Of a DNA stretch of 64,000 nucleotides, positions 1 to 64,000 are shown piece by piece. Made by a program: the position numbers and the translations under genes. Within the stretch, counting starts at the first letter, position 1; each line of letters opens with the position of its first letter. This DNA is from Stenotrophomonas sp. ASS1 (GTDB lineage: Bacteria > Pseudomonadota > Gammaproteobacteria > Xanthomonadales > Xanthomonadaceae). A model generated the notes under the pieces. That model did not search any database. It saw nothing but the letters and a program-made list of their open reading frames with translations, and was not told the origin of the DNA. The stretch is taken from contig NZ_CP031167.1 in assembly GCF_004346925.1 (NCBI RefSeq), positions 2,996,001-3,060,000 of the forward strand, written 5' to 3'.

Positions 1-74
1 TGGTCACCACCCACGGCGCCTATGCCGCACCGCCGGTGCGTACCCGCCAGCTCGACCTCGGCGGTACCGCATGA
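1..74 (+). CDS. ccmA: CcmA, haem exporter ATPase, C-terminal end only
   Basis: Only the last 23 codons are in the window, ending in TGA at 72-74. The gene starts upstream of position 1. The short reading VTTHGAYAAPP fits the C-terminus of CcmA, the ATPase of the cytochrome c maturation ABC transporter, with the Thr-His of the H-loop region near the start of the fragment. The main support is context: its stop overlaps the ccmB start by four bases (ATGA), the usual coupling in ccm operons. The Walker motifs are outside the window. Confidence 0.8.
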   Translation, partial: VTTHGAYAAPPVRTRQLDLGGTA

Positions 75-766
75 TCGCGCCAGGCACCGAACCGGGCCTG
101 TGGCAGACCGCAGCGGCCCTGCTCAAGCGCGACCTGCGCCTGCTCTGGCGCCGCCGCGGCGATGCGCTGCAGCCGCTGCTGTTCGCGGTACTGGTGGTGG
201 TGCTGTTCGCGCTCGCCCAGGGCCGCGAACCGCAACTACTGGCCGCCACCGCCGGCGCGGTGCTGTGGCTGGCCGTGCTGCTGGCCGGCCAGCTGTCACT
301 GGATTCACTGTTCCGCTCCGATGCCGAAGACGGCTCGCTGGAGCAATGGCTGCTGGCGCCGGTGCCGCTGGCCTGGCTGGTGCTGGTGCGCGTGCTGCTG
401 CACTGGGCCACCACTGCGCTGCCGCTGATCGTGGTCAGCCCGTTGCTGGCCGAAATGCTGCATCTGCCGCATGACCAGCTGCCGATGTTGCTGGCATCGT
501 TGATGCTGGGAACACCGTTGCTGAGCCTGATCGGTGGCGTGGTCGCTGCACTGACCGTAGGCATCCGGCGCTCTGGTATTCTCGTGGCGTTGCTGTCGTT
601 GCCGCTGTACGTGCCGGTGCTGGTGTTCGGTGCAGGCAGCCTGGCAGCGGCGGGACGCGGACAGGATCCGGTCGGTGCGCTGCTGATGCTGGGCGCCGGC
701 CTGCTGGTCGCGCTGGTGCTGGCGCCGTTGGCCACCGCCGCTGCAATACGTATTTCTCTGAGTTGA
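71..766 (+). CDS. ccmB: CcmB, haem exporter membrane subunit
   Basis: This 231-residue, very hydrophobic protein has about six membrane segments. CcmB is the permease that pairs with the CcmA ATPase and CcmC/CcmD in the system that releases haem-loaded CcmE for cytochrome c maturation in the inner membrane. The N-terminal motif with LKRDLRLLWRRRGD followed by a hydrophobic hairpin is typical of CcmB, and the length is close to the usual ~220 residues. The ATG overlaps the ccmA stop. A 43-bp gap separates it from ccmC. Family assignment is firm from sequence and operon order. Confidence 0.93.
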   Translation: MIAPGTEPGLWQTAAALLKRDLRLLWRRRGDALQPLLFAVLVVVLFALAQGREPQLLAATAGAVLWLAVLLAGQLSLDSLFRSDAEDGSLEQWLLAPVPLAWLVLVRVLLHWATTALPLIVVSPLLAEMLHLPHDQLPMLLASLMLGTPLLSLIGGVVAALTVGIRRSGILVALLSLPLYVPVLVFGAGSLAAAGRGQDPVGALLMLGAGLLVALVLAPLATAAAIRISLS

Positions 767-809
767 CCGAGCTGAGAGCCAATCCACCCCTGCTGGATAG
801 CCGCCACGC

Positions 810-1580
810 ATGAATCCGATTGTCCGCTGGTTCCACCAACTCGGTTCGCCCCCCACGTTCGACCGATTCGCTGCCCGCTGGTCGCGGGTGTTCTACCTCG
901 CGGCGGTGCCGGTGCTGCTGGTCGGCATGTGGCAGGCGCTGCTGGTGGTGCCGCCGGAAGCCAAGCAGCTGGACAGCTTCCGCATCCTCTACATCCACGT
1001 GCCCAGCGCCTGGATGAGCCTGTTCGTGTTCGCGCTGATGGCGCTGTATGCCGCCATCGCCCTGATCTGGCGGATCAAGGTCTGCGAGATCCTGGCCATG
1101 GCCTGCGCACCGATGGGTGCCGGTTTCACCCTGATCACCCTGCTCACCGGCAGCATCTGGGGCAAGGGTACCTGGGGCACCTGGTGGGACTGGGACCCGC
1201 GCATGACCAGTGAGCTGGTGCTGCTGTTCCTGTACCTGGGCGTGATCGGCCTGTATCACGCCATCGAAGACCGCCGCAGCGCCGCACGCGCAGCCGGCCT
1301 GCTGGCCATCGTCGGAGTCAGCCTGCTGCCGGTGATCCGCTATTCGGTGGACTGGTGGGGCGGCCTGCACCAGCGCCAGTCGATCAACGTGTTCGGTGAA
1401 TCGGCGATCAGCAGCGCGATGATCGCGCCGCTGTGGTGGATGGTGATCGGCACCAAGTTCTGGTTCGCCGGTTCGGTGCTGGCCAAGGCCCGTGCCGACA
1501 ATCTCGACCGCGAGGCCGGCAAGGCCTGGGTCGGCGGCCGCGTCGATGCCGCACGTGCGGCCGGGGAGGCCCAGCCATGA
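810..1580 (+). CDS. ccmC: CcmC, haem lyase/haem-handling membrane protein
   Basis: CcmC is a 256-residue polytopic inner-membrane protein that binds haem and delivers it to CcmE. The tryptophan-rich WWD signature is plain at about residues 118-130 ([17 protein letters not shown]), and histidines in the flanking periplasmic loops would ligate haem. Length and six predicted membrane segments match the family. The stop overlaps the ccmD start at 1577 by four bases, so CcmC and CcmD are probably translationally coupled. Confidence 0.95.
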
Positions 1581-1765
1581 CCCACCTGCCCTATGTGATC
1601 GGCGCCTATGCCGTGTTCGTGCTGGTACTCGGCGCCGATGCCATCGGTTCGTGGCTGCGCCTGCGCGTGGCACGCCGGTTGGCGCTGGCACGCCAGCAGC
1701 GGCAGCAGACCCGCGCCGTCAAACAGGACGCTGCGGCGCCGCTGTCGACGGAGCTGGAACGATGA
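1577..1765 (+). CDS. ccmD: CcmD, small membrane protein of haem exporter
   Basis: This 62-residue protein has one N-terminal membrane helix (about residues 6-27) followed by a basic, Arg-rich cytoplasmic tail, the standard CcmD design. CcmD helps release holo-CcmE from the CcmABC complex. It overlaps ccmC by four bases upstream and ccmE by four bases downstream, so it is embedded in a chain of coupled genes. Sequence identity in this family is always low. Size, topology and position make the call. Confidence 0.9.
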
Positions 1766-2223
1766 CGCCGGTACAACGTCGCCGCCTGGTCTGGGTACTG
1801 CTGGCCCTGCTCGCCTCCGGGCTGGCCACCGCACTGGTGGCGATGGCGCTGGAACGCAACATCGCCTACCTGTACACGCCTTCGGAAGTGCTGCGCGGCG
1901 ATGTCGATGCGCAGTCGCGGTTCCGCCTGGGCGGCATGGTGGTGAAGGGCTCCTTCAACCGCCCGGTGGGTTCGCTGGAAGCACGTTTTGAAGTGACCGA
2001 CGGCGATGCCCAGCTGGCGGTGACCACGTCGCGGATCCTGCCGGACATGTTCGCCGAAGGCACGGCGGTGGTTGCCAGCGGCCGCATGCAGGACGGCACC
2101 TTCATCGCCGACGAGGTGCTGGCCAAGCACGATGAAAAATACGTGCCGAAGGAAGTGGCCGACAAGATGGGCGACGCCCATCGCAAGCACGACGTGCCGG
2201 TGACGGCACCCGAGGTGCGCTGA
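1762..2223 (+). CDS. ccmE: CcmE, periplasmic haem chaperone
   Basis: CcmE carries haem covalently and transiently on its way to apocytochromes c. The 153-residue protein has an N-terminal membrane anchor (about 10-30) and a periplasmic OB-fold. The haem-binding motif HDEKY is at residues 123-127. His123 is the expected covalent haem ligand and Tyr127 the axial ligand, matching E. coli H130/Y134. The ATG at 1762 overlaps the ccmD stop. Longer upstream in-frame extensions were rejected because they would run across ccmD. Confidence 0.96.
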
Positions 2224-4143
2224 GTGCTGCCCGAACTGGGTCAGATCCTGTTGTTGTGCGCGTTGCTGGCCTCGCTGCTGCAGGCCGGCCTGCCGCTGGT
2301 CGGCGCGCATCGCGGCAACACGGCATGGATGGCGGTGGCACGGCCAGCCGCCTTCGCACAGCTGCTGCTGCTCGCCGGCGCCTTCGCGGTGCTCACCGCC
2401 GCGTTCGTGCAGCAGGACTTCTCGGTGCGCTACGTGGCCGAGAACTCCAATTCGCTGCTGCCGATGATCTACCGCTACTCGGCGGTGTGGGGTGCGCACG
2501 AGGGCTCACTGCTGATGTGGGCGCTGGTGCTGGCGCTGTGGACCGGTGCAGTGGCGCTGTTCTCGCGGCACCTGCCGGCACCGGTGCAGGCGCGTGTACT
2601 GGCGGTGATGGGCATCGTCAGCGTCGGATTCCTCGCCTTCCTGATCTTCACCTCCAACCCGTTCCTGCGCCTGAATCCGGCCCCGCTGGAAGGCCGTGAT
2701 CTCAACCCGCTGCTGCAGGACCCGGGCCTGATCATCCATCCGCCGATGCTGTACATCGGTTACGTGGGCTTTGCTGTGCCGTTCGCGTTCGCGGTGGCGG
2801 CACTGCTGGAAGGCCGCGTCGACGCGCGCTGGCTGCGCTGGACGCGGCCGTGGACCAACGTCGCCTGGGGCTTCCTGACCCTGGGCATCGCGCTGGGCAG
2901 CTGGTGGGCCTATTACGAGCTGGGCTGGGGCGGCTGGTGGTTCTGGGACCCGGTGGAGAACGCCAGCTTCATGCCGTGGCTGGTCGGCGCCGCACTGATC
3001 CATTCGCAGGCCGTCACTGAAAAGCGCGGCACCTTCGGCAGCTGGACCCTGCTGCTGGCGATCGCCGCCTTCGCACTGTCGCTGCTCGGCACCTTCCTGG
3101 TGCGCTCCGGCGTGCTGACCAGCGTGCATTCGTTCGCCGCCGATCCCTCGCGCGGCCTGTTCATCCTGGTGTTCCTGTCGGTGCTGGTCGGCGGCAGCCT
3201 GCTGCTTTACGCGTTGCGTGCCAGCCAGCTGAGCGTGGACGCCGACGATCCGCGCCGTGGCTTCACCGCCACCTCGCGCGAGACCCTGCTGCTGGCCAAC
3301 AACCTGCTGCTGGCCACCGCCTGCGCGATGGTGCTGCTCGGCACACTGTATCCGTTGCTGGCCGATGCACTGTCGCTGGGCAAGATCTCGGTCGGCCCGC
3401 CCTACTTCGGCAGCCTGTTCCTGCTGCTGATGGCACCGATGATCCTGCTGCTGCCGTTCGGCCCGCTGGTGAAGTGGCAACGCGACCAGCCCTCGCGCGC
3501 GTTCGCGCTGCTGGCACCCTGGCTGGGGCTGGCGGTGCTGCTGGGTGCGCTGGCCTGGTGGCAGGCGCCGCAGAACGGCTGGAAGGCCGGTCTCGGTGTC
3601 GCTGCCGCGGTCTGGGTCGGCTTCGGTACCGCACGCTTCGTCTGGCAGCGACTGCGCGGCAATGGCCGCTTCACCGCCGAAATGCTCGGCATGATCGTCG
3701 CCCATGCCGGCATCGCCGTGTTCCTGGCCGGTGCGCTGCTGGTGGAAGCCCTGAACGTACAGCGTGAAGTGGCGCTGGCACCGGGCCAGCAGGTGGTGGT
3801 CGGCCGCCACGAAGTACGCTTCGAGGGCGTGGACCATCGCGAAGGACCGAACTTCATCGCCGACCGCGGCCACCTGCGCGTGTTCCGCGACGGCCGCGAG
3901 CTGGCCCTGCTGCATCCGGAGAAGCGCCAGTACGCCAGCGGCGGCCAGGTGATGACCGAGGCCGGCATCGATGCACGCTTCGATGGTGATGTCTACGTGG
4001 CATTGGGCGAGCCGCTGGGCAACAATGCATGGGCGGTCCGGGTGCACATCAAGCCGTTCGTGCGCTGGATCTGGCTGGGCGCGCTGCTGATGGCCCTGGG
4101 CGGATTCATCACCGCCGCCGACCGCCGCTTCCGTCGTCCGTAG
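2224..4143 (+). CDS. ccmF: CcmF, cytochrome c haem lyase
   Basis: This large membrane protein (639 residues, ~15 membrane segments) is the core of the system I haem ligation machine that attaches haem to the CXXCH of apocytochromes. The WWD domain GWGGWWFWDPVENASF lies at about residues 233-248. The GTG start directly abuts the ccmE stop, and the downstream ccmG follows after 8 bp. The length is normal (E. coli 647). Confidence 0.96.
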   Translation: MLPELGQILLLCALLASLLQAGLPLVGAHRGNTAWMAVARPAAFAQLLLLAGAFAVLTAAFVQQDFSVRYVAENSNSLLPMIYRYSAVWGAHEGSLLMWALVLALWTGAVALFSRHLPAPVQARVLAVMGIVSVGFLAFLIFTSNPFLRLNPAPLEGRDLNPLLQDPGLIIHPPMLYIGYVGFAVPFAFAVAALLEGRVDARWLRWTRPWTNVAWGFLTLGIALGSWWAYYELGWGGWWFWDPVENASFMPWLVGAALIHSQAVTEKRGTFGSWTLLLAIAAFALSLLGTFLVRSGVLTSVHSFAADPSRGLFILVFLSVLVGGSLLLYALRASQLSVDADDPRRGFTATSRETLLLANNLLLATACAMVLLGTLYPLLADALSLGKISVGPPYFGSLFLLLMAPMILLLPFGPLVKWQRDQPSRAFALLAPWLGLAVLLGALAWWQAPQNGWKAGLGVAAAVWVGFGTARFVWQRLRGNGRFTAEMLGMIVAHAGIAVFLAGALLVEALNVQREVALAPGQQVVVGRHEVRFEGVDHREGPNFIADRGHLRVFRDGRELALLHPEKRQYASGGQVMTEAGIDARFDGDVYVALGEPLGNNAWAVRVHIKPFVRWIWLGALLMALGGFITAADRRFRRP

Positions 4144-4151
4144 GAGTTCCC

Positions 4152-4769
4152 ATGTCCGAGTCCCCCACCCCGCACCCCTCCCGCCCGCTGCCGCCGGTAG
4201 CCATCGTGATCGGCGTGCTGTTCTTCTTCGGCCTGCTCGGGCTGATGATCTACGGGGTGATGAAATCGGGTGATCCGCAGCGCGACGTGCTGCCATCGGC
4301 GCTGATCGACAAGCCGGCGCCGGCGTTCGCGCTGCCGGTGCTGCACGACCCGGAAATGATCGTGCACAGCGACGAACTGCGCGGCGCGCCTTACCTGTTG
4401 AACGTGTGGGGCAGCTGGTGCGCGGCCTGCCGCGAGGAACACCCGGTGCTGACCCGTTTCGCCGAGAGCAAGCGCGTGCGCGTGATCGGCTACAACTGGA
4501 AGGATGAACCGACCGATGCCCTGCATTGGCTGGAACAGCTGGGCAACCCGTTCATGGTCGTGCTCAGCGACGTGGAAGGCCGCACCGCGATCGACTGGGG
4601 CGTGACCGCGGCACCTGAAACCTTCCTGGTCGATGGCAGCGGCGTCGTGCGCTGGAAGTACAGCGGTGCGATGACCCAGCGCGTGGTCGACGAGAAGCTG
4701 ATCCCGGCACTGGAGAAGATCGAGAAGGCCCAGGGCAATGCCGGCAGCACGCTGCACACGGCGCCCTGA
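4152..4769 (+). CDS. ccmG: CcmG/DsbE, membrane-anchored thiol:disulfide oxidoreductase
   Basis: CcmG reduces the apocytochrome cysteine pair before haem attachment. The 205-residue protein has a membrane anchor at about residues 16-37 and a thioredoxin fold with the active site WCAAC (Cys90, Cys93). Later cis-proline region WGVTAAPETFLVDG is typical of the TlpA/DsbE class. The start at 4152 follows an AGGAG at 4143-4147. The acidic GWGV..APET region is the CcmG-type substrate groove. Confidence 0.95.
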   Translation: MSESPTPHPSRPLPPVAIVIGVLFFFGLLGLMIYGVMKSGDPQRDVLPSALIDKPAPAFALPVLHDPEMIVHSDELRGAPYLLNVWGSWCAACREEHPVLTRFAESKRVRVIGYNWKDEPTDALHWLEQLGNPFMVVLSDVEGRTAIDWGVTAAPETFLVDGSGVVRWKYSGAMTQRVVDEKLIPALEKIEKAQGNAGSTLHTAP

Positions 4770-4773
4770 GCCC

Positions 4774-5223
4774 ATGCGCTGGCTGCTGGCATTGCTGCTT
4801 CTGATGCTGCCCTTGGCCGTGCTGGCACAGCAGCCGTTGCATGATCCGCAGCCACTGCAGTTCCGCGATGGCGCCGAAGAACGCCGCTTCCACGACCTGG
4901 CAGCGCAGCTGCGCTGCGTGCAGTGCCAGAACCAGTCGTTGGCCGACTCGAACGCGCAGATCGCGCAGGACCTGCGCCGTGAGGTGCTGCAGCTGATGCA
5001 GCAGGGCCGCGACGACGCACAGATCAAGCAGTTCCTGGTCGCGCGCTACGGTGAGTTCGTGCTCTATCAACCGCCTCTGCAGCCGGGCACCTGGCTGCTG
5101 TGGGGCGGTCCGCTGCTGGTGCTGGGCGCCGGCGCGCTGGTGGTACTGGGCATCGTCCGCCGCCGTGGCCGCACGGTTGCTGCCGCCCCCGCCAGCAAGA
5201 CCGATGAAGGAGACGGATGGTGA
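4774..5223 (+). CDS. ccmH: CcmH, apocytochrome c thiol reductant (short type)
   Basis: This 149-residue protein has a signal peptide (about 1-19), the redox motif LRCVQCQNQSLADS (Cys48 and Cys51) and a C-terminal membrane helix (about 106-128). It is the short CcmH that passes electrons between CcmG and apocytochrome c. In E. coli the CcmI part is fused to CcmH. Here it is separate, as in Pseudomonas. The ATG at 4774 is chosen over an earlier in-frame ATG because it gives a clean signal peptide. Confidence 0.93.
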   Translation: MRWLLALLLLMLPLAVLAQQPLHDPQPLQFRDGAEERRFHDLAAQLRCVQCQNQSLADSNAQIAQDLRREVLQLMQQGRDDAQIKQFLVARYGEFVLYQPPLQPGTWLLWGGPLLVLGAGALVVLGIVRRRGRTVAAAPASKTDEGDGW

Positions 5224-6206
5224 GCCATTGGCTGCCGATGCTGGCTGGACTGGTGGCCGCACTGATGGCGGCGCTGGTGCTGTGGCCGCTGCGCCACCAC
5301 GGTCGCCGCGGTTTCGTGGTGGGCGTGCTCGCGCTGGGCGTGGCCGGTGCCTGCCTGTATCTGCTGGTTGGTGATCCGCGTGCAGCACAGGTACAACCGA
5401 CCCCGTCGGTAGCCACCCTGCGCGATGGCGTGCAGGCCCTGCAGGATGCACTGAAGCGAGACCCGCAGCGAGCCGATGGCTGGACGCTGCTGGGCCGGTC
5501 GCAGGCCGAACTGGGCAACGCCGCAGCCGCAGCGGATGCCTTCGCACGTGCTGCCGCTCTCGCCCCGGAAGACCCCGGCGTGCTGGTGGAAGCGGCGCAG
5601 GCACGTGCGCAGGCCGATGCCGGCAAGCAGTTCGATGACACCGCGATGGCCTGGTTGCAGCAGGCTCGTGCGCTGGCGCCCGATGCGGAGCGCGCCAGCT
5701 GGCTGCTGGGCATCGCCCTGCGCCAACGCGGAAAGAACGCCGAGGCTGCCGACGTCTGGAGCGGCCTGCTGCCACGGCTTGAGCCCGGCGCCGCGCAGGC
5801 GCTGCAGGCGCAGATCGCCATCGCCCGCGAAGCCGCCGGCCAGGCGCCTGATGCTGCCGCTGCGGCGCCACCGGCGCTGCTGCAGGTGCGCGTGCAACTG
5901 CCTGCGCTGAACAACGCCGAGTGGCCCGCCAGCACCCAGGTATTCGTGCTGGCCCGCGCCGTGGGTGGACCGCCGATGCCGGTGGCCGCACGCAAGCTGC
6001 CTCTGGCCGGTTTCCCGGCCACGGTAGGGCTGGGCGACGCAGACAGCCCGATGCCGACCGCACCGTTGTCCGCGCATCGCGAAGTGGAAGTGCTGGCACG
6101 CATCTCGCGCAGCGGCAGTGCCAACCGCGGCGAGGATGACCTGCAGAGCGTGCCGGTGAAGGTGAGCCTGCCGCATGAAGGCGTGGTGGAGCTGCGGTTC
6201 CCGTAG
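5217..6206 (+). CDS. ccmI: CcmI, TPR apocytochrome chaperone
   Basis: CcmI binds the C-terminus of apocytochromes c and presents them to the haem lyase. The 329-residue protein has two N-terminal membrane segments (about 5-21 and 31-50), a short cytoplasmic loop between them, then TPR-like helices (about 70-210) and a C-terminal beta-rich domain as in long CcmI proteins. It overlaps ccmH by seven bases. Its TAG stop is the TAG of a SMAG repeat beginning at 6203, so the repeat ends this operon. Confidence 0.92.
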   Translation: MVSHWLPMLAGLVAALMAALVLWPLRHHGRRGFVVGVLALGVAGACLYLLVGDPRAAQVQPTPSVATLRDGVQALQDALKRDPQRADGWTLLGRSQAELGNAAAAADAFARAAALAPEDPGVLVEAAQARAQADAGKQFDDTAMAWLQQARALAPDAERASWLLGIALRQRGKNAEAADVWSGLLPRLEPGAAQALQAQIAIAREAAGQAPDAAAAAPPALLQVRVQLPALNNAEWPASTQVFVLARAVGGPPMPVAARKLPLAGFPATVGLGDADSPMPTAPLSAHREVEVLARISRSGSANRGEDDLQSVPVKVSLPHEGVVELRFP

Positions 6207-6278
6207 TGCCGGCCGCTGGCGGGCAACCACGTGGGCGCATCCAGATTCATGAGGTTGCCGGCCAGCGGCCGGCACCAC
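6203..6278. repeat. SMAG/REP dimer after ccmI
   Basis: Two inverted palindromes face each other. The first starts with GTAG at 6203 (GTAGTGCCGGCCGCTGG) and the second is TGCCGGCCAGCGGCCGGCA ending in a decayed CTAC (CCAC). This is the dimer form of SMAG elements. The GTAG overlaps the ccmI stop codon. The dimer would form a hairpin pair in the 3' end of the ccm transcript. Confidence 0.85.
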
Positions 6279-6332
6279 CGGGGGCATCGCCGATGGAAAC
6301 CAGCGTGTCGCCAGCTCCACATGCGGCCCCGC

Positions 6333-6344
6333 TAGAATGGCTGC
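6333..6344 (+). promoter_or_regulatory. Probable -10 box giving a leaderless metX mRNA
   Basis: TAGAAT at 6333-6338 is followed by six bases and then the ATG of metX. Transcription normally starts about seven bases after the -10 hexamer, so the first transcribed base would be the A of the ATG. No Shine-Dalgarno sequence precedes the start, which fits a leaderless message. No good -35 hexamer is visible. Confidence 0.5.
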
Positions 6345-7457
6345 ATGACCGAATTCATCCCGCCCGGCACCCGCTTCCACGCCCTGCCCTCGCCGTTCCC
6401 GTTCAAGCGCGGTGGCGCCCTGCACGGCGCACGCGTGGCCTACGAAACCTGGGGAACGCTGGCGGCGGACGCCAGCAATGCGATCCTGATCGTGACCGGC
6501 CTGTCGCCGGACGCGCATGCAGCGGCCAACGAGGCCAACCCGGCACCGGGCTGGTGGGAAGGCATGGTCGGCCCCGGCAAGCCGATCGATACCGACCGCT
6601 GGTACGTGGTGTGCGTGAACTCGCTGGGCAGCTGCAAGGGTTCGACCGGCCCGGCATCGCTCAACCCGGCCACGGGCCAACCGTATCGCCTCGACTTCCC
6701 CGAGCTGTCGATCGAAGACGGCGCACGCGCCGCGATCGAAGTCGTGCGTGCACTGGGCATCGAACAGCTGGCCTGCGTGGTCGGCAATTCAATGGGCGGC
6801 ATGACCGCACTCGCGGTACTGATGCTGCACCCGGGCATTGCGCGCAGCCACGTCAACATTTCCGGCAGTGCGCAGGCACTGCCGTTCTCGATCGCGATAC
6901 GTTCGCTGCAGCGCGAGGCGATCCGCCTTGATCCGCGCTGGAATGGCGGTCACTACGACGATGCCGAGTATCCCGAGTCCGGCATGCGCATGGCGCGCAA
7001 GCTGGGCGTGATCACCTACCGTTCGGCACTGGAATGGGATGGCCGCTTCGGCCGCGTGCGGCTGGATTCGGACCAGGCCGACGACGATCCGTTCGGCCTG
7101 GAATTCCAGGTGGAAAGCTACCTGGAAGGCCATGCCCGGCGCTTCGTGCGCTTCTTCGATCCGAACTGCTACCTCTACCTGAGCCGCTCGATGGACTGGT
7201 TCGACCTGGCCGAATACGCCGACGGTGATGTGCTGGCCGGGCTGGCGAAGATCCGGGTGGAGAAGGCGCTGGCGATCGGCGCCAACACCGATATCCTGTT
7301 CCCGGTGCAGCAGCAGCAACAGGTCGCCGACGGCCTGCGCGCAGGCGGTGCCGATGCGCGTTTCATCGGCCTGGAGTCGCCGCAGGGCCATGACGCCTTC
7401 CTCGTCGATTTCGAGCGTTTCGGCCCGGCCGTGCGCGGCTTCCTCGACGCGCTGTAA
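6345..7457 (+). CDS. metX: MetX-family O-acyltransferase, likely serine O-succinyltransferase
   Basis: This 370-residue alpha/beta-hydrolase transfers an acyl group to the hydroxyl of an amino acid at the entry to sulfur amino acid synthesis. The nucleophile is Ser149 in GNSMGG, with an acid in NTDILFP and a His in QGHDAF near the C-terminus. The oxyanion/acyl-site motif reads NSLGSCKGSTGP, unlike the NVLGG(C)xGTTGP of true homoserine acetyltransferases. From memory of the family, the Xanthomonadaceae version acts as a serine O-succinyltransferase (cysteine synthesis). The exact substrate is an inference here. It is transcribed alone or with the following small gene. Confidence 0.85.
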   Translation: MTEFIPPGTRFHALPSPFPFKRGGALHGARVAYETWGTLAADASNAILIVTGLSPDAHAAANEANPAPGWWEGMVGPGKPIDTDRWYVVCVNSLGSCKGSTGPASLNPATGQPYRLDFPELSIEDGARAAIEVVRALGIEQLACVVGNSMGGMTALAVLMLHPGIARSHVNISGSAQALPFSIAIRSLQREAIRLDPRWNGGHYDDAEYPESGMRMARKLGVITYRSALEWDGRFGRVRLDSDQADDDPFGLEFQVESYLEGHARRFVRFFDPNCYLYLSRSMDWFDLAEYADGDVLAGLAKIRVEKALAIGANTDILFPVQQQQQVADGLRAGGADARFIGLESPQGHDAFLVDFERFGPAVRGFLDAL

Positions 7458-7802
7458 GTGGCATGGCGGCGTAACCTCGCGCTGGCCGCATTCGGTGCGT
7501 TGATCGCACTGACGGTCAGCGGCGTGCTGCCGCTGTGGCTGGGCGGTTGGTGCCTGCTCGCCAGCGCGGTGTCGTTCGGCCTGTACGGCCACGACAAGCG
7601 CGCGGCGCAGCGAAAGCAGTGGCGGATTCCCGAGCGCACACTGCAGTTGCTGGCTTTTGCCGGCGGTTGGCCGGGCGCGCTGCTGGGCCAGGCGCTGTTC
7701 CGCCACAAGCATCGCAAAGCCGGATTCCAGTGGGTGTTCTGGCTGTGCGTGCTGGCCAACGTGGCCTCGATCGCGGTGATGCTGCGCGAGTTCTCACGGT
7801 AA
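7458..7802 (+). CDS. DUF1294 small membrane protein
   Basis: This 114-residue protein has three to four hydrophobic segments and the DUF1294 hallmarks: YGHDKRAA after the second helix, RIPERTLQLLAFAGGWPGA in the middle and FRHKHRKAGFQ before the last helix. Many family members carry an N-terminal cold-shock domain. This one does not. The GTG start directly follows the metX stop, so the two are probably cotranscribed. Function is unknown. Confidence 0.8.
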   Translation: MAWRRNLALAAFGALIALTVSGVLPLWLGGWCLLASAVSFGLYGHDKRAAQRKQWRIPERTLQLLAFAGGWPGALLGQALFRHKHRKAGFQWVFWLCVLANVASIAVMLREFSR

Positions 7803-7814
7803 CCCTTCGAATGG

Positions 7815-7890
7815 GTAGTGCCGGCCGCTGGCCGGCAATTCCGTATCCATATCAAGCGCCATGAGGTTGCCGGCCAGCGGCCGGCACTAC
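7815..7890. repeat. SMAG/REP dimer between convergent genes
   Basis: A complete dimer: GTAG at 7815 opens GTGCCGGCCGCTGGCCGGCA-type arms, and the inverted partner closes with CTAC at 7887-7890. It fills the gap between the DUF1294 gene and cydC, which converge here, and could act as a bidirectional RNA end or stabiliser. Confidence 0.9.
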
Positions 7891-7893
7891 CAT

Positions 7894-9567
7894 TCACGCT
7901 TCGCGCACCAGAACCCCATCACGCAACCGGTACTGCGCATCCACCACGCCGTCGGGCAGGTCGTCGTGGGTGATCATCAGCAGGCTGCGCCCGTCCAGCA
8001 ACCCGGAGAGGTCCTGCAGCAACGCACGTGCGGTATCCACGTCCAGGCCTTCGGTCGGTTCGTCCAGCAGCAGGATCGGCGCATTGCGCAGCAGCGCGCG
8101 CGCCAGCGCCAGGCGTCGTGCCTGGCCGGCCGACATCGTCGCGCCGTTCTCGCCCACCCAGGTCTGCAGGCCACCGTTGCGCTCGGCCCACTCACCCAGG
8201 CGCACGCGACGCAGCACCGCCCACAACGCTGCGTCACTGGCATCGGGATCACCCAATCGCAGGTTCTCGGCCACGCTGCCGGCAAACACCGGCGCGTTCT
8301 GCGGCAGCCACGCCAGTTGCCGGTGCCAGTCGGCCTGGGCGAAATCACGCAGGTCGCGGCCCCCGTAGGTCAACCGTCCCTGTTGCGGATCCCATAACCG
8401 CAGCAGCAGGCTCGACAGGGTGGTCTTGCCACTGCCGCTGTCGCCGCGAATCGCGATCCGCTCGCCCGGCGCCAGGGTCAGCTGCAGGCCGGACAACACC
8501 GGCCGCGCCGCACCGGGCCACTGGAAGTGCACGTCATCCCAATGCACGCGCGCGGCCTGCGGCACCGCCTGCGGCGCCTGCGGGTCCTCCACCGTCGGCG
8601 GTTGCTCGACGATGGCCTGCAGGCGATCGGCGGCGATGCGCCCGGACTGCAGCGACTGCCAGGCCAGGCCCATGCCGGCCCACAGTTCGATCAGTGCCAC
8701 GGTGAGGAACACCAGACCCGCTGCCATTTCCGGCGCGATGCGCTGCTGTTCGGCCGCATGCAGGGCCAACGCCAGCATCGCCACCAGGCCCAGTCCGGCG
8801 ACCAGGCCATGCAGGGTCGAGGCCGCGATCAGGCGCCAGCGCCGACGACGATCCCGCGAAGCCAGCTGCTTGGCGGCCACGCGCACCTTCAACTGCCACG
8901 CTGCATCGGCATGCAACGCGGCCAGATCACCCGCGCCCTCCAGTCCTTCGAAGGCTGCGGTACGCAGGGCAGCACGATGCGCGGCACGGTCGGCCTCCTC
9001 ATCGTCGCGACCACGCACGCCCAGCCACGGCACACCGAAGGCGATCAGCAACGCCAGCACCGCCAGCAGTACCGCCGCAGACGGCAGGATCACAGCGGCC
9101 GAGGCGATCGCCACCAGTGACAGCGCACCCAGCGCCACCAGCGGCCCGATCGCACGCACCAGCAGGCCATCCACCTCATTGATGTCACCCAGCAGGCGTG
9201 CCAGCAGTTCGCCGGTACGCGTGGCCCCCAGCCGCGCCGGTGCCAGTGGCAGCGCGCGGCGGAAGAACCACACGCGCAGGTCGCGGGCGATGCGCAGCGT
9301 GGCATCGTGGCCGACCAGCTTCTCGAAGTAGCGCGACACGATGCGCGCCATGGTCAGGCCGCGGATGCCGGCCGACGGCGAAAAGAAGTTGAAGCCCTGC
9401 GCCAGCCCGGCCGCACCGGCCAGCGCAGCGGCGGTCAGGAAGCCACCGGACAGGCCCAGCAGGGCGGTGCCGGCCAGCATCGTGATCCACAGCAGCAGCA
9501 CGGTCAGCAGCAGGCGCGGGCGATGGCGCAGGAACACCGCGCGCAGCGAATCAGGCGAACGGCTCAT
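7894..9567 (-). CDS. cydC: CydC, ABC exporter subunit for cytochrome bd assembly
   Basis: This 557-residue half transporter has six membrane segments and a C-terminal ATPase with Walker A GDSGSGKTT, signature MSAGQARR and Walker B ILLLDEPTEG. CydDC is needed for assembly of cytochrome bd and exports thiol compounds (or handles haem) across the inner membrane. The start at 9567 (MSRSPDSLRAVF) overlaps the cydD stop by four bases and is preferred over a longer reading that would run into cydD. The divergent cydABX lies beyond cydD. Confidence 0.93.
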   Translation of the reverse strand: MSRSPDSLRAVFLRHRPRLLLTVLLLWITMLAGTALLGLSGGFLTAAALAGAAGLAQGFNFFSPSAGIRGLTMARIVSRYFEKLVGHDATLRIARDLRVWFFRRALPLAPARLGATRTGELLARLLGDINEVDGLLVRAIGPLVALGALSLVAIASAAVILPSAAVLLAVLALLIAFGVPWLGVRGRDDEEADRAAHRAALRTAAFEGLEGAGDLAALHADAAWQLKVRVAAKQLASRDRRRRWRLIAASTLHGLVAGLGLVAMLALALHAAEQQRIAPEMAAGLVFLTVALIELWAGMGLAWQSLQSGRIAADRLQAIVEQPPTVEDPQAPQAVPQAARVHWDDVHFQWPGAARPVLSGLQLTLAPGERIAIRGDSGSGKTTLSSLLLRLWDPQQGRLTYGGRDLRDFAQADWHRQLAWLPQNAPVFAGSVAENLRLGDPDASDAALWAVLRRVRLGEWAERNGGLQTWVGENGATMSAGQARRLALARALLRNAPILLLDEPTEGLDVDTARALLQDLSGLLDGRSLLMITHDDLPDGVVDAQYRLRDGVLVREA

Positions 9568-11309
9568 GCGCGCACCGCCTGTGCCGGCTCGACCAGGCGG
9601 CCTTCCGGCAACAGCAGGCAACGGTCAGCCCACGCGATCACCGCCGGGCTGTGGGTGGCGACCACCACGCTGCGGCCACGTGCATACGCGGCCAGGCTGC
9701 GCAGCAGTGCGGCCTCGGTATCGGCATCGAGGAACGCGGTGGGCTCGTCCAGCAGCAGCACCTGCGGATCACGCAGCAACAGGCGGGCCAGGCCGATGCG
9801 GCGGGCTTCGCCGCCGGACAGGCCGAAGCCACGTTCGCCGATCACCGTATCCAGGCCCTGTGGCAGGCGCTGTGCGAACTGCAGCACCTGCGAGGCCTCG
9901 GCCACTGCGCGCAACCGCGCATCGCTGGCGCCGGGATCTGCCAGGCGCAGGTTGTCGGCGATGCTGCCGTGGAACAGGTACGGCCGCTGGCTGGCATAGG
10001 CCACCTGCACGCCGGGCCGCAGCTGCAGCTTGCCGGCGCGCGGCGGCAACCATCCGGCCAGTGCTTCCAGCAGCGTGCTCTTGCCGGATCCGCTGGGGCC
10101 GACCAGGGCCAGGCGCTGGCCCGGTTCCAGCAGCACATCCAGATCCTGCAGCACGTCCTGCGGCGCGCCCAACGGGCGCAGCACCAGCCCCTGCGCCTGC
10201 AGCGGCGGCAATGCGGCCTCGGCCGGCTCCACCGCCAGCGGCACGATCTCGTTCTCGATCAGGCCCTGCTCATCGGGCAGCGACTGCAGCAGGCGCTCCA
10301 CCTCGGCGGCGGCAGCCAGTGCGTTGGCACGATCGTGGTAGTGCGCGGCCAGCCGCCGCAGCGGCGCGTAGAACTCCGGCGCCAGCAGCAGGCAGAACAG
10401 CCCAGCGCCCAGCGTCGGCACTGCTGCATGCAGCGTCATCAGGCCCAGATAGCTCAGGCCCAGGTACAGCGCAACCATCGCCACGCTCACCGAGGCGAAG
10501 AATTCCAGCACCGTGGACGACAGGAAGGCGATGCGCAGCACCTTCATCGTACGCACGCGCACGCCTTCGGCAGCGGCCGCGATGCCGTCCAGTTCGGCCT
10601 CGCCGCGGCCATACAGGCGCAGCAGGCCCAGACCCTTGATGCGGTCGGCGAAGTGGCCGCTCATCCGCGCCAGCTCGCCCAGCTGCGCACGGCCGGCGGC
10701 TTCAGCGCCCCAGCCCACCAGCATCATGAAGAACGGCACCAGCGGTGCGGTGAACAGCAGGATCAGCGCCACCACCCAATCCACCCAGGCCACTGCGGCC
10801 AGGATCAGCAGCGGCACCACCACCACTTCGGTGCGCACCGGCAGGAAGCCGCTGTAATAGCTCTCGATCGCATCACCGTGATGCAGCATCAGTTCGCCCA
10901 GCTCGCCGGTGCGGCGCTGGCGCAGCCACAGCGGCCCATGCCCAAGCAGGCGCGCGAACACACGCTCGCGCAGCGCCAACCGCGCAGCATCGGCCACATC
11001 ACCGGCAGCCGCCTGGGTGGCGCTGCCCAGCAGCGTGCGCAGCACCAGGATCACCGCCAGCCCAGCGAGCACCGGCAGGCCCGACGCCAGCGGTGCGCGT
11101 TCCACCAGCACCTGCTGCACCAGCCAGGCGATGGCAGCGGCCTGGCCGATCAGCAGCGCGCCAGACAGGCTGATGCACAGCGCCGCCAGACGCTGGCGAC
11201 CTCGAGCGGAGCGCGCAAGATCGGCCAGCCAGGCGGTGCGGGCACGCCGCTGGCGGGTCGTTTCGGCTTCCGGGGAAAGGCCGTCAGGGGTCGTTTCGGC
11301 AGCGCTCAA
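9564..11309 (-). CDS. cydD: CydD, ABC exporter subunit for cytochrome bd assembly
   Basis: This 581-residue partner of CydC has an N-terminal membrane domain, Walker A GPSGSGKST, signature GLSGGEARR and Walker B VLLLDEPTA. Together the two form the heterodimeric CydDC exporter. It is the first gene of the cydDC operon, divergent from cydABX across a 228-bp region with an FNR/Anr-type box. Both halves of the bd oxidase system could therefore respond to oxygen from one control region. Confidence 0.93.
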   Translation of the reverse strand: MSAAETTPDGLSPEAETTRQRRARTAWLADLARSARGRQRLAALCISLSGALLIGQAAAIAWLVQQVLVERAPLASGLPVLAGLAVILVLRTLLGSATQAAAGDVADAARLALRERVFARLLGHGPLWLRQRRTGELGELMLHHGDAIESYYSGFLPVRTEVVVVPLLILAAVAWVDWVVALILLFTAPLVPFFMMLVGWGAEAAGRAQLGELARMSGHFADRIKGLGLLRLYGRGEAELDGIAAAAEGVRVRTMKVLRIAFLSSTVLEFFASVSVAMVALYLGLSYLGLMTLHAAVPTLGAGLFCLLLAPEFYAPLRRLAAHYHDRANALAAAAEVERLLQSLPDEQGLIENEIVPLAVEPAEAALPPLQAQGLVLRPLGAPQDVLQDLDVLLEPGQRLALVGPSGSGKSTLLEALAGWLPPRAGKLQLRPGVQVAYASQRPYLFHGSIADNLRLADPGASDARLRAVAEASQVLQFAQRLPQGLDTVIGERGFGLSGGEARRIGLARLLLRDPQVLLLDEPTAFLDADTEAALLRSLAAYARGRSVVVATHSPAVIAWADRCLLLPEGRLVEPAQAVRA

Positions 11310-11433
11310 GGGGTCTTCACGGGTAACAGGGGAGACACGGCATTGTAGGCGCAGGCAACAGCCTCCCCCTGCGGCCGGCGGTCGCAGTCTTCATCGGGTT
11401 GGCATACGATCCTCCTGAATACCCATTCATACA

Positions 11434-11447
11434 TTGATCTGGATCAA
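11434..11447. promoter_or_regulatory. FNR/Anr-type operator between cydDC and cydABX
   Basis: The sequence TTGATCTGGATCAA is a perfect match to the FNR/Anr consensus TTGAT-N4-ATCAA. It sits 90 bp before the cydA start and 125 bp before the cydD start. If it activates cydA in class II geometry, the start site would be near 11482 with a weak -10 (CATCAT, 11470-11475). The rest of the 228-bp divergent region shows no other feature. Confidence 0.75.
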
Positions 11448-11537
11448 GGCTGTTTGAAGTAGTCGGTCACATCATTCACCCCGTAGACCACCCTTCCCGC
11501 CACCTGCAACGGCACTATCCAACGAGGTAGCCAGGCC

Positions 11538-13127
11538 ATGATTGATCAGACAGTCGTAGAACTGTCGCGGCTGCAATTCGCGCTGACCGCGATGTACCAC
11601 TTCCTATTCGTACCGCTCACCCTCGGCCTGTCCTTCATGGTAGCCATCATGGAGAGCGTGTACGTGATGACCGGCAAGGAGATCTGGCGCAGGATGACCC
11701 TGTTCTGGGGCGTCCTGTTCGGCATCAACTTCGCCATGGGCGTCGCCACCGGCATCGTCATGGAATTCCAGTTCGGCATGAACTGGTCCTACTACAGCCA
11801 CTACGTGGGTGACATCTTCGGTGCACCGCTGGCCATCGAAGGCCTGATGGCGTTCTTCCTGGAAGCCACCTTCGTCGGCCTGTTCTTCTTCGGTTGGAAC
11901 CGCCTGACCAAGGTCAAGCACCTGATGGTGACCTGGCTGATGGCGCTGGGCACCAACCTGTCGGCCATCTGGATCCTGATCGCCAACGGCTGGATGCAGA
12001 ACCCGACCGGCGCGGTGTTCAACCCGGAAACCATGCGCATGGAAGTCGTCGACTTCATGGCCGTGGTGTTCAACCCGGTGGCGCAGGCCAAGTTCGTGCA
12101 CACCGTCAGCGCCGGTTACGTGACTGGTGCAGTGTTCGTGATGGCGATCAGCGCCCTGTTCCTGCTGCGCAACAAGCACAAGGACCTGGCCCGTCGTTCG
12201 TTCGCCGTGGCCGCAGCCTTCGGCCTGCTGTCGTCGCTGTCGGTGGTGGTGCTGGGTGACGAGAGCGGTTACGCCGCCAGCGAACACCAGAAGATGAAGC
12301 TGGCCGCGATCGAAGCGATGTGGGAGACCGAGCGTGCACCGGCCGACTTCACCGCCTTCGGCATCCCGAACCAGGAAACCCACCAGAACGACTACGCGGT
12401 GAAGATCCCGTACCTGATGGGCCTGATCGCCACCCGTTCGTTGAACCAGCCGATCCCGGGCATCCTGGAACTGGTCGAGCGCGCCGAACACCGCGTGCGC
12501 GGCGGCCAGCTGGCCTACGGTGCGCTGGAACGCCTGCGCGCGAACAAGAACGACGTTGAAGCGCGCGAGATGTTCGACCGCCATTGGCAGGACCTGGGCC
12601 ATGGCCTGCTGCTCAAGCGCTACCGCGATGACATCCTCAACGCCACCCCGCAGGAAATCTCGCAGGCGGCGATGGACACCGTGCCGCGCGTGATGCCGCT
12701 GTTCTGGACCTTCCGCGTGATGGCCGGACTGGGCTTCTACCTCATCGCCTTCTTCGCGCTGGCCTTCTACTACTCCTGCCGCAACAACTTCCAGGACAAG
12801 CGCTGGTTCCTGCGCCTGGCCCTGTGGACGCTGCCGGCACCGTGGATCGCGATCGAATGTGGCTGGTTCGTGGCCGAATACGGTCGCCAGCCGTGGGCGG
12901 TCGACGGCGTGCTGCCGACCTTCTATGCAGCATCGGGCCTGGCCCTGCATGAAATCGTGCTGACCCTGGCCGGCTTCACCGCGATCTACACCGCGCTGAT
13001 CGTGGTCGAGATCAAGCTGATGCTCAAGGCGATCCGCAAGGGTCCGGACGAGGTGCTGCCGTCGCTGCAGTCGCCCCAGCCGCATGCTTCCCACAATGCC
13101 TCGGCGCCGGCCGCCGGCCAGGCCTGA
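11538..13127 (+). CDS. cydA: CydA, cytochrome bd ubiquinol oxidase subunit I
   Basis: CydA carries haems b558, b595 and d and oxidises quinol, reducing oxygen to water. The 529-residue protein has nine or so membrane helices. His21 in the opening helix corresponds to E. coli H19. The GRQPW motif (in ECGWFVAEYGRQPW) follows the quinol-binding loop. The length (E. coli 522) suggests the long Q-loop class. An AGGTAG lies before the ATG, and cydB follows after 15 bp. Confidence 0.96.
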   Translation: MIDQTVVELSRLQFALTAMYHFLFVPLTLGLSFMVAIMESVYVMTGKEIWRRMTLFWGVLFGINFAMGVATGIVMEFQFGMNWSYYSHYVGDIFGAPLAIEGLMAFFLEATFVGLFFFGWNRLTKVKHLMVTWLMALGTNLSAIWILIANGWMQNPTGAVFNPETMRMEVVDFMAVVFNPVAQAKFVHTVSAGYVTGAVFVMAISALFLLRNKHKDLARRSFAVAAAFGLLSSLSVVVLGDESGYAASEHQKMKLAAIEAMWETERAPADFTAFGIPNQETHQNDYAVKIPYLMGLIATRSLNQPIPGILELVERAEHRVRGGQLAYGALERLRANKNDVEAREMFDRHWQDLGHGLLLKRYRDDILNATPQEISQAAMDTVPRVMPLFWTFRVMAGLGFYLIAFFALAFYYSCRNNFQDKRWFLRLALWTLPAPWIAIECGWFVAEYGRQPWAVDGVLPTFYAASGLALHEIVLTLAGFTAIYTALIVVEIKLMLKAIRKGPDEVLPSLQSPQPHASHNASAPAAGQA

Positions 13128-13142
13128 GGCAGGAGAACCAAG

Positions 13143-14294
13143 ATGGATTTCATTCTTCTGGACTACACCACGCTGCGCGTGATCTGGTGGTTGCTGCTCG
13201 GCATCCTGCTGATCGGTTTCGCCGTGATGGATGGTTTCGACCTGGGCGTGGGCACCCTGCTGCCCTTCGTCGCCCGCAACGACGCTGAGCGCCGGCTGGT
13301 GATCAATACCATCGGTCCGGTATGGGAAGGCAACCAGGTATGGCTGGTGCTCGGTGGCGGTGCGATCTTCGCCGCCTGGCCGCCGCTGTATGCGGTCAGC
13401 TTCTCCGGGTTCTACCTGGCGATGTTCGTGATCCTGTTCGCCCTGATCCTGCGTCCGGTCGGCTTCAAGTTCCGCAGCAAGATGCCCAGCGAGCGCTGGC
13501 GCAACACCTGGGACTGGGCGCTGTTCATCGGCGGCTTCATCCCGGCGCTGATCATGGGCGTGGCAGTGGGCAACGTGGTGTTGGGCGTGCCGTTCCACTT
13601 CGATGACAGCATGCGCATCTTCTACACCGGCTCGTTCTTCGGCCTGCTGATGCCCTTCGCACTGCTGGCCGGCCTGCTCAGCGTGTCGATGCTGGTCGCC
13701 CACGGTGCCGCCATGCTGGTGCTGAAGACCGATGGCCCGGTGGCCGAGCGTGCGGCCCGCTTCGGCAGCATCGCCGCGATCATCGCCTTCGTGCTGTTCG
13801 CCGTCGGTGGCGCCTGGGTGGCCTTCGGCCTGCCGGGTTACCAGATCACCTCGCAGGTGGTCACCGATGGCGCCACCAATCCGCTGCTGAAGACCGCCGA
13901 ACTCGGCGCCGCCGGTGGCTGGATGCGCAACTACAGCACGATGCCGGCCACGATCCTGGCCCCGCTGCTCGGCCTGGCCGGCCTGCTGGCCAGTGCGGTG
14001 CTGCTGCGTGCCCGTCGCGGCGGCCTGGCCTTCATCGCCTCCGGTGCGGCCATCGCCGGCATCATCCTGACCGTCGGCTTCGCCATCTTCCCGTTCCTGC
14101 TACCGTCCTCGAGCCAGCCCACCTCCAGCCTGACCGTGTGGGATGCCTCGTCCAGCCACCTGACCCTGTGGATCATGCTGCTGGCCACGGCGGTGTTCCT
14201 CCCGATCATCATCGGTTACACCACCTGGGTGTACCGCGTGCTGAAGGGCAAGACCACCACCGAAGAGATGGGCAACAACCCGAACGCGTATTGA
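13143..14294 (+). CDS. cydB: CydB, cytochrome bd ubiquinol oxidase subunit II
   Basis: This 383-residue, eight- to nine-helix subunit pairs with CydA. It has the typical opening [27 protein letters not shown] and the motif [16 protein letters not shown] ribosome site (13131-13134) precedes the ATG. A SMAG palindrome lies between cydB and cydX, inside the operon, where it could lower or protect downstream message. Confidence 0.96.
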
Positions 14295-14306
14295 TCGCTT
14301 GCATGT

Positions 14307-14331
14307 GTGCCGACCAACGGTCGGCACCTAC
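14307..14331. repeat. SMAG monomer between cydB and cydX
   Basis: GTGCCGACC-AAC-GGTCGGCAC is a perfect nine-base stem followed directly by CTAC (14328-14331), the reverse of GTAG. It lies inside the cydABX operon, 12 bp after the cydB stop and 21 bp before the cydX start. Confidence 0.85.
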
Positions 14332-14352
14332 CCGGAATGAAGGAGACTGATC

Positions 14353-14469
14353 ATGTGGTATTTCGCCTGGATTCTCGGCGCCGGCCTCGCCTCGACGGTG
14401 GCCATCCTCAATGGCATGTGGTTCGAAGCCCGCGAGCAGAACCGCATCGAGAAAGAAAATCGTCGCTGA
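14353..14469 (+). CDS. cydX: CydX, small subunit of cytochrome bd oxidase
   Basis: This 38-residue single-helix protein begins MWYFAWILGAGLAS and continues with a GMWFE motif and a charged tail ending in KENRR. It matches the CydX/YbgT family, which stabilises the haems of CydAB. AAGGAGA lies just before the ATG. The position directly after cydAB leaves little doubt. It is easily missed because of its size. Confidence 0.93.
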   Translation: MWYFAWILGAGLASTVAILNGMWFEAREQNRIEKENRR

Positions 14470-14483
14470 GCTGTAAAAAAACC

Positions 14484-14512
14484 TTGCCGCCTTGGCCTTC
14501 ACACGGTATCTT
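14484..14512 (+). promoter_or_regulatory. Promoter of first tRNA-Pro gene
   Basis: TTGCCG (14484-14489), a 17-base spacer and TATCTT (14507-14512) lie 12 bp before the tRNA. The following GC-rich stretch (AGGCGGCTCC) resembles a stringent-control discriminator. The arrangement is repeated before the second tRNA copy. Confidence 0.65.
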
Positions 14513-14524
14513 AGGCGGCTCCTT

Positions 14525-14601
<77 letters not shown>

Positions 14602-14618
14602 CTCATGTGGTCGCATTG

Positions 14619-14647
14619 AAGCCTGGTGAAGTCGTCCAGGCTTTTTT
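14619..14647 (+). terminator. Intrinsic terminator after tRNA-Pro copy 1
   Basis: The stem AAGCCTGG/CCAGGCTT (14619-14626 and 14636-14643) has a nine-base loop and runs into a T tract (14642-14647). It ends the first tRNA transcript. Confidence 0.85.
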
Positions 14648-14699
14648 GTTCCCTGAAGTGGCACTGCTTCGGCAGTGTGAAGAAAACGGCATTTACCCC

Positions 14700-14728
14700 T
14701 TGCCGCCATCAGGGTAAATCGCTAGAAT
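14700..14728 (+). promoter_or_regulatory. Promoter of second tRNA-Pro gene
   Basis: TTGCCG (14700-14705), a 17-base spacer and TAGAAT (14723-14728) lie 13 bp before the tRNA, with the same GGCGGCTCCC discriminator as copy 1. Each tRNA therefore has its own transcription unit. Confidence 0.7.
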
Positions 14729-14741
14729 AGGCGGCTCCCTT

Positions 14742-14818
<77 letters not shown>

Positions 14819-14838
14819 CTTCGGTGGTCACCAAGAAG

Positions 14839-14871
14839 CCTGGAAGACATCACTGTCCTCCGGGTTTTTTT
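14839..14871 (+). terminator. Intrinsic terminator after tRNA-Pro copy 2
   Basis: An imperfect stem, CCTGGAAGACA with TGTCCTCCGGG (two G-T pairs), is followed by a run of seven or eight T from 14864. Confidence 0.8.
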
Positions 14872-15040
14872 GTATCAAGCGCCAGGCCGCCCGCGTGACG
14901 GGACCTTGCCGCGCAGCGCACGTACAATGGCCGCGCTGCCGGCCCTCCTGCAGCCCCCACCCCCACCTGCCGCTTCGGCGTAGACCGATGCCGGCGCTGC
15001 ATGCCGTTGCTGCGGCGTGCGACACCTGCAAGGACCACCG

Positions 15041-16246
15041 ATGAGTTCCTCCCCTTCCGATTCGCCGTCGCTGCTGCACGGCCGTGTCCTCGCGTTTGCC
15101 GCGATCCTGCTGGCAGCGGTCAACCTGCGCACTGCGGTCACCTCGATCACCCCGCTGCTGGACGTGCTTGGCCAGCAGTTCGGCTTCGGCACCACCATGA
15201 CCGGCGTGCTGGGCATGCTGCCGACCGCCTCGTTCGCGCTGTTCGGCGTGGCCACGCCGGCATTGGCGCGGCGCCTGGGCCTGGAACGCACCACGCTGCT
15301 GGCGATGGTCATGGCGATGGCCGGCCTGCTGCTGCGTTCCAGCGCCGGCAACGTCGGCACGCTGCTGCTCGGTTCGGTGGTTGCACTGGCCGGCATGGGC
15401 ATCGGCAACGTGGTGGTGCCGCCGCTGGTGAAGCGCTATTTCGCCAGCAAGGTTGGCACCATGAGCACGCTGTACATCAGCGTGCTGCAGCTGGGCACGA
15501 TGCTGCCGGCGCTGCTGGCAGTGCCGGTAGCCAACGCTGCGGGCTGGCGCGTGTCGCTGGGCATGTGGGCGCTGCTGGCGCTGGCCGCCGCCCTGCCGTG
15601 GCTGCTGCTGGCCAGGCGCGCACCGAAGCCGCAGGCCGACGCCACCGATCCCACCGCACAGCCGCACGGCAAGGTCTGGCGCACGTCGCTGGGCTGGAGC
15701 ATGACGCTCATGTTCGGCATGACCTCGCTGATGACCTATTCGATGTTCACCTGGCTGCCGCGCATCGTGGTCGAGGCCGGTGGCACGCCCGCGTTCGGCG
15801 GCGTGATGGTCGCCGTGTTCTCGGCACTGGGCCTGCTGCCGTCGCTGGTCATTCCGTCGATGGCGGTGCGCCTGCAGAACCCGTTCCCGCTGGTGCTGAT
15901 CGGTTTCTTCTCGTTCGTGATCGCCTTCACCGGCCTGCTTGTGGCCCCGATGAAGGCGCCGCTGCTGTGGGCCTGCCTGCTCGGCGTCGGTCCGTCCACC
16001 TTCCCGCTGGCGCTGACCCTGATCAACCTGCGCACCCGCACCCCCACCGGCTCGGCCGCGCTGTCCGGGTTCATGCAGGGCGTGGGCTACAGCTTCAGCT
16101 GCCTGGGGCCGTTCCTGGTCGGCTGGCTGCACACCGTCAGCGACGGCTGGACGATCCCATTCAGCTTCCTGTTCGGCTGCGCCACCCTGATGCTGTGCGC
16201 CTCCTGGGTGGCCTGCAAGCCGCGCAAGCTGGAAGACCTCTGGTAA
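15041..16246 (+). CDS. MFS transporter of the CynX/NimT type
   Basis: This 401-residue protein has twelve predicted membrane helices. The opening LAAVNLRTAVTSITPLL and the overall pattern fit the CynX/NimT (cyanate/2-nitroimidazole) branch of the major facilitator superfamily. Substrate cannot be inferred. The ATG at 15041 is preferred over an upstream in-frame GTG (15017) because AAGGA lies seven bases before it. It appears to be a single-gene unit, with a SMAG-like stem directly after the stop. Confidence 0.85.
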   Translation: MSSSPSDSPSLLHGRVLAFAAILLAAVNLRTAVTSITPLLDVLGQQFGFGTTMTGVLGMLPTASFALFGVATPALARRLGLERTTLLAMVMAMAGLLLRSSAGNVGTLLLGSVVALAGMGIGNVVVPPLVKRYFASKVGTMSTLYISVLQLGTMLPALLAVPVANAAGWRVSLGMWALLALAAALPWLLLARRAPKPQADATDPTAQPHGKVWRTSLGWSMTLMFGMTSLMTYSMFTWLPRIVVEAGGTPAFGGVMVAVFSALGLLPSLVIPSMAVRLQNPFPLVLIGFFSFVIAFTGLLVAPMKAPLLWACLLGVGPSTFPLALTLINLRTRTPTGSAALSGFMQGVGYSFSCLGPFLVGWLHTVSDGWTIPFSFLFGCATLMLCASWVACKPRKLEDLW

Positions 16247-16251
16247 GCCAC

Positions 16252-16279
16252 GTGGGGCCTCGCAACCGGCCCCACCTAC
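16252..16279. repeat. SMAG-like stem after the MFS gene
   Basis: The stem GTGGGGCC/GGCCCCAC (16252-16259 and 16268-16275) is followed by CTAC (16276-16279). The arms differ from the common GCCGGCC type but keep the CTAC end. The remaining ~250 bp up to the Clp box hold only a local stem (GGGGCGGC/GCCGCCC near 16379-16397) and no gene. Confidence 0.65.
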
Positions 16280-16533
16280 CGCTCGTCAGCCCGTCTGCGC
16301 ATTTTGACGCCGGGCTGACAATTCCGGGCGGATAGTGCCCACGAATGCCCATCCTTGCCGCGTGCCGGCATCGGGCATGGGGGCGGCAGCGCCGCCCAGG
16401 CCACCACTCGGTGTGCGGGGGACTCTCGTTTCAGACAAGACATTGCAGGTCGCTGTCCTGGTTTCGCCCATCCCTGCTGGATGGGAGTTCGCGAGGGGAG
16501 TGACGCAGGCCACGGCCATCCCAAAATCTGGCA

Positions 16534-16549
16534 TGTGATGTGCGTCACA
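16534..16549. promoter_or_regulatory. CRP/Clp operator in front of pgaA
   Basis: TGTGATGTGCGTCACA is a perfect CRP-family palindrome (TGTGA-N6-TCACA). In Xanthomonadaceae such sites are bound by Clp, a CRP homologue whose DNA binding is relieved by cyclic di-GMP. The box ends only 40 bp before the pgaA ATG and the AGGGGG ribosome site lies in that gap. There is no room for a class II activated promoter between them, so the promoter is upstream, and the box could act as a block or as an activator of a start overlapping it. Confidence 0.75.
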
Positions 16550-16589
16550 TTTTTCAGGTTGTCTGGTTCGGAAGCCAAGGGGGTCCCCA

Positions 16590-18617
16590 ATGGTTGTCCA
16601 CCGCCGGCTGGCGCTCTGCGTCGGCCTTGCCTGTACCGCCCTGGCCTGGGCCAGCAGCGCTGCCCCGCCTGACCGCGAGGCGGCCCTGGCCGAGATCGGC
16701 CGCTACCGCGACCAGGCCCGTTGGCTGGATGCGCTCGGCGCGATCGAGCGCGCCAGCCAGCAGCAGCCCAACGACGACCTGCTGTTCAAGCTGCGCGTCC
16801 TGACCCTGGGCGACATCGGCAATGCCTGGCGCGCCTGGGAGCTGTACCAGCAGCGCCCGCAACTGTTCGACGCTGCTCAGAAGCAACGCATCGAAGGCGA
16901 CTACCTAGCCAAGCTGGTGGTCTGGAGCCTGGCCTACAGCAGCAGCGAAGACAGCCGGCTGGAAGAAGCCGAATCGACCCTGGCGCGCATGCAGCGCTAT
17001 CTGGGCAGCGAAGGCACCCCACCTGTGCAGGCGCCATTGCGCATCCGCATGGACCGGCTGATCCTGCTCAACCGGCTGGGCCGCCATGCGCAGGTGCGAG
17101 AGGAAGCCCGCGCACTGCAGGCTGAAGGCCATGCCCTGCCCGACTATGTTCTGCCTGCGGTCGGCGATTCGCTGATGGGCACGCTGCATCCGGAAGAAGC
17201 CATTCCGGTGCTGCAGGCGGCCGTCGCAGGCGATCCGACGCGCGACGCCTCGCATTCGGAACTGGCTTACGCCTACCTGGAAAGCGAGCAGCAGGAAAAG
17301 GCCGTCGACCTGCTGCAGGCGTGGCGCGACAAGGAACCTGCCTGGCGCTGGAGCAACGGCAAGTCGCCGTATCCAAACTGGTCGCGCTACGAAGCCGACC
17401 TCAACCTGGCGATGGTGCGCGCCTACAGCGGTGACCTGCCCACCGCGCAGCGCGATCTGGAATCGATGGTCGACATCGCACCGGGCAACGGCGGCCTGCA
17501 GAGCGCGCTGGGCAGCGTGTACATGATGCGCGGCTGGCCACGCAGGGCGCTGCAACGGCAACAGATGGCGCATGCGCTGGACCCGCGCGACATCGAGCCA
17601 CGGCTGGGCATGCAGGAAGCCTACGTCGCCCTGCAGCGCGATGACCTGGCGCGACCGCTGCACGACGATCTGGTCGCGCGCTACCCCACCCAGCCCGCCG
17701 TCGAACGCATGGACCAGGCCTGGCGCGCGCACCGCGGTTGGCAGCTGAAGGCATGGACCGACATCGGGCGCAGTTCCGGCGGTGGTGGCACCTCGCCACT
17801 GGGCAACGACGACCGCCGCTATGGCATGGAAGTCCAGACACCCGTACTCGACGATCGCTGGCGGCTGTTCGCCTTCGCTGACCGGCGCTCGGTCGATTTC
17901 CAGGACCAGCGCATCGACCCGCTGTGGCTGGGCGCGGGCGTGCGCTACCGATTCGGCCGTCTGGATGCGGAAGCTGCAGTGCTGCGCGCCAACGACCACA
18001 TCGGTGATACCGGCCTGCGCGTCGGCGTGGGCTGGCAGTTCAACGACCACTGGCATGCCGGACTGACCGCCGCACGCAATGATCCGGATGCATCAATGCA
18101 GGCGCGCGTGGCCGGCATCACTGCCGACAGCGTCAGCGCGCAGGTCGACTACCGGCGCAGCGAACGCACGCACTGGATGTTCGGCGCCAGCCGCTTCCGC
18201 TACGACGATGGCAACCATCGCGAACTGTTCAGCACCAGCGTCGAGCAGCGGCTGCTGACCCGCCCACGGTGGCTGATCGATGGCCTGGGCAGTGCCTACA
18301 CCAGTCGAGGCAGCCGCGATGATGCTCCCTACTTCAACCCGAAGCGTGATCGCATGGTCGAGATCGGCCTGCGCATCGACCAGCAGTTGTGGCGCCACTA
18401 CGAACGCCACTTCCGCCACCGGCTGACCGTCTCGCTGGGCGATTACTGGCAGGACGGCTTCGGCAGTGCACTGGTGCCGTCGGTGTCATACATGCACGAG
18501 TGGCAGCTGGGCCAGGGCCGCGTGTTCGAGTATGGCGTGCGCTGGTCGCGGCCGGTCTACGACGGCCATCGCGAACGCCATATCGGCTTCGAAGCCGCAC
18601 TGCGCTGGGGAGACTGA
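16590..18617 (+). CDS. pgaA: PgaA, outer-membrane exporter of poly-N-acetylglucosamine
   Basis: This 675-residue protein has a signal peptide (about 1-24, cut near SSA-AP), a helical TPR region (about 25-380) and a C-terminal region of alternating strands ending in a typical outer-membrane barrel (last residues ..FEAALRWGD). PgaA exports partly deacetylated poly-beta-1,6-GlcNAc and holds PgaB through its TPRs. It is shorter than E. coli PgaA (807), mostly in the TPR region. The first gene of pgaABCD, it starts after AGGGGG with a Clp box just upstream. Confidence 0.9.
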   Translation: MVVHRRLALCVGLACTALAWASSAAPPDREAALAEIGRYRDQARWLDALGAIERASQQQPNDDLLFKLRVLTLGDIGNAWRAWELYQQRPQLFDAAQKQRIEGDYLAKLVVWSLAYSSSEDSRLEEAESTLARMQRYLGSEGTPPVQAPLRIRMDRLILLNRLGRHAQVREEARALQAEGHALPDYVLPAVGDSLMGTLHPEEAIPVLQAAVAGDPTRDASHSELAYAYLESEQQEKAVDLLQAWRDKEPAWRWSNGKSPYPNWSRYEADLNLAMVRAYSGDLPTAQRDLESMVDIAPGNGGLQSALGSVYMMRGWPRRALQRQQMAHALDPRDIEPRLGMQEAYVALQRDDLARPLHDDLVARYPTQPAVERMDQAWRAHRGWQLKAWTDIGRSSGGGGTSPLGNDDRRYGMEVQTPVLDDRWRLFAFADRRSVDFQDQRIDPLWLGAGVRYRFGRLDAEAAVLRANDHIGDTGLRVGVGWQFNDHWHAGLTAARNDPDASMQARVAGITADSVSAQVDYRRSERTHWMFGASRFRYDDGNHRELFSTSVEQRLLTRPRWLIDGLGSAYTSRGSRDDAPYFNPKRDRMVEIGLRIDQQLWRHYERHFRHRLTVSLGDYWQDGFGSALVPSVSYMHEWQLGQGRVFEYGVRWSRPVYDGHRERHIGFEAALRWGD

Positions 18618-18618
18618 C

Positions 18619-20505
18619 ATGACCCGCATCCTGCGCCTGATCGTGCTCCTGCTGCTGTCGGCTGCGCCGCCGGCCTTCGCGCAGCAGGCCCTGCATCTCG
18701 ATGCGATCGACAACGGCCTGCTGATCCTCAGCTACCACGACATCCGCGATCAGGTCGCAGCCAAGGGGGATGCCGATACCTATGCGGTGAGCACGCAGAA
18801 CTTCGCCGCCCATCTGGACTGGCTGGGGGCACACGGTTACCACCCGGTGTCGCTGTCGCAGGTGATCGACGCCTCCCGGGGACGCGCCACGCTGCCACCG
18901 AAACCGGTGCTGCTGACCTTCGATGACGGCCTGCGCAGCGTCTACGACAAAGCCTTCCCGTTGCTGCAGGCTTACCGCTATCCGGCGCTGGTGGCGGTGA
19001 TCACCGACTACGTGGACATGGCACCTGGCCGCACCATCGACTATGGCTACCGGCCGTTCGGCCGCGACGACTTCATCACCTGGGCACAGCTGAAGCAGAT
19101 GCACGACAGCGGCCTGATCGAAGTGGCCAGCCATACCGACGACCTGCACCACGGGGTGCTCGCCAACCCACAGGGGAACTCCACCCCGGCTGTCGTGACC
19201 CGCGTTTACAACCCCGCCACGCGCAGCTATGAGAGCGAGGCGCAGTACGCGCAACGCCTGCGCGCCGATCTCTCGCGCAGCGTGCAGCGCATCGAGCAGC
19301 ATCTGGGCGTGCGCCCGCGCGCCATCGTCTGGCCATACGCGGCCTACAACCAGTTGAGCAACGACATCGCCGAGCAGCTGGGCATGCCGGTGTCCTTCGA
19401 TCTGGAGGGCCGCAGCACGCCGGTGGCCAGCGACCTGCATGGCCTGGCGCGCTTCCTGGTCAGCGACAACCCGACCGTGGAGGGGCTGGCCTACGAGCTG
19501 CGCCGCGACGTCGCGCTCGATGGCATCCGTGCCCTGCAGATCGACCTGGATGATGTCTACGATCCGGAGCCCGCACAGCAGGCGCGCAATCTGGATGCAC
19601 TGATCGAGCGGGTCAAGCGCATCGCACCGACGCACGTCTACCTGCAGGCGTTCGCCGATCCGGACGGCAACAACACCGCCGATGCACTGTACTTCCCCAA
19701 CCGCCACATGCCGATGCGCGCGGACCTGTTCAGTCGCGTCGCCTGGCAACTGAAATCGCGTGCGGGGGTGAAGGTCTACGCATGGCTGCCGGTACTCGGC
19801 TTCGAGCTGCCCGACCCGGTGCAGCGCAAGGCGCTGGCGATCCGCAACGGCGATGCCGATGGCATGTACCGGCTGGACTTCACCAATCCCCAGGCGCGCC
19901 AGGTCATGCTCGACCTCTACGAGGATCTGGCGGTCAACTCCTACTTCGAGGGCCTGCTGTTCCATGACGATGGGTATCTGCGCGATACCGAGCTGCCCAC
20001 GCTGGCACCCGGCGATGGGGGCAGCGCACGCACGCAGGCGTTGATCGACTTCACCCTGGCGCTGCGCAACAGCGCGCAGCGCTGGCGGCCGAAGCTGGCC
20101 ACGGTGCGCAACCTGTACGCGGAGCCGGTGCTGCGCCCGCAGAGCGAAGCCTGGTTCGCGCAGCGCCTGGACCTGTTCAACAAGGCCTACGACCAGACCG
20201 CACTGATGGCGATGCCGTGGATGGAAGGCAGCAAGCATCCGGAGCGCTGGCTCGACCAGTTGCTGGCCGCGGTGCGTGCACATGACCCACAGCTGCAGCA
20301 CACCCTGTTCGAACTGCAGACCGTCGATTGGCGCAGCGGGCAACCGATTCCCGCCGAGCGACTGCGCGCGCAGATCCGCCAGCTGCAGGCGCAGGGCGTG
20401 CACCACTTCGCCTGGTACCCGGACGACTTCATCGCCGACCAGCCCTCCACCCGCGATGCCCGCGCGGCAATGTCCGCCGGCAACTTCCCGTACCCGGAGA
20501 AGTGA
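18619..20505 (+). CDS. pgaB: PgaB, poly-beta-1,6-GlcNAc N-deacetylase
   Basis: This 628-residue periplasmic enzyme deacetylates PNAG before export. The N-terminal NodB domain shows SYHDI (about residue 37), LTFDDG (about 99-104) and SHTDDLHHG (about 172-180), the metal and catalytic residues of the PgaB/IcaB class. The C-terminal half (from about 300) is a glycoside-hydrolase-like barrel that binds and cleaves the polymer. The signal peptide ends AFAQQ without a lipobox cysteine, so unlike E. coli PgaB it is probably soluble. The start at 18619 follows the pgaA stop by one base. Confidence 0.92.
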   Translation: MTRILRLIVLLLLSAAPPAFAQQALHLDAIDNGLLILSYHDIRDQVAAKGDADTYAVSTQNFAAHLDWLGAHGYHPVSLSQVIDASRGRATLPPKPVLLTFDDGLRSVYDKAFPLLQAYRYPALVAVITDYVDMAPGRTIDYGYRPFGRDDFITWAQLKQMHDSGLIEVASHTDDLHHGVLANPQGNSTPAVVTRVYNPATRSYESEAQYAQRLRADLSRSVQRIEQHLGVRPRAIVWPYAAYNQLSNDIAEQLGMPVSFDLEGRSTPVASDLHGLARFLVSDNPTVEGLAYELRRDVALDGIRALQIDLDDVYDPEPAQQARNLDALIERVKRIAPTHVYLQAFADPDGNNTADALYFPNRHMPMRADLFSRVAWQLKSRAGVKVYAWLPVLGFELPDPVQRKALAIRNGDADGMYRLDFTNPQARQVMLDLYEDLAVNSYFEGLLFHDDGYLRDTELPTLAPGDGGSARTQALIDFTLALRNSAQRWRPKLATVRNLYAEPVLRPQSEAWFAQRLDLFNKAYDQTALMAMPWMEGSKHPERWLDQLLAAVRAHDPQLQHTLFELQTVDWRSGQPIPAERLRAQIRQLQAQGVHHFAWYPDDFIADQPSTRDARAAMSAGNFPYPEK

Positions 20506-20506
20506 C

Positions 20507-21763
20507 ATGGACATGCATCCGTTGCTGCAGGTCCTGTTCCAGTTCGCCTTCTACTACCCGATGGTGATGGCATTCTTCTGGATGTCGGGCGGCCTGTATT
20601 ACTACTTCCGGCGCGAACGCCATTCGCGCCCACGCAACGACCCGCCGCTGATGGTCGATCCACCGTTCGCGAGCCTGCTGATTCCCTGCCACAACGAGTC
20701 GGCAAACCTCGACGATACACTCGGCGCGGCGCTGGCACAGCGCTACCCGGCCGACTATGAGGTGATCGCCATCGACGACGGCAGCAGCGACGACACGGGT
20801 GCGCGGCTGGACGCCCTGGCGGCAAAGCACCCACGGCTGCGCGTGCTGCACCTGGACCGCAACCTCGGCAAGGCCAATGCGCTGCGCATGGGGGCGCTCG
20901 CCGCACGCTCGGAATACCTGGTGTGCATCGACGGCGACGCGATGCTGGAAGAACACGCGCTGCACTGGATGATCTGGCACCTGGTCAGCGGCAACCGGGT
21001 CGGCGCGGTCACCGGCAACCCGCGCATCCGCAACCGCTCCACCCTGCTCGGACGCCTGCAGGTGGCCGAATTCTCCTCGATCATCGGCATGATCAAGCGC
21101 GCGCAGCGGGTGTACGGGCGCATCTTCACCATCTCCGGCGTGATCGCCGGCTTCCGCCGCACCGCCCTGCACCAGGTCGGCTGGTGGTCCGATGACATGG
21201 TGACCGAAGACATCGACATCAGCTGGCGCCTGCAGCGCGCGCACTGGGACATCCGCTACGAACCCAACGCACTATGCTTCATCCTGATGCCGGAAACCCT
21301 GAAGGGGCTGTGGCGGCAGCGGCTGCGCTGGGCCCAGGGCGGCGTGGAGGTGATGCTGCGCCACGCCCGCTCGCTGCTGCACTGGAAGGAGCGGCGCATG
21401 TGGGGCGTACTGCTGGAGTACGTGCTCAGCGTGATCTGGGCTTACACCATGTTGTTCATCGTGGTGCTGTGGGCGCTGGGCAAGTTCATCGAACTGCCCC
21501 CGCAACTGCATATCGCCAGCCTGCTGCCGGAGTGGCATGGCGTGATCCTGGCCCTGGTCTGCCTGCTGCAGTTCGCCAGCAGCCTGATCATCGACCGTCG
21601 TTACGAAACACAGATTGGACGCAACTACTTCTGGGTCATCTGGTACCCGATGGCGTACTGGTTGATCAGCCTTTCCACCACCCTGGTGGCGTTGCCGAAA
21701 ACCCTGCTGCGCCGTCGCAGCAAGCGCGCCACCTGGACCAGTCCCGATCGGGGGATCCGATGA
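20507..21763 (+). CDS. pgaC: PgaC, poly-beta-1,6-GlcNAc synthase
   Basis: This 418-residue inner-membrane GT2 synthase polymerises UDP-GlcNAc. The motifs run in order: DDGSSDDT, IDGDAML, TEDIDIS and QRLRWAQGG (the QxxRW motif). There is one N-terminal membrane hairpin and a cluster of C-terminal helices. PgaC needs PgaD and, in E. coli, is switched on when cyclic di-GMP binds the pair. It lies one base after the pgaB stop and overlaps pgaD by four bases. Confidence 0.95.
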   Translation: MDMHPLLQVLFQFAFYYPMVMAFFWMSGGLYYYFRRERHSRPRNDPPLMVDPPFASLLIPCHNESANLDDTLGAALAQRYPADYEVIAIDDGSSDDTGARLDALAAKHPRLRVLHLDRNLGKANALRMGALAARSEYLVCIDGDAMLEEHALHWMIWHLVSGNRVGAVTGNPRIRNRSTLLGRLQVAEFSSIIGMIKRAQRVYGRIFTISGVIAGFRRTALHQVGWWSDDMVTEDIDISWRLQRAHWDIRYEPNALCFILMPETLKGLWRQRLRWAQGGVEVMLRHARSLLHWKERRMWGVLLEYVLSVIWAYTMLFIVVLWALGKFIELPPQLHIASLLPEWHGVILALVCLLQFASSLIIDRRYETQIGRNYFWVIWYPMAYWLISLSTTLVALPKTLLRRRSKRATWTSPDRGIR

Positions 21764-22230
21764 ACGCACAACGCCCGTCCAACCGCTTCGACTCGCGGAT
21801 GATCCGCAAGCCGCATCGCCAACCACGCTTCCAGCGCACCGCCTGGGGCTTCGTAACCCTCGCGTTCTGGGGGTTCTACTTCTACCTGTGGGCCCCACTG
21901 GTCACCCTGGTGTCGTGGCTGGTCGGCGGCCAGCTGGCCTGGCAGCAGCTGTACGAACGGCAAAGCCAGTTCGACCCCTATGTGCTGGTGGCGTTGCCGC
22001 TGATGCTGCTGTGCGCCAGCGTACTGCTGATCGGCTGGGCCGAGTACAACCGCGCGCGCTTCCGCGGCCACGACCGGCGCCTGCGGCGGCCGCTGGCCAG
22101 CCTTAACGAAGTGGCCGCCGACCTGGGGGCCAGCACCGGGCTGGCCGAGCGCCTGCTGGGCTGCAAGGCCGCCACGCTGCACATGGACGATCATGCGCGG
22201 CCGATCGGCATCCGCCGCGAGGTGGTGTAA
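21760..22230 (+). CDS. pgaD: PgaD, accessory subunit of PNAG synthase
   Basis: This 156-residue protein has two membrane segments (about 27-50 and 75-95) and a cytoplasmic C-terminus, the PgaD plan. It binds PgaC and forms the cyclic di-GMP-dependent synthase. The family is poorly conserved in sequence. Topology, size and its position overlapping the pgaC stop support the call. The operon ends here in a SMAG cluster facing proA. Confidence 0.87.
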   Translation: MNAQRPSNRFDSRMIRKPHRQPRFQRTAWGFVTLAFWGFYFYLWAPLVTLVSWLVGGQLAWQQLYERQSQFDPYVLVALPLMLLCASVLLIGWAEYNRARFRGHDRRLRRPLASLNEVAADLGASTGLAERLLGCKAATLHMDDHARPIGIRREVV

Positions 22231-22243
22231 CTCGATTGCCCTG

Positions 22244-22371
22244 GGTGCCGACCCTGGTCGGCACTTGCTTTGGTAGATGCCGACCTTGGTCGGCGTTCTC
22301 TCTGGTGGGTGCCGACCTTGGTCGGCACCGCGGTCTACCGCGAAGAGCATCCACGCATGGCGTGGATCTAC
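22244..22371. repeat. Cluster of four SMAG stems between pgaD and proA
   Basis: Three stems of the GTGCCGACC/GGTCGGCAC type follow each other (about 22244-22263, 22271-22294 with GTAG at 22273, and 22308-22337 ending in CTAC). A fourth, GCATCCACG/CGTGGAT, ends with CTAC at 22368-22371. The last CTAC on the plus strand is the GTAG of the minus strand and contains the proA stop codon TAG. Confidence 0.85.
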
Positions 22372-23615
22372 GTGCGGGTCTGCCCTTCACCGCGCACGAC
22401 AAATCGTTCGACGGTGAGTGCCTCCAGCCCCATCGGGCCATACGCGTGCAGGCGCGTGGTGGAGATGCCGATCTCGCTGCCCAGGCCCAGCTGGCCGCCG
22501 TCGGAGAAACGCGAGGACGCATTGACCATCACCACCGCCGAGCGCAGTGCGTTGATGAAGCGCTCGGCATGGCCGGCGTCTTCGGTGGCGATCACTTCAG
22601 TATGGTCGGAGGTGTAGGCACGGATGTGCGCAATGGCAGCGTCGAGATCGTCAACCACGCGCACCGCCAGCACCAGATCGAGGAACTCGGCGGCATAGTC
22701 GTCTTCAGTGGCCAACATGCTGCCCGGCAGCAGCGGCTGCGCCAGTGGATCGGCGCGCAGCTGCACGCCGCGCTCGCCGAGCGCCTGCGCCACGCGCGGC
22801 AGGAACGCTTCGGCCACCTCGCGGTGCACCAGCAGCGTTTCCAGCGAGTTGCAGGCTGCAGGGCGGCTGCACTTGCCATCCACCAGCAGGTCAATGGCCT
22901 TGCCGAGGTCGGCGCTGGCATCCACGAACAGATGGCACACGCCCTTGTAATGCTTGATCACCGGCACCCGCGCATGCTCGGCGACGAAGCGGATCAGGCC
23001 TTCGCCGCCACGCGGAATGGCCAGGTCGATCAGCTCATGCAACTGCAGCAGTTCCAGCATCGCTTCGCGGCGCAGGTCGGTCAGCACGGTCACCGCAGCC
23101 GGCGGGACGCCGTTGGCCTTCAATGCGCCGGACAGCGCCTGGGCGATGGCGGTGTTGGAGTGGATCGCCTCGGAACCACCGCGCAGGATCACGCCATTGC
23201 CGGCCTTCAAGCACAGGGCGGCCGCTTCGGCGGTCACGTTCGGGCGCGCCTCGTAGATCATCGCGATCACCCCCAGCGGAACGCGCACCTTCTGCACCCG
23301 GATGCCGTTTGGACGCACATCGTCGCGGGTGACCTGGCCGACCGGATCGGGCAGCGCAGCGACCTCACGCACGGCTTCGGCCATCGCGAACAGGCGTGCC
23401 GGATCCAGCGCTAGGCGGTCGAGCATGGCACTGCCAACGCCCTTGTCGCGCGCGGCGGCGAGGTCACGCGCATTGCCGGCCAGGATCAGCCCGGCATTCA
23501 CTTCCAGTGCCTGGGCCATTGCCAGCAGCAGCGTGCGGCGCGCCACACTGTCGAGGCCGGCAACGATCTGGGCCGCGTCACGGCAGGCACGCGCCTGCGC
23601 TTCGATTTCGCTCAT
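22368..23615 (-). CDS. proA: ProA, gamma-glutamyl phosphate reductase
   Basis: ProA is the second step of proline synthesis, reducing gamma-glutamyl phosphate with NADPH. The 415-residue protein shows the aldehyde-dehydrogenase-like fold with the catalytic cysteine in [11 protein letters not shown] and the [15 protein letters not shown] region. The start at 23615 (MSEIEAQ) has AAGGA seven bases upstream. A longer start at 23639 overlaps the proB stop (ATGA) and cannot be excluded. The stop codon lies in a SMAG GTAG. Confidence 0.95.
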
Positions 23616-23635
23616 CGGGGTGTCCTTCAAACCGG

Positions 23636-24793
23636 TCATGGCAGCACCAGATCGTCGCGATGGACGACACTGCCACCGTAGTTGTAGCCCAGCACGGCCT
23701 CGATGTCGCGCGAATGGCGACCGGCGATCCGGCGCACATCATCGGCGGCGTACTGGCTGACACCGCGGGCGATGCAGACACGGCCCTGTGGTGCATTCCA
23801 GCACACCTGCACCATATCGCCACGCCGGAACGCGCCCTCCGCACCGGTGATGCCACCGGGCAGCAGCGAGGCGCCCTTCTCGCGCATGGCCTGTGCCGCA
23901 CCGGCATCGATCACGATCGCGCCTTCGGTCAGCGGTGCATGCCGCAGCCAGTGCTTGCGGGCCGCCTCGCGGCTGCGCGCGGCGTGGATGCGGGTGCCGA
24001 ACAGGCGGTCCTGCGCCAGTGCACGCACCACGTCGCTGCTGCGGCCGTTGAAAAGGTAGGTCTCGATGCCGAGACGACCCGCCTTGGCCGCCGCCTCAAG
24101 CTTGGTCCGCATGCCGCCGGTACCGGCGCGCGACCCTGCGCCGCCGGCCATCGCCAGCACCTCGTCACTCAGTTCCGGCACGTCGTGCAGTGGCCGCGCA
24201 TCGGCCACGGTGCGCGGGTCCGCGCTGTACAGGCCGTCGATGTCGGTGGCAATGAACAGTGCATCGGCATCGACCAGCGCGGCCACGGTGGCGGCCAGGT
24301 TGTCGTTGTCGCCGAGCTTGAGTTCGTCCACCGACACGGTGTCGTTCTCGTTGACCACCGGCAACGCGCCCAGCCGCAGCAACTCATTGAGCGTGGCGCG
24401 TGCGTTGAGGTAGCGGCGGCGGTTGCGCAGGTCGTCGTGGGTCAGCAGCACCTGCGCCACGGGGCGCTCGAAGAAGCGCTGCCAGAGCCCGATCAGCTGG
24501 GCCTGACCGAGCGCGGCCAAGGCCTGCCGCGCCGCCATCGCCGCACCGGGTTCATCGGCCCGCGGCAGGATCGCGCGCCCCGCCGCAACCGCACCGGAGG
24601 AGACGATCACCACCTCACGCCCGGCCAGGACGTTGGCGGAAACAAACTGGGCCAGGCCCAGCGCGTGGCGAGGTGACAGGCCGCCGCCATCGGCAGCCAG
24701 CAGGCTGCTGCCGACTTTCAGCACCGCACGCCGCCACGGCGGCAGCGCTTGTTCGGGGAACGGCGAGGCGACGTGGGCAGCGTGCTGGATCAT
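23636..24793 (-). CDS. proB: ProB, glutamate 5-kinase
   Basis: This 385-residue enzyme phosphorylates glutamate at the start of proline synthesis. The amino-acid-kinase domain begins at [10 protein letters not shown] (about 25), with NENDTVS and [12 protein letters not shown] motifs, and is followed by a C-terminal PUA domain (about residues 285-365). It is coupled to proA and lies 11 bp after the small YciI-like gene. Arginine and proline both derive from glutamate, which may explain their joint transcription. Confidence 0.95.
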
Positions 24794-24804
24794 CGGTCAG
24801 GCTC

Positions 24805-25068
24805 TCAGCGGGTGTTCCATTCGTGCACGGTCAGCGCGGAGGCCTGCATCGTCACCAGCGGATCGGTGGCGACGATGGCCTGCGCCTGCGCCAGGCTGTC
24901 CACGTTGCACAGCACATAGGCGCCACCGCTGCCATCGGCAAAGCCGCCGGTCAGCTGCAGCTTGCCCTGTGCCTGCAACGCATCGAGAAAGTCACGGTGC
25001 GGCTGCACGGCGGCGGCGTTGAAATCGGGCCGGCGCATGGCCAGCACCAGGTAGACGGTGCCGGCCAT
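24805..25068 (-). CDS. YciI-family protein
   Basis: This 87-residue protein has the ferredoxin-like YciI fold pattern: [15 protein letters not shown] strand, PHRDFLDAL helix, GGFADGSGGAYVL strands and the final AxxIVATDPL..VxEW. Family members are small dimers with a conserved His (His24 here) and Asp, often of unknown activity. Its ATG overlaps the argH stop by one base, so it is part of the arg-pro operon. Its role there is unknown. Confidence 0.8.
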   Translation of the reverse strand: MAGTVYLVLAMRRPDFNAAAVQPHRDFLDALQAQGKLQLTGGFADGSGGAYVLCNVDSLAQAQAIVATDPLVTMQASALTVHEWNTR

Positions 25069-26363
25069 CAGGACAGCGCCTGCCAGCGCGCGTGCAGTTC
25101 GTCCAGGCGCAGGTCGGCGGCCGAACCCGGCGATACGCGTGCGGCCAGGCTGCCTTCCGGGGTACGCCCCTGCCCTGCGCTGTCGGCACCGGCGGCAGCA
25201 GCCTTGTAGGCCTCGCGGAACGGCACACCGGCCACGGCCGCTTCCACCGCCACATCGGTGGCGTACATGCCCGAGTCGATTGCCGCGCGAACCTTGTCGT
25301 CGCGCCATTCCAGGTTGGCCAGCAGCGCCGGCAGCAGTTCCAGCGCCGACAAGCCGCGACCGAAGCCGTGGAAGATGGCGCCCTTGGACGACTGCAGGTC
25401 GCGGTGATAGCCCGACGGCAGCGACAGCAGCTGCTCGATCTCGGTACGCGCGGCGGCGACGCTGGCGTGGGTCGCGCGCATCAGCTCGATCACGTCCGGA
25501 TTGCGCTTGTTGGGCATGATCGAACTGCCGGTGGTGTACTGCGCCGGCAGCGCGACGAAGCCGAACTCGGCGCTGGTGAACAGCGACAGGTCCCAGGCAA
25601 TGCGGCGCAGGTCCAGCGTGGCGCCGCCCAGCGCTTCCAGCGCGGCCAGTTCGAACTTGCCGCGCGACAGCTGCGCGTAGATCGGCGAGATCTGCATGCG
25701 GGCGAAACCGAGCGCGGCCGTGGTGTGCTCACGGTCCAGCGGCAGGTTCACACCGTAGCCGGCAGCCGTGCCAAGCGGATTGGCGTCGACCAGCGCATGG
25801 GTGTCGCGCGCGCGGATGGCGTTGTCGATGAAGGCCTCGGCCCAGCCGGCCCACCACATGCCGGCCGAGGACACCACGGCACGCTGGATGTGGGTGTAGC
25901 CGGGGATCGGCAGATCCTTCTCGGCCTGCGCACGGTCCAGCGCGACCTTGGCAACCTCGGCGCTGAGCTGGGCCACACGCTGCAGCTTCTCCTTCAGCCA
26001 GAGGCGGGTGGCGACCAGGATCTGGTCATTGCGGCTGCGGCCGGTGTGGATCTTGCGGCCGGCATCGCCGAGGCGTTCGGTCAGGCGCGCTTCGATCGCC
26101 GAGTGACCATCTTCGTATTGCGTGTCCAGCACGAAGCGGCCTTCACGGAAGTCCTGCGCCAGCACGTCGAGCTCGCGCAGCAGGCCCGCCAGCTCATCGG
26201 CGCTGAGGATGCCGATGTGCTGCAGGCCCTGTGCATGCGCGGCGCTGGCGGCGATGTCGTGCAGGAAGAATTCGCGATCGAGGATCACGTCATCGCCGGC
26301 GAGGAAGGTCTGGATCTGGGCGTCGACGGCGACGCCGGGCTTCTGCCAAAGAAGGTCTGCCAT
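25068..26363 (-). CDS. argH: ArgH, argininosuccinate lyase
   Basis: ArgH splits argininosuccinate to arginine and fumarate, the last step of the pathway. The 431-residue protein has the superfamily signature [11 protein letters not shown] and the TGRSRND motif. The start at 26363 ([10 protein letters not shown]) is chosen because upstream in-frame sequence runs back into argC. It follows argC after 20 bp. Length is slightly shorter than E. coli ArgH (457). Confidence 0.95.
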
Positions 26364-26383
26364 GGGGGCTCCGGAATACGTGT

Positions 26384-27337
26384 TCAGTGCGGGATCGACG
26401 TCAGTTCGTCGATGCCCAGCGCGAGGTTGAGGTTCTGCATGGCCTGGGTGGCCGCGCCCTTCAGCAGGTTGTCCAGGGTCGCCACCACCACCACCCGCTT
26501 GCCGCCCGGGGCCAGGGTGAAGCCACCGACCTGCGCACCGTGGCGGCCGGCGATGTGGCTGACCCACGGCGCTTCATCCACTACCTCGATCAGCGGTTCG
26601 CCCGCATAGGCCTGCTGGAAGCGCTCGACGATCTGTTCGCGGGTCTGCACGCGGTTCAGCCACAGGTTGGCGGTGAGCGTGATGCCCCGGAAATGCGGCG
26701 CGACATGCGGCATGAATTCAACCGCAACGCCCAGCTGGACCGACACTTCACGCTCGTGCACGTGGTTGGTCAGCGCATACGGCATCAGGTTGTCGGCGAG
26801 CAGTTCGACGTTGTTCTTGTCCGACGGCGTGGTGCCGGCGCCGGAATAGCCGGACACACCGAAGCACTGCGGCGGGCCGGCCAGCAGGTCCAGCAGCGGA
26901 TGCACCGCCAGCTGCATCGCCGTGGCATAGCAGCCCGGGTTGCTGATGTGCTTCTGGCCGTTGTAGCGGCCTCGGGTCAGCTCCGGCAGGCCGTAGTACC
27001 AGCTGTTGTCGAAGCGGTAGTCGGCCGACAGGTCGACGATGACGGTGTCCGGCTTCGCCGCTTCCAGTGCGGCCACGAACGGTGCGGCCAGGCCGTTGGG
27101 CAGGGCCAGGATCACCGCGTCCACGCCCTTGGCGGCCACCGCGTCGGCGTCCAGGTTCTCGTACTGCAGCTCGCCCTGGAATTCCGGATGGTGGTCGGAC
27201 AGGCGCTGCCCGGCGCGTTCGCGCGAGGACACGAAGGCCAGCTTCAGCCGCGGATGTGCGGCCACCAGCTTGATCAGCTCGGCACCGGTATGGCCACGGG
27301 CGCCGACGATGCCCAGGGTGAAAGTCGAATCGTTCAT
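26384..27337 (-). CDS. argC: ArgC, N-acetyl-gamma-glutamyl-phosphate reductase
   Basis: This 317-residue NADPH-dependent reductase makes N-acetylglutamate semialdehyde. An N-terminal [13 protein letters not shown] dinucleotide motif and the catalytic Cys136 in SNPGCYAT are clear. The start MNDSTFTL at 27337 overlaps the stop of the upstream acetyltransferase gene by four bases. It acts between the NAGS/kinase fusion and the transaminase ArgD, which is not in this window. Confidence 0.95.
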
Positions 27338-27939
27338 GCGTGGCTGTCCAGGCGGTACTGCAGGTGGCGCTTCACGCCCTGCCATTCCGTATCGATGATG
27401 GAGAAGATGACGGTGTCGCGCGGCGTGCCGTCGGCGTGCCGCTTGTGGTTGCGCAGCACGCCGTCCTGCTTGGCGCCGAGGCGGGCGATGGCGGTGCGCG
27501 AGGTGAAGTTGAACCAGCTGGTTTCCAGCACCAGGCTGATGCAGCCCATGGTTTCGAAGGCGTGCTGCAGCAGCAACAGCTTGGTTTCCGTGTTGACGCC
27601 GGTACGCTGCACGCGCGGTGCATACCAGGTGTAGCCGAGGCTGAGCTTGGGCACGCCGGCATCCAGGTCGTAGAATCGGGTGGTACCCACGATGTCACCC
27701 GCCGCATCGAGGATCACGAACGGCAGCACCTTGCCTTCCGCCTGCGCCTGCAGCGCGGCCTGCACATAGTGCTCGACCCGCTCCGGCGAAGGCACCTGGG
27801 TATACCAGAGCTGGTCCAGGCCGCTGCCCTCCACGGCGGCGCGCAGGCCAGGCACATGCTCGGGCTGCAGCGGCTGCAGTGTCACGTGCTGGCCGCGCAG
27901 GGTGGGAATCGTAGTCCAGTGATCGGAATGGTCCATCAT
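27334..27939 (-). CDS. GNAT acetyltransferase of RimJ/RimL type
   Basis: This 201-residue protein has the RimJ-like GNAT pattern: [15 protein letters not shown] at the start, [11 protein letters not shown] strand, LGYTWYAP before the CoA loop and [13 protein letters not shown] near the end. It sits between the NAGS/kinase gene and argC, overlapping argC by four bases and abutting the kinase start side by one base. An arginine-pathway role is possible from position, but its substrate is unknown. Start could be the first or second of two adjacent ATGs. Confidence 0.82.
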
Positions 27940-29268
27940 TCAGCCCTGCAGGCTCGGTGCGCGCTGGGCGCAGTGGTCGACATAGGTGCTGATCCGGTCG
28001 ATGCCATCGGCGCCGTACCAGAACACCTTCCAATGGCCCTGCTTGTAGCAGCCATCGGATTCAGCATAGTAGAAGTGATTGATCGGGTTGCCATTGCGCG
28101 AACGCCAGAACAGCTGCGGCGTTTCATCCCGCATCACGTTCCACACCGCGCGGCCGAGGCCTTCACCCTGTGCATCATCGAGCACGGCGAACTTGTCCAG
28201 GTACACGCCCTCGGCTTCGTCGGTGAGGATCACCGCGGTGCGGTAGTTCTCGCTGACATAGGCGCGCAGCAGCTTGGTCTTCTGGAAATAGTCAGGCACC
28301 AGCGTGCGGCCGAAGCTGGATTCGATCAGGCCCTTCAGTCGTGGCAGGTCCAGCTCGTTCCACGCGGTGGCGCGCAGCACCTTCTCGCCCTTGCGCACCA
28401 GCGTGCCCGAGCCCTTGTGGGTGAACAGTTCCTTGGCCAGGTCAGCCGGGCGCGTGATGGACACCGACGATTCCAGCGGCAGGCGGTCGAGCAGATCCTT
28501 GATCTGTTCGATCTTCACCTTCATGCCACCGTGGATCCACGGCTGCGCGATCAGGTGGTCGTACTCGGTGGACAGGTTGATCGAATCGATCACGCTGCCC
28601 TGCTCGTCCAGCAGGCCGCCGGTGCCGGTCAGGAAAATGATCTTGTACGGCTGCAACTCCTGCACCAGCTCGTTGGCGGCGAAGTCGGCGTTGACGTTGA
28701 GGATCTGGCCACCCGCGGTTTCGCCCAGGCTGGTGATGACCGGGATAGAACCGGCGCGCAGGCTGGCCTCGATCGGCGCCAGGTTGACCCGCTTCACTTC
28801 ACCGACCAGGCCGTAGGTGTCCACGTCCAGGTACTCCGCCTCGAACACGCCACCGGTGATCGAGGTGGCACGCGCGCCGTTCTGCTGCAGGGCTTCGACC
28901 AGGCGCAGGTTGGACTGCTGGAACACCCGGCGCACGATCGCCAGTGCCTCCGGCGAGGTCACGCGCAGACCGTTGACGGTCTGCTTTTCGATGCCGGCGG
29001 CCGACAGCTCGGCATCCAGCTGCGGGCCGGCGCCGTGCAGCACGATCGGGGTCAGGCCGACTTCCTGCAGGAACGACAGCGAAGAGGTCAGCGCGTCGAG
29101 GTCGTCGCGCAGCACCGCGCCGCCGACCTTGACCACGGCAAAACGCTTGGCGTCCAGCTGCGAGAAGCGCTTGAGGTACTGGCTGATCTCCTTCGCGCTG
29201 GCCATGCTGGAAAGCAGGCGCACGATGGTCTGGCGGGTCTGGCGGTGAGGCTGGAGGGCAGGAGACAT
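27940..29268 (-). CDS. argB: Bifunctional N-acetylglutamate synthase/kinase
   Basis: This 442-residue fusion has an amino-acid-kinase domain (about residues 20-280; [36 protein letters not shown]) and a C-terminal GNAT domain (about 290-435; [31 protein letters not shown]). The family, known from Xanthomonas and Xylella, resembles vertebrate N-acetylglutamate synthase and carries both synthase and kinase activity, so one protein supplies the first two steps. No separate argA or argB is seen in this cluster. The ATG at 29268 is the most upstream sensible start. Confidence 0.92.
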
Positions 29269-29343
29269 TTCGGTTTCGTCACAGGCGGCGGTCGCCGCGT
29301 TGCAGTTCCACCCGGCCAGGGCCGGGCGGCGTTGTGGGGTCGA

Positions 29344-30432
29344 TCAGGCGCCGGCGGCGATGATGCGGTGCACGGCGTCGGTGTAGCGCTGCAGCTGCTC
29401 CAGCGTCACGAACTCATCGGCGGTGTGGGCCTGGGCGATGTCACCCGGGCCGAACACCAGCGTGGTGTAGCCAGCAGCGGAGAACAGCGAGGCCTCTGTC
29501 CAGAAGTCCACCGCGTTGCCGATCGGCAGTTCCAGCGCATCGGCCACGTCGCGTGCCAGCAGGCGGCGGTTCTCGGCCTCGGCGATGTCACCGGCCGGCA
29601 GGCTGGGGCCACGGAAGGTTTCGGTGAACAGTGCAGCTTCCGGTTCGGCAAAACCGGCGAAGGTCGCCAGCAGGCCATCGATGTCCATCGACGGCAGCGG
29701 ACGGAAGCCGAAGCGCACTTCGGCGGCCGGCGCGATCATGTTGGCCTTGATGCCACCTTCGACGCGACCGATGTTGAAGCGCAGGCCGGTCAGCCCGCCG
29801 AAGCGCGCCGAGGCCAGCGATTCCACATGGTCCAATGCGCGGTTGCCCCAGCGCATGGCCTGGTGCAGCGCGCTGGCGGCCGCATCCTGCTTGCCCGACG
29901 CGTGCCCGGCGCGGCCGGCGAACTGCATCAGCACCGAACTGATGCCACGGTGCGCCAGAACCGCTTCGCTCATGGTCGGCTCCGCCACCAGCACCGCTTC
30001 ATACGGCAGGCCACGGGCCAGGAACGCGGCGATGCAGCGCGGATCGTTGGCTTCTTCGTCGCTGGAGAACAGGAACGCGGCATCGCCATCACTGGCGTTG
30101 GCCGCGGCCACCAGTGCAGCGGCGGCGCCCTTGATGTCACACACGCCCAGGCCGACCACACGGTCGTCCAGACGCCGCATCACGTGCGGGTCGGCACTCC
30201 AGTGCGGCGAATCCGGCACGGTATCCAGATGCACGTTGAACAGGTACTTCGGCGTACCACGCACGGCGTACAGGCTGACCGCACCGGCGCCATGGTCGAT
30301 CACCTCGACGTTGAAGCCGGGCAGGTTCGCGCGCAGGTAATCGAAGATGCCACCGGTGGTGATCGCACGCGGCGGGTTGCGGGTGTCGAAGGACACCAGG
30401 GCCTGCAGGTGATCGAGCGTCTGTTCAAGCAT
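29344..30432 (-). CDS. N-acetyl-L-citrulline deacetylase (ArgE-like, M20 family)
   Basis: This 362-residue M20 metallopeptidase-fold enzyme shows the zinc-site motif NVHLDTVPDS (His68, Asp70), GLGVCDIKG (Asp99), SSDEEAND (general base Glu126 and metal ligand Glu127) and a C-terminal His (AQAHTADEF). In Xanthomonas the homologue next to argF' and argG removes acetyl from N-acetylcitrulline rather than N-acetylornithine. The same gene order here supports that substrate. It lies between argG and the NAGS/kinase gene. Confidence 0.88.
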   Translation of the reverse strand: MLEQTLDHLQALVSFDTRNPPRAITTGGIFDYLRANLPGFNVEVIDHGAGAVSLYAVRGTPKYLFNVHLDTVPDSPHWSADPHVMRRLDDRVVGLGVCDIKGAAAALVAAANASDGDAAFLFSSDEEANDPRCIAAFLARGLPYEAVLVAEPTMSEAVLAHRGISSVLMQFAGRAGHASGKQDAAASALHQAMRWGNRALDHVESLASARFGGLTGLRFNIGRVEGGIKANMIAPAAEVRFGFRPLPSMDIDGLLATFAGFAEPEAALFTETFRGPSLPAGDIAEAENRRLLARDVADALELPIGNAVDFWTEASLFSAAGYTTLVFGPGDIAQAHTADEFVTLEQLQRYTDAVHRIIAAGA

Positions 30433-30462
30433 GTGTCTGAATATCCGTAGGGTTCGAAATCG

Positions 30463-30575
30463 GTAGTGCCGGCCGCTGGCCGGCTCCGCAATGATCCAGC
30501 CGTGCCACGAGCCGGCCAGCGGCCGGCACTACCCTCCATCGACGTTGCGAGGCGCCGGCCAGCGGCCGGCACCCC
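30463..30575. repeat. Three SMAG stems between argG and the deacetylase gene
   Basis: A dimer with GTAG at 30463-30466 and CTAC at 30529-30532 (arms of the GTGCCGGCC type) is followed by a third stem, CGCCGGCCAGCGGCCGGCA, ending at about 30575. They sit inside the arg operon between cotranscribed genes. Confidence 0.88.
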
Positions 30576-30584
30576 CGTCACAGG

Positions 30585-31781
30585 TCAACCGCGATTGACC
30601 TGCGCATAGACAGTGGAGCTCATTCCGAACAGCTTGATGAAGCCCTCGGCCTCCTCCACGCCCCAGTCGGCCGACTGCGCGTAGGTGGCGCCCTTGGTGT
30701 TGAGCAGGTGCGGCGACTTCACCGCCACTGCATCGACGCGGCCGCCGCGGGTTTCCAGCACCACTTCGCCGTTGACTTTGGCCTGCGAGGACTTCAGGAA
30801 GGCCTCGATGTCGGTCTTCAGCGGGTCGTGGTAGAAGCCTTCGTAGACCAGCTCCACCCACTTGCGCGCCACGTCCGGCTTGAAGCGGTTCTGTTGCTTG
30901 GTCAGCACGGCATCTTCCAGCGCGCGGTGCGCGGCCAGCAGTGACACCAGGCCCGGGGCCTCGAACACGATGCGACCCTTCAGGCCGATCACGGTGTCGC
31001 CGGTGTAGACACCGCGGCCAACGCCGTACGGGGCGAACAGCTTGTTGAGCTGGGCCAGGATCTGGTCGCCCGGCAACGCCTTGCCGTTCAGTTCGACGGC
31101 TTCGCCCTCGACGAACTTCAGGGTCACGTTCAGCGCCTGCTCCGGCCACTCGCTGCGCGGTGCGCACCAGCCACGGGCGCCCTCGCCCGGCGCTTCCCAA
31201 CGGTCGATCTCGCCGCCGGACATGGTCAGGCCCAGCAGGTTCTCGTTGATGGTGTAGGCCTGCTGCTTGGCGCGCACGCCGAAGCCACGCTCTTCCAGGT
31301 ACTTCTGCTCGTAGGCGCGGGTCTGGGTGTGTTCCTTCTGGATCTCGCGGATCGGCGCGATGATCTGGTAGTCACCCAGGGCCTTCACCGCCAGGTCGAA
31401 GCGGACCTGATCGTTGCCCATGCCGGTGCAGCCGTGGGCGATGATGTTGGTGCCCAGTTCGGCGGCACGCTTCAGCGCGGCATCGACGATCAGGTAGCGG
31501 TCCGAGACCAGCAGCGGGTACTGGCCCTGGTAGCCCTCACCGGCCCACACGAACGGCTTGACGAAGCCTTCCCAGATGGCCGGGCCACCGTTGACGGTGA
31601 CGTGGCTGGTCACGCCCAGCTCGGCGGCGCGCTTCTCGATGAAATCGCGCTCTTCATCATCCACGCCGCCAGTGTCGGCGAACACGGTGTGCACGTTGTA
31701 GCCGCGCTCCTGCAGGTACGGCACGCAGAAGCTGGTATCCAGGCCGCCGGAGAAGGCGAGAACGACATCTTTGTTGCTCAT
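30585..31781 (-). CDS. argG: ArgG, argininosuccinate synthase
   Basis: ArgG joins citrulline and aspartate using ATP. The 398-residue protein begins [17 protein letters not shown], with the ATP pyrophosphatase P-loop, and has [12 protein letters not shown] and the tetramer core typical of the family. The start at 31781 is clear. The longer open frame upstream crosses the SMAG dimer and is not coding. It follows argF' with a 119-bp gap filled by that dimer. Confidence 0.96.
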
Positions 31782-31814
31782 GGGGATCAGGTCCACTTGG
31801 GGGATGGGAATTCG

Positions 31815-31887
31815 GTAGAGCCGACCGCTGGTCGGCTGAAATGTTGGATGCGCCGCTGCGGGAGCAGCCGACCAACGGTCGGCTCTA
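31815..31887. repeat. SMAG dimer between argF' and argG
   Basis: GTAG at 31815-31818 opens AGCCGACCGCTGGTCGGCT and the inverted partner AGCCGACCAACGGTCGGCT ends in CTAC at 31884-31887. It lies within the operon and may cause uneven expression or mRNA stability of argF' and argG. Confidence 0.9.
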
Positions 31888-31900
31888 CCCCTTGTTTGAT

Positions 31901-32911
31901 TCAGCGCCCGGCAACCGCCGCCATGATCGCCTTCTGCACGTGCAGGCGGTTCTCGGCTTCGTTGATGGCGATGCACTGCGGCGAATCCATCACCGCGTCG
32001 GTCGCCTTCACGTTGCGGCGCAGCGGCAGGCAGTGGCTGAACACACCGTTGTTGGTCAGCGCCATCTTCCGCTCGTCCACGATGAAGTGCTTGAACTGGT
32101 CGCGGATCGGCTTTTCCGGTTCCCAGTTGCCGAAGAACGGCAGCGCGCCCCAGCTCTTGGCGTAGACCACGTCGGCACCGGCGTAGGCGCTGTCGATGTC
32201 ATGGCTGATCTTCAGCGAGCCGCCGCTCTCGGCCACGTTCTGCTCGGCCCAGCCCATGTAGCGGTCGTCGAGGATGTAGTCGGCGGTCGGGCACAGCAGG
32301 GTCACGTCCATGCCCATGCGGGTGGCGATGGTCAGCGCCGAATTGGCGACTGCGGTGTTCAGCGGCTTGGGGTGGTAGGTCCAGGTCAGCACGTACTTCT
32401 TGCCGCGCAGGTCCTGGGTGCCGAAGTGCTCCTGCAGGGCCATGATGTGGGCCAGCTCCTGGCACGGGTGGGTGATGGTCTCCATGTTGATGACCGGCAC
32501 CGGCGAGTACTTGGCGAAGCTGTTGAGGACGATGTCCTGGCGGTCGTAGGCCCAGTCGATGAACTTGGGGAACGCACGCACGGCGATGATGTCGCAGTAA
32601 CGGCCCAGCACCTTGGCCACTTCAGCGATGTGCTCTTCGGTATCGCCGTCCATCACCGTGCCGAGGTTGAACTCGATCGGCCACGCATCCTTGCCCGGCT
32701 GCAGCACCACCGCGTGGGCACCCAGCTGGAACGCACCCAGTTCAAAGCTGGTGCGGGTGCGCATGGACGGATTGAAGAACACCAGCGCGATCGACTTGCC
32801 CTTGAGCTGGTCGCCGAGCTTGTTGCGCTTGAACAGCGCGGCCTGGGTCAGCAGCGCGTCGAGCTCGCTGCGGCTCCAGTCCTGGGTGTTCAGGAAGTGC
32901 TTGGGGGACAT
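31901..32911 (-). CDS. argF': N-acetyl-L-ornithine carbamoyltransferase (AOTCase)
   Basis: This 336-residue enzyme carbamoylates N-acetylornithine, not ornithine. The carbamoyl-phosphate motif [19 protein letters not shown] and the substrate-loop [13 protein letters not shown] are all present. Glu92, the residue that in Xanthomonas AOTCase replaces the OTCase side-chain pattern and selects N-acetylornithine, is retained (DGDTEEHI). The second of two adjacent ATGs is chosen because AAGGA is six bases ahead of it. First structural gene of the arg-pro operon. Confidence 0.93.
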
Positions 32912-33017
32912 CATCTTTCCTTGCGTGGCGGCGCCGGGTTCGACGCGGTGGAAGGGAAAACAGGAAGCAAAGGTGGTACGAAAAGGTTGCAGTTGCAGCT
33001 TTCATGACGCGGAAACG

Positions 33018-33048
33018 AAAAAACCCAGCCGGCGGGCTGGGTTTTTTT
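33018..33048 (-). terminator. Strong hairpin terminator (possible attenuator) before argF'
   Basis: On the minus strand, CCCAGCC-CGCC-GGCTGGG is followed by six T. It lies between a 33-codon leader ORF and argF', in the same direction as the operon. The A run on the other side makes it bidirectional. An upstream segment, GCTGGGT at 33075-33081, can pair seven bases with the 5' arm and would prevent the terminator. Confidence 0.8.
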
Positions 33049-33072
33049 CGGACGAACAGCAAAAAGCTCCGG

Positions 33073-33174
33073 TTACCCAGCGAGGATGTGGGGTTCCGGT
33101 CGACGCGCACGCGAGGTCATGCCCGACGCCTGTCGGGCTGCGCTGCTGTCGTGCTGGAAGTCGGTGAGCTTCAT
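33073..33174 (-). CDS. Candidate leader peptide of the arg operon
   Basis: This is a 33-codon ORF (MKLTDFQHDSSAARQASG...HILAG) that ends 25 bases before the terminator stem region. It has four Arg codons, three in the cluster RARR at codons 22-25, with the rare codon CGA used twice. The last sense codons and stop (GCT GGG TAA) form the proposed antiterminator arm. No strong Shine-Dalgarno sequence is visible, and in-frame upstream ATGs (33180 and 33192) exist. I know of no named family. This rests on layout alone. Confidence 0.4.
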   Translation of the reverse strand: MKLTDFQHDSSAARQASGMTSRARRPEPHILAG

Positions 33175-33229
33175 GGTCATCCATCTTTGCATGCGGCCGG
33201 GGCCGACGCAAGGGGCCGGGGTCGCAGAA

Positions 33230-33799
33230 TCAGGGATTGCCGGCGGCGCCCTGCTCGGGGCCGACCCAGGGGGTGATCGACACCCGGATCTTGAGCCGGT
33301 TGCCGGGATCTTCCGGCAGCCGCGAGCGGTACTTGGTGCCCTTGTAGACGTAGTCCACGTCGTAGGCGATGGGCCGGCGGAATTCACGTCCCACCGGCAC
33401 GATGCGACAGTCGCGGGTCAGCATCGGACCATTGTTGGCCGGTGCCGGCGCCGGGGCCGGTGACTCGGCGGCGGTGTCCTCGGAGACCTCTTCATCGCTG
33501 CGCTTGAACATCGAGCGTACCGAGTCCCAGAAGCGGCTGATCCGGCCCTTGTCCTCGACCGGCTCCTCACCAGTGACATTGACCGGCGCCAGGGTCCGGG
33601 TCGAGACCGGCTCGCAGTGTTCTTCGGTACGGGTCGCGCGCAGGGTCTGGAACACGGGTTCGACGTTCAGTACCTGCGCGTAGTCGAACTTCACGTTCTC
33701 CACGATCACCACCCGGTTGCGGGGCTCGGCCTCCTGCGCCTGGGCCACGGCGGCCAGCGCCGACAGGCAGGCCAGGGTCAGCAACGCGGTGGATTTCAT
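33230..33799 (-). CDS. Periplasmic hypothetical protein
   Basis: This 189-residue protein has a signal peptide (MKSTALLTLACLSALAAVAQAQ, cut near residue 22). After it come an N-terminal beta segment (RVVIVENVKFDYAQVLNV), a Pro/Ala linker (about 117-130) and a C-terminal motif VDYVYKGTKYRSRLPEDPGNRLKIRVSI that I recognise as common in Xanthomonadaceae secreted proteins of unknown function. Four cysteines or fewer. The start at 33799 gives the clean signal peptide, and the longer frame upstream overlaps the cysS promoter. It may supply readthrough into the arg leader. Confidence 0.75.
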   Translation of the reverse strand: MKSTALLTLACLSALAAVAQAQEAEPRNRVVIVENVKFDYAQVLNVEPVFQTLRATRTEEHCEPVSTRTLAPVNVTGEEPVEDKGRISRFWDSVRSMFKRSDEEVSEDTAAESPAPAPAPANNGPMLTRDCRIVPVGREFRRPIAYDVDYVYKGTKYRSRLPEDPGNRLKIRVSITPWVGPEQGAAGNP

Positions 33800-33987
33800 T
33801 GGCGAAGGGAGCAAGGACACGGCAATAGTGTAGGCAGTGGCGAGCGCAAGGGGCTGAACATTACCCGTCCACGCTGCTCCTGCCCACCCCACCCTGGTTG
33901 GACCCGGCGTCCACCGGTGGCAGGCGGTGCCCCCAAAGGGGGCCGACACGTTCTAAAATCACAGGCTTGTCCCCCAGCCACAGCCCC

Positions 33988-35364
33988 ATGACCCTGCGCC
34001 TGCACAACAACCTGACTCGCCAGCTCGAACCGTTCACCCCGCTCGACCCGGCCTGTCCGACCCTGTATGTGTGCGGCCCGACGGTCTACAACTACGTGCA
34101 CATCGGCAACGCCCGTGGCCCAGTGGTGTTCGGGGTGCTGGCCGATCTGCTGCGGCGCCGTTTCGGTGGCCTGCGCTACGCGCGCAACATCACCGACGTG
34201 GACGACAAGATCAACAACGCCGCGCGTGAGCAGGGCGTGCCGATCAGCACCATCACCGACAGGTTCGCCGCCGCCTACCGTGAAGACATGGCCGCGCTGG
34301 GCGTGGTGCCGCCGGACATCGAGCCGGAAGTGACCGCGCACATCCCGCAGATCATCACCATGATCGAGCAGCTGATCGCCAATGGTCATGCCTACGCCGC
34401 CGAAGGCCACGTGCTGTTCGCGGTGGCCAGCTTCGAAGGCTACGGCAAGCTCTCGCGCCGCGACCCGGAAGAGATGCTGGCCGGCGCCCGCGTCGACGTG
34501 GCCCCGTACAAGCGCGACCCAGGCGATTTCGTGCTGTGGAAGCCGTCCAGCAACGACCTCCCTGGCTGGGAGTCTCCCTGGGGCCGTGGCCGCCCGGGCT
34601 GGCATATCGAATGCTCGGCGATGGCCGCCGCCCACCTGGGCGAGACCATCGACATCCATGCCGGCGGCGTCGATCTGCAGTTCCCGCATCACGAGAACGA
34701 GCTTGCGCAGAGCGAATGCGCCCACGGCGGCAAGATCTTCGCCCGCTTCTGGCTGCACAACGGCATGCTCAACTTCGGCGGCGCCAAGATGAGCAAGTCG
34801 CTGGGCAACATCGAACGCGTGCACGACCTGGTCCGCCAGCACCCGCCGGAAGCGCTGCGCCTGGCCCTGCTGTCGGCCCACTACCGGCAGCCGCTGGACT
34901 GGTCCGATGGCCTCATCGAGCAGTCGGTGCGCACCCTGGACCGCCTGTACGGCACCCTGCGCGAGCTGGCGTCGGTCGAGGCGGTCGTGGCGATCCCGGC
35001 CACGGTCGAGGCGACTCTTGATGACGACCTGAACACCCCGCAGGCACTGGCCGAAGTGGCCCGCATCGCCGCAGATGCACGCCGGGCCACCGACCCGGCC
35101 GAACAGGCGCGCCTGAAGGGCGAACTGCTCGGTGCCGGCCTGGCCCTGGGCCTGCTGCAGGCCGATCCAGCGCAGTGGTTCGGCACCGCGGCCAGCGATG
35201 ATGGCGAAGATGCCCGCATCCAGGGCCTGATCGACGAGCGTGCCGCCGCCAAGCAGGCACGCGACTTCGCCCGTTCCGACGCCATCCGCGACCAGCTGGC
35301 CGCCGAAGGCATCGTGCTGGAAGACACCCCGCAGGGCGTGCGCTGGTCACGCAAGCGCGGCTGA
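33988..35364 (+). CDS. cysS: CysS, cysteinyl-tRNA synthetase
   Basis: CysS (458 residues) charges tRNA-Cys in the cytosol. The class I signature is HIGN at 38-41, the zinc cysteine is Cys29 in YVCGPTVYN and the KMSKS loop (KMSKSLGN) is at about 268. The start at 33988 fits the family's N-terminus. A TAAAAT -10-like hexamer lies at 33953-33958, about 30 bp upstream. sufE follows after 53 bp. Confidence 0.96.
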
Positions 35365-35417
35365 CCCACCCTGCCCCGTGGCCGGTCCGCCGACCACGCT
35401 CCACTGTAGAGACTGTT

Positions 35418-35870
35418 GTGACCGACTCTCCGTTCCCGCTTGAACCCACCGCCGCCGAGGCCCAGGCCGCCATCGCCGAGGAATTCGGCTTCTTCGGCGA
35501 CTGGTCCGAGCGCTACCAGTATCTGATCGACCTCGGCCGTAAGCTGCCCGCCTTCCCGGACGAATGGAAGACCGAAGAGCACCGCCTGCTCGGCTGCCAG
35601 TCGATGGTCTGGATCGTGCCGGAAGGCAATGCGCAGTCGCTGCGCTTCCACGCCATCAGTGATTCGGCCATCGTTTCCGGCCTGATCTTCCTGGCCCTGC
35701 GCGTGTACTCCGGGCGCTCGGCGCAGGAGATCCTGGATACCGAGCCCAGCTACATCCAGGACATCGGTCTGGCCCGCCACCTCTCGCCCACCCGCAGCAA
35801 CGGCGTGGCGGCGATGCTGGCCTTCATCCGCGAGACCGCGCAGGCCCAGCTGCAGCGCGACCCGTCGTGA
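35418..35870 (+). CDS. sufE: SufE, cysteine desulfurase activator
   Basis: This 150-residue protein accepts sulfur from SufS on a conserved cysteine, Cys60 in LLGCQSMVW. The fold pattern (EFxFFGDWxERYxYLIDLG at the start, SDSAIVSGLIFLALRVYSGR later) is SufE. The GTG start (35418) has no clear alternative. It overlaps the downstream MFS gene (GTGA). No sufBCDS genes are nearby, so this is a stand-alone copy. Confidence 0.92.
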   Translation: MTDSPFPLEPTAAEAQAAIAEEFGFFGDWSERYQYLIDLGRKLPAFPDEWKTEEHRLLGCQSMVWIVPEGNAQSLRFHAISDSAIVSGLIFLALRVYSGRSAQEILDTEPSYIQDIGLARHLSPTRSNGVAAMLAFIRETAQAQLQRDPS

Positions 35871-37114
35871 GCGAACCCGCCACGGCCGAAGACACCGCGC
35901 TGGGGCTGCTGTCCCGGCCCGGTTTCGCCAAGCTGCTGGCCTACCGCATCTTCGCGATGCTGTCCTACCAGGTGGTCGCGGTCACCGTCGGCTGGCACAT
36001 CTACGAAGTCACCCGCAATCCCTTCTCGCTGGGCCTGGTTGGCCTGGCCGAGGTGCTGCCGTTCTTCTGCGTCGCACCGTTCGCCGGCTATCTGGTCGAC
36101 CACCTGCCGCGCCGCCGGCTCGGCATGGTCGCCTGCTCCGGGTTGATCGCCACCGCGCTGGTGTTGACCGGCGTGGCCAAGGGCTGGCTGCCGTTCGAAG
36201 GCGTGTGGCCGATCTATGCGGCCATTGCGCTGACCGGCATGGTCCGCGCCTTCCTGTCGCCGATCTACAACGCACTGTTCGCCCGCGTGCTGGCCCGTGA
36301 CCAGTTCGCGCGTGGCGCTGGCCTCGGCGCCGTGGTGTTCCAGGCCGGCATGGTGGCCGGTCCGGCATTGGGTGGCGTGCTGGTCGGCTTCGGAGGCAAG
36401 GGCCTGTCCTACGCGGTGGCCACGGGCTTCGCGCTGGTGGCGATGGCCTGCCTGGCCACGCTGAAGGTGGAAGAACCGGTGCATACCGGTCCAGCCGCCC
36501 CGATCTTCAAGAGCATCGCTGAAGGCGCGCGCTTCGTGGTCGGCAACCGGATCATGGTCGGGGCGATGGCGCTGGACATGTTCTCGGTGCTGCTGGGCGG
36601 CGTGGTGGCGATGCTGCCGGCGTTCCTGCACGAGATCCTGCACCACGGTCCGGAAGGCCTGGGCATCCTGCGCGCGATGCCGGCGCTGGGCTCGGTCTGC
36701 GTTGGCCTGTGGCTGGCGCGCCACCCGCTGCACCGCAATGCCGGCCGCGTGCTGCTGTTCGCGGTGGCCGGCTTCGGCCTGTGCGTGATCAGCTTCGGGC
36801 TGTCGCAGCACTTCTGGCTGTCCGCGCTGATCCTGTTGTTCTATGGGGCCTTCGATGGCGTGTCGGTGGTGATCCGCTCGACCATCCTGCAGCTGGCCAC
36901 GCCGGAAGAGATGCGCGGGCGGGTGTCGTCGATCAACGGCATCTTCATCAGTTCGTCCAACGAACTGGGCGCGTTCTATGCCGGCACGATGGCAAAGCTG
37001 CTCGGCCTGGTGCCGGCAGTGGTGCTGGGTGGGTTCGCGGTGCTGAGCGTGGCCGGGATCACGGCGTGGAAGAACCCGACGTTGCGGAAGCTGAATCTTC
37101 GCGACCTGCAATAG
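35867..37114 (+). CDS. MFS exporter of the EntS-like (MFS_3) type
   Basis: This 415-residue protein has twelve membrane helices. The opening FAKLLAYRIFAMLSYQVVAVTVGWHIYEVT and the loop GYLVDHLPRRRLG belong to the EntS/MFS_3 branch, often siderophore or drug exporters. The late motif SSINGIFISSSNELGAFYAG is also characteristic. Substrate is unknown. The GTG start overlaps the sufE stop by four bases, so translation is coupled. Confidence 0.85.
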   Translation: MSEPATAEDTALGLLSRPGFAKLLAYRIFAMLSYQVVAVTVGWHIYEVTRNPFSLGLVGLAEVLPFFCVAPFAGYLVDHLPRRRLGMVACSGLIATALVLTGVAKGWLPFEGVWPIYAAIALTGMVRAFLSPIYNALFARVLARDQFARGAGLGAVVFQAGMVAGPALGGVLVGFGGKGLSYAVATGFALVAMACLATLKVEEPVHTGPAAPIFKSIAEGARFVVGNRIMVGAMALDMFSVLLGGVVAMLPAFLHEILHHGPEGLGILRAMPALGSVCVGLWLARHPLHRNAGRVLLFAVAGFGLCVISFGLSQHFWLSALILLFYGAFDGVSVVIRSTILQLATPEEMRGRVSSINGIFISSSNELGAFYAGTMAKLLGLVPAVVLGGFAVLSVAGITAWKNPTLRKLNLRDLQ

Positions 37115-37141
37115 AGCGGATTTCCGCGCGCCCACGCGCCG

Positions 37142-37164
37142 GTAGCGCCGGGCCATGCCCGGCG
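37142..37164. repeat. SMAG monomer after the MFS gene
   Basis: GTAG plus CGCCGGGC-CAT-GCCCGGCG: an eight-base stem with the CAT loop seen in several monomers in this window. Confidence 0.85.
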
Positions 37165-37170
37165 GGCTCT

Positions 37171-37380
37171 TTCCGTGACCGCGGTGGGGTGTCGCTTTTC
37201 TTTTCGCGCGAAAAGAAAAGTAACCAAAAGAAACGCGCCGCCATCCGCGAGCCGGCGCTACGCGCCGGTGCCCTGTACTCCTCGGTGAATCAGGGGACGG
37301 CGCCGAACTCGCTGCGCTCAAACAGCGGCGCCTCTTCGCCCCTGAATCCCCTGTGGTGCTCGGCTCGCTACAAGGCGGAC
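37171..37380 (+). repeat. ~210-bp structured repeat, copy A
   Basis: First of three copies in the window (others 51984-52193 and inverted 52296-52502). It starts TTCCGTGACCGCGG and ends CAAGGCGGAC. Helix I is the palindrome CTTTTCTTTTCGCGCGAAAAG.. at 37195-37220. Helix II is CCGGCGC-TAC-GCGCCGG (37252-37268). Helix III pairs TCAGGGG with CCCCTGA outside and GGCGCCG with CGGCGCC inside. The spacer GTAACCAAA(A)GAAACGC is nearly invariant. No protein reading is credible. The whole 508-bp gap between the MFS gene and dksA holds only this, two SMAG monomers and a terminator. Confidence 0.75.
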
Positions 37381-37414
37381 CCAACAGCCGCGAGCGCACG
37401 CATGACCGCCCTTG

Positions 37415-37437
37415 GTAGAGCCAAGCCATGCTTGGCT
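37415..37437. repeat. SMAG monomer near structured repeat A
   Basis: GTAG plus AGCCAAGC-CAT-GCTTGGCT, an eight-base perfect stem with CAT loop. Confidence 0.85.
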
Positions 37438-37570
37438 GCTTTTGCTTTTGCTCTTCTTTGCCCGCGCCTTCGACCCGAGCCGGGCACGGGCTAGGCTTTA
37501 CAGCAACCGCGCACACAGGCTCCCTCCTATACCCGGAAGGCCCCGTTCTACCCAGCCAACCACACCCAAC

Positions 37571-37597
37571 AAAAAACCCGGCCGAGGCCGGGTTTTT
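37571..37597. terminator. Bidirectional terminator between MFS gene side and dksA
   Basis: Six A, stem CCCGGC/GCCGGG with loop CGAG, then five T. It can end the dksA transcript (minus strand) and anything arriving on the plus strand. Confidence 0.85.
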
Positions 37598-37622
37598 CGC
37601 ATGACCAGACAACGATCAGGAA

Positions 37623-38852
37623 TCAGTCGCCCTGCTGCTTCTGCAGGTGCTCCCAGCGCTCCTGGGCGTCGATGGTGCGTTCGGCGGTCAGGCGCGCTTC
37701 CAGGCGCTCCAGGCCGATTTCTTCGCCGGTGTCGACGCAGTAACCATAGTCGCCCGCTTCCAGGCGCTTGAGGGTGCTGTCGATCTTGCCGATCAGCTTG
37801 CGATAGCGGTCGCGGGTACGCAGTTCCAGCGAGTTCTCGGTCTCGCGGGTCGCGCGCTCGGCTTCGTCGCCGATGTCACGCACTTCCTCGCGCAGGTTCT
37901 CGATGGTCTGCTTGGACTCTTCCACCAGGTCCGCGCGCCAGTTCTGCAGGCGCTGACGGAAATACTCCTGCTGCAGCGGGCTCATGTATTCCTCTTCCGA
38001 GGACGGCTTGTAGCCAGCCGGCAGGATCGGGCGGCCGGTGGCCTCGTCGGTCTTGTACTCGACCACCTTGTACTTGCTGCGCGGGGCCGGTGCCGCCGAG
38101 CGGGCGGCGACGGCCACGGCAACCTTGCCGACAGGGCGCGACACGGTCTTCGGGGCGGAATCGGATTTCACGGCGGTTTTGGCAGGCGATTTCGAAACGG
38201 GCACGGGATTCTTGGATTGCGGGGCCTTCGAAGCAGCAGGAGCGGCGGCCGGGGCCGGCTTGGGGGCCGGTTGGGCTGCTGCCACTGCCACGGTCTTGGC
38301 CGGGACAGGCTTGGCCGGAGCCGGCTTGGGGGCAGGCTTCGGTGCGGACTTCACTACGGGGGCCGGGGTCGGCTTTGCGGCCGGCGCGGCAACATTCTTG
38401 GTGACTTTCTTTACAGCGGCAGGCGTGGCCACCGGTTTAGCCGCAGCAACCTTCTTCGCTGCAGGTTTGGCGACCGGCTTGGCCGCAGCCTTCTTCACCG
38501 CCGCCTTCGGCGCCGGCTTGGCTGCTGCCTTCTTCGCCACCGGCTTGGCGGCGGCCTTCTTCACCGGCGCGGCCTTGCTGGCGGCTTTCTTCACCACCGG
38601 CGCCTTCTTGCTGGCAGCAGCAGGCTTGGCCTTGGCGGGCGCAGCAGCCTTCTTCGCCACCGGCTTGGTTGCCTTGACCGGCGTTTTCTTTGCGGTGGCC
38701 TTCCTGGCCGCCGGTTGCGAGGACGCTGCCTTGGTCGCCGGCTTGCTGGCCGGTTTCCTGGCAACGGGCTTTGCCGCCAACTTCTTCACAACAGGCTTGG
38801 CGGTTTTCTTGGCGGCCGTTGCGGCCTTCTTTGCAGTTTTTTTAGCAGCCAC
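37623..38852 (-). CDS. dksA: DksA-type transcription factor with histone-H1-like tail
   Basis: This 409-residue protein has a low-complexity N-terminus of Lys/Ala/Pro repeats (about 1-265) resembling AlgP or H1-type DNA-binding tails, then a ~140-residue DksA domain. The coiled-coil tip has DIGDEA, matching the DxxDxA of E. coli DksA that reaches the RNA polymerase active site with ppGpp. The zinc-finger region reads GDYGYCVDTGEEIG..., with only the first of four cysteines left, so it should not bind zinc. It lies alone between convergent and divergent neighbours; the usual dksA-gluQ pairing is broken (gluQ is at 53.6 kb). Confidence 0.88.
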   Translation of the reverse strand: MAAKKTAKKAATAAKKTAKPVVKKLAAKPVARKPASKPATKAASSQPAARKATAKKTPVKATKPVAKKAAAPAKAKPAAASKKAPVVKKAASKAAPVKKAAAKPVAKKAAAKPAPKAAVKKAAAKPVAKPAAKKVAAAKPVATPAAVKKVTKNVAAPAAKPTPAPVVKSAPKPAPKPAPAKPVPAKTVAVAAAQPAPKPAPAAAPAASKAPQSKNPVPVSKSPAKTAVKSDSAPKTVSRPVGKVAVAVAARSAAPAPRSKYKVVEYKTDEATGRPILPAGYKPSSEEEYMSPLQQEYFRQRLQNWRADLVEESKQTIENLREEVRDIGDEAERATRETENSLELRTRDRYRKLIGKIDSTLKRLEAGDYGYCVDTGEEIGLERLEARLTAERTIDAQERWEHLQKQQGD

Positions 38853-39124
38853 GAAACGCTCTTCCTTGGATTCCCCGGGGCCCGGGAAAGCGGGCCTTTA
38901 TAGCCTACCCGACCCGCAGCAGCAACCTCGACCCCCTGCTCCATTCAGTCCTGGAGTCAAGGCGCCCTTGGAGGCAGTCCGACGAACACGGACCGCCTTG
39001 CGCGGTACGGAACCTGGCCAGCACCCGAAGGTACTGGTACCGGTCGCAGGCCATCGGCGACATGCGACCAACGGCCCATCCTGCACAAATGCGGCCTTCA
39101 TGCCAACTGGCATAAGATGACTGG

Positions 39125-39379
39125 GTGATCTCGCGCCTGCTCATTGCCCTGCTGCGCTTCTACAAGCGCTTCATCAGCCCCCTGCTGGGGCCACGCTGCC
39201 GTTTCGTGCCGAGCTGTTCTGAATACGCGATGGACGCCATCTCGCGGCACGGCCCGCTGCGCGGAAGCTGGCTGGCTGCGCGCCGGCTGGGCCGCTGCCA
39301 CCCGTTCCATCCCGGCGGCTTCGATCCCGTGCCCGAGTCCCCCAACGCCCCCTCTTGCCGTTGCACAGGAAAACACTGA
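39125..39379 (+). CDS. yidD: YidD, membrane protein insertion efficiency factor
   Basis: This 84-residue protein shows the YidD core: [23 protein letters not shown], then PSCSEYA, a helix and [12 protein letters not shown]. It is thought to help YidC insert proteins. The GTG start at 39125 follows GACTG without a strong ribosome site. It ends one base before the dihydroorotase gene. Here it is away from rpmH-rnpA-yidC. Confidence 0.9.
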
Positions 39380-39380
39380 C

Positions 39381-40727
39381 ATGTCCTCCACCCTCATCAC
39401 CAACGCCCGCATGGTCAACGAAGGCCGCACCTTCGACGGCGACCTGCGCATCGAGAACGGCCGCATCGCGCAGATCGGCAACGGGCTGGCGCCGCGCGAC
39501 GGCGAGCAGGTGGTGGACGCAGCCGGACGCTGGTTGCTGCCTGGCATGATCGACGACCAGGTGCACTTCCGCGAACCGGGCCTGACCCACAAGGGCGACA
39601 TCGCCAGCGAATCGGCGGCTGCGGTGGCCGGTGGCCTGACCAGCTTCATGGACATGCCGAACACCAATCCGCCGACGCTGGATTCGACCATCCTGGAAGC
39701 CAAATACGAGCTCGCGCGCGGCCGCGCCTGGGCCAACTACGGCTTCTACCACGGCGCCAGCAATGACAACCTGGACGCCATCCGTGCGCTGGACCCGAAG
39801 AAGGCCCCGGGCGTGAAGGTGTTCATGGGCGCCTCCACCGGCAACATGCTGGTAGACAATCCGGAAACGCTGGACGCGATCTTCCGCGAATGCCCGACGC
39901 CGATCATCACGCACTGCGAAGACACGCCGATGATCGACGCCAACCTGAAGGCCTTCCAGGAGAAATACGGCGACGCGCTGACCCCGGACATGCATCCGGA
40001 CATCCGCTCGCGCGAGGCCTGCATCAAGTCGACCCGCCTGGCGATGTCGCTGGCGCGCAAGCACGGCACCCGCCTGCATGTGCTGCACATCTCCACCGCC
40101 GATGAGCTGGCGCTGTTCGAGAAGGGTCCGCTGATCCGCGCCGACGGCAGCCGCAAGCAGATCACCGCCGAAACCTGCGTGCACTTCCTGCACTTCGCGC
40201 GTCCGGACTATGCGACCAAGGGCAACCTGATCAAGTGCAACCCGGCGATCAAGGAAGTGTCCGACCGCGAGGCGATCACCGCCGCGCTGGCCGATGACGT
40301 GCTGGACGTCCTGGCCACCGACCACGCGCCGCACACCTGGGAAGAGAAGCAGAAGCCCTACGCACAGGCGCCGTCGGGCCTGCCGCTGGTGCAGTACGCG
40401 CTGGTGGCCGCGCTGGAACGCGTGCACGAAGGCAAGCTGACCCGCGAGCAGGTGGTGCAGAAGTTCGCGCATGCGCCGGCACAGCTGTTCGACGTGGAAG
40501 AACGTGGCTTCCTGCGCGAGGGTTACTTCGCCGATCTGGTGCTGGTCGAGGAGGTGCCGTTCACGGTCAAGCGCGAGGACGTGCTGTCCAAGTGCGGCTG
40601 GTCGCCGTTTGAAGGCACGACCTTCCGTTCGCGCGTGGCCTCCACCTGGGTCAATGGCCAACTGGTGTGGGACGGCAGCGAACTGGTGGGCGAGCCGGCC
40701 GGCCAGCGCATGACCTACGACCGCTGA
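39381..40727 (+). CDS. pyrC: Dihydroorotase (PyrC, class I type)
   Basis: This 448-residue amidohydrolase closes carbamoyl-aspartate to dihydroorotate in pyrimidine synthesis. Motifs include IDDQVHFREPGLTHKGD, FMDMPNTNPP, THCEDT, HISTADE and ATDHAPHTW. The usual HxH metal motif reads QxH here, a change I associate with the Bacteroidetes-like subfamily. Hydantoinase or allantoinase activity is a less likely alternative. ATG at 39381 follows CAGGAAAA. It overlaps the peptidase gene by one base. Confidence 0.88.
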   Translation: MSSTLITNARMVNEGRTFDGDLRIENGRIAQIGNGLAPRDGEQVVDAAGRWLLPGMIDDQVHFREPGLTHKGDIASESAAAVAGGLTSFMDMPNTNPPTLDSTILEAKYELARGRAWANYGFYHGASNDNLDAIRALDPKKAPGVKVFMGASTGNMLVDNPETLDAIFRECPTPIITHCEDTPMIDANLKAFQEKYGDALTPDMHPDIRSREACIKSTRLAMSLARKHGTRLHVLHISTADELALFEKGPLIRADGSRKQITAETCVHFLHFARPDYATKGNLIKCNPAIKEVSDREAITAALADDVLDVLATDHAPHTWEEKQKPYAQAPSGLPLVQYALVAALERVHEGKLTREQVVQKFAHAPAQLFDVEERGFLREGYFADLVLVEEVPFTVKREDVLSKCGWSPFEGTTFRSRVASTWVNGQLVWDGSELVGEPAGQRMTYDR

Positions 40728-41575
40728 TGCGCTCCGCACTTCTGATCGGGGCGCTGCTGCTGGCCGCGCCCCTGTTCACCGCACCGTCGGCGCAGGCACA
40801 GGACGGCATCGGCAGCCTGATCGACAGCCGCGTGGTGTTCCCGGCCAGCGCATCGCAGGGCGCACTGGTGATCGGCAAGGTACCCGCCGGCAGCCGCGTG
40901 CAGTACGCCGGCCGCCAACTGCGGGTGAGCGGCTATGGCAGCGTGGTGTTCGGCATCGGCCGCGACGAGAAGGGTCCGCTGCGCGTGCAGGTGCAACGCC
41001 CTGATGGTGGCAGCGAGACCGCGACCATTGCGGTGACCCCGCGCGACTGGCCCACCGAGCGGGTCAACGGCGTGCCGCCGAAGACGGTCAACCCGCCGCC
41101 GGCGATTGCCGAGCGGATCAAGCGCGAACAAGCACAGGTGACCGCCGCGCGTGCCCGCGATGACGACCGTACCGACTTCACCCAGACCTTCATCTGGCCG
41201 GTGCAGGGCCGCATCAGCGGCCGCTTCGGCAACGCACGCGTGTACAACGGACAGCCCGGCGCAGGTCATTCCGGCATGGACATCGCGGTACCGACCGGCA
41301 CGCCGGTGAAGGCGCCGGCCGCCGGCATCGTCACCTTCGCCGGCCCCGACCTGTACTTGACCGGCGGCACGCTGCTGCTCGACCACGGTTTCGGTGTCAG
41401 CTCCAACTTCCTGCACCTGTCGCGCATCGACGTAAAAGTTGGCGACCGTGTGGAACAGGGCCAGGTGATCGCTGCGGTCGGCGCAACCGGTCGTGCCACC
41501 GGCCCGCACCTGCACTGGGGCATGAACTGGTTCGATACCCGTATCGATCCGTTACTGGTGCTGGAACGGAAGTAA
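40727..41575 (+). CDS. M23 family metallopeptidase (LytM domain)
   Basis: This 282-residue secreted protein has a signal peptide (cut after PSAQAQ near residue 22-23), a beta-rich middle and a C-terminal LytM domain with the zinc motif HSGMDIAVP and the catalytic HLHWG, so it is probably active. Family members cut peptidoglycan cross-links. Coupled to pyrC by a one-base overlap (TGATG). Confidence 0.9.
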   Translation: MRSALLIGALLLAAPLFTAPSAQAQDGIGSLIDSRVVFPASASQGALVIGKVPAGSRVQYAGRQLRVSGYGSVVFGIGRDEKGPLRVQVQRPDGGSETATIAVTPRDWPTERVNGVPPKTVNPPPAIAERIKREQAQVTAARARDDDRTDFTQTFIWPVQGRISGRFGNARVYNGQPGAGHSGMDIAVPTGTPVKAPAAGIVTFAGPDLYLTGGTLLLDHGFGVSSNFLHLSRIDVKVGDRVEQGQVIAAVGATGRATGPHLHWGMNWFDTRIDPLLVLERK

Positions 41576-41590
41576 CGCGCGACGAACGGC

Positions 41591-41609
41591 CGCCGGGCAT
41601 GGCCCGGCG
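41591..41609. repeat. SMAG-like stem without GTAG
   Basis: CGCCGGGC-ATG-GCCCGGCG lies between the convergent peptidase and squalene-synthase-like genes. The GTAG end is missing, so it is either decayed or an unrelated terminator-like stem. Confidence 0.5.
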
Positions 41610-41621
41610 AGCGCAGCGGCA

Positions 41622-42326
41622 TCAGCCGCGCGCGGCCCACCACACGCGCAGCAGCGTGCGTACCGGCGTGGCTTCGATCGGCTTGCCTGCCGCCTGCGCG
41701 GCAACGCGTGCACGCGCCAGGCTGGACCACACGCGGCGCGGGCGCGGGCCGGGCACGCGGCTGCCCCAGCCCTTCAACAGATGCTGCGCCCAGCGCTGTG
41801 CGGCCGTGCTGGCATCACCGTCCAGCAGGCTGCGCGGCACACCGGCTGCGCCGGCATCCTGCAGGCGCTGGGCCAGAGTCTGCAGCTGCACTGCGCGACC
41901 GGCGCCAGCTCGCGGCTTGTCCGCGAACAGGGCTGCCTCCACCGCGGCCACGGCCTCTGCGTAGTTCGCCAGCGCGCGCTCGGCGCCGGCCGCATCCAGC
42001 GCGACCGTGCGCGCTTCAACCAGATCCGGAAGCGCTTCGGCCAGTTGTGCCCACGGCGCACGCACCGGCTCCAGCAGGCGGCCCAGCGGATGGCGCGAAC
42101 GATGCGCGGCCCAGCTGCGCAGCTCCTCGCCCCACCACGCCAGCTTGGCGTCGGCCGGCAACGGGTCGCCGCTGGTGTTGAGCATGTCGTCGAATTCCTG
42201 CAGCAGCGCGAACCACGCCACCGCAAGCTCGCGTTGCGATTCGGCCACGAACGGGGCGGCCACCGACCATTCCGGCCAACGGCTGCGCCACTTGTCGAGG
42301 AAACTGTCCAGCGCGGTACTGCTCAC
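41622..42326 (-). CDS. Squalene/phytoene synthase-like protein, short
   Basis: This 234-residue helical protein resembles the N-terminal part of trans-isoprenyl squalene/phytoene synthases: WFALLQEFDDML followed by ADAKLAWWGEELRSW, where the family has a first DxxxD region and LAWWREEL. The second aspartate motif is not recognisable and the protein is short, so catalytic activity is doubtful. The GTG start at 42326 has GGAA seven bases upstream. It is the last gene of a ubiG-gph-this unit; a link to isoprenoid quinones is possible but unproven. Confidence 0.6.
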   Translation of the reverse strand: MSSTALDSFLDKWRSRWPEWSVAAPFVAESQRELAVAWFALLQEFDDMLNTSGDPLPADAKLAWWGEELRSWAAHRSRHPLGRLLEPVRAPWAQLAEALPDLVEARTVALDAAGAERALANYAEAVAAVEAALFADKPRAGAGRAVQLQTLAQRLQDAGAAGVPRSLLDGDASTAAQRWAQHLLKGWGSRVPGPRPRRVWSSLARARVAAQAAGKPIEATPVRTLLRVWWAARG

Positions 42327-42337
42327 TACGTGATTCC

Positions 42338-43033
42338 TTACGGCTGGGCCGGGGCTGCCGGCCGGGTCGGCCAGAGGCTGGCCAGTTGCAGAAGTTCGGC
42401 GTTCTCGACCAGCACGTCGGCCTGCCAGGCCAGCGGATCGTCGCTGTGCAGGCGATAGCCCCACAACGCCGCCACCGACGGCATGGCCGCGGCACGCGCG
42501 GCGATGATGTCGCGCTCGTCGTCACCCACGTACACGCAGTCTTCGGCGGCAATGCCGATGGCCTGCGCGGCGTGCAGCAACGGCAGCGGATGCGGCTTGC
42601 GTTCGGCCAGGCTGTCACCACCCACCAGTACCGCACAGCGCTGCTGCCAGCCGTGCTGCGGCAGGATCAAGCGCGCCAGGTATTCAGGCTTGTTGGTGAC
42701 AATGCCCCACACCGTACCGGCATCGTCCAACGCGGCGAGCATGCCGGCCACGCCATCAAACAGCACTGCGTGCTGGCCGATCAATGCTTCGTAGCGCTGC
42801 AGGAATTCCGGGATCAGCGCGTCACGTGCGGCAACGTCCAGTTCCGGGAACGCAGCCGAGACCATCGCCCGCGAGCCCTTCGACACCACGGGGCGCAGCG
42901 CGGCCGGATCGATGGGTGCGCGTCCACGCTCGGCCAGCATCGCGTCGCAGGTGGCGACGAAGTCGGGCGCGCTGTCCAGCAGGGTGCCGTCCAGATCGAA
43001 CAGCACCGCGCGCGGGAAGCGGGCCGCGGTCAT
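42338..43033 (-). CDS. gph: Gph, phosphoglycolate phosphatase (HAD family)
   Basis: This 231-residue HAD hydrolase begins with [15 protein letters not shown] and has GIVTNKPE and YVGDDERD motifs. The family removes phosphate from 2-phosphoglycolate and similar metabolites. In Pseudomonas-like genomes the gene also follows ubiG and may be MupP, which dephosphorylates MurNAc-6-P, so that is a real alternative. It overlaps ubiG by four bases. Confidence 0.87.
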
Positions 43034-43746
43034 GCCGGCTTGACCGCGTAGGCCAGGTAGTTGATGTCGGTACGGCTGCTCAGGCGGGCCTGGTTGCGCC
43101 AGGGCTCGTAGGCCATGCCGCTAACATCCACCAGCTGCATGTCGGCCTCGCGCAGCCAGCGCGCCAGCTCGGCAGGCTTGATGAATTCCTGGTAGTGGTG
43201 CGTGCCCTTGGGCAGCAGCCGCGCCACGTACTCGGCGCCGACGATCGCCACCGCGAAGGCGGCGGCGGTGCGGTTGATGGTCGACAGGAACAGGTGGCCG
43301 CCCGGCTTCAGCAGGCGCTTGCAGGCCTCGATGATCGCGCCCGGGTCGGGCACGTGTTCGAGCATTTCCATGCAGGTGACCACATCGAAGCTGCCCGGCT
43401 GCTCGGCGGCCAGATCTTCGGCAGCCTGCACCCGGTAATCGACCTTGGCGCCGCTTTCCAGCGCATGCAGGCGCGCGACCTTGACCAGTTCCGGGGCCAG
43501 GTCGATGGCGGTGACGTCAGCACCGGCCTGGGCCAGCGCTTCACTCAACAGGCCGCCACCACAACCGATGTCGAGCACGCGCGCACCGCGCAGCGGCACG
43601 CGATCGGCCACGTACTGCAGGCGCACCGGGTTCAGCGCATGCAGCGGCTTCTGCGGGCCGTCAGCGTCCCACCAGCGGTTGGCCAGCGCGGCGAACTTGT
43701 CCAGCTCGGCCTGATCGAAATTGGAGGAAGCGTGGGGGGCAGTCAT
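43030..43746 (-). CDS. ubiG: UbiG, ubiquinone O-methyltransferase
   Basis: This 238-residue class I methyltransferase carries out both O-methylation steps of ubiquinone. The SAM motif I is [16 protein letters not shown], with later [10 protein letters not shown] and FLSTINRT, all UbiG-typical. It lies 24 bp after the deaminase gene and overlaps gph, suggesting a single operon. Confidence 0.95.
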
Positions 43747-43770
43747 GAGGGGTCCTTGCGGCGCCGGGGT

Positions 43771-45114
43771 TCAGGCGCGGATATGACGGATGCGCTCGCG
43801 CCACTGGCGCGCGTTGGCGATGATGCCCGGCAGGTCCATGCCGACCAGCTCGCGCTGCACCAGCTTCGGCTTGCCGGCAATCCAGACGTCGCTGACCTGC
43901 TGACGGCCGGTGGCGTACACCAGCTGCGACAGGACGTTGTGCAGTGGCTGGGTTTCCAGCGCGGACAGGTCGACGCAGACCAGATCGGCCTGCTTGCCGA
44001 CTTCGATGGAACCGATGCGGTCGCCGAAGCCCAGTGCGCGGGCGCCACCCAGGGTGGAGGCGCGCAGCGTGGTCGCCGCATCGAGCGCGGTCGCATCGTC
44101 GGCCACGGCCTTGGCCAGGATCGCCGCGGTGCGGTTCTCGCTGAACATGTCCAGGTCGTTGTTGCTGGCGCAGCCATCGGTGCCGATCGCCAGGTTCACG
44201 CCGGCGCGCTGCAGGGCGCAGGCCGGGCAGAAACCGGAGGCCAGCTTCAGGTTCGATTCCGGGCAGTGCACCACGCTGACGCCACGTTCGGCGCACAGGT
44301 GGATTTCCGCATCGGTCAGCTGGGTCATGTGCACCGCGATCAGGCGGTCGTTGACCAGGCCGAGCCGATCCAGCCGCGCCAGCGGGCGCTGGCCGTGCAG
44401 CTTGATCGAATCGTTGATCTCCTGCGCGGTCTCGTGGGTGTGCAGGTGCACCTGCATGTCGAGCTGGTCGGACAGCATCCGCACCCGCTCGAAGTTGGCA
44501 TCGTTGACCGTGTAGGGCGCATGCGGCGCGAACGCGGTGCCGATCAGCGGATCGGTGCGCCACTGGTCGTGCAGTTCACCGGCCTTGGCGAAGTATTCGT
44601 CATCGGTCTTGGCCCAGGCGGTGGGGAAATCGATGATGACCGCGCCCACCAGCGCGCGGAAACCGTGCTTCTTGTAGACCGCGGCCTGCACGTCGCCGAA
44701 GAAGTAGTTCTCGTTGGCACAGGTGGTACCGCCGCGCAGCATCTCGGCGATGGCCAGAGTGGTGCCGTCGGCAACGAATTCGGGGCCGATCACCGCCGCT
44801 TCCACCGGCCAGATGTGCTGCTGCAGCCAGGTCATCAGCGGCAGGTCGTCGGCGACGCCGCGCAGCAGCGTCATCGGGTTGTGCGTGTGCGCATTGACCA
44901 GGCCCGGCATCAGGGCAGCCTCGGGGCGGCTCACCACCTGGGTGGCGCGGAACCGCGCGCGCGCCTCGGCACGCGGCAGGATGGCCACGATTTCACTGCC
45001 ACGCACGGCAACGGCATGGTCTTCCAGCACCACCGCGTGCGGCTCGATCGGAACGACGTAACCGGCTTCGATGAGCAGGTCGCAGGCTTCGGGGAGGTGC
45101 GGGCTATCGCTCAT
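43771..45114 (-). CDS. mtaD: MtaD-type methylthioadenosine/S-adenosylhomocysteine deaminase
   Basis: This 447-residue TRZ/ATZ-class amidohydrolase has the metal motifs GLVNAHTHNPM, HLHTHET, HCPESNLKLASG and GTDGCASNND. The family deaminates MTA, SAH or adenosine. Its place directly before ubiG, which produces SAH, suggests that SAH removal is the useful job here. ATG at 45114 is the only good start. Confidence 0.88.
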   Translation of the reverse strand: MSDSPHLPEACDLLIEAGYVVPIEPHAVVLEDHAVAVRGSEIVAILPRAEARARFRATQVVSRPEAALMPGLVNAHTHNPMTLLRGVADDLPLMTWLQQHIWPVEAAVIGPEFVADGTTLAIAEMLRGGTTCANENYFFGDVQAAVYKKHGFRALVGAVIIDFPTAWAKTDDEYFAKAGELHDQWRTDPLIGTAFAPHAPYTVNDANFERVRMLSDQLDMQVHLHTHETAQEINDSIKLHGQRPLARLDRLGLVNDRLIAVHMTQLTDAEIHLCAERGVSVVHCPESNLKLASGFCPACALQRAGVNLAIGTDGCASNNDLDMFSENRTAAILAKAVADDATALDAATTLRASTLGGARALGFGDRIGSIEVGKQADLVCVDLSALETQPLHNVLSQLVYATGRQQVSDVWIAGKPKLVQRELVGMDLPGIIANARQWRERIRHIRA

Positions 45115-45213
45115 GCGGGCTCACTGGCTGTGGGGCGAGATACTTCTGGGGGACACGCCCCTGAGTCAGGGGCTGCCGCGAAGCGGCGGGGTCTGGAGAC
45201 TCGTGAAGCGGGG

Positions 45214-45241
45214 CCCATGATCTGCCGAAGCAGATCATGGG
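45214..45241. repeat. Perfect 11-base inverted repeat downstream of efp
   Basis: CCCATGATCTG and CAGATCATGGG flank a six-base centre (CCGAAG). No T run follows on either strand. It lies in the 197-bp gap between mtaD and efp and is of unknown use. Confidence 0.6.
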
Positions 45242-45270
45242 AGCGCCAGCGCGGATGCGATGGCGCGTAC

Positions 45271-45291
45271 CCGGCCAGCGGCCGGCACTAC
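45271..45291. repeat. SMAG monomer downstream of efp
   Basis: CCGGCCAGCGGCCGGCA followed by CTAC at 45288-45291. The adjacent stem TAATCCGGC-TGC-GCCGGATTA (45294-45314) overlaps the efp stop codon and may end the efp message. Confidence 0.8.
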
Positions 45292-45311
45292 CGTAATCCG
45301 GCTGCGCCGGA

Positions 45312-45878
45312 TTACTTGACGCGTGCGGAGTATTCGCCCGAACGGGTGTCGACGCGGATCACTTCGTCCTGGTTCACGAACAGCGGCACGCGGACCACGG
45401 CGCCGGTTTCCAGGGTGGCCGGCTTGCCGCCGCCGCCCGAGGTGTCGCCACGGACGCCCGGATCGGTTTCGGTGATCTTCAGCTCGACGAAGTTCGGCGG
45501 CTGCACGAAGATCGGCTCACCGTTCCACAGGGTGACCACGCAGGACTCCTCGCCCTTCAGCCACTTCTCGGCGCCGCCCATGCCGGCCTTGGTGGCCTGG
45601 ACCTGCTCGAAGGATTCCGGGTCCATGAAGTGCCAGTACTCGCCGTCGCTGTACATGAAGTTCATGTCGGTATCGACGACGTCGGCTGCATCCAGCGAGT
45701 CGGTCGACTTCATGGTCACTTCCTGGGTACGGCCGTCCTTGATCAGGCGGTACTTCACGCGGGTGAAGGCCTGGCCCTTGCCCGGCTTGACGTATTCGGT
45801 GTCGATGATGACGGCCGGTTGGTTGTTGACCAGGATCTTCATCCCGTTCTTGACGTCGTTCATGCCGTAGCTGGCCAT
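45312..45878 (-). CDS. efp: Elongation factor P
   Basis: EF-P (188 residues) relieves ribosome stalling at polyproline. The acceptor Lys34 is in KPGKGQAF, the site of beta-lysylation. Three beta-barrel domains and length match the bacterial family. The start MASYGMNDV at 45878 is preferred over an upstream in-frame ATG. It is divergent from epmB, whose product makes the beta-lysine used on this residue. Confidence 0.96.
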
Positions 45879-45974
45879 GCGTAAACTCCTGAGTGGCAAA
45901 AACGCCGCGGGTGCGGCGAGCCGTTAGAATGGAAAGCCCACCGGATGCCGGTGGGCGACTGTTTTTCTGCCCCC

Positions 45975-47015
45975 ATGATAACCGCAGGCCCACTCTCCAT
46001 GCAGCTTTCCGCCTTCCCACGGCCCCAGTCGCCAGGTGCGCCCGCGCGCTGGCAGCAGCTCTGGCGCCAGGCGCTGCGCGACCCGCACGCCCTGCTGGCC
46101 CGGCTGCAGCTGGACCCCGCCGCGCTGGGCGTCTCGGAGGCGGCCATGGCCCAGTTCGCGCTGCGCGTGCCCGAGGGCTTCGTGGCCCGCATGCGCCCCG
46201 GCGATGCGGCCGACCCGCTGCTGCGCCAGGTGCTGCCGATCGACGCGGAAATGCACCCGGCGCCCGGGTTCAGCTTCGATGCGGTGGGCGATGGCGCCGC
46301 CAAGAAGGCCACCGGCGTCATCCAGAAGTACCGTGGCCGCGCCCTGCTGGTCGCCACCGGCAGCTGCGCGATCAACTGCCGCTACTGCTTCCGCCGCCAC
46401 TTCGACTATGGCGCGGAGAACGCCGCCAAGGGCGGCTGGCAGGAGGCCGTAGCCGCCATCGCGGCCGATCCGGACATCGACGAGGTGATCCTGTCCGGCG
46501 GTGACCCGCTGTCGCTGGCCACGCACAAACTGGTGGAACTGACCGACGCCCTGCGCCAGATACCGCACATCCGCCGCCTGCGCATCCATACCCGGCTGCC
46601 GATCGTGCTGCCGGAACGCGTGGACGATGAACTGGTCTCCTGGCTGGGCAGCCTGCCCTGGCCACTGGCAATCGTGGTCCACGCCAACCATGCCAATGAA
46701 TTCGACGCCAGCGTGGACGCGGCCATGGCGCGCCTGCGTGGCACCGGTGCGCAACTGCTGAACCAGGCGGTGTTGCTGCGCGGGGTCAACGACAGCGTGC
46801 AGGCCCTGCAGGACCTGAGCGAGCGCAGCTTTGCTGCTGGCGTGCTGCCCTATTACCTGCACCAGCTGGACCGGGTCGAGGGCGTGGCCCACTTCGAAGT
46901 GGACGACACCCAGGCCAAGGCGCTGATTGCCGGCCTGACCGCACGCCTGTCCGGCTACCTGATCCCCAAGCTGGTGCGCGAACTGCCCGGCGACCCAAGC
47001 AAGCGCCCGCTGTAA
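45975..47015 (+). CDS. epmB: EpmB, EF-P lysine 2,3-aminomutase
   Basis: This radical-SAM enzyme converts lysine to (R)-beta-lysine for attachment to EF-P. The 346-residue protein carries the cluster motif CAINCRYCFRRH, the VILSGGDPL segment and the IRRLRIHTRLPIVLP segment that match E. coli EpmB closely. An earlier in-frame ATG at 45945 lies in the loop of a leader hairpin only 14 bp after a TAGAAT -10 (45925-45930), so 45975 is preferred. EpmA is not in the window. Confidence 0.93.
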   Translation: MITAGPLSMQLSAFPRPQSPGAPARWQQLWRQALRDPHALLARLQLDPAALGVSEAAMAQFALRVPEGFVARMRPGDAADPLLRQVLPIDAEMHPAPGFSFDAVGDGAAKKATGVIQKYRGRALLVATGSCAINCRYCFRRHFDYGAENAAKGGWQEAVAAIAADPDIDEVILSGGDPLSLATHKLVELTDALRQIPHIRRLRIHTRLPIVLPERVDDELVSWLGSLPWPLAIVVHANHANEFDASVDAAMARLRGTGAQLLNQAVLLRGVNDSVQALQDLSERSFAAGVLPYYLHQLDRVEGVAHFEVDDTQAKALIAGLTARLSGYLIPKLVRELPGDPSKRPL

Positions 47016-47016
47016 C

Positions 47017-47084
47017 AAAAAAGGGGACGGAGGGAATTAAGTCGCTTATGCATTTGCGACTTAATTCCCTCCGTCCCCTTTTTT
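47017..47084. repeat. 29-bp perfect inverted repeat, probable bidirectional terminator
   Basis: Arms at 47017-47045 and 47056-47084 are perfect complements, starting AAAAAAGGGGACGGAGGG and ending in CCCTCCGTCCCCTTTTTT, with a ten-base near-palindromic centre (TTATGCATTT). It lies between convergent epmB and the GGDEF-EAL gene. The six A/T at the ends make it a bidirectional terminator. The GGGGACGGAGGGAATTAAGTCG sequence itself looks like a dispersed repeat unit rather than a chance stem. Confidence 0.8.
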
Positions 47085-47088
47085 GGGG

Positions 47089-49215
47089 TCAGACGCCCGA
47101 TTCGATCATCCGCACCACTTCGGTCGCGGTCACCGGGTGGCTCAGCCAGTAGCCCTGGCCAAGGTCGCAGCCGCGCTGCGCCAGCAGCTCGAACTGTGCC
47201 TGCTGCTCGATGCCCTCGGCCACCACGGTGATGCCCAGCGCGTGGGCCATGGCGATGATCGCCGTGGTCAGCGCAAGGTCGTCGGGATCGCGCTGCATGT
47301 CGGCAACGAAGCTCTTGTCGATCTTCACGCCGTCCACGGGCACCTGGCGCAGATGACTGAGCCCGGAGAAGCCCGTACCGAAATCGTCCAGCCACACCTT
47401 CACGCCGGTGCGGTGCAGCTTGTCCAGCAGCTGCGCGGCAACCATCTCGTCGCCGATCACGGCGGTTTCGGTCAGCTCCAGGTGCAGGCGCGACGCCGGC
47501 AGCCCGGACTCATGCAGGCACTGCGCGACCAGTGCCGGCAGTTCGCCGCCACGCAGCTGCCGCGGTGACACGTTGACCGACACGAACAGCTCATCGCCCG
47601 CTGCCCCGCGCGGCCACTGCGAGGCCTCCATGCAGGCCGCACGCAGCACCTTCGGGCCGATGATCTCGATCAGGCCACTCTGCTCGGCCACCTCGATGAA
47701 CACCGAGGGCGGGATCGTGCCCAGGGTCGGATGCTGCCAGCGCAGCAGTACTTCAACGCCGACCATGCGGCGGTCGCGCATGCGGAAGATCGGCTGGTAG
47801 GCCAGGCGCAGCTCACCGCGCTCCCAGGCGCCGCGCAGCTCCTGTTCCATATGCACGCGACGCTCGACCGCATGGTCCATCGCCCGGCTGTAATAGCGAT
47901 AGCAGTTCTTGCCGGCCATCTTCGCCTGGTACATGGCGATGTCGCCGTTCTTCAGCAGCGTGGTCGCATCAGCAGCATCGTCGGGGAACAGGGTCACGCC
48001 GATCGAGGTGCCCAGGAACAGTTCCCTGCCCTGCACCACCAGCGGCTTGCCCAGCTCGCGCACCAGCACTTCGGCCAGCAGCCGCGCGTTGGCGGCCACG
48101 TCGCCATCTCCGACCAGGATCACGAACTCGTCGCCGCCGAAGCGGGCCAGCAGGGCTTCATCGCCCCCGGCCTCGGTGACCGCGCGGCCGATACGCTGGG
48201 CGAACTGCAGCAATGCCTCATCGCCGGCCTCGTGGCCAAGGGTGTCATTGACCCGCTTGAAATCGTCGATATCGGCGAACAGAAGGCCCAGCCGGTGATT
48301 GGCGGCACGGGCCGCCATCAACCGATGATCAAGCGCCTCGCGGAATGCCAGCCGGTTGGTCAGCCCGGTCAGCGCGTCGGTATAGGCCATGCGCCGCACT
48401 TCGCGGTCATGGCGTGCGATCGCATCGCGCATCCGGGCGAAACCGCGGACCAGTTCGCCGACCTCGTCGTCGCGGGTGTTCTCGGCCAGGGGTGTCTGGT
48501 AGTCACCGGCCTCGATGCGGCGGGCGGCGACGGCAAGATCACGGATCGGCGCGACCAGGGTGCGCTGCACGTACAGGATCACCACCACGCCGATCACCAC
48601 CAGCAGGCCCAGCATCAGCAGCAGCCAGCCCAGGTGACGGCTGCCAACCTGCTGCAGGCGCTCGCCCAGGGTGGCGTTGGCCGCCTGCTCGCGCTGCTGC
48701 ACCTCATCCAGCGCCATGCCGACCCGGACGCCGCCAATGCGCTGGTTGCCGATCATGATCGGCATGGCGTTGTCGAGCACCTTCGGCGATTCCTGCACGA
48801 CCAGCATCTGCGCGGCCGCGGCCTTGGGTGCCAGTGGATCGGCCATCGGCTGACCGAATCCAGACACCTCGACCGAGCCATCGTGTACCAGCCGGCCGCG
48901 TTCATCGAACACCAGTACATAGCGCACCACGGGCTGGCGCGCGGTACTGCGCACCAGTACGCCCACCTGGTCCAGGTCACGGTAGTACAACGGGTTGGCC
49001 AGCGCGTCGGACAGCTCACGCGCCATCGCCTCGCCGCGGCTGCGCACGCTGCGGTCGAACAATTCATGGATGACGCCGCCGCTGAGGTTGCGCACCTCGC
49101 CCTGCATCGCGGCCTGCCGCCCCAACAACACCGCAAGGATCGCGATCACCACGACCATCGCCCCGCCCATCGCGAGCAGGAACCGGGCCTGCATCCCCGA
49201 GCCAAGCCACTTCAT
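47089..49215 (-). CDS. Membrane GGDEF-EAL cyclic di-GMP enzyme
   Basis: This 708-residue protein has a membrane helix (about 11-32), a ~160-residue periplasmic sensor domain, a second helix (195-216), a HAMP linker (about 217-270), a GGDEF domain (motif intact at 360-364) and an EAL domain (EVL at 488-490). The EAL domain keeps ELTE, DDFGTG, KIDKSF and EGIE residues, so phosphodiesterase activity is likely. No RxxD inhibitory site is seen in front of GGDEF. Its start overlaps the stop of the PhnD-like gene by four bases, so the periplasmic protein may feed its sensor domain. Confidence 0.92.
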   Translation of the reverse strand: MKWLGSGMQARFLLAMGGAMVVVIAILAVLLGRQAAMQGEVRNLSGGVIHELFDRSVRSRGEAMARELSDALANPLYYRDLDQVGVLVRSTARQPVVRYVLVFDERGRLVHDGSVEVSGFGQPMADPLAPKAAAAQMLVVQESPKVLDNAMPIMIGNQRIGGVRVGMALDEVQQREQAANATLGERLQQVGSRHLGWLLLMLGLLVVIGVVVILYVQRTLVAPIRDLAVAARRIEAGDYQTPLAENTRDDEVGELVRGFARMRDAIARHDREVRRMAYTDALTGLTNRLAFREALDHRLMAARAANHRLGLLFADIDDFKRVNDTLGHEAGDEALLQFAQRIGRAVTEAGGDEALLARFGGDEFVILVGDGDVAANARLLAEVLVRELGKPLVVQGRELFLGTSIGVTLFPDDAADATTLLKNGDIAMYQAKMAGKNCYRYYSRAMDHAVERRVHMEQELRGAWERGELRLAYQPIFRMRDRRMVGVEVLLRWQHPTLGTIPPSVFIEVAEQSGLIEIIGPKVLRAACMEASQWPRGAAGDELFVSVNVSPRQLRGGELPALVAQCLHESGLPASRLHLELTETAVIGDEMVAAQLLDKLHRTGVKVWLDDFGTGFSGLSHLRQVPVDGVKIDKSFVADMQRDPDDLALTTAIIAMAHALGITVVAEGIEQQAQFELLAQRGCDLGQGYWLSHPVTATEVVRMIESGV

Positions 49216-50144
49216 TCCACTTCCATCCGCACGCGCGTCAATCCTTGTTTCAATTCATCCAGCCGCTGCTGCGCATGCGCATCGACGCGGTGGAAACCGG
49301 AAGTGCCGAAAAACCGATGCAACGCCCCCTGCGCCTGCGGGTCACTGGCCGCCTGCAGCAGGACTTCCTGCAGCCGGTCACGCACCCGCGGGTCGAGGTC
49401 GGCGCGCACCATCTCCACCGCCCGCGGGTAGGGTTCGGTGCGCAGCAGCTCGCGGAAGTCGCGCCGGAATGCCGCCGGCACCCGTCGCTCGTCGTTCCAG
49501 TCCACGCTGCTCACCGCCCCCACCTCGACCACGCCCTTGTGCACGAACGTAGCGATGTTCAACTCGCTGCGCGCGAACACATACCCCACGCTGTCCCGGC
49601 CCGGCATGTCCCACGTACCCGCCAGGATCTGCGGTGACAACCCTTCCTGCAGCAGGGTCATCACCGGCACCAGGTAGGCACTGGTGGACGCCGTGTTCTG
49701 CAGCGCCAGGCGATGCCCGCGCAGGTCCTGGATCCGCTGGATTGGACTGTCGCGGCGCACGAAGAACACGGTCTGGTACTCACGCACGCCGTTGCGCTCG
49801 GTCAGCAGCAGCGGCCGCGCGCCACTGCGCTGGCCCAGCGCCACCGCCGTGCCCGACGTTTCCGTGACCCAGTCGACCCGCCCCCGCCGCAGATAGCTGG
49901 CCATCTGCTGCGGGTCGCGCGCCATCAGGATCCGCCCCTCCTTGATGCCGACGTCATGCATGCGTGCCACCACATAGTCCAGCAACGGCTGCAGCTGCTC
50001 GTAATGGGCCTTGGGATCATCGCTGATCCGGCCCAGCACCAGCACCGGGTCCGGTGCTGCATGCACCGTCCCGGCCAGCAGGATCATGACCAGGCTCAGC
50101 AGTCCCCTCTGCACTGCCCTTCGCAGACCCGACACAGGCTTCAT
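49212..50144 (-). CDS. PhnD-like periplasmic substrate-binding protein
   Basis: This 310-residue secreted protein has a signal peptide (about 1-29, HAA cut) and the PhnD/phosphonate-binding fold: LVLGRISDDP, YLRRGRVDWVTETSGTA, FFVRRDSPIQRIQDLRGHRLALQN and STSAYLVPVMTL. No ABC permease or ATPase is near. It is instead translationally coupled to the GGDEF-EAL gene, which points to a sensory role. The ligand (phosphate, phosphonate or other) cannot be told from sequence. Confidence 0.85.
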   Translation of the reverse strand: MKPVSGLRRAVQRGLLSLVMILLAGTVHAAPDPVLVLGRISDDPKAHYEQLQPLLDYVVARMHDVGIKEGRILMARDPQQMASYLRRGRVDWVTETSGTAVALGQRSGARPLLLTERNGVREYQTVFFVRRDSPIQRIQDLRGHRLALQNTASTSAYLVPVMTLLQEGLSPQILAGTWDMPGRDSVGYVFARSELNIATFVHKGVVEVGAVSSVDWNDERRVPAAFRRDFRELLRTEPYPRAVEMVRADLDPRVRDRLQEVLLQAASDPQAQGALHRFFGTSGFHRVDAHAQQRLDELKQGLTRVRMEVE

Positions 50145-50190
50145 CCCCCCTGGGTATCCGGACAGACTACCCGAAAAAATGAGAACGTCG

Positions 50191-50961
50191 TCAGCTGTCC
50201 TTGCTGCCCGCTTGTGCCAGTCGCGCCATGCGCTGGGTGTCGGCCAGGATGCCGCGCAGCAGGCGCACTTCCTGCTCGCTCGGCTCGCTGCGCAGGAACA
50301 GGCGGCGCAGCTTGCGCATCGCCGATTCCGGCGCGCGGCCCTTGTGGAAATCGATCTCGTCCAACGTGTCGCCGAGCTGGGCGAAGAAGCTCTCCATCTG
50401 CTCGTGGCTGGCCGCCTGTTCGCGGAAACCCGGTTCGGCATCGGCAGCCGGCTGCGCGCCCAGCAGCTGCATGCGCGTTTCATAGGCCAGCACCTGCACC
50501 GCGGCAGCCAGGTTGAGCGAGCTGAACTCCGGGTCGGACGGGATATGCACCGCCGCATGGCAGAGCTGCAGCTCCTCGTTGGTCAGGCCGGTGCGCTCAC
50601 GGCCGAACACCAGCGCCACCTCGGCCCCTTCGCCGGCCTTGGCCACCGCACGGGCGGCGGCATCGGCCGGCAGGTACTCCTCCAGCTGGACGCGGCGGGC
50701 ACGGGCGGTGCAGCCCAGCACCAGGCGGCAATCAGCCACGGCCTCGGCCAGGGTGGCCACCACCGGGGCGTCCCCCAGCACGTCTTCGGCACCGGCCGAG
50801 CGGCGGAAAGCCTCCTCGTCCAGTGGTTTTTCGGGGGCGACCAGCACCAGGCGGGCCAGGCCCATGGTCTTCAGGGCACGGGCGGCAGCGCCCATGTTGC
50901 CGGGATGCTGGGTACCGACCAGGACGAATCGGAGGCGGGTGGCGGCGGGAAACTGGGACAT
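50191..50961 (-). CDS. trmJ: TrmJ, tRNA (Cm32/Um32) methyltransferase
   Basis: This 256-residue SPOUT methyltransferase begins RFVLVGTQHPGNMGAAARALKTMGL, with VFGRERTGLTNEEL and PSDPEFSSLNLAAAVQV, the three SPOUT motifs of TrmJ. It 2'-O-methylates position 32 of tRNAs. The ~75-residue C-terminal helix region is TrmJ-specific. It is divergent from suhB with a 120-bp gap. E. coli has the same neighbours. Confidence 0.93.
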   Translation of the reverse strand: MSQFPAATRLRFVLVGTQHPGNMGAAARALKTMGLARLVLVAPEKPLDEEAFRRSAGAEDVLGDAPVVATLAEAVADCRLVLGCTARARRVQLEEYLPADAAARAVAKAGEGAEVALVFGRERTGLTNEELQLCHAAVHIPSDPEFSSLNLAAAVQVLAYETRMQLLGAQPAADAEPGFREQAASHEQMESFFAQLGDTLDEIDFHKGRAPESAMRKLRRLFLRSEPSEQEVRLLRGILADTQRMARLAQAGSKDS

Positions 50962-51081
50962 GAACAGGGAAAAGGTCGAGCTGGACGATGACCAATGGTA
51001 AACTGTGCGGCCGGCCACTGCGCCGGACCCGCTCTTTTCCCCCGCCAGTCCATCTCTTCTGCCTTTCCGGGAGCCCACGCC

Positions 51082-51909
51082 ATGCAGAAACCCGCCGTAA
51101 CCGTCATGGTCAAGGCCGCCCGCCTCGCCGGCAACGTCCTGTTGCGCAACATCAACAAGCTCGAGGCACTGAACGTGGTGCAGAAGGGCCGGATGGACTA
51201 CGCCAGCGAAGTGGATGCGGACGCGGAAAAGGTCATCGTCAAGGAACTCAAGCGCGCTTACCCGGACTACGGCATCTTCGGCGAAGAAGGTGGCGTGCAG
51301 GGCGAGCGCCGCCAGATGTGGGTCATCGACCCGCTGGACGGCACCAGCAATTACCTGCGCGGCGTGCCGCACTACTGCGTGTCGATCGCCCTGGTCGAGA
51401 ACGGCGAGCCGACCGATGCGGTCATCTTCGACCCGCTGCGCAATGAACTGTTCACCGCCAGCCGTGGCGCCGGCGCCGTGCTGAACGACCGCCGCATCCG
51501 CGTGGCCGAACGCAAGGATCTGGAAGGCACCATGATCCACACCGGCTTCGCGCCGCGTGAGCGCAACCGCGCCAGCGCCCAGCTGAAGGCGGTCGACGCC
51601 CTGCTGGTGCACGGCGAAGACATCCGCCGCACCGGCTCGGCGGCACTGGACCTGGCCTACGTGGCCTGTGGCCGCGCTGATGCCTACTTCGAAGCCGGCG
51701 TGAAGGCGTGGGACATCGCTGCCGGCCTGCTGCTGGTCCGCGAGGCCGGTGGCAAGGTCTGCGACTTCAAGGGCGCGACCCTGGGCCGCATGGACAACCG
51801 CGGCCCGGAGACTCACCAGATCGTCGCCGGCAACCTGAAGGTGGCCGAGTCGCTGCAGAAGGTGCTGGTGAACACCGGCTACGCCGCCGAGTTCGACGCC
51901 AAGTTCTAA
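51082..51909 (+). CDS. suhB: SuhB, inositol-1-monophosphatase
   Basis: This 275-residue protein has the IMPase metal motif [11 protein letters not shown], the GEEGG acid pair and the later [15 protein letters not shown]. SuhB acts as an inositol monophosphatase and also binds the rRNA antitermination complex in E. coli. A start at 51082 fits the family. A terminator follows 26 bp after the stop, then two structured repeats. Confidence 0.94.
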
Positions 51910-51934
51910 GCGTCCCGGCAACGCGGCTCACTGA

Positions 51935-51962
51935 AACGGCACCTGCGAGGGTGCCGTTTTCG
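51935..51962 (+). terminator. Intrinsic terminator of suhB
   Basis: The stem AACGGCACC/GGTGCCGTT (51935-51943 and 51950-51958) is followed by TTCG and a short T tract. Confidence 0.8.
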
Positions 51963-51983
51963 TTTGTGCGCACGGAGATTCGT

Positions 51984-52193
51984 TTCCGCGACCGCGGAGG
52001 GGTATCACTTTCTTTGCGCGCAAAGAAAGTAACCAAAGAAACGCTCCGCCGGCCGCGAGCCGACGTGCTTCGCACGCCGGTGCCCTGCGCTCCTCGGTCC
52101 GTCGAGGGACGGTGCGGGAACTCGCTGCGCTCAGACACCCGCACCTCTTCGCCCTCGTCGGACCTGCGGTGCTCGGCTCGCTTGAAGGCGGAC
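51984..52193 (+). repeat. ~210-bp structured repeat, copy B1
   Basis: It has the same order of parts as copy A: TTCCGCGACCGCGG start, helix I CTTTCTTTGCGCGCAAAG.., GTAACCAAAGAAACGC, helix II with CGTGC-TTC-GCACG, helix III with outer TCGAGGG/CCCTCG and inner GGTGCGGG/CCCGCACC, and the end GCTCGGCTCGCTTGAAGGCG. The arms of II and III differ in sequence from copy A but still pair. It faces copy B2, so the pair forms a ~500-bp inverted repeat in the 699-bp gap between suhB and htpX. Confidence 0.78.
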
Positions 52194-52210
52194 TGGAAGG
52201 TCAAGATCAA

Positions 52211-52240
52211 GGGCAAGGGCAAGGGCAAGGGCAAGGGCAA
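52211..52240 (+). repeat. Five GGGCAA tandem units
   Basis: Five perfect copies of the hexamer GGGCAA lie between the inverted structured repeats B1 and B2. A degenerate SMAG (GCATCCATGCATGG..CTACC, ending about 52268) follows directly. Repeat number is likely to vary between strains. Confidence 0.85.
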
Positions 52241-52295
52241 CAGCATCCATGCATGGCGTGCATCTACCGGGTGCAGCTGTGGCATTTGACCTTGA

Positions 52296-52502
52296 GTCCG
52301 CCTTGAGCGAGCCGAGCATCGCAGGGGAATCAGGGGCGAAGAGGCGCCGATGTTTGAGCGAAGCGAGTTCGGCGCCGCCCCCTGATTCGCCGAGAAGCGC
52401 AGGGAACCGATGCGCAGCATCGGATCGCGCCCCGGCGGCGTGTTTCTTTGGTTACTTTCTTTGCACGAGCAAAGAAAGTGACACCCCTCCGCGGTCGCGG
52501 AA
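52296..52502 (-). repeat. ~210-bp structured repeat, copy B2 (inverted)
   Basis: Read on the minus strand it starts TTCCGCGACCGCGG at 52502 and ends CAAGGCGGAC at 52296. Helix I is CTTTCTTTGCTCGTGCAAAG.., helix II CCGATGC-TGC-GCATCGG, helix III outer AATCAGGGG/CCCCTGATT and inner GGCGCCGA/TCGGCGCC. It is closer to copy A than to its neighbour B1 in helix III. Confidence 0.78.
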
Positions 52503-52553
52503 ATGACTCTCGCCGGGTCATGGACGGCGCCGCCAATGCGTCGGCGCACAAAC

Positions 52554-52581
52554 AAAAACGCCCGGCGCGAGGCCAGGCGTT
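52554..52581 (-). terminator. Intrinsic terminator of htpX
   Basis: On the minus strand the stem AACGCCTGGC/GCCGGGCGTT (one mismatch) is followed by TTTTTG, 28 bp after the htpX stop. Confidence 0.8.
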
Positions 52582-52608
52582 CCTGCACTACCGTGGAAGT
52601 ACGGAGGC

Positions 52609-53475
52609 TTACGCCACCGTCGACGCCCGCAGCGCGGCGATGCGCTCTTCCAGCGGCGGGTGGCTCATGAACAGCTTCTTCGCCGTCGAACCGGCAATAC
52701 CGAACGCCGCAATCTGGGTCGGCAGCGTGCTCTGGCCGTGGTTGAGCTGCAGGCGTTCCAGCGCGGCGATCATCTTCTGGCGGCCGGCCAGCGAGGCACC
52801 GCCTGCGTCGGCGCGGAACTCGCGATGGCGCGAGAACCACATCGAGATCATGGTGGCGAACAGGCCGAACACCATCTCCAGCACGAACACGATGATGTAG
52901 TAGGCGAAGCCACGACCGCCACCTTCGCGGTTGCCCGACAGTGCGCTGTCGATGATGCCGCCGACCACGCGGGCCAGCACGATCACGAAGGTGTTCAGCA
53001 CACCCTGCAGCAGGGCCATGGTGATCATGTCACCGTTAGCGACGTGGGCGATCTCGTGGCCCAGCACCGCTTCGGCCTCGTCTTCGCTCATGTTGTGCAG
53101 CAGGCCGGTGGACACCGCGACCAGCGCATTGTTGCGGTTGGCACCGGTGGCGAAGGCATTGATCTCCGGACCTTCATACACGGCCACTTCGGGCATGCCG
53201 ATGCCGGCCGCCTTGGCCTGGCGCTCGACGGTAGCCAGCAGCCAGCGCTCGGTCTGGTTGCGCGGCTCGGTGATCACCACCGCACCGGTGGAGCGCTTGG
53301 CCATCCACTTGGACAGCAGCAGCGAGATGAAGGAACCACCGAAGCCGAAGATGCCGGCCATGACCAGCAGGCCACTCATCGAGCGCGAGTCCACGCCCAG
53401 GAGGGACATCACGATGCTGGCCAGGATCAGCACCGCAAGGTTGGTCGCTAGAAAGAGGGCAATACGGGTGAACAT
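52609..53475 (-). CDS. htpX: HtpX, membrane zinc protease
   Basis: This 288-residue inner-membrane M48 protease degrades misfolded membrane proteins. The zinc motif is HEIAH (His140, Glu141, His144), with the third ligand in the EFRADAGG helix. There are two N-terminal membrane helices and two more after the HEIAH helix. It stands alone with its own terminator. Confidence 0.95.
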
Positions 53476-53568
53476 GGGAAATTCCGGCTCGGAAGGGGTC
53501 GATATCGATCAATTTGCGGTGCGGTCAGCTTGAATTCAAGCGCCAACCTGACCGACGATTCAGCCAGC

Positions 53569-54489
53569 ATGACCTCCCCCATTCCCTGCGGCCGTTTCGC
53601 CCCTTCGCCGACCGGCCTGCTCCACCCCGGATCCCTGCTCGCCGCCTTCGGCAGCTGGCTGCTCGCCCGCCATCACGGCGGCCTGTGGCGGCTGCGCGTC
53701 GAAGACGTCGACCCGCCGCGCACCGTGCCCGGTGCGGCGGAATCACAGCTGCAGGCGCTGGCCGCGTTCGGCCTGGGCCACGATGGCCCGATACTCTGGC
53801 AGAGCACGCGCGGCGAGGCTTACCAGGCCGCGCTGGATGAACTGCTCGCCAGCGACCAGGCCTTTGTCTGCCACTGCAGCCGCAGCGACCTTGCCGCCAG
53901 CGGCGGCATCCATCACCGCTGCGTCGCCCGGCAACCACGACCGGACCCGGCCGTCCGCTTCCGCGTGCCGCCCGGCAGCCTTGTGCACTTCGACGATGGC
54001 CTGCGCGGCCCGCAGCAGCAGGACGTGCATGCCGAGGTCGGCGACTTCGTGCTGCGCCGCGCCGATGGCTGCTGGGCCTACCAGCTGGCGGTGGTGGTCG
54101 ATGACGCCGCGCAGGGGGTGACCGAAGTGGTGCGCGGTGCCGACCTGCTCGACTCCACCGCACGGCAGATCCTGCTGCAGCAGGCGCTGGGTCTGGCGGT
54201 GCCGCGCTACTGGCACCTGCCGCTGCTGCTGGATACGCCGGGCCACAAGCTGTCCAAGTCACTGGCGGCGCTGCCGGTGGACAGCGCACGCCCGCTGCCG
54301 GTGCTGCGCCAGCTCTGGCAGCTGCTCGGCCAAGCCCCTGAGGCGCTGGCGCAAGCACACGATCTGGACGCGCTGCTGGCTACCGCTCGGCGGGCCTTCG
54401 ACCCGGCGCGGTTGCCGCGTAGCGACATCCTGTTGCCGGCCGGCGCACTTTCCGCGCCGATGTTGCAGAATCACCCTTCCCCCACCTGA
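53569..54489 (+). CDS. gluQ: GluQ, glutamyl-Q tRNA(Asp) synthetase
   Basis: This 306-residue paralogue of the GluRS catalytic core attaches glutamate to queuosine in tRNA-Asp. It has GRFAPSPTGLLHPGS (HxGS form of HIGH), the zinc region CHCSRSD..HHRC and KLSKS (KMSKS-like), and no anticodon-binding domain. The ATG at 53569 is chosen over an upstream TTG. In many genomes it follows dksA. Here it precedes an acetoacetyl-CoA reductase gene. Confidence 0.92.
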   Translation: MTSPIPCGRFAPSPTGLLHPGSLLAAFGSWLLARHHGGLWRLRVEDVDPPRTVPGAAESQLQALAAFGLGHDGPILWQSTRGEAYQAALDELLASDQAFVCHCSRSDLAASGGIHHRCVARQPRPDPAVRFRVPPGSLVHFDDGLRGPQQQDVHAEVGDFVLRRADGCWAYQLAVVVDDAAQGVTEVVRGADLLDSTARQILLQQALGLAVPRYWHLPLLLDTPGHKLSKSLAALPVDSARPLPVLRQLWQLLGQAPEALAQAHDLDALLATARRAFDPARLPRSDILLPAGALSAPMLQNHPSPT

Positions 54490-54506
54490 TACCCGGACAG
54501 CACTCC

Positions 54507-55247
54507 ATGACATCTCGCGTCGCACTGGTCACCGGCGGAACCGGCGGCATCGGCACCGCCATCTGCCAACGCCTGGCCGACCAGGGCCACCGGGTCGCCA
54601 CCAACTACCGCGACGAGGCCAAGGCCCGCGCCTGGCAGCAGGCGATGACCGAACGCGGCTACAGCGTGTCGATCTTCCCGGGCGATGTCTCCGATCCGGA
54701 CAGCGCCGAAGCGCTGGTGCGCGCCGTCGAGACCGAACTGGGTCCGGTCGAGATCCTGGTCAACAACGCCGGCATCACCCGCGATACCACCTTCCACCGC
54801 ATGCGCGCGGACCAGTGGCACGATGTGATCAACACCAATCTCAATTCGGTGTTCAACGTCACCCGTCCGGTCATCGAGGGCATGCGCCGCCGCGGCTGGG
54901 GCCGGGTCATCCAGATCAGCTCGATCAACGGCCTGAAGGGCCAGTACGGTCAGGCCAACTACGCGGCGGCCAAGGCCGGCATGCACGGCTTCACCATCTC
55001 GCTGGCCCGCGAGAACGCCGGTTTCGGCATCACCGTTAATACCATTTCGCCCGGCTACGTCGCTACCGACATGGTGATGGCGGTGCCGGAGGAGGTGCGT
55101 GCCAAGATCATCGCCGACATCCCCACCGGACGCCTGGGCAAGCCGGAGGAAATCGCCTACGGCGTCTCGTTCCTGGTCGCCGATGAAGCCTCGTGGATCA
55201 CCGGTAGCAACCTGGACATCAACGGCGGCCACCATATGGGTTGGTAA
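54507..55247 (+). CDS. phbB: PhbB, acetoacetyl-CoA reductase
   Basis: This 246-residue short-chain dehydrogenase has TGGTGGIG for NADPH, NNAGITRD and the catalytic Ser/Tyr/Lys set (SSINGLKGQYGQANYAAAK). The ITRDTTFHRM and NGLKGQYGQANY segments are those of PhbB rather than FabG. It makes (R)-3-hydroxybutyryl-CoA for polyhydroxybutyrate. No synthase gene is in the window; phaR follows 183 bp later. Confidence 0.9.
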   Translation: MTSRVALVTGGTGGIGTAICQRLADQGHRVATNYRDEAKARAWQQAMTERGYSVSIFPGDVSDPDSAEALVRAVETELGPVEILVNNAGITRDTTFHRMRADQWHDVINTNLNSVFNVTRPVIEGMRRRGWGRVIQISSINGLKGQYGQANYAAAKAGMHGFTISLARENAGFGITVNTISPGYVATDMVMAVPEEVRAKIIADIPTGRLGKPEEIAYGVSFLVADEASWITGSNLDINGGHHMGW

Positions 55248-55430
55248 GCCGCGCAGCGGGCCATCGCGGCGAACGCCGCCGGCCCCTGCCAAGAGTCATG
55301 CTGCGCAGCACGCAAACCCTTGTTGCGCAACATGATCGCCCCTGAAAGCCAAGCCTGGCGGGGGCTGAGGCGGTTGCAACGGCTGCTGCACTGCGCCATG
55401 CTGCGCGTCTACTGTGACGAGTACCGCTTC

Positions 55431-55970
55431 ATGGCTGCGACCCGCATCATCAAGAAGTATCCGAACCGCCGTCTCTACGACACCGAGATCTCCAGCTACA
55501 TCACCATCGAGGACGTGCGCCAGCTGATCCTGGACGGTGAAGACTTCGAAGTCCGCGACGCCAAGAGCGGCGACGACCTCACGCGATCGGTCCTGCTGCA
55601 GATCATCGCCGACCAGGAACAGGACGGCGAACCGATGCTGTCCACCCAGCTGCTGAGCCAGCTGATCCGCTTCTACGGCGATTCCCTGCAGGGCTTCATG
55701 GGTAACTACCTGGAGCGCAGCATGCAGGTCTTCCTCGACCAGCAGCAGCAGTTCCGCCAGCAGATGGGCAACCTGCTGGGGCAGACCCCGTGGGCGATGA
55801 TGAACCAGCTGACCGAGCGCAACCTGGAGTTGTGGCAGGAATTCCAGCGCAACATGGGCACCGGCTTCGGTGGCCCGCGTCCGGGCGGCACCGGAACGGG
55901 AACCGGCGCAGGTACCGGCAACAAGCCGAACGAACCGGGCACCGGTACCGGCGGCAAGACCCGCCGCTGA
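55431..55970 (+). CDS. phaR: PhaR, polyhydroxyalkanoate synthesis repressor
   Basis: This 179-residue regulator has the PhaR N-terminal DNA-binding domain (RIIKKYPNRRLYDTEISSYITIEDVRQLIL) and the granule-sensing domain (DLTRSVLLQIIADQEQDGEPMLST). The C-terminus is a Gly/Thr-rich tail. It binds DNA and granules to control phasin and synthesis genes. The start at 55431 follows the family; the longer upstream frame is not conserved-looking. The 183-bp gap to phbB could hold its promoter. Confidence 0.93.
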   Translation: MAATRIIKKYPNRRLYDTEISSYITIEDVRQLILDGEDFEVRDAKSGDDLTRSVLLQIIADQEQDGEPMLSTQLLSQLIRFYGDSLQGFMGNYLERSMQVFLDQQQQFRQQMGNLLGQTPWAMMNQLTERNLELWQEFQRNMGTGFGGPRPGGTGTGTGAGTGNKPNEPGTGTGGKTRR

Positions 55971-55991
55971 GCTGCAGCATCGGCTGATACG

Positions 55992-56020
55992 AAAACGGCG
56001 CGCCCCTGGCGCGCCGTTTT
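55992..56020. terminator. Bidirectional terminator between phaR and the TraB/GumN gene
   Basis: AAAACGGCGCGCC and GGCGCGCCGTTTT form a 13-base perfect stem with loop CCT, with A/T ends on both sides, between two convergent genes. Confidence 0.88.
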
Positions 56021-56044
56021 GTTTGGCATCGCGCCAACGATACG

Positions 56045-56998
56045 TCAGCGTTTCGCCTTGCACCCCGTGCATACGCGCTCGACCTTGTAACCCTTCGCCT
56101 TCAGCTTCTCGACCACGCCGTCGTTGCCCAGCAGGTGCAGCGTGCCCACCACCACCAGCGTACCGCCCTGCCCTGCCTGCAGGTACGGCAGCAGCTTCGG
56201 CACCCAGGCGTCATTGCGGCCGGTATTGATGCGCTGATACAGCTGCGGATACTGCTGGCGCATTTCCGCCGCCATCCGGGTCCACAGCACGCGCTCGTCA
56301 CCGCGGCGCCAGGCGTCGTGCAGCTGGCGTGCCTGCTCGTCGGCCTTGCCGGCCTGGTCCAGCGCTTCGGCCAGCATCTGCCGCTGTTCCTGCAGCGTCA
56401 TTCCGTCGAGCATGCCGATCTGGGTGTCGATGTCTTCCAGTCCCGCAGTCTTGCGCCCGGTCTTCTGCGCACGCTCCATGAAGTGACGGTCCAGGCCCAG
56501 TGCCGGGTCCAGGCCCAGCTTCTGCATCTGCCCGACCGAAATGCTCAGGCCGACAAACCACGGCTTCATCCCCTGCATCTGCGCCAGCGGCAGCTTGTTT
56601 TCGGTGGCGAACACCTGCAGCTTCTGCCAGGTCGCAGCATCCAGATCGCGCTTGAGCTCGCTGCCATCGGTGCGGACCGCGGCCTGCACCATGCGGCTGG
56701 CCAACTGTGGTGACTGCATGTCTTCCGGCGACAGTTCGAACACGACCCGCTGCGAGGCTTCGAACGCCTGTTCGACATCGGACGACAACGGGTAGTCCTG
56801 CGGCTTCAGCAGGTGGAAGGAACCGAGCAGGTAGAGGCGCGAATCGCCCGGGCCGGTCACTTTCCACAGCAACGGCACCGGCGGCTTGGCCGCCGCTGCG
56901 CCAGCGGTATCGGCTTGCACGGTACGCGCTGCAACCAGCGGTGCCAGCGCACAGGCCGCCAACAGAACGGTGGCACGCAACAGGGATCTGATCGGCAT
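56045..56998 (-). CDS. TraB/GumN family secreted protein
   Basis: This 317-residue protein has a signal peptide (cut near ARTVQA) and the TraB/GumN pattern: LYLLGSFHLL near the start, GLDRHFMERAQ and GLEDIDTQIGMLDGM in the middle and GGTLVVVGTLHLLGNDGVVEKL at the end. Both GSFHLL and GTLHLLG histidine motifs are kept; the family is a predicted metalloprotease related to Tiki. It ends with a CTGCKAKR tail with two cysteines. Just one base after the DUF1684 gene, so cotranscribed. Confidence 0.88.
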   Translation of the reverse strand: MPIRSLLRATVLLAACALAPLVAARTVQADTAGAAAAKPPVPLLWKVTGPGDSRLYLLGSFHLLKPQDYPLSSDVEQAFEASQRVVFELSPEDMQSPQLASRMVQAAVRTDGSELKRDLDAATWQKLQVFATENKLPLAQMQGMKPWFVGLSISVGQMQKLGLDPALGLDRHFMERAQKTGRKTAGLEDIDTQIGMLDGMTLQEQRQMLAEALDQAGKADEQARQLHDAWRRGDERVLWTRMAAEMRQQYPQLYQRINTGRNDAWVPKLLPYLQAGQGGTLVVVGTLHLLGNDGVVEKLKAKGYKVERVCTGCKAKR

Positions 56999-56999
56999 A

Positions 57000-57932
57000 T
57001 CAGCCTTCTCCTTCAGGCAGGTGGTACGCCTTCTCGCCCGCTTCCACACGCAGGTCCAACCGGTTTTCCGGTGGCGCCAACGGGCAGGTCGCGTAAGCGG
57101 TGAACGCACACGGTGGGTTGTAGGCATGGTTGAAATCGATGCGCACGGTGCCATCGGCAGCGGGGGCATCGGTATCCAGATAGCGACCGGCCGGATAGCT
57201 GCCACGGCCACTGGTGCGATCGGCAAAGATCAGGAACAGCGGCTGCCCCGGCGCACCGATCGCCTCCAACCGCCAGCTGCGGCCATCGCGCTGGAACTCG
57301 ACCGCGCCGGCATTGGGCATTTCGGTGGTCAGGCCGGTGATGTCGACGATGGGCAGGGTCTTGCCCGGCGGGTGCGCGATGAAGCGCGCCTGCACCTGCC
57401 AGTCCGGGCCGCCCGGCCAGTACTCCAGCCCACCGAAATCGCGACGTGCCGGCGCATCGGCGTGCTTGACCCGCAGCGCATCGCGCGGACCGCGGCGGAT
57501 GATGCTGAGCTGTCCCTTGCCACCATCGAAGGCCAGCAGCGTCGGCTGCGGATCCTTGTCGGTGTCGACACGGATGCGGCCGCGCACCGGCTGCCCGTCC
57601 TGGCTGACGTCAACGCCGGCCTCCGGTGTGAACCACCATTGGCTGCCTTCGCGGCGCAGCAGGCCCAGCTTGTCCGGGCCGACCGCCAGGCGGATGCCAT
57701 TGGTCGCGCCGCTGCCGACGAAGTGGGATTTGTTCTGCAGCCAGTGCAGGCCAACCAGTGCCGTCCAACCATCCGGCCGGGTCAGGTCCTGATAGCGTGC
57801 CACCCGCCACTGCTGCTGCTCGGCGGCATAGGACGGATCCTCCGCGGCCGAAGCCGGTGCCGGCGGCGTCGCCGGGCTGCAGGCGGCCAACACCAAAGCA
57901 GCCAGCAGGCCGCCCATTCCCCGATAACGCAT
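57000..57932 (-). CDS. DUF1684 lipoprotein
   Basis: This 310-residue protein is a likely lipoprotein, with lipobox LAAC at Cys18 (MRYRGMGGLLAALVLAAC). The DUF1684 hallmarks WTALVGLHWL, FADRTSGRGSYPAGRYL and DFNHAYNPPCAFTAYATCPLAPPENRL are plain. Function is unknown. Starts at 57932; a longer frame reaches into mutL. Confidence 0.88.
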   Translation of the reverse strand: MRYRGMGGLLAALVLAACSPATPPAPASAAEDPSYAAEQQQWRVARYQDLTRPDGWTALVGLHWLQNKSHFVGSGATNGIRLAVGPDKLGLLRREGSQWWFTPEAGVDVSQDGQPVRGRIRVDTDKDPQPTLLAFDGGKGQLSIIRRGPRDALRVKHADAPARRDFGGLEYWPGGPDWQVQARFIAHPPGKTLPIVDITGLTTEMPNAGAVEFQRDGRSWRLEAIGAPGQPLFLIFADRTSGRGSYPAGRYLDTDAPAADGTVRIDFNHAYNPPCAFTAYATCPLAPPENRLDLRVEAGEKAYHLPEGEG

Positions 57933-57943
57933 CGATGCTCCCC

Positions 57944-59851
57944 TCAACGTCCGCGCAGGAACCAGCGGTCGATCTCCGCCAGCGAAAAACGGGCCCAGGT
58001 CGGTCGGCCGTGATTGCACTGGCCCGATCGTTCGGTGATTTCCATGTCGCGCAGCAGCGCGTTCATTTCCGGCACGGTCAGCCGTCGGTTGGCACGCACC
58101 GCGCCATGGCAGGCCATGGTCGACAGCAGCTCATCGCGCGCACTTGCCACACGCCGGCTCTGGCCGTGTTCGCGCAGGTCGGTCAGCACGTCGCGCAGCA
58201 GCCCTTCCGGTTCGGCATGCGCCAGCAGCGCCGGAATGCTGCGCACGTGCAGCGAACCGGGGCCGGCACGGGTCACTTCGAAGCCGAGTGCGGCCAGCGT
58301 TTCGGCTTCGCTTTCGGCGGTGTCGGCCTCGCGCTCGCCCACCGCCAGCGTGATCGGCACCAGCAACGGCTGCGACTGCAGGCCGATGCCATCGTGCGCG
58401 TTCTTCAGCCGCTCGTAGCCGATGCGCTCGTGCGCCGCATGCATGTCGACCACGATCAGGCCTTCGGCGTTCTCGGCCAGGATGTAGATGCCATGCAGCT
58501 GCGCAATCGCGTAGCCCAGCGGCGGCACGCCGGCATCGGCACTGGTGACCGGCAGTCCGTTCTCGGTCGGCATCGACGGCAACGCAGCACCGCGCTCGGC
58601 GCCGGCCGGTGCGGCATACAGCGCGGCATAGGCAGCCGGAGCATCGGCAACCTGCAGCCCCAGTGGCTGTTGCGGGCGCCAGCCTGAGAATCCGCCACCA
58701 CCACCACCGGAGCCAGCGCCGGGTGCGGGACCGCGCACCAGTCCGAAACCGGAGGCGCCCGCGGTTGATGCCACCGGTGCAGCGGCCGCATCCACCGGAT
58801 GCACGGCGCCAGCACCGATCTCCTGCGCCGACATGCCGGCACGGGTATCGGCCAGGGCATCCTTCAGCGTGCGGTAGACAAAATCATGCACCAGCCGCGA
58901 ATCACGGAAACGCACCTCGTGCTTGGCCGGGTGCACGTTGACGTCGACGCGGGTCGGGTCGAGCTCAAGGAACAACACATAGGCCGGCTGGCGGCCGTGG
59001 TACAGCACGTCGCCGTAAGCCATCTTCACCGCGTGGGCGACGCTGCGGTCGCGCACCGAACGGCCGTTGACGTACAGATACTGCTGGTCGGCGCTCGCGC
59101 GCGAGTAATGCGGCTGCGCGATCCAGCCATGCAGGCGCAGGCCGGCACCACTGTGGTCGACGCGCACGGCCTGGTTGGCGAAATCCTCGCCCAGCGTTTC
59201 GGCCAATCGCGCATCGGAATACAGATCGCCCGGCTTGTAGCGGCGCGAGGCCTTGCCGTTGTGCGAGACGCGCAGTTCGACATCCGGCCGCGCCAGCGCC
59301 AGCGAGCGCAGCCATTCTTCGATATGGCCCAGCTCGGTGCGCTCGGCGCGCAGGAACTTGCGCCGCGCCGGTACGTTGTAGAACAGCTCACGCACTTCCA
59401 CCGTGGTGCCCGGCGCATGCGCGCGCGGGGTCACTTCGCCGATCTTGCCGCCTTCGATCTGCAGCGCCGAACCGTGTTCGTCATGTGCGCGGCGCGAGGA
59501 CAGGGTGAAACGGCTGACCGAGGCGATCGACGGCAGCGCTTCGCCACGGAAACCGAGCGTGGCCACCGATTCAAGGTCGTCCAGATCGGCGATCTTGCTG
59601 GTGGCGTGGCGTGAAACCGCCAGTGGCAGCTGTTCCGGTGCGATGCCACTGCCGTTGTCGCGGATACGGATCAGGCGCACGCCGCCCTCTTCAAGATCGA
59701 TATCAACGCGGCTGGCACCGGCATCGATCGCGTTCTCGACCAGTTCCTTGACCACCGACGCAGGACGTTCGACCACTTCGCCGGCGGCGATCTGGTTGAT
59801 GAGGATCTCCGGCAACGGCCGGATCGGGCGCGGATGGGTAGCAGACGTCAT
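57944..59851 (-). CDS. mutL: MutL, DNA mismatch repair protein
   Basis: MutL (635 residues) couples MutS recognition to excision. The GHKL ATPase motifs are [14 protein letters not shown] and [13 protein letters not shown], followed by a flexible Gly/Pro-rich linker (about 340-420) and a C-terminal dimer domain with MHAAHERI. The nuclease motif DQHA(X)2E(X)4E is not present (DMHAAHERI instead), so it is the non-nuclease E. coli-like type. An IS110 element lies 38 bp upstream of the ATG and separates it from amiC. Confidence 0.95.
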
Positions 59852-59857
59852 GCGGGG

Positions 59858-59888
59858 ATGATAACGGAGCGGCCGAGGGTAGAGTCGA
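59858..59888 (-). promoter_or_regulatory. Probable mutL promoter at the IS junction, leaderless type
   Basis: On the minus strand TATCAT (59863-59858) is six bases from the mutL ATG, the same spacing as metX, so the transcript may be leaderless. A TCGACT hexamer 19 bp upstream (59888-59883) is part of the SMAG remnant that ends at the IS boundary. The spacer is long, so the promoter is weak or the true -35 now lies within the IS. Confidence 0.4.
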
Positions 59889-59904
59889 GATCCTATGTTC
59901 GTGG

Positions 59905-60867
59905 TCAAGCCTGCTGGAAGCAGGCTTGACCCACCTTCAGCATGGCCGGATCGAAGTTCCGGCCGCTTTTGAAGACACCCCAGGCGATCCTGGCCAGCTT
60001 TCTGGCCAGGATGTTGAAGACGGCGGTGCTGGGGTGACCGCGTTTTGACAGCTCGTCGTAGAGCGGTTGCCCCCGGCGACACCGCTTGAGCCCCATGGCG
60101 GCCATGTAGAGCATCTGGCGCAGCACTGGCGCGCCCTGTTTGGACAGCCGACGCCGTCCCGTTCTTCCGCCAGACTCGTTGGGCCGGGGATCCAGGCCGG
60201 TGCAGGCGATCCACGCGTTGGCGTTGGCCAACGGCCAGCGCGTCATGTAGTAGATCAGGTGAGCGGCGACAGCGGGGCCGATACCAGGGATGGTCAACAG
60301 GCGCTTGTAGAGCGTGCCATGCTCTCCATCGCGACCCAAGCGCTGCAGTTCGCTTTCCAGCTCGGACAGCGTCCCAGCCAGAGCGCAGAACAGATCTGAC
60401 AGCTCCCCGGGGGCACTTTTGCTTACCCCGAAGGATTGCTCCAGGCGCGCGCGTGTCTTTACCAGCGTCTGCCGCTTGCGCAGCAAATCGTGCATCTGCT
60501 GCTGCTCATCGGTACGCGGTACGTATTCACGCAGGCGATCGTTCTCCTTCTTCACGTATCGGGCGATCGCTTCGGCGTCCATGGCGTCCGTCTTGCCACG
60601 CGAGCCCGTCGCCCGGCCGTAGTGCTTGATCAGACGTGGATTGATCACATAGACAACGTGGCCTGCCTGGCCAGCCATCCGAGCCAACAACTCGTAGTAC
60701 CGCCCCGTCGCCTCCATGCCAATCCGGCATCGCTGGGGCAAGGTGTTGAGCCACTGGGCTATGCCGGCCCGGGTGTTGGCGATCCTGTCGCCGGCCTTGC
60801 GGTCGGCCACTGCCGGTACGAACTCCTTGGAGTCCACGTCCACGCCAATATCGAGAGAATCAGACAT
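59905..60867 (-). CDS. IS110-family transposase
   Basis: This 320-residue protein has the RuvC-like DEDD domain ([11 protein letters not shown] near the start, [18 protein letters not shown]) and a C-terminal Tnp20 domain with [10 protein letters not shown] and [14 protein letters not shown], where Ser is the catalytic nucleophile. Full length (IS621 is 326). The stop is inside an 11-bp hairpin (59904-59930) that may stop transcription from running into mutL. Confidence 0.93.
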
Positions 60868-61093
60868 TTGTACGGCTCCCAGCTATCTTTAAGGGGCTGG
60901 GGTGGTACCGCACCGACGTTAGCTTGCCTACATCGACGATCCCCTTTGGGGGCCGTACGATCCTTTATCGACGTTCGTGTGCGGGATGGGGATCGCTCGA
61001 CTCGTCTGTCGGCTAGTATCCGCAGATGCATGCTTGACGGTCCCTCCACCCTGGCTCCTACATACCGCGTAGGAGCCGGGAGGAACATACAAG
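60868..61093 (-). ncRNA. Candidate bridge RNA region of the IS110 element
   Basis: The 226-bp non-coding left end begins, on the minus strand, with the hairpin GGCTCCTA/TAGGAGCC (61053-61077). Next comes TCAAGCATG (61037-61029), which matches eight of nine bases of the target left half TCGAGCATG. Then GAGTCGAG (61003-60996) exactly complements the target right half plus core, CTCGACTC. A second stem CCCC-AAA-GGGG (60951-60941) is flanked by sequences resembling the donor ends. This order, 5' stem-loop, target loop, donor loop, is that of IS621 bridge RNAs. RNA ends are not defined. Confidence 0.65.
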
Positions 61094-61157
61094 CCATGCT
61101 CGACTGACGGGCTACCGGGAAGGCCCAGTCGAGCGCCGCTCGACTCTACAGAAAGCA

Positions 61158-61180
61158 GTAACCCGCCTTCGGCGGGTTAC
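61158..61180 (-). terminator. Stem-loop at the end of amiC
   Basis: GTAACCCGCC/GGCGGGTTAC with loop TTC is a ten-base stem that includes the amiC stop codon. The following CTGCTTTCTG has only a weak T tract, so termination may be partial. Confidence 0.65.
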
Positions 61181-62739
61181 TTGCTGCCGCCGGCCATGGT
61201 GCCGGCGGCGTCGATCTCGGCCTGGGCCCGGGCGGCATACAACGTGCCCGGCGGCGGCTGACGGCTGAAGAACGTGTGCACACCGTCCAGCACCGCACCG
61301 GCGATCTTGCGCTGGTAGGCCGGGTCGATCAGGCGACGTTCTTCATCCGGATTGGAGATGAACGCGGTTTCCACCAGCATCGCCGGCATGTCCGAAGTAC
61401 GCAGCACCGCGAAGTTGGCGCGCTCGATGTTCGGCTTGTGGTTGTTGCCGATCCGCTTCAGGCCGCCCAGCACATGGCCGGCCGCGTCCTCGGACGCCTT
61501 CATGTAGCCGCTCTGGGCCAGATCCAGCAGCACGTTGGCGAGCGTGCCTTCGGTCTGCTGCAGGCGCACGCCACCGACCAGGTCGGCCGCGTTTTCCTTG
61601 TCCGCCAGCCAGCGGGCGCGCTGCGAAGAAGCGCCCTTGGTCGACAGCACGTACACCGATGAGCCCGTGGCCGAACGGTTTTCCGCCGCATCGGCATGGA
61701 TCGAAATGAAGATGTCGGCCTTGTTCGCACGCGCCTTCTGCGCGCGCATCGGCAGCGGAATGAACACGTCGCTGTCGCGGGTCAGGTAGGCCTTCAGGCC
61801 CGGCGTCGCGTTGACCTGGCGGGCCAGCTCACGCGCTACGGCCAGGGTCACATCCTTCTCGCGCTTGCCGGTCGGGCCGATCGCACCGGGGTCCTGGCCG
61901 CCGTGGCCCGGATCGATGGCCACCACCAGGTGGCGCATGCCAGCCTGCATGCGGATGCGCGAGGCATCGCTGGGCATGGCCGGACGCGGTGGCACCACCG
62001 TGGTCGGAACCGGTGCAGGCGCTGTGGCCGGCGGCGTGGTTACCACGGCGGCGGTACGCTGGCCGGCAAGGATGGCAGCCGGCGATGCGGACGGCGTACT
62101 GCTGGCAGCCGTGCCCGCTGCCGCGACCTGGGCCGGTGCAGTGGACGGGGCCGGGGTCGGAGTGGCCGGTGTGGCAGCCGCGGCGCTGGCCTGCTGCTGT
62201 ACCTGCGCGGTCAACAGCGCGGTGGCGCGCGCGGCGTCGTTGCGCGACTGCGCGCTCTCGGCCGGCGTCGGTGCGGGCGTGTTGACCGGTGCCTGCGGCT
62301 GCACCGCCGGCGTCGCTGGCGGGCGGCTGGCGGCCACGGCCGGGCCATCGCCCGGCCATTCGATCACCAGCTTGGATTCATTGCCTTCGCGCTGCATCTG
62401 TGGGCGGAACGGCGCCACCGATTCAGCGAGGTCGAAAACGACACGGAAGGTCCCCGGCACCGGCTGTCCGGTACGCACCGCCGTGACCACGCCCTGCGCG
62501 GCCGGCATCTTCAGGTTGCGTATGGCGCTGGAGTCCGGGAAATCGACCACCAGGCGGTTCGGTCCGGCCAGCGACAAGGTCTTGTAACCGCCACTGCCGA
62601 CCAGCGAGATCTCGGCACGGGTGCCGGTGGCGCCGGTATTCAGCAGGACCTGACGGACTTCACCGGCCCACGCACTGACGCTCGCCAGACTCAGTCCGAC
62701 GGCGGCACAGATGGCAATGAGACGGTTCCCCGGGCGCAT
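61177..62739 (-). CDS. amiC: AmiC-type N-acetylmuramoyl-L-alanine amidase
   Basis: This 520-residue periplasmic amidase has a signal peptide (cut at AWA-GE, about 25), an AMIN domain (about 27-130) that localises it to the septum, an unusually long Pro/Ala/Thr linker (about 130-265), and an Amidase_3 domain (AIDPGHGGQDPGAIG, FISIHADAAE, METAFISNPDE-type LVETAFISN). The blocking helix of EnvC/NlpD-regulated amidases appears present between FISIHADA and the last motif. It is longer than E. coli AmiC (417) because of the linker. tsaE is 82 bp upstream. Confidence 0.92.
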   Translation of the reverse strand: MRPGNRLIAICAAVGLSLASVSAWAGEVRQVLLNTGATGTRAEISLVGSGGYKTLSLAGPNRLVVDFPDSSAIRNLKMPAAQGVVTAVRTGQPVPGTFRVVFDLAESVAPFRPQMQREGNESKLVIEWPGDGPAVAASRPPATPAVQPQAPVNTPAPTPAESAQSRNDAARATALLTAQVQQQASAAAATPATPTPAPSTAPAQVAAAGTAASSTPSASPAAILAGQRTAAVVTTPPATAPAPVPTTVVPPRPAMPSDASRIRMQAGMRHLVVAIDPGHGGQDPGAIGPTGKREKDVTLAVARELARQVNATPGLKAYLTRDSDVFIPLPMRAQKARANKADIFISIHADAAENRSATGSSVYVLSTKGASSQRARWLADKENAADLVGGVRLQQTEGTLANVLLDLAQSGYMKASEDAAGHVLGGLKRIGNNHKPNIERANFAVLRTSDMPAMLVETAFISNPDEERRLIDPAYQRKIAGAVLDGVHTFFSRQPPPGTLYAARAQAEIDAAGTMAGGSK

Positions 62740-62821
62740 GGCTCAGGATTCAATCACCGCGCTGAACGGAATGCAACACCTTTTTCCTTAATAATCCGTA
62801 ACCTGCCGGTGTTTGTTCTCG

Positions 62822-63304
62822 TCAGCCGACAGAAATGGCCTGCAAGTCGCCCCCTTGGGGGAGCCGTTCCAGCCATTCATGTCCGACGTCGCTGGCTCCA
62901 GTGAGACGGACGCGACGCCCCTGCCCCTCGATCTCCAGCGCCACCACCAGGTCGGTCGGCGGCAGCGCGCCAGCGCCGCGTTCCGGCCATTCCACCAGCC
63001 ACAACACCGCGCTGCCCTCGTCCAGTCCGAGAAAATCGAGCTCGCCGGCCTGGCCGATCCGGTACAGATCCAGATGCCAGGCCTCGCCACCGCTGGCCAG
63101 CGGATAGCGCTCGACCAGGGTGTAGGTCGGGCTGCGGATCGCCCCCTGCACGCCCAGTGCGCGCAGCAGTGCGCGGGCGGCGGTGGATTTGCCGGCGCCC
63201 AGGTCGCCGCGCAGTTCGACCAGCGCCTGCGGCGGTCGGGTGGCGGCCAGCCACTGCCCGAGCAGTTCAGTGGCATCGCTGTCGGCAAGGAAGAAATCGA
63301 TCAT
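62822..63304 (-). CDS. tsaE: TsaE, ATPase for tRNA t6A synthesis
   Basis: This 160-residue P-loop protein (GDLGAGKST) has SPTYTLVERYP and HLDLYR, the TsaE motifs. It partners TsaB/TsaD to make threonylcarbamoyladenosine at tRNA position 37. It overlaps nnrD by four bases, the common nnrD-tsaE-amiC-mutL order. Confidence 0.95.
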   Translation of the reverse strand: MIDFFLADSDATELLGQWLAATRPPQALVELRGDLGAGKSTAARALLRALGVQGAIRSPTYTLVERYPLASGGEAWHLDLYRIGQAGELDFLGLDEGSAVLWLVEWPERGAGALPPTDLVVALEIEGQGRRVRLTGASDVGHEWLERLPQGGDLQAISVG

Positions 63305-64000
63305 CGGGAAAGTTCCGGGTTGGCCAGTCGCCGCAGCGGCGACAGCAGATCAGTTGGAAGCAGGCCGCGCGCGCCGTCGGCGGCAGCGACGTCGCCGGCA
63401 AGCGCATGCAGCAGCGCACCAGCGGCGGCGGCATCGAAGGCGGCCAGGCCTTGCCCACGCAGGCTGGCGATGATGCCTGTCAGCAGGTCTCCCATGCCAC
63501 CCACGGCCATGCCGGGATTGCCAGCCGCAATCAGTCGTGGCCGTTGCCCCGGCGCTGCGACGATGCTGCCGGCGCCCTTCAGCACCACCACGGCGTGGAA
63601 GCGCTCGGCCAGTGCCTGCGCGCAGGTGAAGCGATCGGCCTGGATGTCAGACGTGCTGCAACCCAGCAGGCGCGCGGCCTCGCCCGGGTGTGGCGTAAGG
63701 ATGGCGTCGGGCAGCGCGCGCGGATCCTGCGCCAGCAGGTTCAGTGCATCGGCATCGACCACCAGTGGCCTGGCGCTGGCCAGCACCCGCGCAAACAGTG
63801 CGCGCGCCCATTCGTCCTGGCCCAGACCGGGGCCGATCGCCACCACCCTGGCCTTGTCCAGCAGTGCCGGCAGCGCGTCACCATCTTCCAGTGCATGGGT
63901 CATGGCCTCGGGCAGCCGAGCCAGCAACGGGCCGACGTGGTCGCGGCGGGTGCCCAGGCTCAGCAATCCAGCACCCGCGCGCAACGCCGCTTCAGCCGCC
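63301..64000 (-). CDS. nnrD: NnrD, NAD(P)HX dehydratase, C-terminal part (cut by window)
   Basis: The frame runs open to the window edge; 232 codons plus stop are visible. The ADP-dependent dehydratase motifs GPGLGQDEWAR, VVDADALNLLA, ILTPHPGEAARLLG, VVLKGAGSI and GNPGMAVGGMGDLLTG are present. The enzyme repairs hydrated NAD(P)H. In most Proteobacteria it is fused to the NnrE epimerase at its N-terminus, which would lie outside the window. Confidence 0.93.
   Translation of the reverse strand, partial: AAEAALRAGAGLLSLGTRRDHVGPLLARLPEAMTHALEDGDALPALLDKARVVAIGPGLGQDEWARALFARVLASARPLVVDADALNLLAQDPRALPDAILTPHPGEAARLLGCSTSDIQADRFTCAQALAERFHAVVVLKGAGSIVAAPGQRPRLIAAGNPGMAVGGMGDLLTGIIASLRGQGLAAFDAAAAGALLHALAGDVAAADGARGLLPTDLLSPLRRLANPELSR

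What the first reader, a model, noticed from the sequence alone, without database searches (positions are those of the whole stretch)
59879..61149. IS110 element inserted inside a SMAG palindrome, with guide-like matches in its own left end
Joining the flanks rebuilds a perfect SMAG monomer (GTAG-AGTCGAGC-CAT-GCTCGACT), and both junctions share AG (CT on the transposase strand), the known core of IS110 recombination. The 226-bp left end contains TCAAGCATG, matching eight of nine bases of the left target half, and GAGTCGAG, an eight-of-eight complement of the right half with core. The order after a 5' hairpin is that of an IS621-type bridge RNA. The element therefore seems programmed to home into a REP that is abundant in this genome, a safe harbour that rarely kills the host. 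The insertion in a SMAG and the matches are seen; the RNA function is inferred.
Basis: partly seen in the sequence, partly recalled or inferred. Interest (0 to 1): 0.85.

Follow-up and report, generated by a model that had tools for sequence, protein, structure and literature searches.

The report
RNA-guided jumping gene targeting SMAG repeats
This is an ordinary-sized bacterial jumping gene of the IS110 family that appears to carry its own guide RNA; all 12 copies in this genome sit in the same short repeat, and in related bacteria the guide and the repeat differ in matching ways, so it is a well-supported new example of a recently discovered kind of RNA-guided DNA insertion.

Summary
A 1206-bp IS110 element (window 59888-61093, minus strand, both CT cores counted) lies inside a SMAG repeat. 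A relative carries the uninterrupted site, identical to the joined flanks. All 12 copies in this genome are in GTCGAGC-loop-GCTCGAC SMAGs at the same position.

The left end folds like an IS621 bridge RNA: 5' hairpin, target loop, donor loop. The circle junction would create a TTGACC-17-TATGTT promoter.

The right target guide is strongly supported. Elements with GAGTCGAG sit at CTCGACT (19/19), those with GAGCCGAG at CTCGGCT (29/29), although both repeat types occur in all but one of the genomes. In two distant families, the guide read from the RNA fits the right junction (CTCCTAC, CTCCCAC).

The left guide resembles the target but is one base out of register at the window copy, and loosely matched in general.

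RNA expression and the 'safe harbour' benefit are untested. IS110 elements that enter REPs, and bridge RNAs, are known, so this is a new member of a known kind.

The parts
59888..61093 (-). IS110-family element, 1206 bp including the CT core at both ends
   Evidence: 12 copies in the genome with the same sharp ends; empty site in a relative
59905..60867 (-). IS110 transposase/recombinase, 320 aa, DEDD (D10, E52, D94, D97) and serine S242
   Evidence: Pfam PF01548 and PF02371; NCBIfam NF033542 'IS110 family RNA-guided transposase' above cut-off; IS621 8wt6 E 2.4e-30; residues conserved
60904..61080 (-). Predicted bridge RNA (approximate ends)
   Evidence: RNA fold z = -2.46 against shuffles; consensus structure with two compensatory pairs; covariance model finds related RNAs upstream of IS110 genes in other families
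61053..61077 (-). 5' stem-loop of the bridge RNA, GGCTCCTACGCGGTATGTAGGAGCC
61027..61035 (-).
   Evidence: target-loop strand that varies between elements; register taken from L100 and L103; match to targets partial
60996..61003 (-). Right target guide GAGTCGAG, exact complement of CTCGACTC
   Evidence: guide-target concordance in sister elements
60959..60966 (-). Left donor guide AAAGGATC, matching the right-end sequence ATAGGAT-C at 7 of 8 bases
   Evidence: by comparison with IS621
60923..60931 (-). Right donor guide GTAGGCAAG, pairing discontinuously with CTTGTAT
   Evidence: same pattern as IS621 A157-U158/C162-G165 with a G.T at position 12; sequence invariant in 9 relatives
61084..61089 (-). 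-10-like TATGTT in the left end
   Evidence: 17-bp spacing to TTGACC across the circle junction
59903..59908 (-). -35-like TTGACC at the right end, joined to the left end only in the circular form
59879..59889 (+). Left part of the interrupted SMAG, GTAGAGTCG plus core AG
61092..61105 (+). Right part of the interrupted SMAG, core AG plus CCATGCTCGACT
61127..61149 (-). Second, inverted SMAG completing a dimer: GTAGAGTCGAGCGGCGCTCGACT

Best explanation
An apparently active IS110-group insertion sequence that finds its targets with a bridge RNA made from its own left end. Excision forms a circle, the circle junction creates a promoter, and the RNA transcribed from it loads the recombinase. The target loop pairs with a SMAG: the right guide pairs with the 3' arm plus the CT core, and the left guide pairs more loosely with the 5' arm and loop. 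The donor loop pairs with the joined ends. Recombination at CT then places the element inside the SMAG without any other change. Shown here: the insertion sites, the empty site, guide-target concordance for the right guide, the predicted fold, the protein family and the promoter geometry. Inferred: transcription, RNA loading and catalysis, which rest on the published experiments with IS621.
For: 12/12 copies in this genome are in the same SMAG type at the same position. The empty site is present in a relative. Right guide against right target: 19/19 and 29/29 concordant (Fisher p about 1e-13 if copies were independent). Both SMAG types are available in nearly all genomes concerned; under choice by counted frequency alone, the joint chance of full concordance is about 5e-10, G045 left out. 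In distant families f159 and f37 the RNA's right guide fits the observed right junctions CT-CCTAC and CT-CCCAC. Fold and model hits. IS621 homology. Circle-junction promoter. Donor guides as in IS621.
Against: No RNA data. The T/C change in the right guide largely follows the transposase clades, so it represents one to a few evolutionary events, not 48. The left guide is one base out of register at the window copy and fits poorly at about half of the sites of some sister elements. Rfam has no matching family.
Confidence: 0.92

Rival explanations
1. The recombinase itself recognises the SMAG hairpin or its sequence, and the guide-like matches are remnants of captured SMAG sequence without function.
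For: The right-guide types go with transposase clades 57% identical to each other, so protein and RNA changes are confounded within the genus. The left guide is a poor match at many sites.
Against: The right-guide rule carries over to distant IS110 elements with unrelated targets. G013 has the C-type right guide in a donor-loop backbone (CACACGAACG) otherwise seen with T-type elements, and all 13 of its right junctions are C-type although T-type SMAGs are the commoner in the listed sample. The experimentally studied members are RNA-guided (PMC11208160, PMC11187229).
Confidence: 0.04
2. A refinement of the best explanation: targeting is RNA-guided but set almost wholly by the 8-nt right guide and core; the left guide contributes little or works with a slipping register because SMAG loops vary from 2 to 4 nt.
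For: Right halves are invariant while left halves vary in loop length and in register. One G013 copy has a left arm of the other SMAG type, while all 13 G013 right junctions read CGGCT.
Against: Left guides still contain arm and loop letters of the repeats, and in the distant elements L100 and L103 the left guide fits in the standard register at 8/9 and 7/9. For IS621, mismatches in the target guides are poorly tolerated (PMC11208160).
Confidence: 0.3
3. The guide matches in the left end are a chance resemblance.
For: The left match alone has about a 6% chance.
Against: Both matches in order within 60 nt: 0.01%. Concordance across sister and distant elements.
Confidence: 0.01

Closest known systems
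IS621 of E. coli and its bridge RNA (PMC11208160, PMC11208158)
   Same: Transposase domains and catalytic residues, CT core, left-end RNA with 5' hairpin, target loop and donor loop, discontinuous right donor guide, circle-junction promoter, insertion in a REP
   Different: Different REP (SMAG); longer right-guide match (8 nt against 4 in IS621); CA where the left guide would pair with the CT core; only distant protein similarity (E 2.4e-30)
ISPpu9, ISPpu10, ISRm19 and ISPa11, IS110-family elements that enter REPs (PMC1525189)
   Same: IS110-family elements found only in REPs, between fixed bases of the repeat
   Different: Other hosts and other REPs; ISPa11 is an IS1111-type element (PMC11187229)
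seekRNA elements of the IS1111/IS110 families (PMC11187229)
   Same: RNA from the long non-coding region directs target choice; natural reprogramming reported
   Different: The studied elements are ISEc21 and IS1111-type elements, not this lineage
ISStma4, ISStma6, ISStma7 (IS110 elements listed for the S. maltophilia complex, PMC13296070)
   Same: Same family and probably same genus; the window element may be one of them or a close relative
   Different: Sequences not available here, so identity could not be tested; the papers found say nothing of SMAG targeting

Membership tests
IS110 family, IS110 group | DEDD RuvC-like domain plus Transposase_20 domain with conserved serine | tested here: met
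IS110 family, IS110 group | Long non-coding end upstream of the transposase (226 nt) and short right end (17 nt), no long terminal inverted repeats | tested here: met
IS110 family, IS110 group | Insertion at a dinucleotide core shared by both junctions, clean empty site | tested here: met
Bridge RNA system (IS621 type) | Left-end RNA folding into 5' stem-loop, target-binding loop and donor-binding loop | tested here: met
   by prediction; model hits upstream of other IS110 genes
Bridge RNA system (IS621 type) | Right target guide complementary to the right target including the core | tested here: met
Bridge RNA system (IS621 type) | Left target guide matching the left target up to the core | tested here: inconclusive
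   6/7 in register for G066, 5/7 for AA-loop sites of this genome, displaced by one at the window copy and at other sites
Bridge RNA system (IS621 type) | Donor guides matching the element's own ends | tested here: met
   AAAGGATC against ATAGGAT-C, GTAGGCAAG against CTTGTAT in the IS621 pattern; compared by eye, no statistic
Bridge RNA system (IS621 type) | Promoter formed at the circle junction | tested here: met
   TTGACC-17-TATGTT, sequence only
Bridge RNA system (IS621 type) | RNA is expressed, binds the recombinase and is needed for recombination | not testable with these tools
   needs RNA sequencing and in vitro assays
SMAG (GTAG REP) as target | GTAG head, 8-bp arms with short loop, many copies, often in dimers | tested here: met
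   185 T-arm and 86 C-arm hairpins in the genome against 1 for the reversed control pattern; dimer at the site; definition from PMC2613905 and PMC3733652

The most novel reading that the evidence does not exclude
In this lineage the bridge RNA has adapted to repeats with variable loop length: an extended right guide fixes the site, and the left guide tolerates a shift of one or two bases relative to the core.
Probability: 0.3. Interest if true: 0.5.

Novelty: new member of a known kind. Interest (0 to 1): 0.42.

Why it matters
It gives a natural series of closely related bridge RNAs whose right guides match the REP variant they enter, with multi-copy genomes that supply many insertion sites. 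That is useful for defining which guide positions matter, and it supplies a 320-aa bridge recombinase with an apparently longer right-guide match. It does not change the picture of how IS110 elements work.

Tried and rejected
The scan of GTDB contigs with the protein found only a distant Olsenella relative. Plasmid records gave no match. Rfam gave no meaningful match. A single fixed register for the left guide was tested in three offsets and fits no element set completely except the small G066 set. L102 has no clear left end and was not used. L104 is a low-scoring hit without a nearby IS110 gene and was dropped. The family-wide model scan added no new genera.

Full report
What is there. On the minus strand of the window, a 320-aa IS110 transposase (60867-59905) is preceded by a 226-nt non-coding left end and followed by a 17-nt right end. 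The element with both CT cores is 59888-61093, 1206 bp. Pfam, NCBIfam and the PDB place the protein with IS621. The DEDD residues D10, E52, D94, D97 and the serine S242 are conserved among relatives; their correspondence to D11, E60, D102, D105 and S241 of IS621 is by motif.

The target. Removing the element gives GTAGAGTCGAGCCATGCTCGACT, a perfect SMAG. A relative (G082) carries precisely this sequence at the same locus, 97% identical over 505 bp. A second, inverted SMAG stands about 20 bp away, so the site was a SMAG dimer. The genome has 12 copies of the element, nearly identical in sequence, and all 12 are in T-arm SMAGs at the same position in the 3' arm. Nine of the 12 are oriented so that CTCGACT is followed by CTAC, the end of the repeat. 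The genome holds 185 T-arm and 86 C-arm hairpins.

The RNA. The left end folds into a 5' stem-loop, a target loop and a donor loop, with an energy 2.5 standard deviations below shuffles and the same consensus in nine relatives. The non-coding region is strongly conserved, although the transposases of the two main groups are only 57% identical. Within the target loop the differences between elements lie in the two guide strands and in the hairpin loop between them. The donor guides follow the IS621 pattern, including the discontinuous right donor guide. In the circular form TTGACC of the right end and TATGTT of the left end would be 17 bp apart, a sigma-70-like promoter, as reported for IS621.

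Right guide against target. Elements of this genome and of G066 carry GAGTCGAG and sit at CTCGACT (12 + 7 copies). Those of G013, G045, G078, G008/G077, G015, G090 and G043 carry GAGCCGAG and sit at CTCGGCT (29 right junctions, G008 and G077 counted once). Both SMAG types occur in all of these genomes except G077, where neither pattern exceeds its control. In G013 T-arm SMAGs outnumber C-arm ones in the listed sample (37 to 24), yet all 13 right junctions are C-type. The copies are not independent evolutionary events, and within the genus guide type and transposase clade mostly go together. G013, whose donor-loop strand resembles the T-type elements, suggests a second event. Two elements from other families of the class, found only through the RNA model, give independent tests: the right guides GGUAGGAG and GUGGGAG fit the right junctions CT-CCTAC and CT-CCCAC, which were looked up afterwards. 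Both of these elements also appear to lie in GTAG- or GTGG-headed repeats.

Left guide. The window's TCAAGCATG matches 8 of 9 left-target bases but ends one base before the core. In the register seen in IS621 and in L100 and L103 (guide, core, one U, stem), the left guides match 6/7 for G066, 5/7 for AA-loop sites in this genome and 5/7 for ATG-loop sites of the C-type group. Other sites are displaced by one or two bases. Either the left guide contributes little here, or it can shift; the data do not decide.

Verdict. Insertion of IS110 elements into REPs (PMC1525189) and their guidance by bridge or seek RNAs (PMC11208160, PMC11187229) are established. No paper found reports this lineage in SMAGs, but papers in subscription journals and ISfinder could not be checked.

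Noticed in passing
59849-59888: The element ends 37 bp upstream of the mutL start codon, between an amidase gene and mutL on the same strand; it could affect mutL expression.
   Followed up: no
L010, L011, L012: Three of the 12 copies have tandem internal duplications: 127 bp covering the whole target loop (L010), 35 bp in the donor loop (L011), 42 bp in the transposase gene (L012). L010 and L011 share nearly the same right breakpoint next to the CCCC-AAA-GGGG hairpin.
   Followed up: partly
L107, L108, L098 (genome G066): Internally deleted copies of 258, 279 and 464 bp with both ends and the target loop but most or all of the transposase gene gone, each in an AA-loop SMAG; possible non-autonomous derivatives.
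   Followed up: partly
alignments A2 and A5: The bridge RNA region is far more conserved between the two element groups than their transposases (57% identity).
   Followed up: no
window 59905-59935: The end of the transposase gene forms a palindrome, TCAAGCCTGCT-TCC-AGCAGGCTTGA, overlapping the -35-like sequence.
   Followed up: no
L010: The flank CGACTGCTTTGAACGGCAGTCGAGCAAGCT occurs on both sides of this copy, consistent with insertion into a tandemly repeated SMAG dimer.
   Followed up: partly
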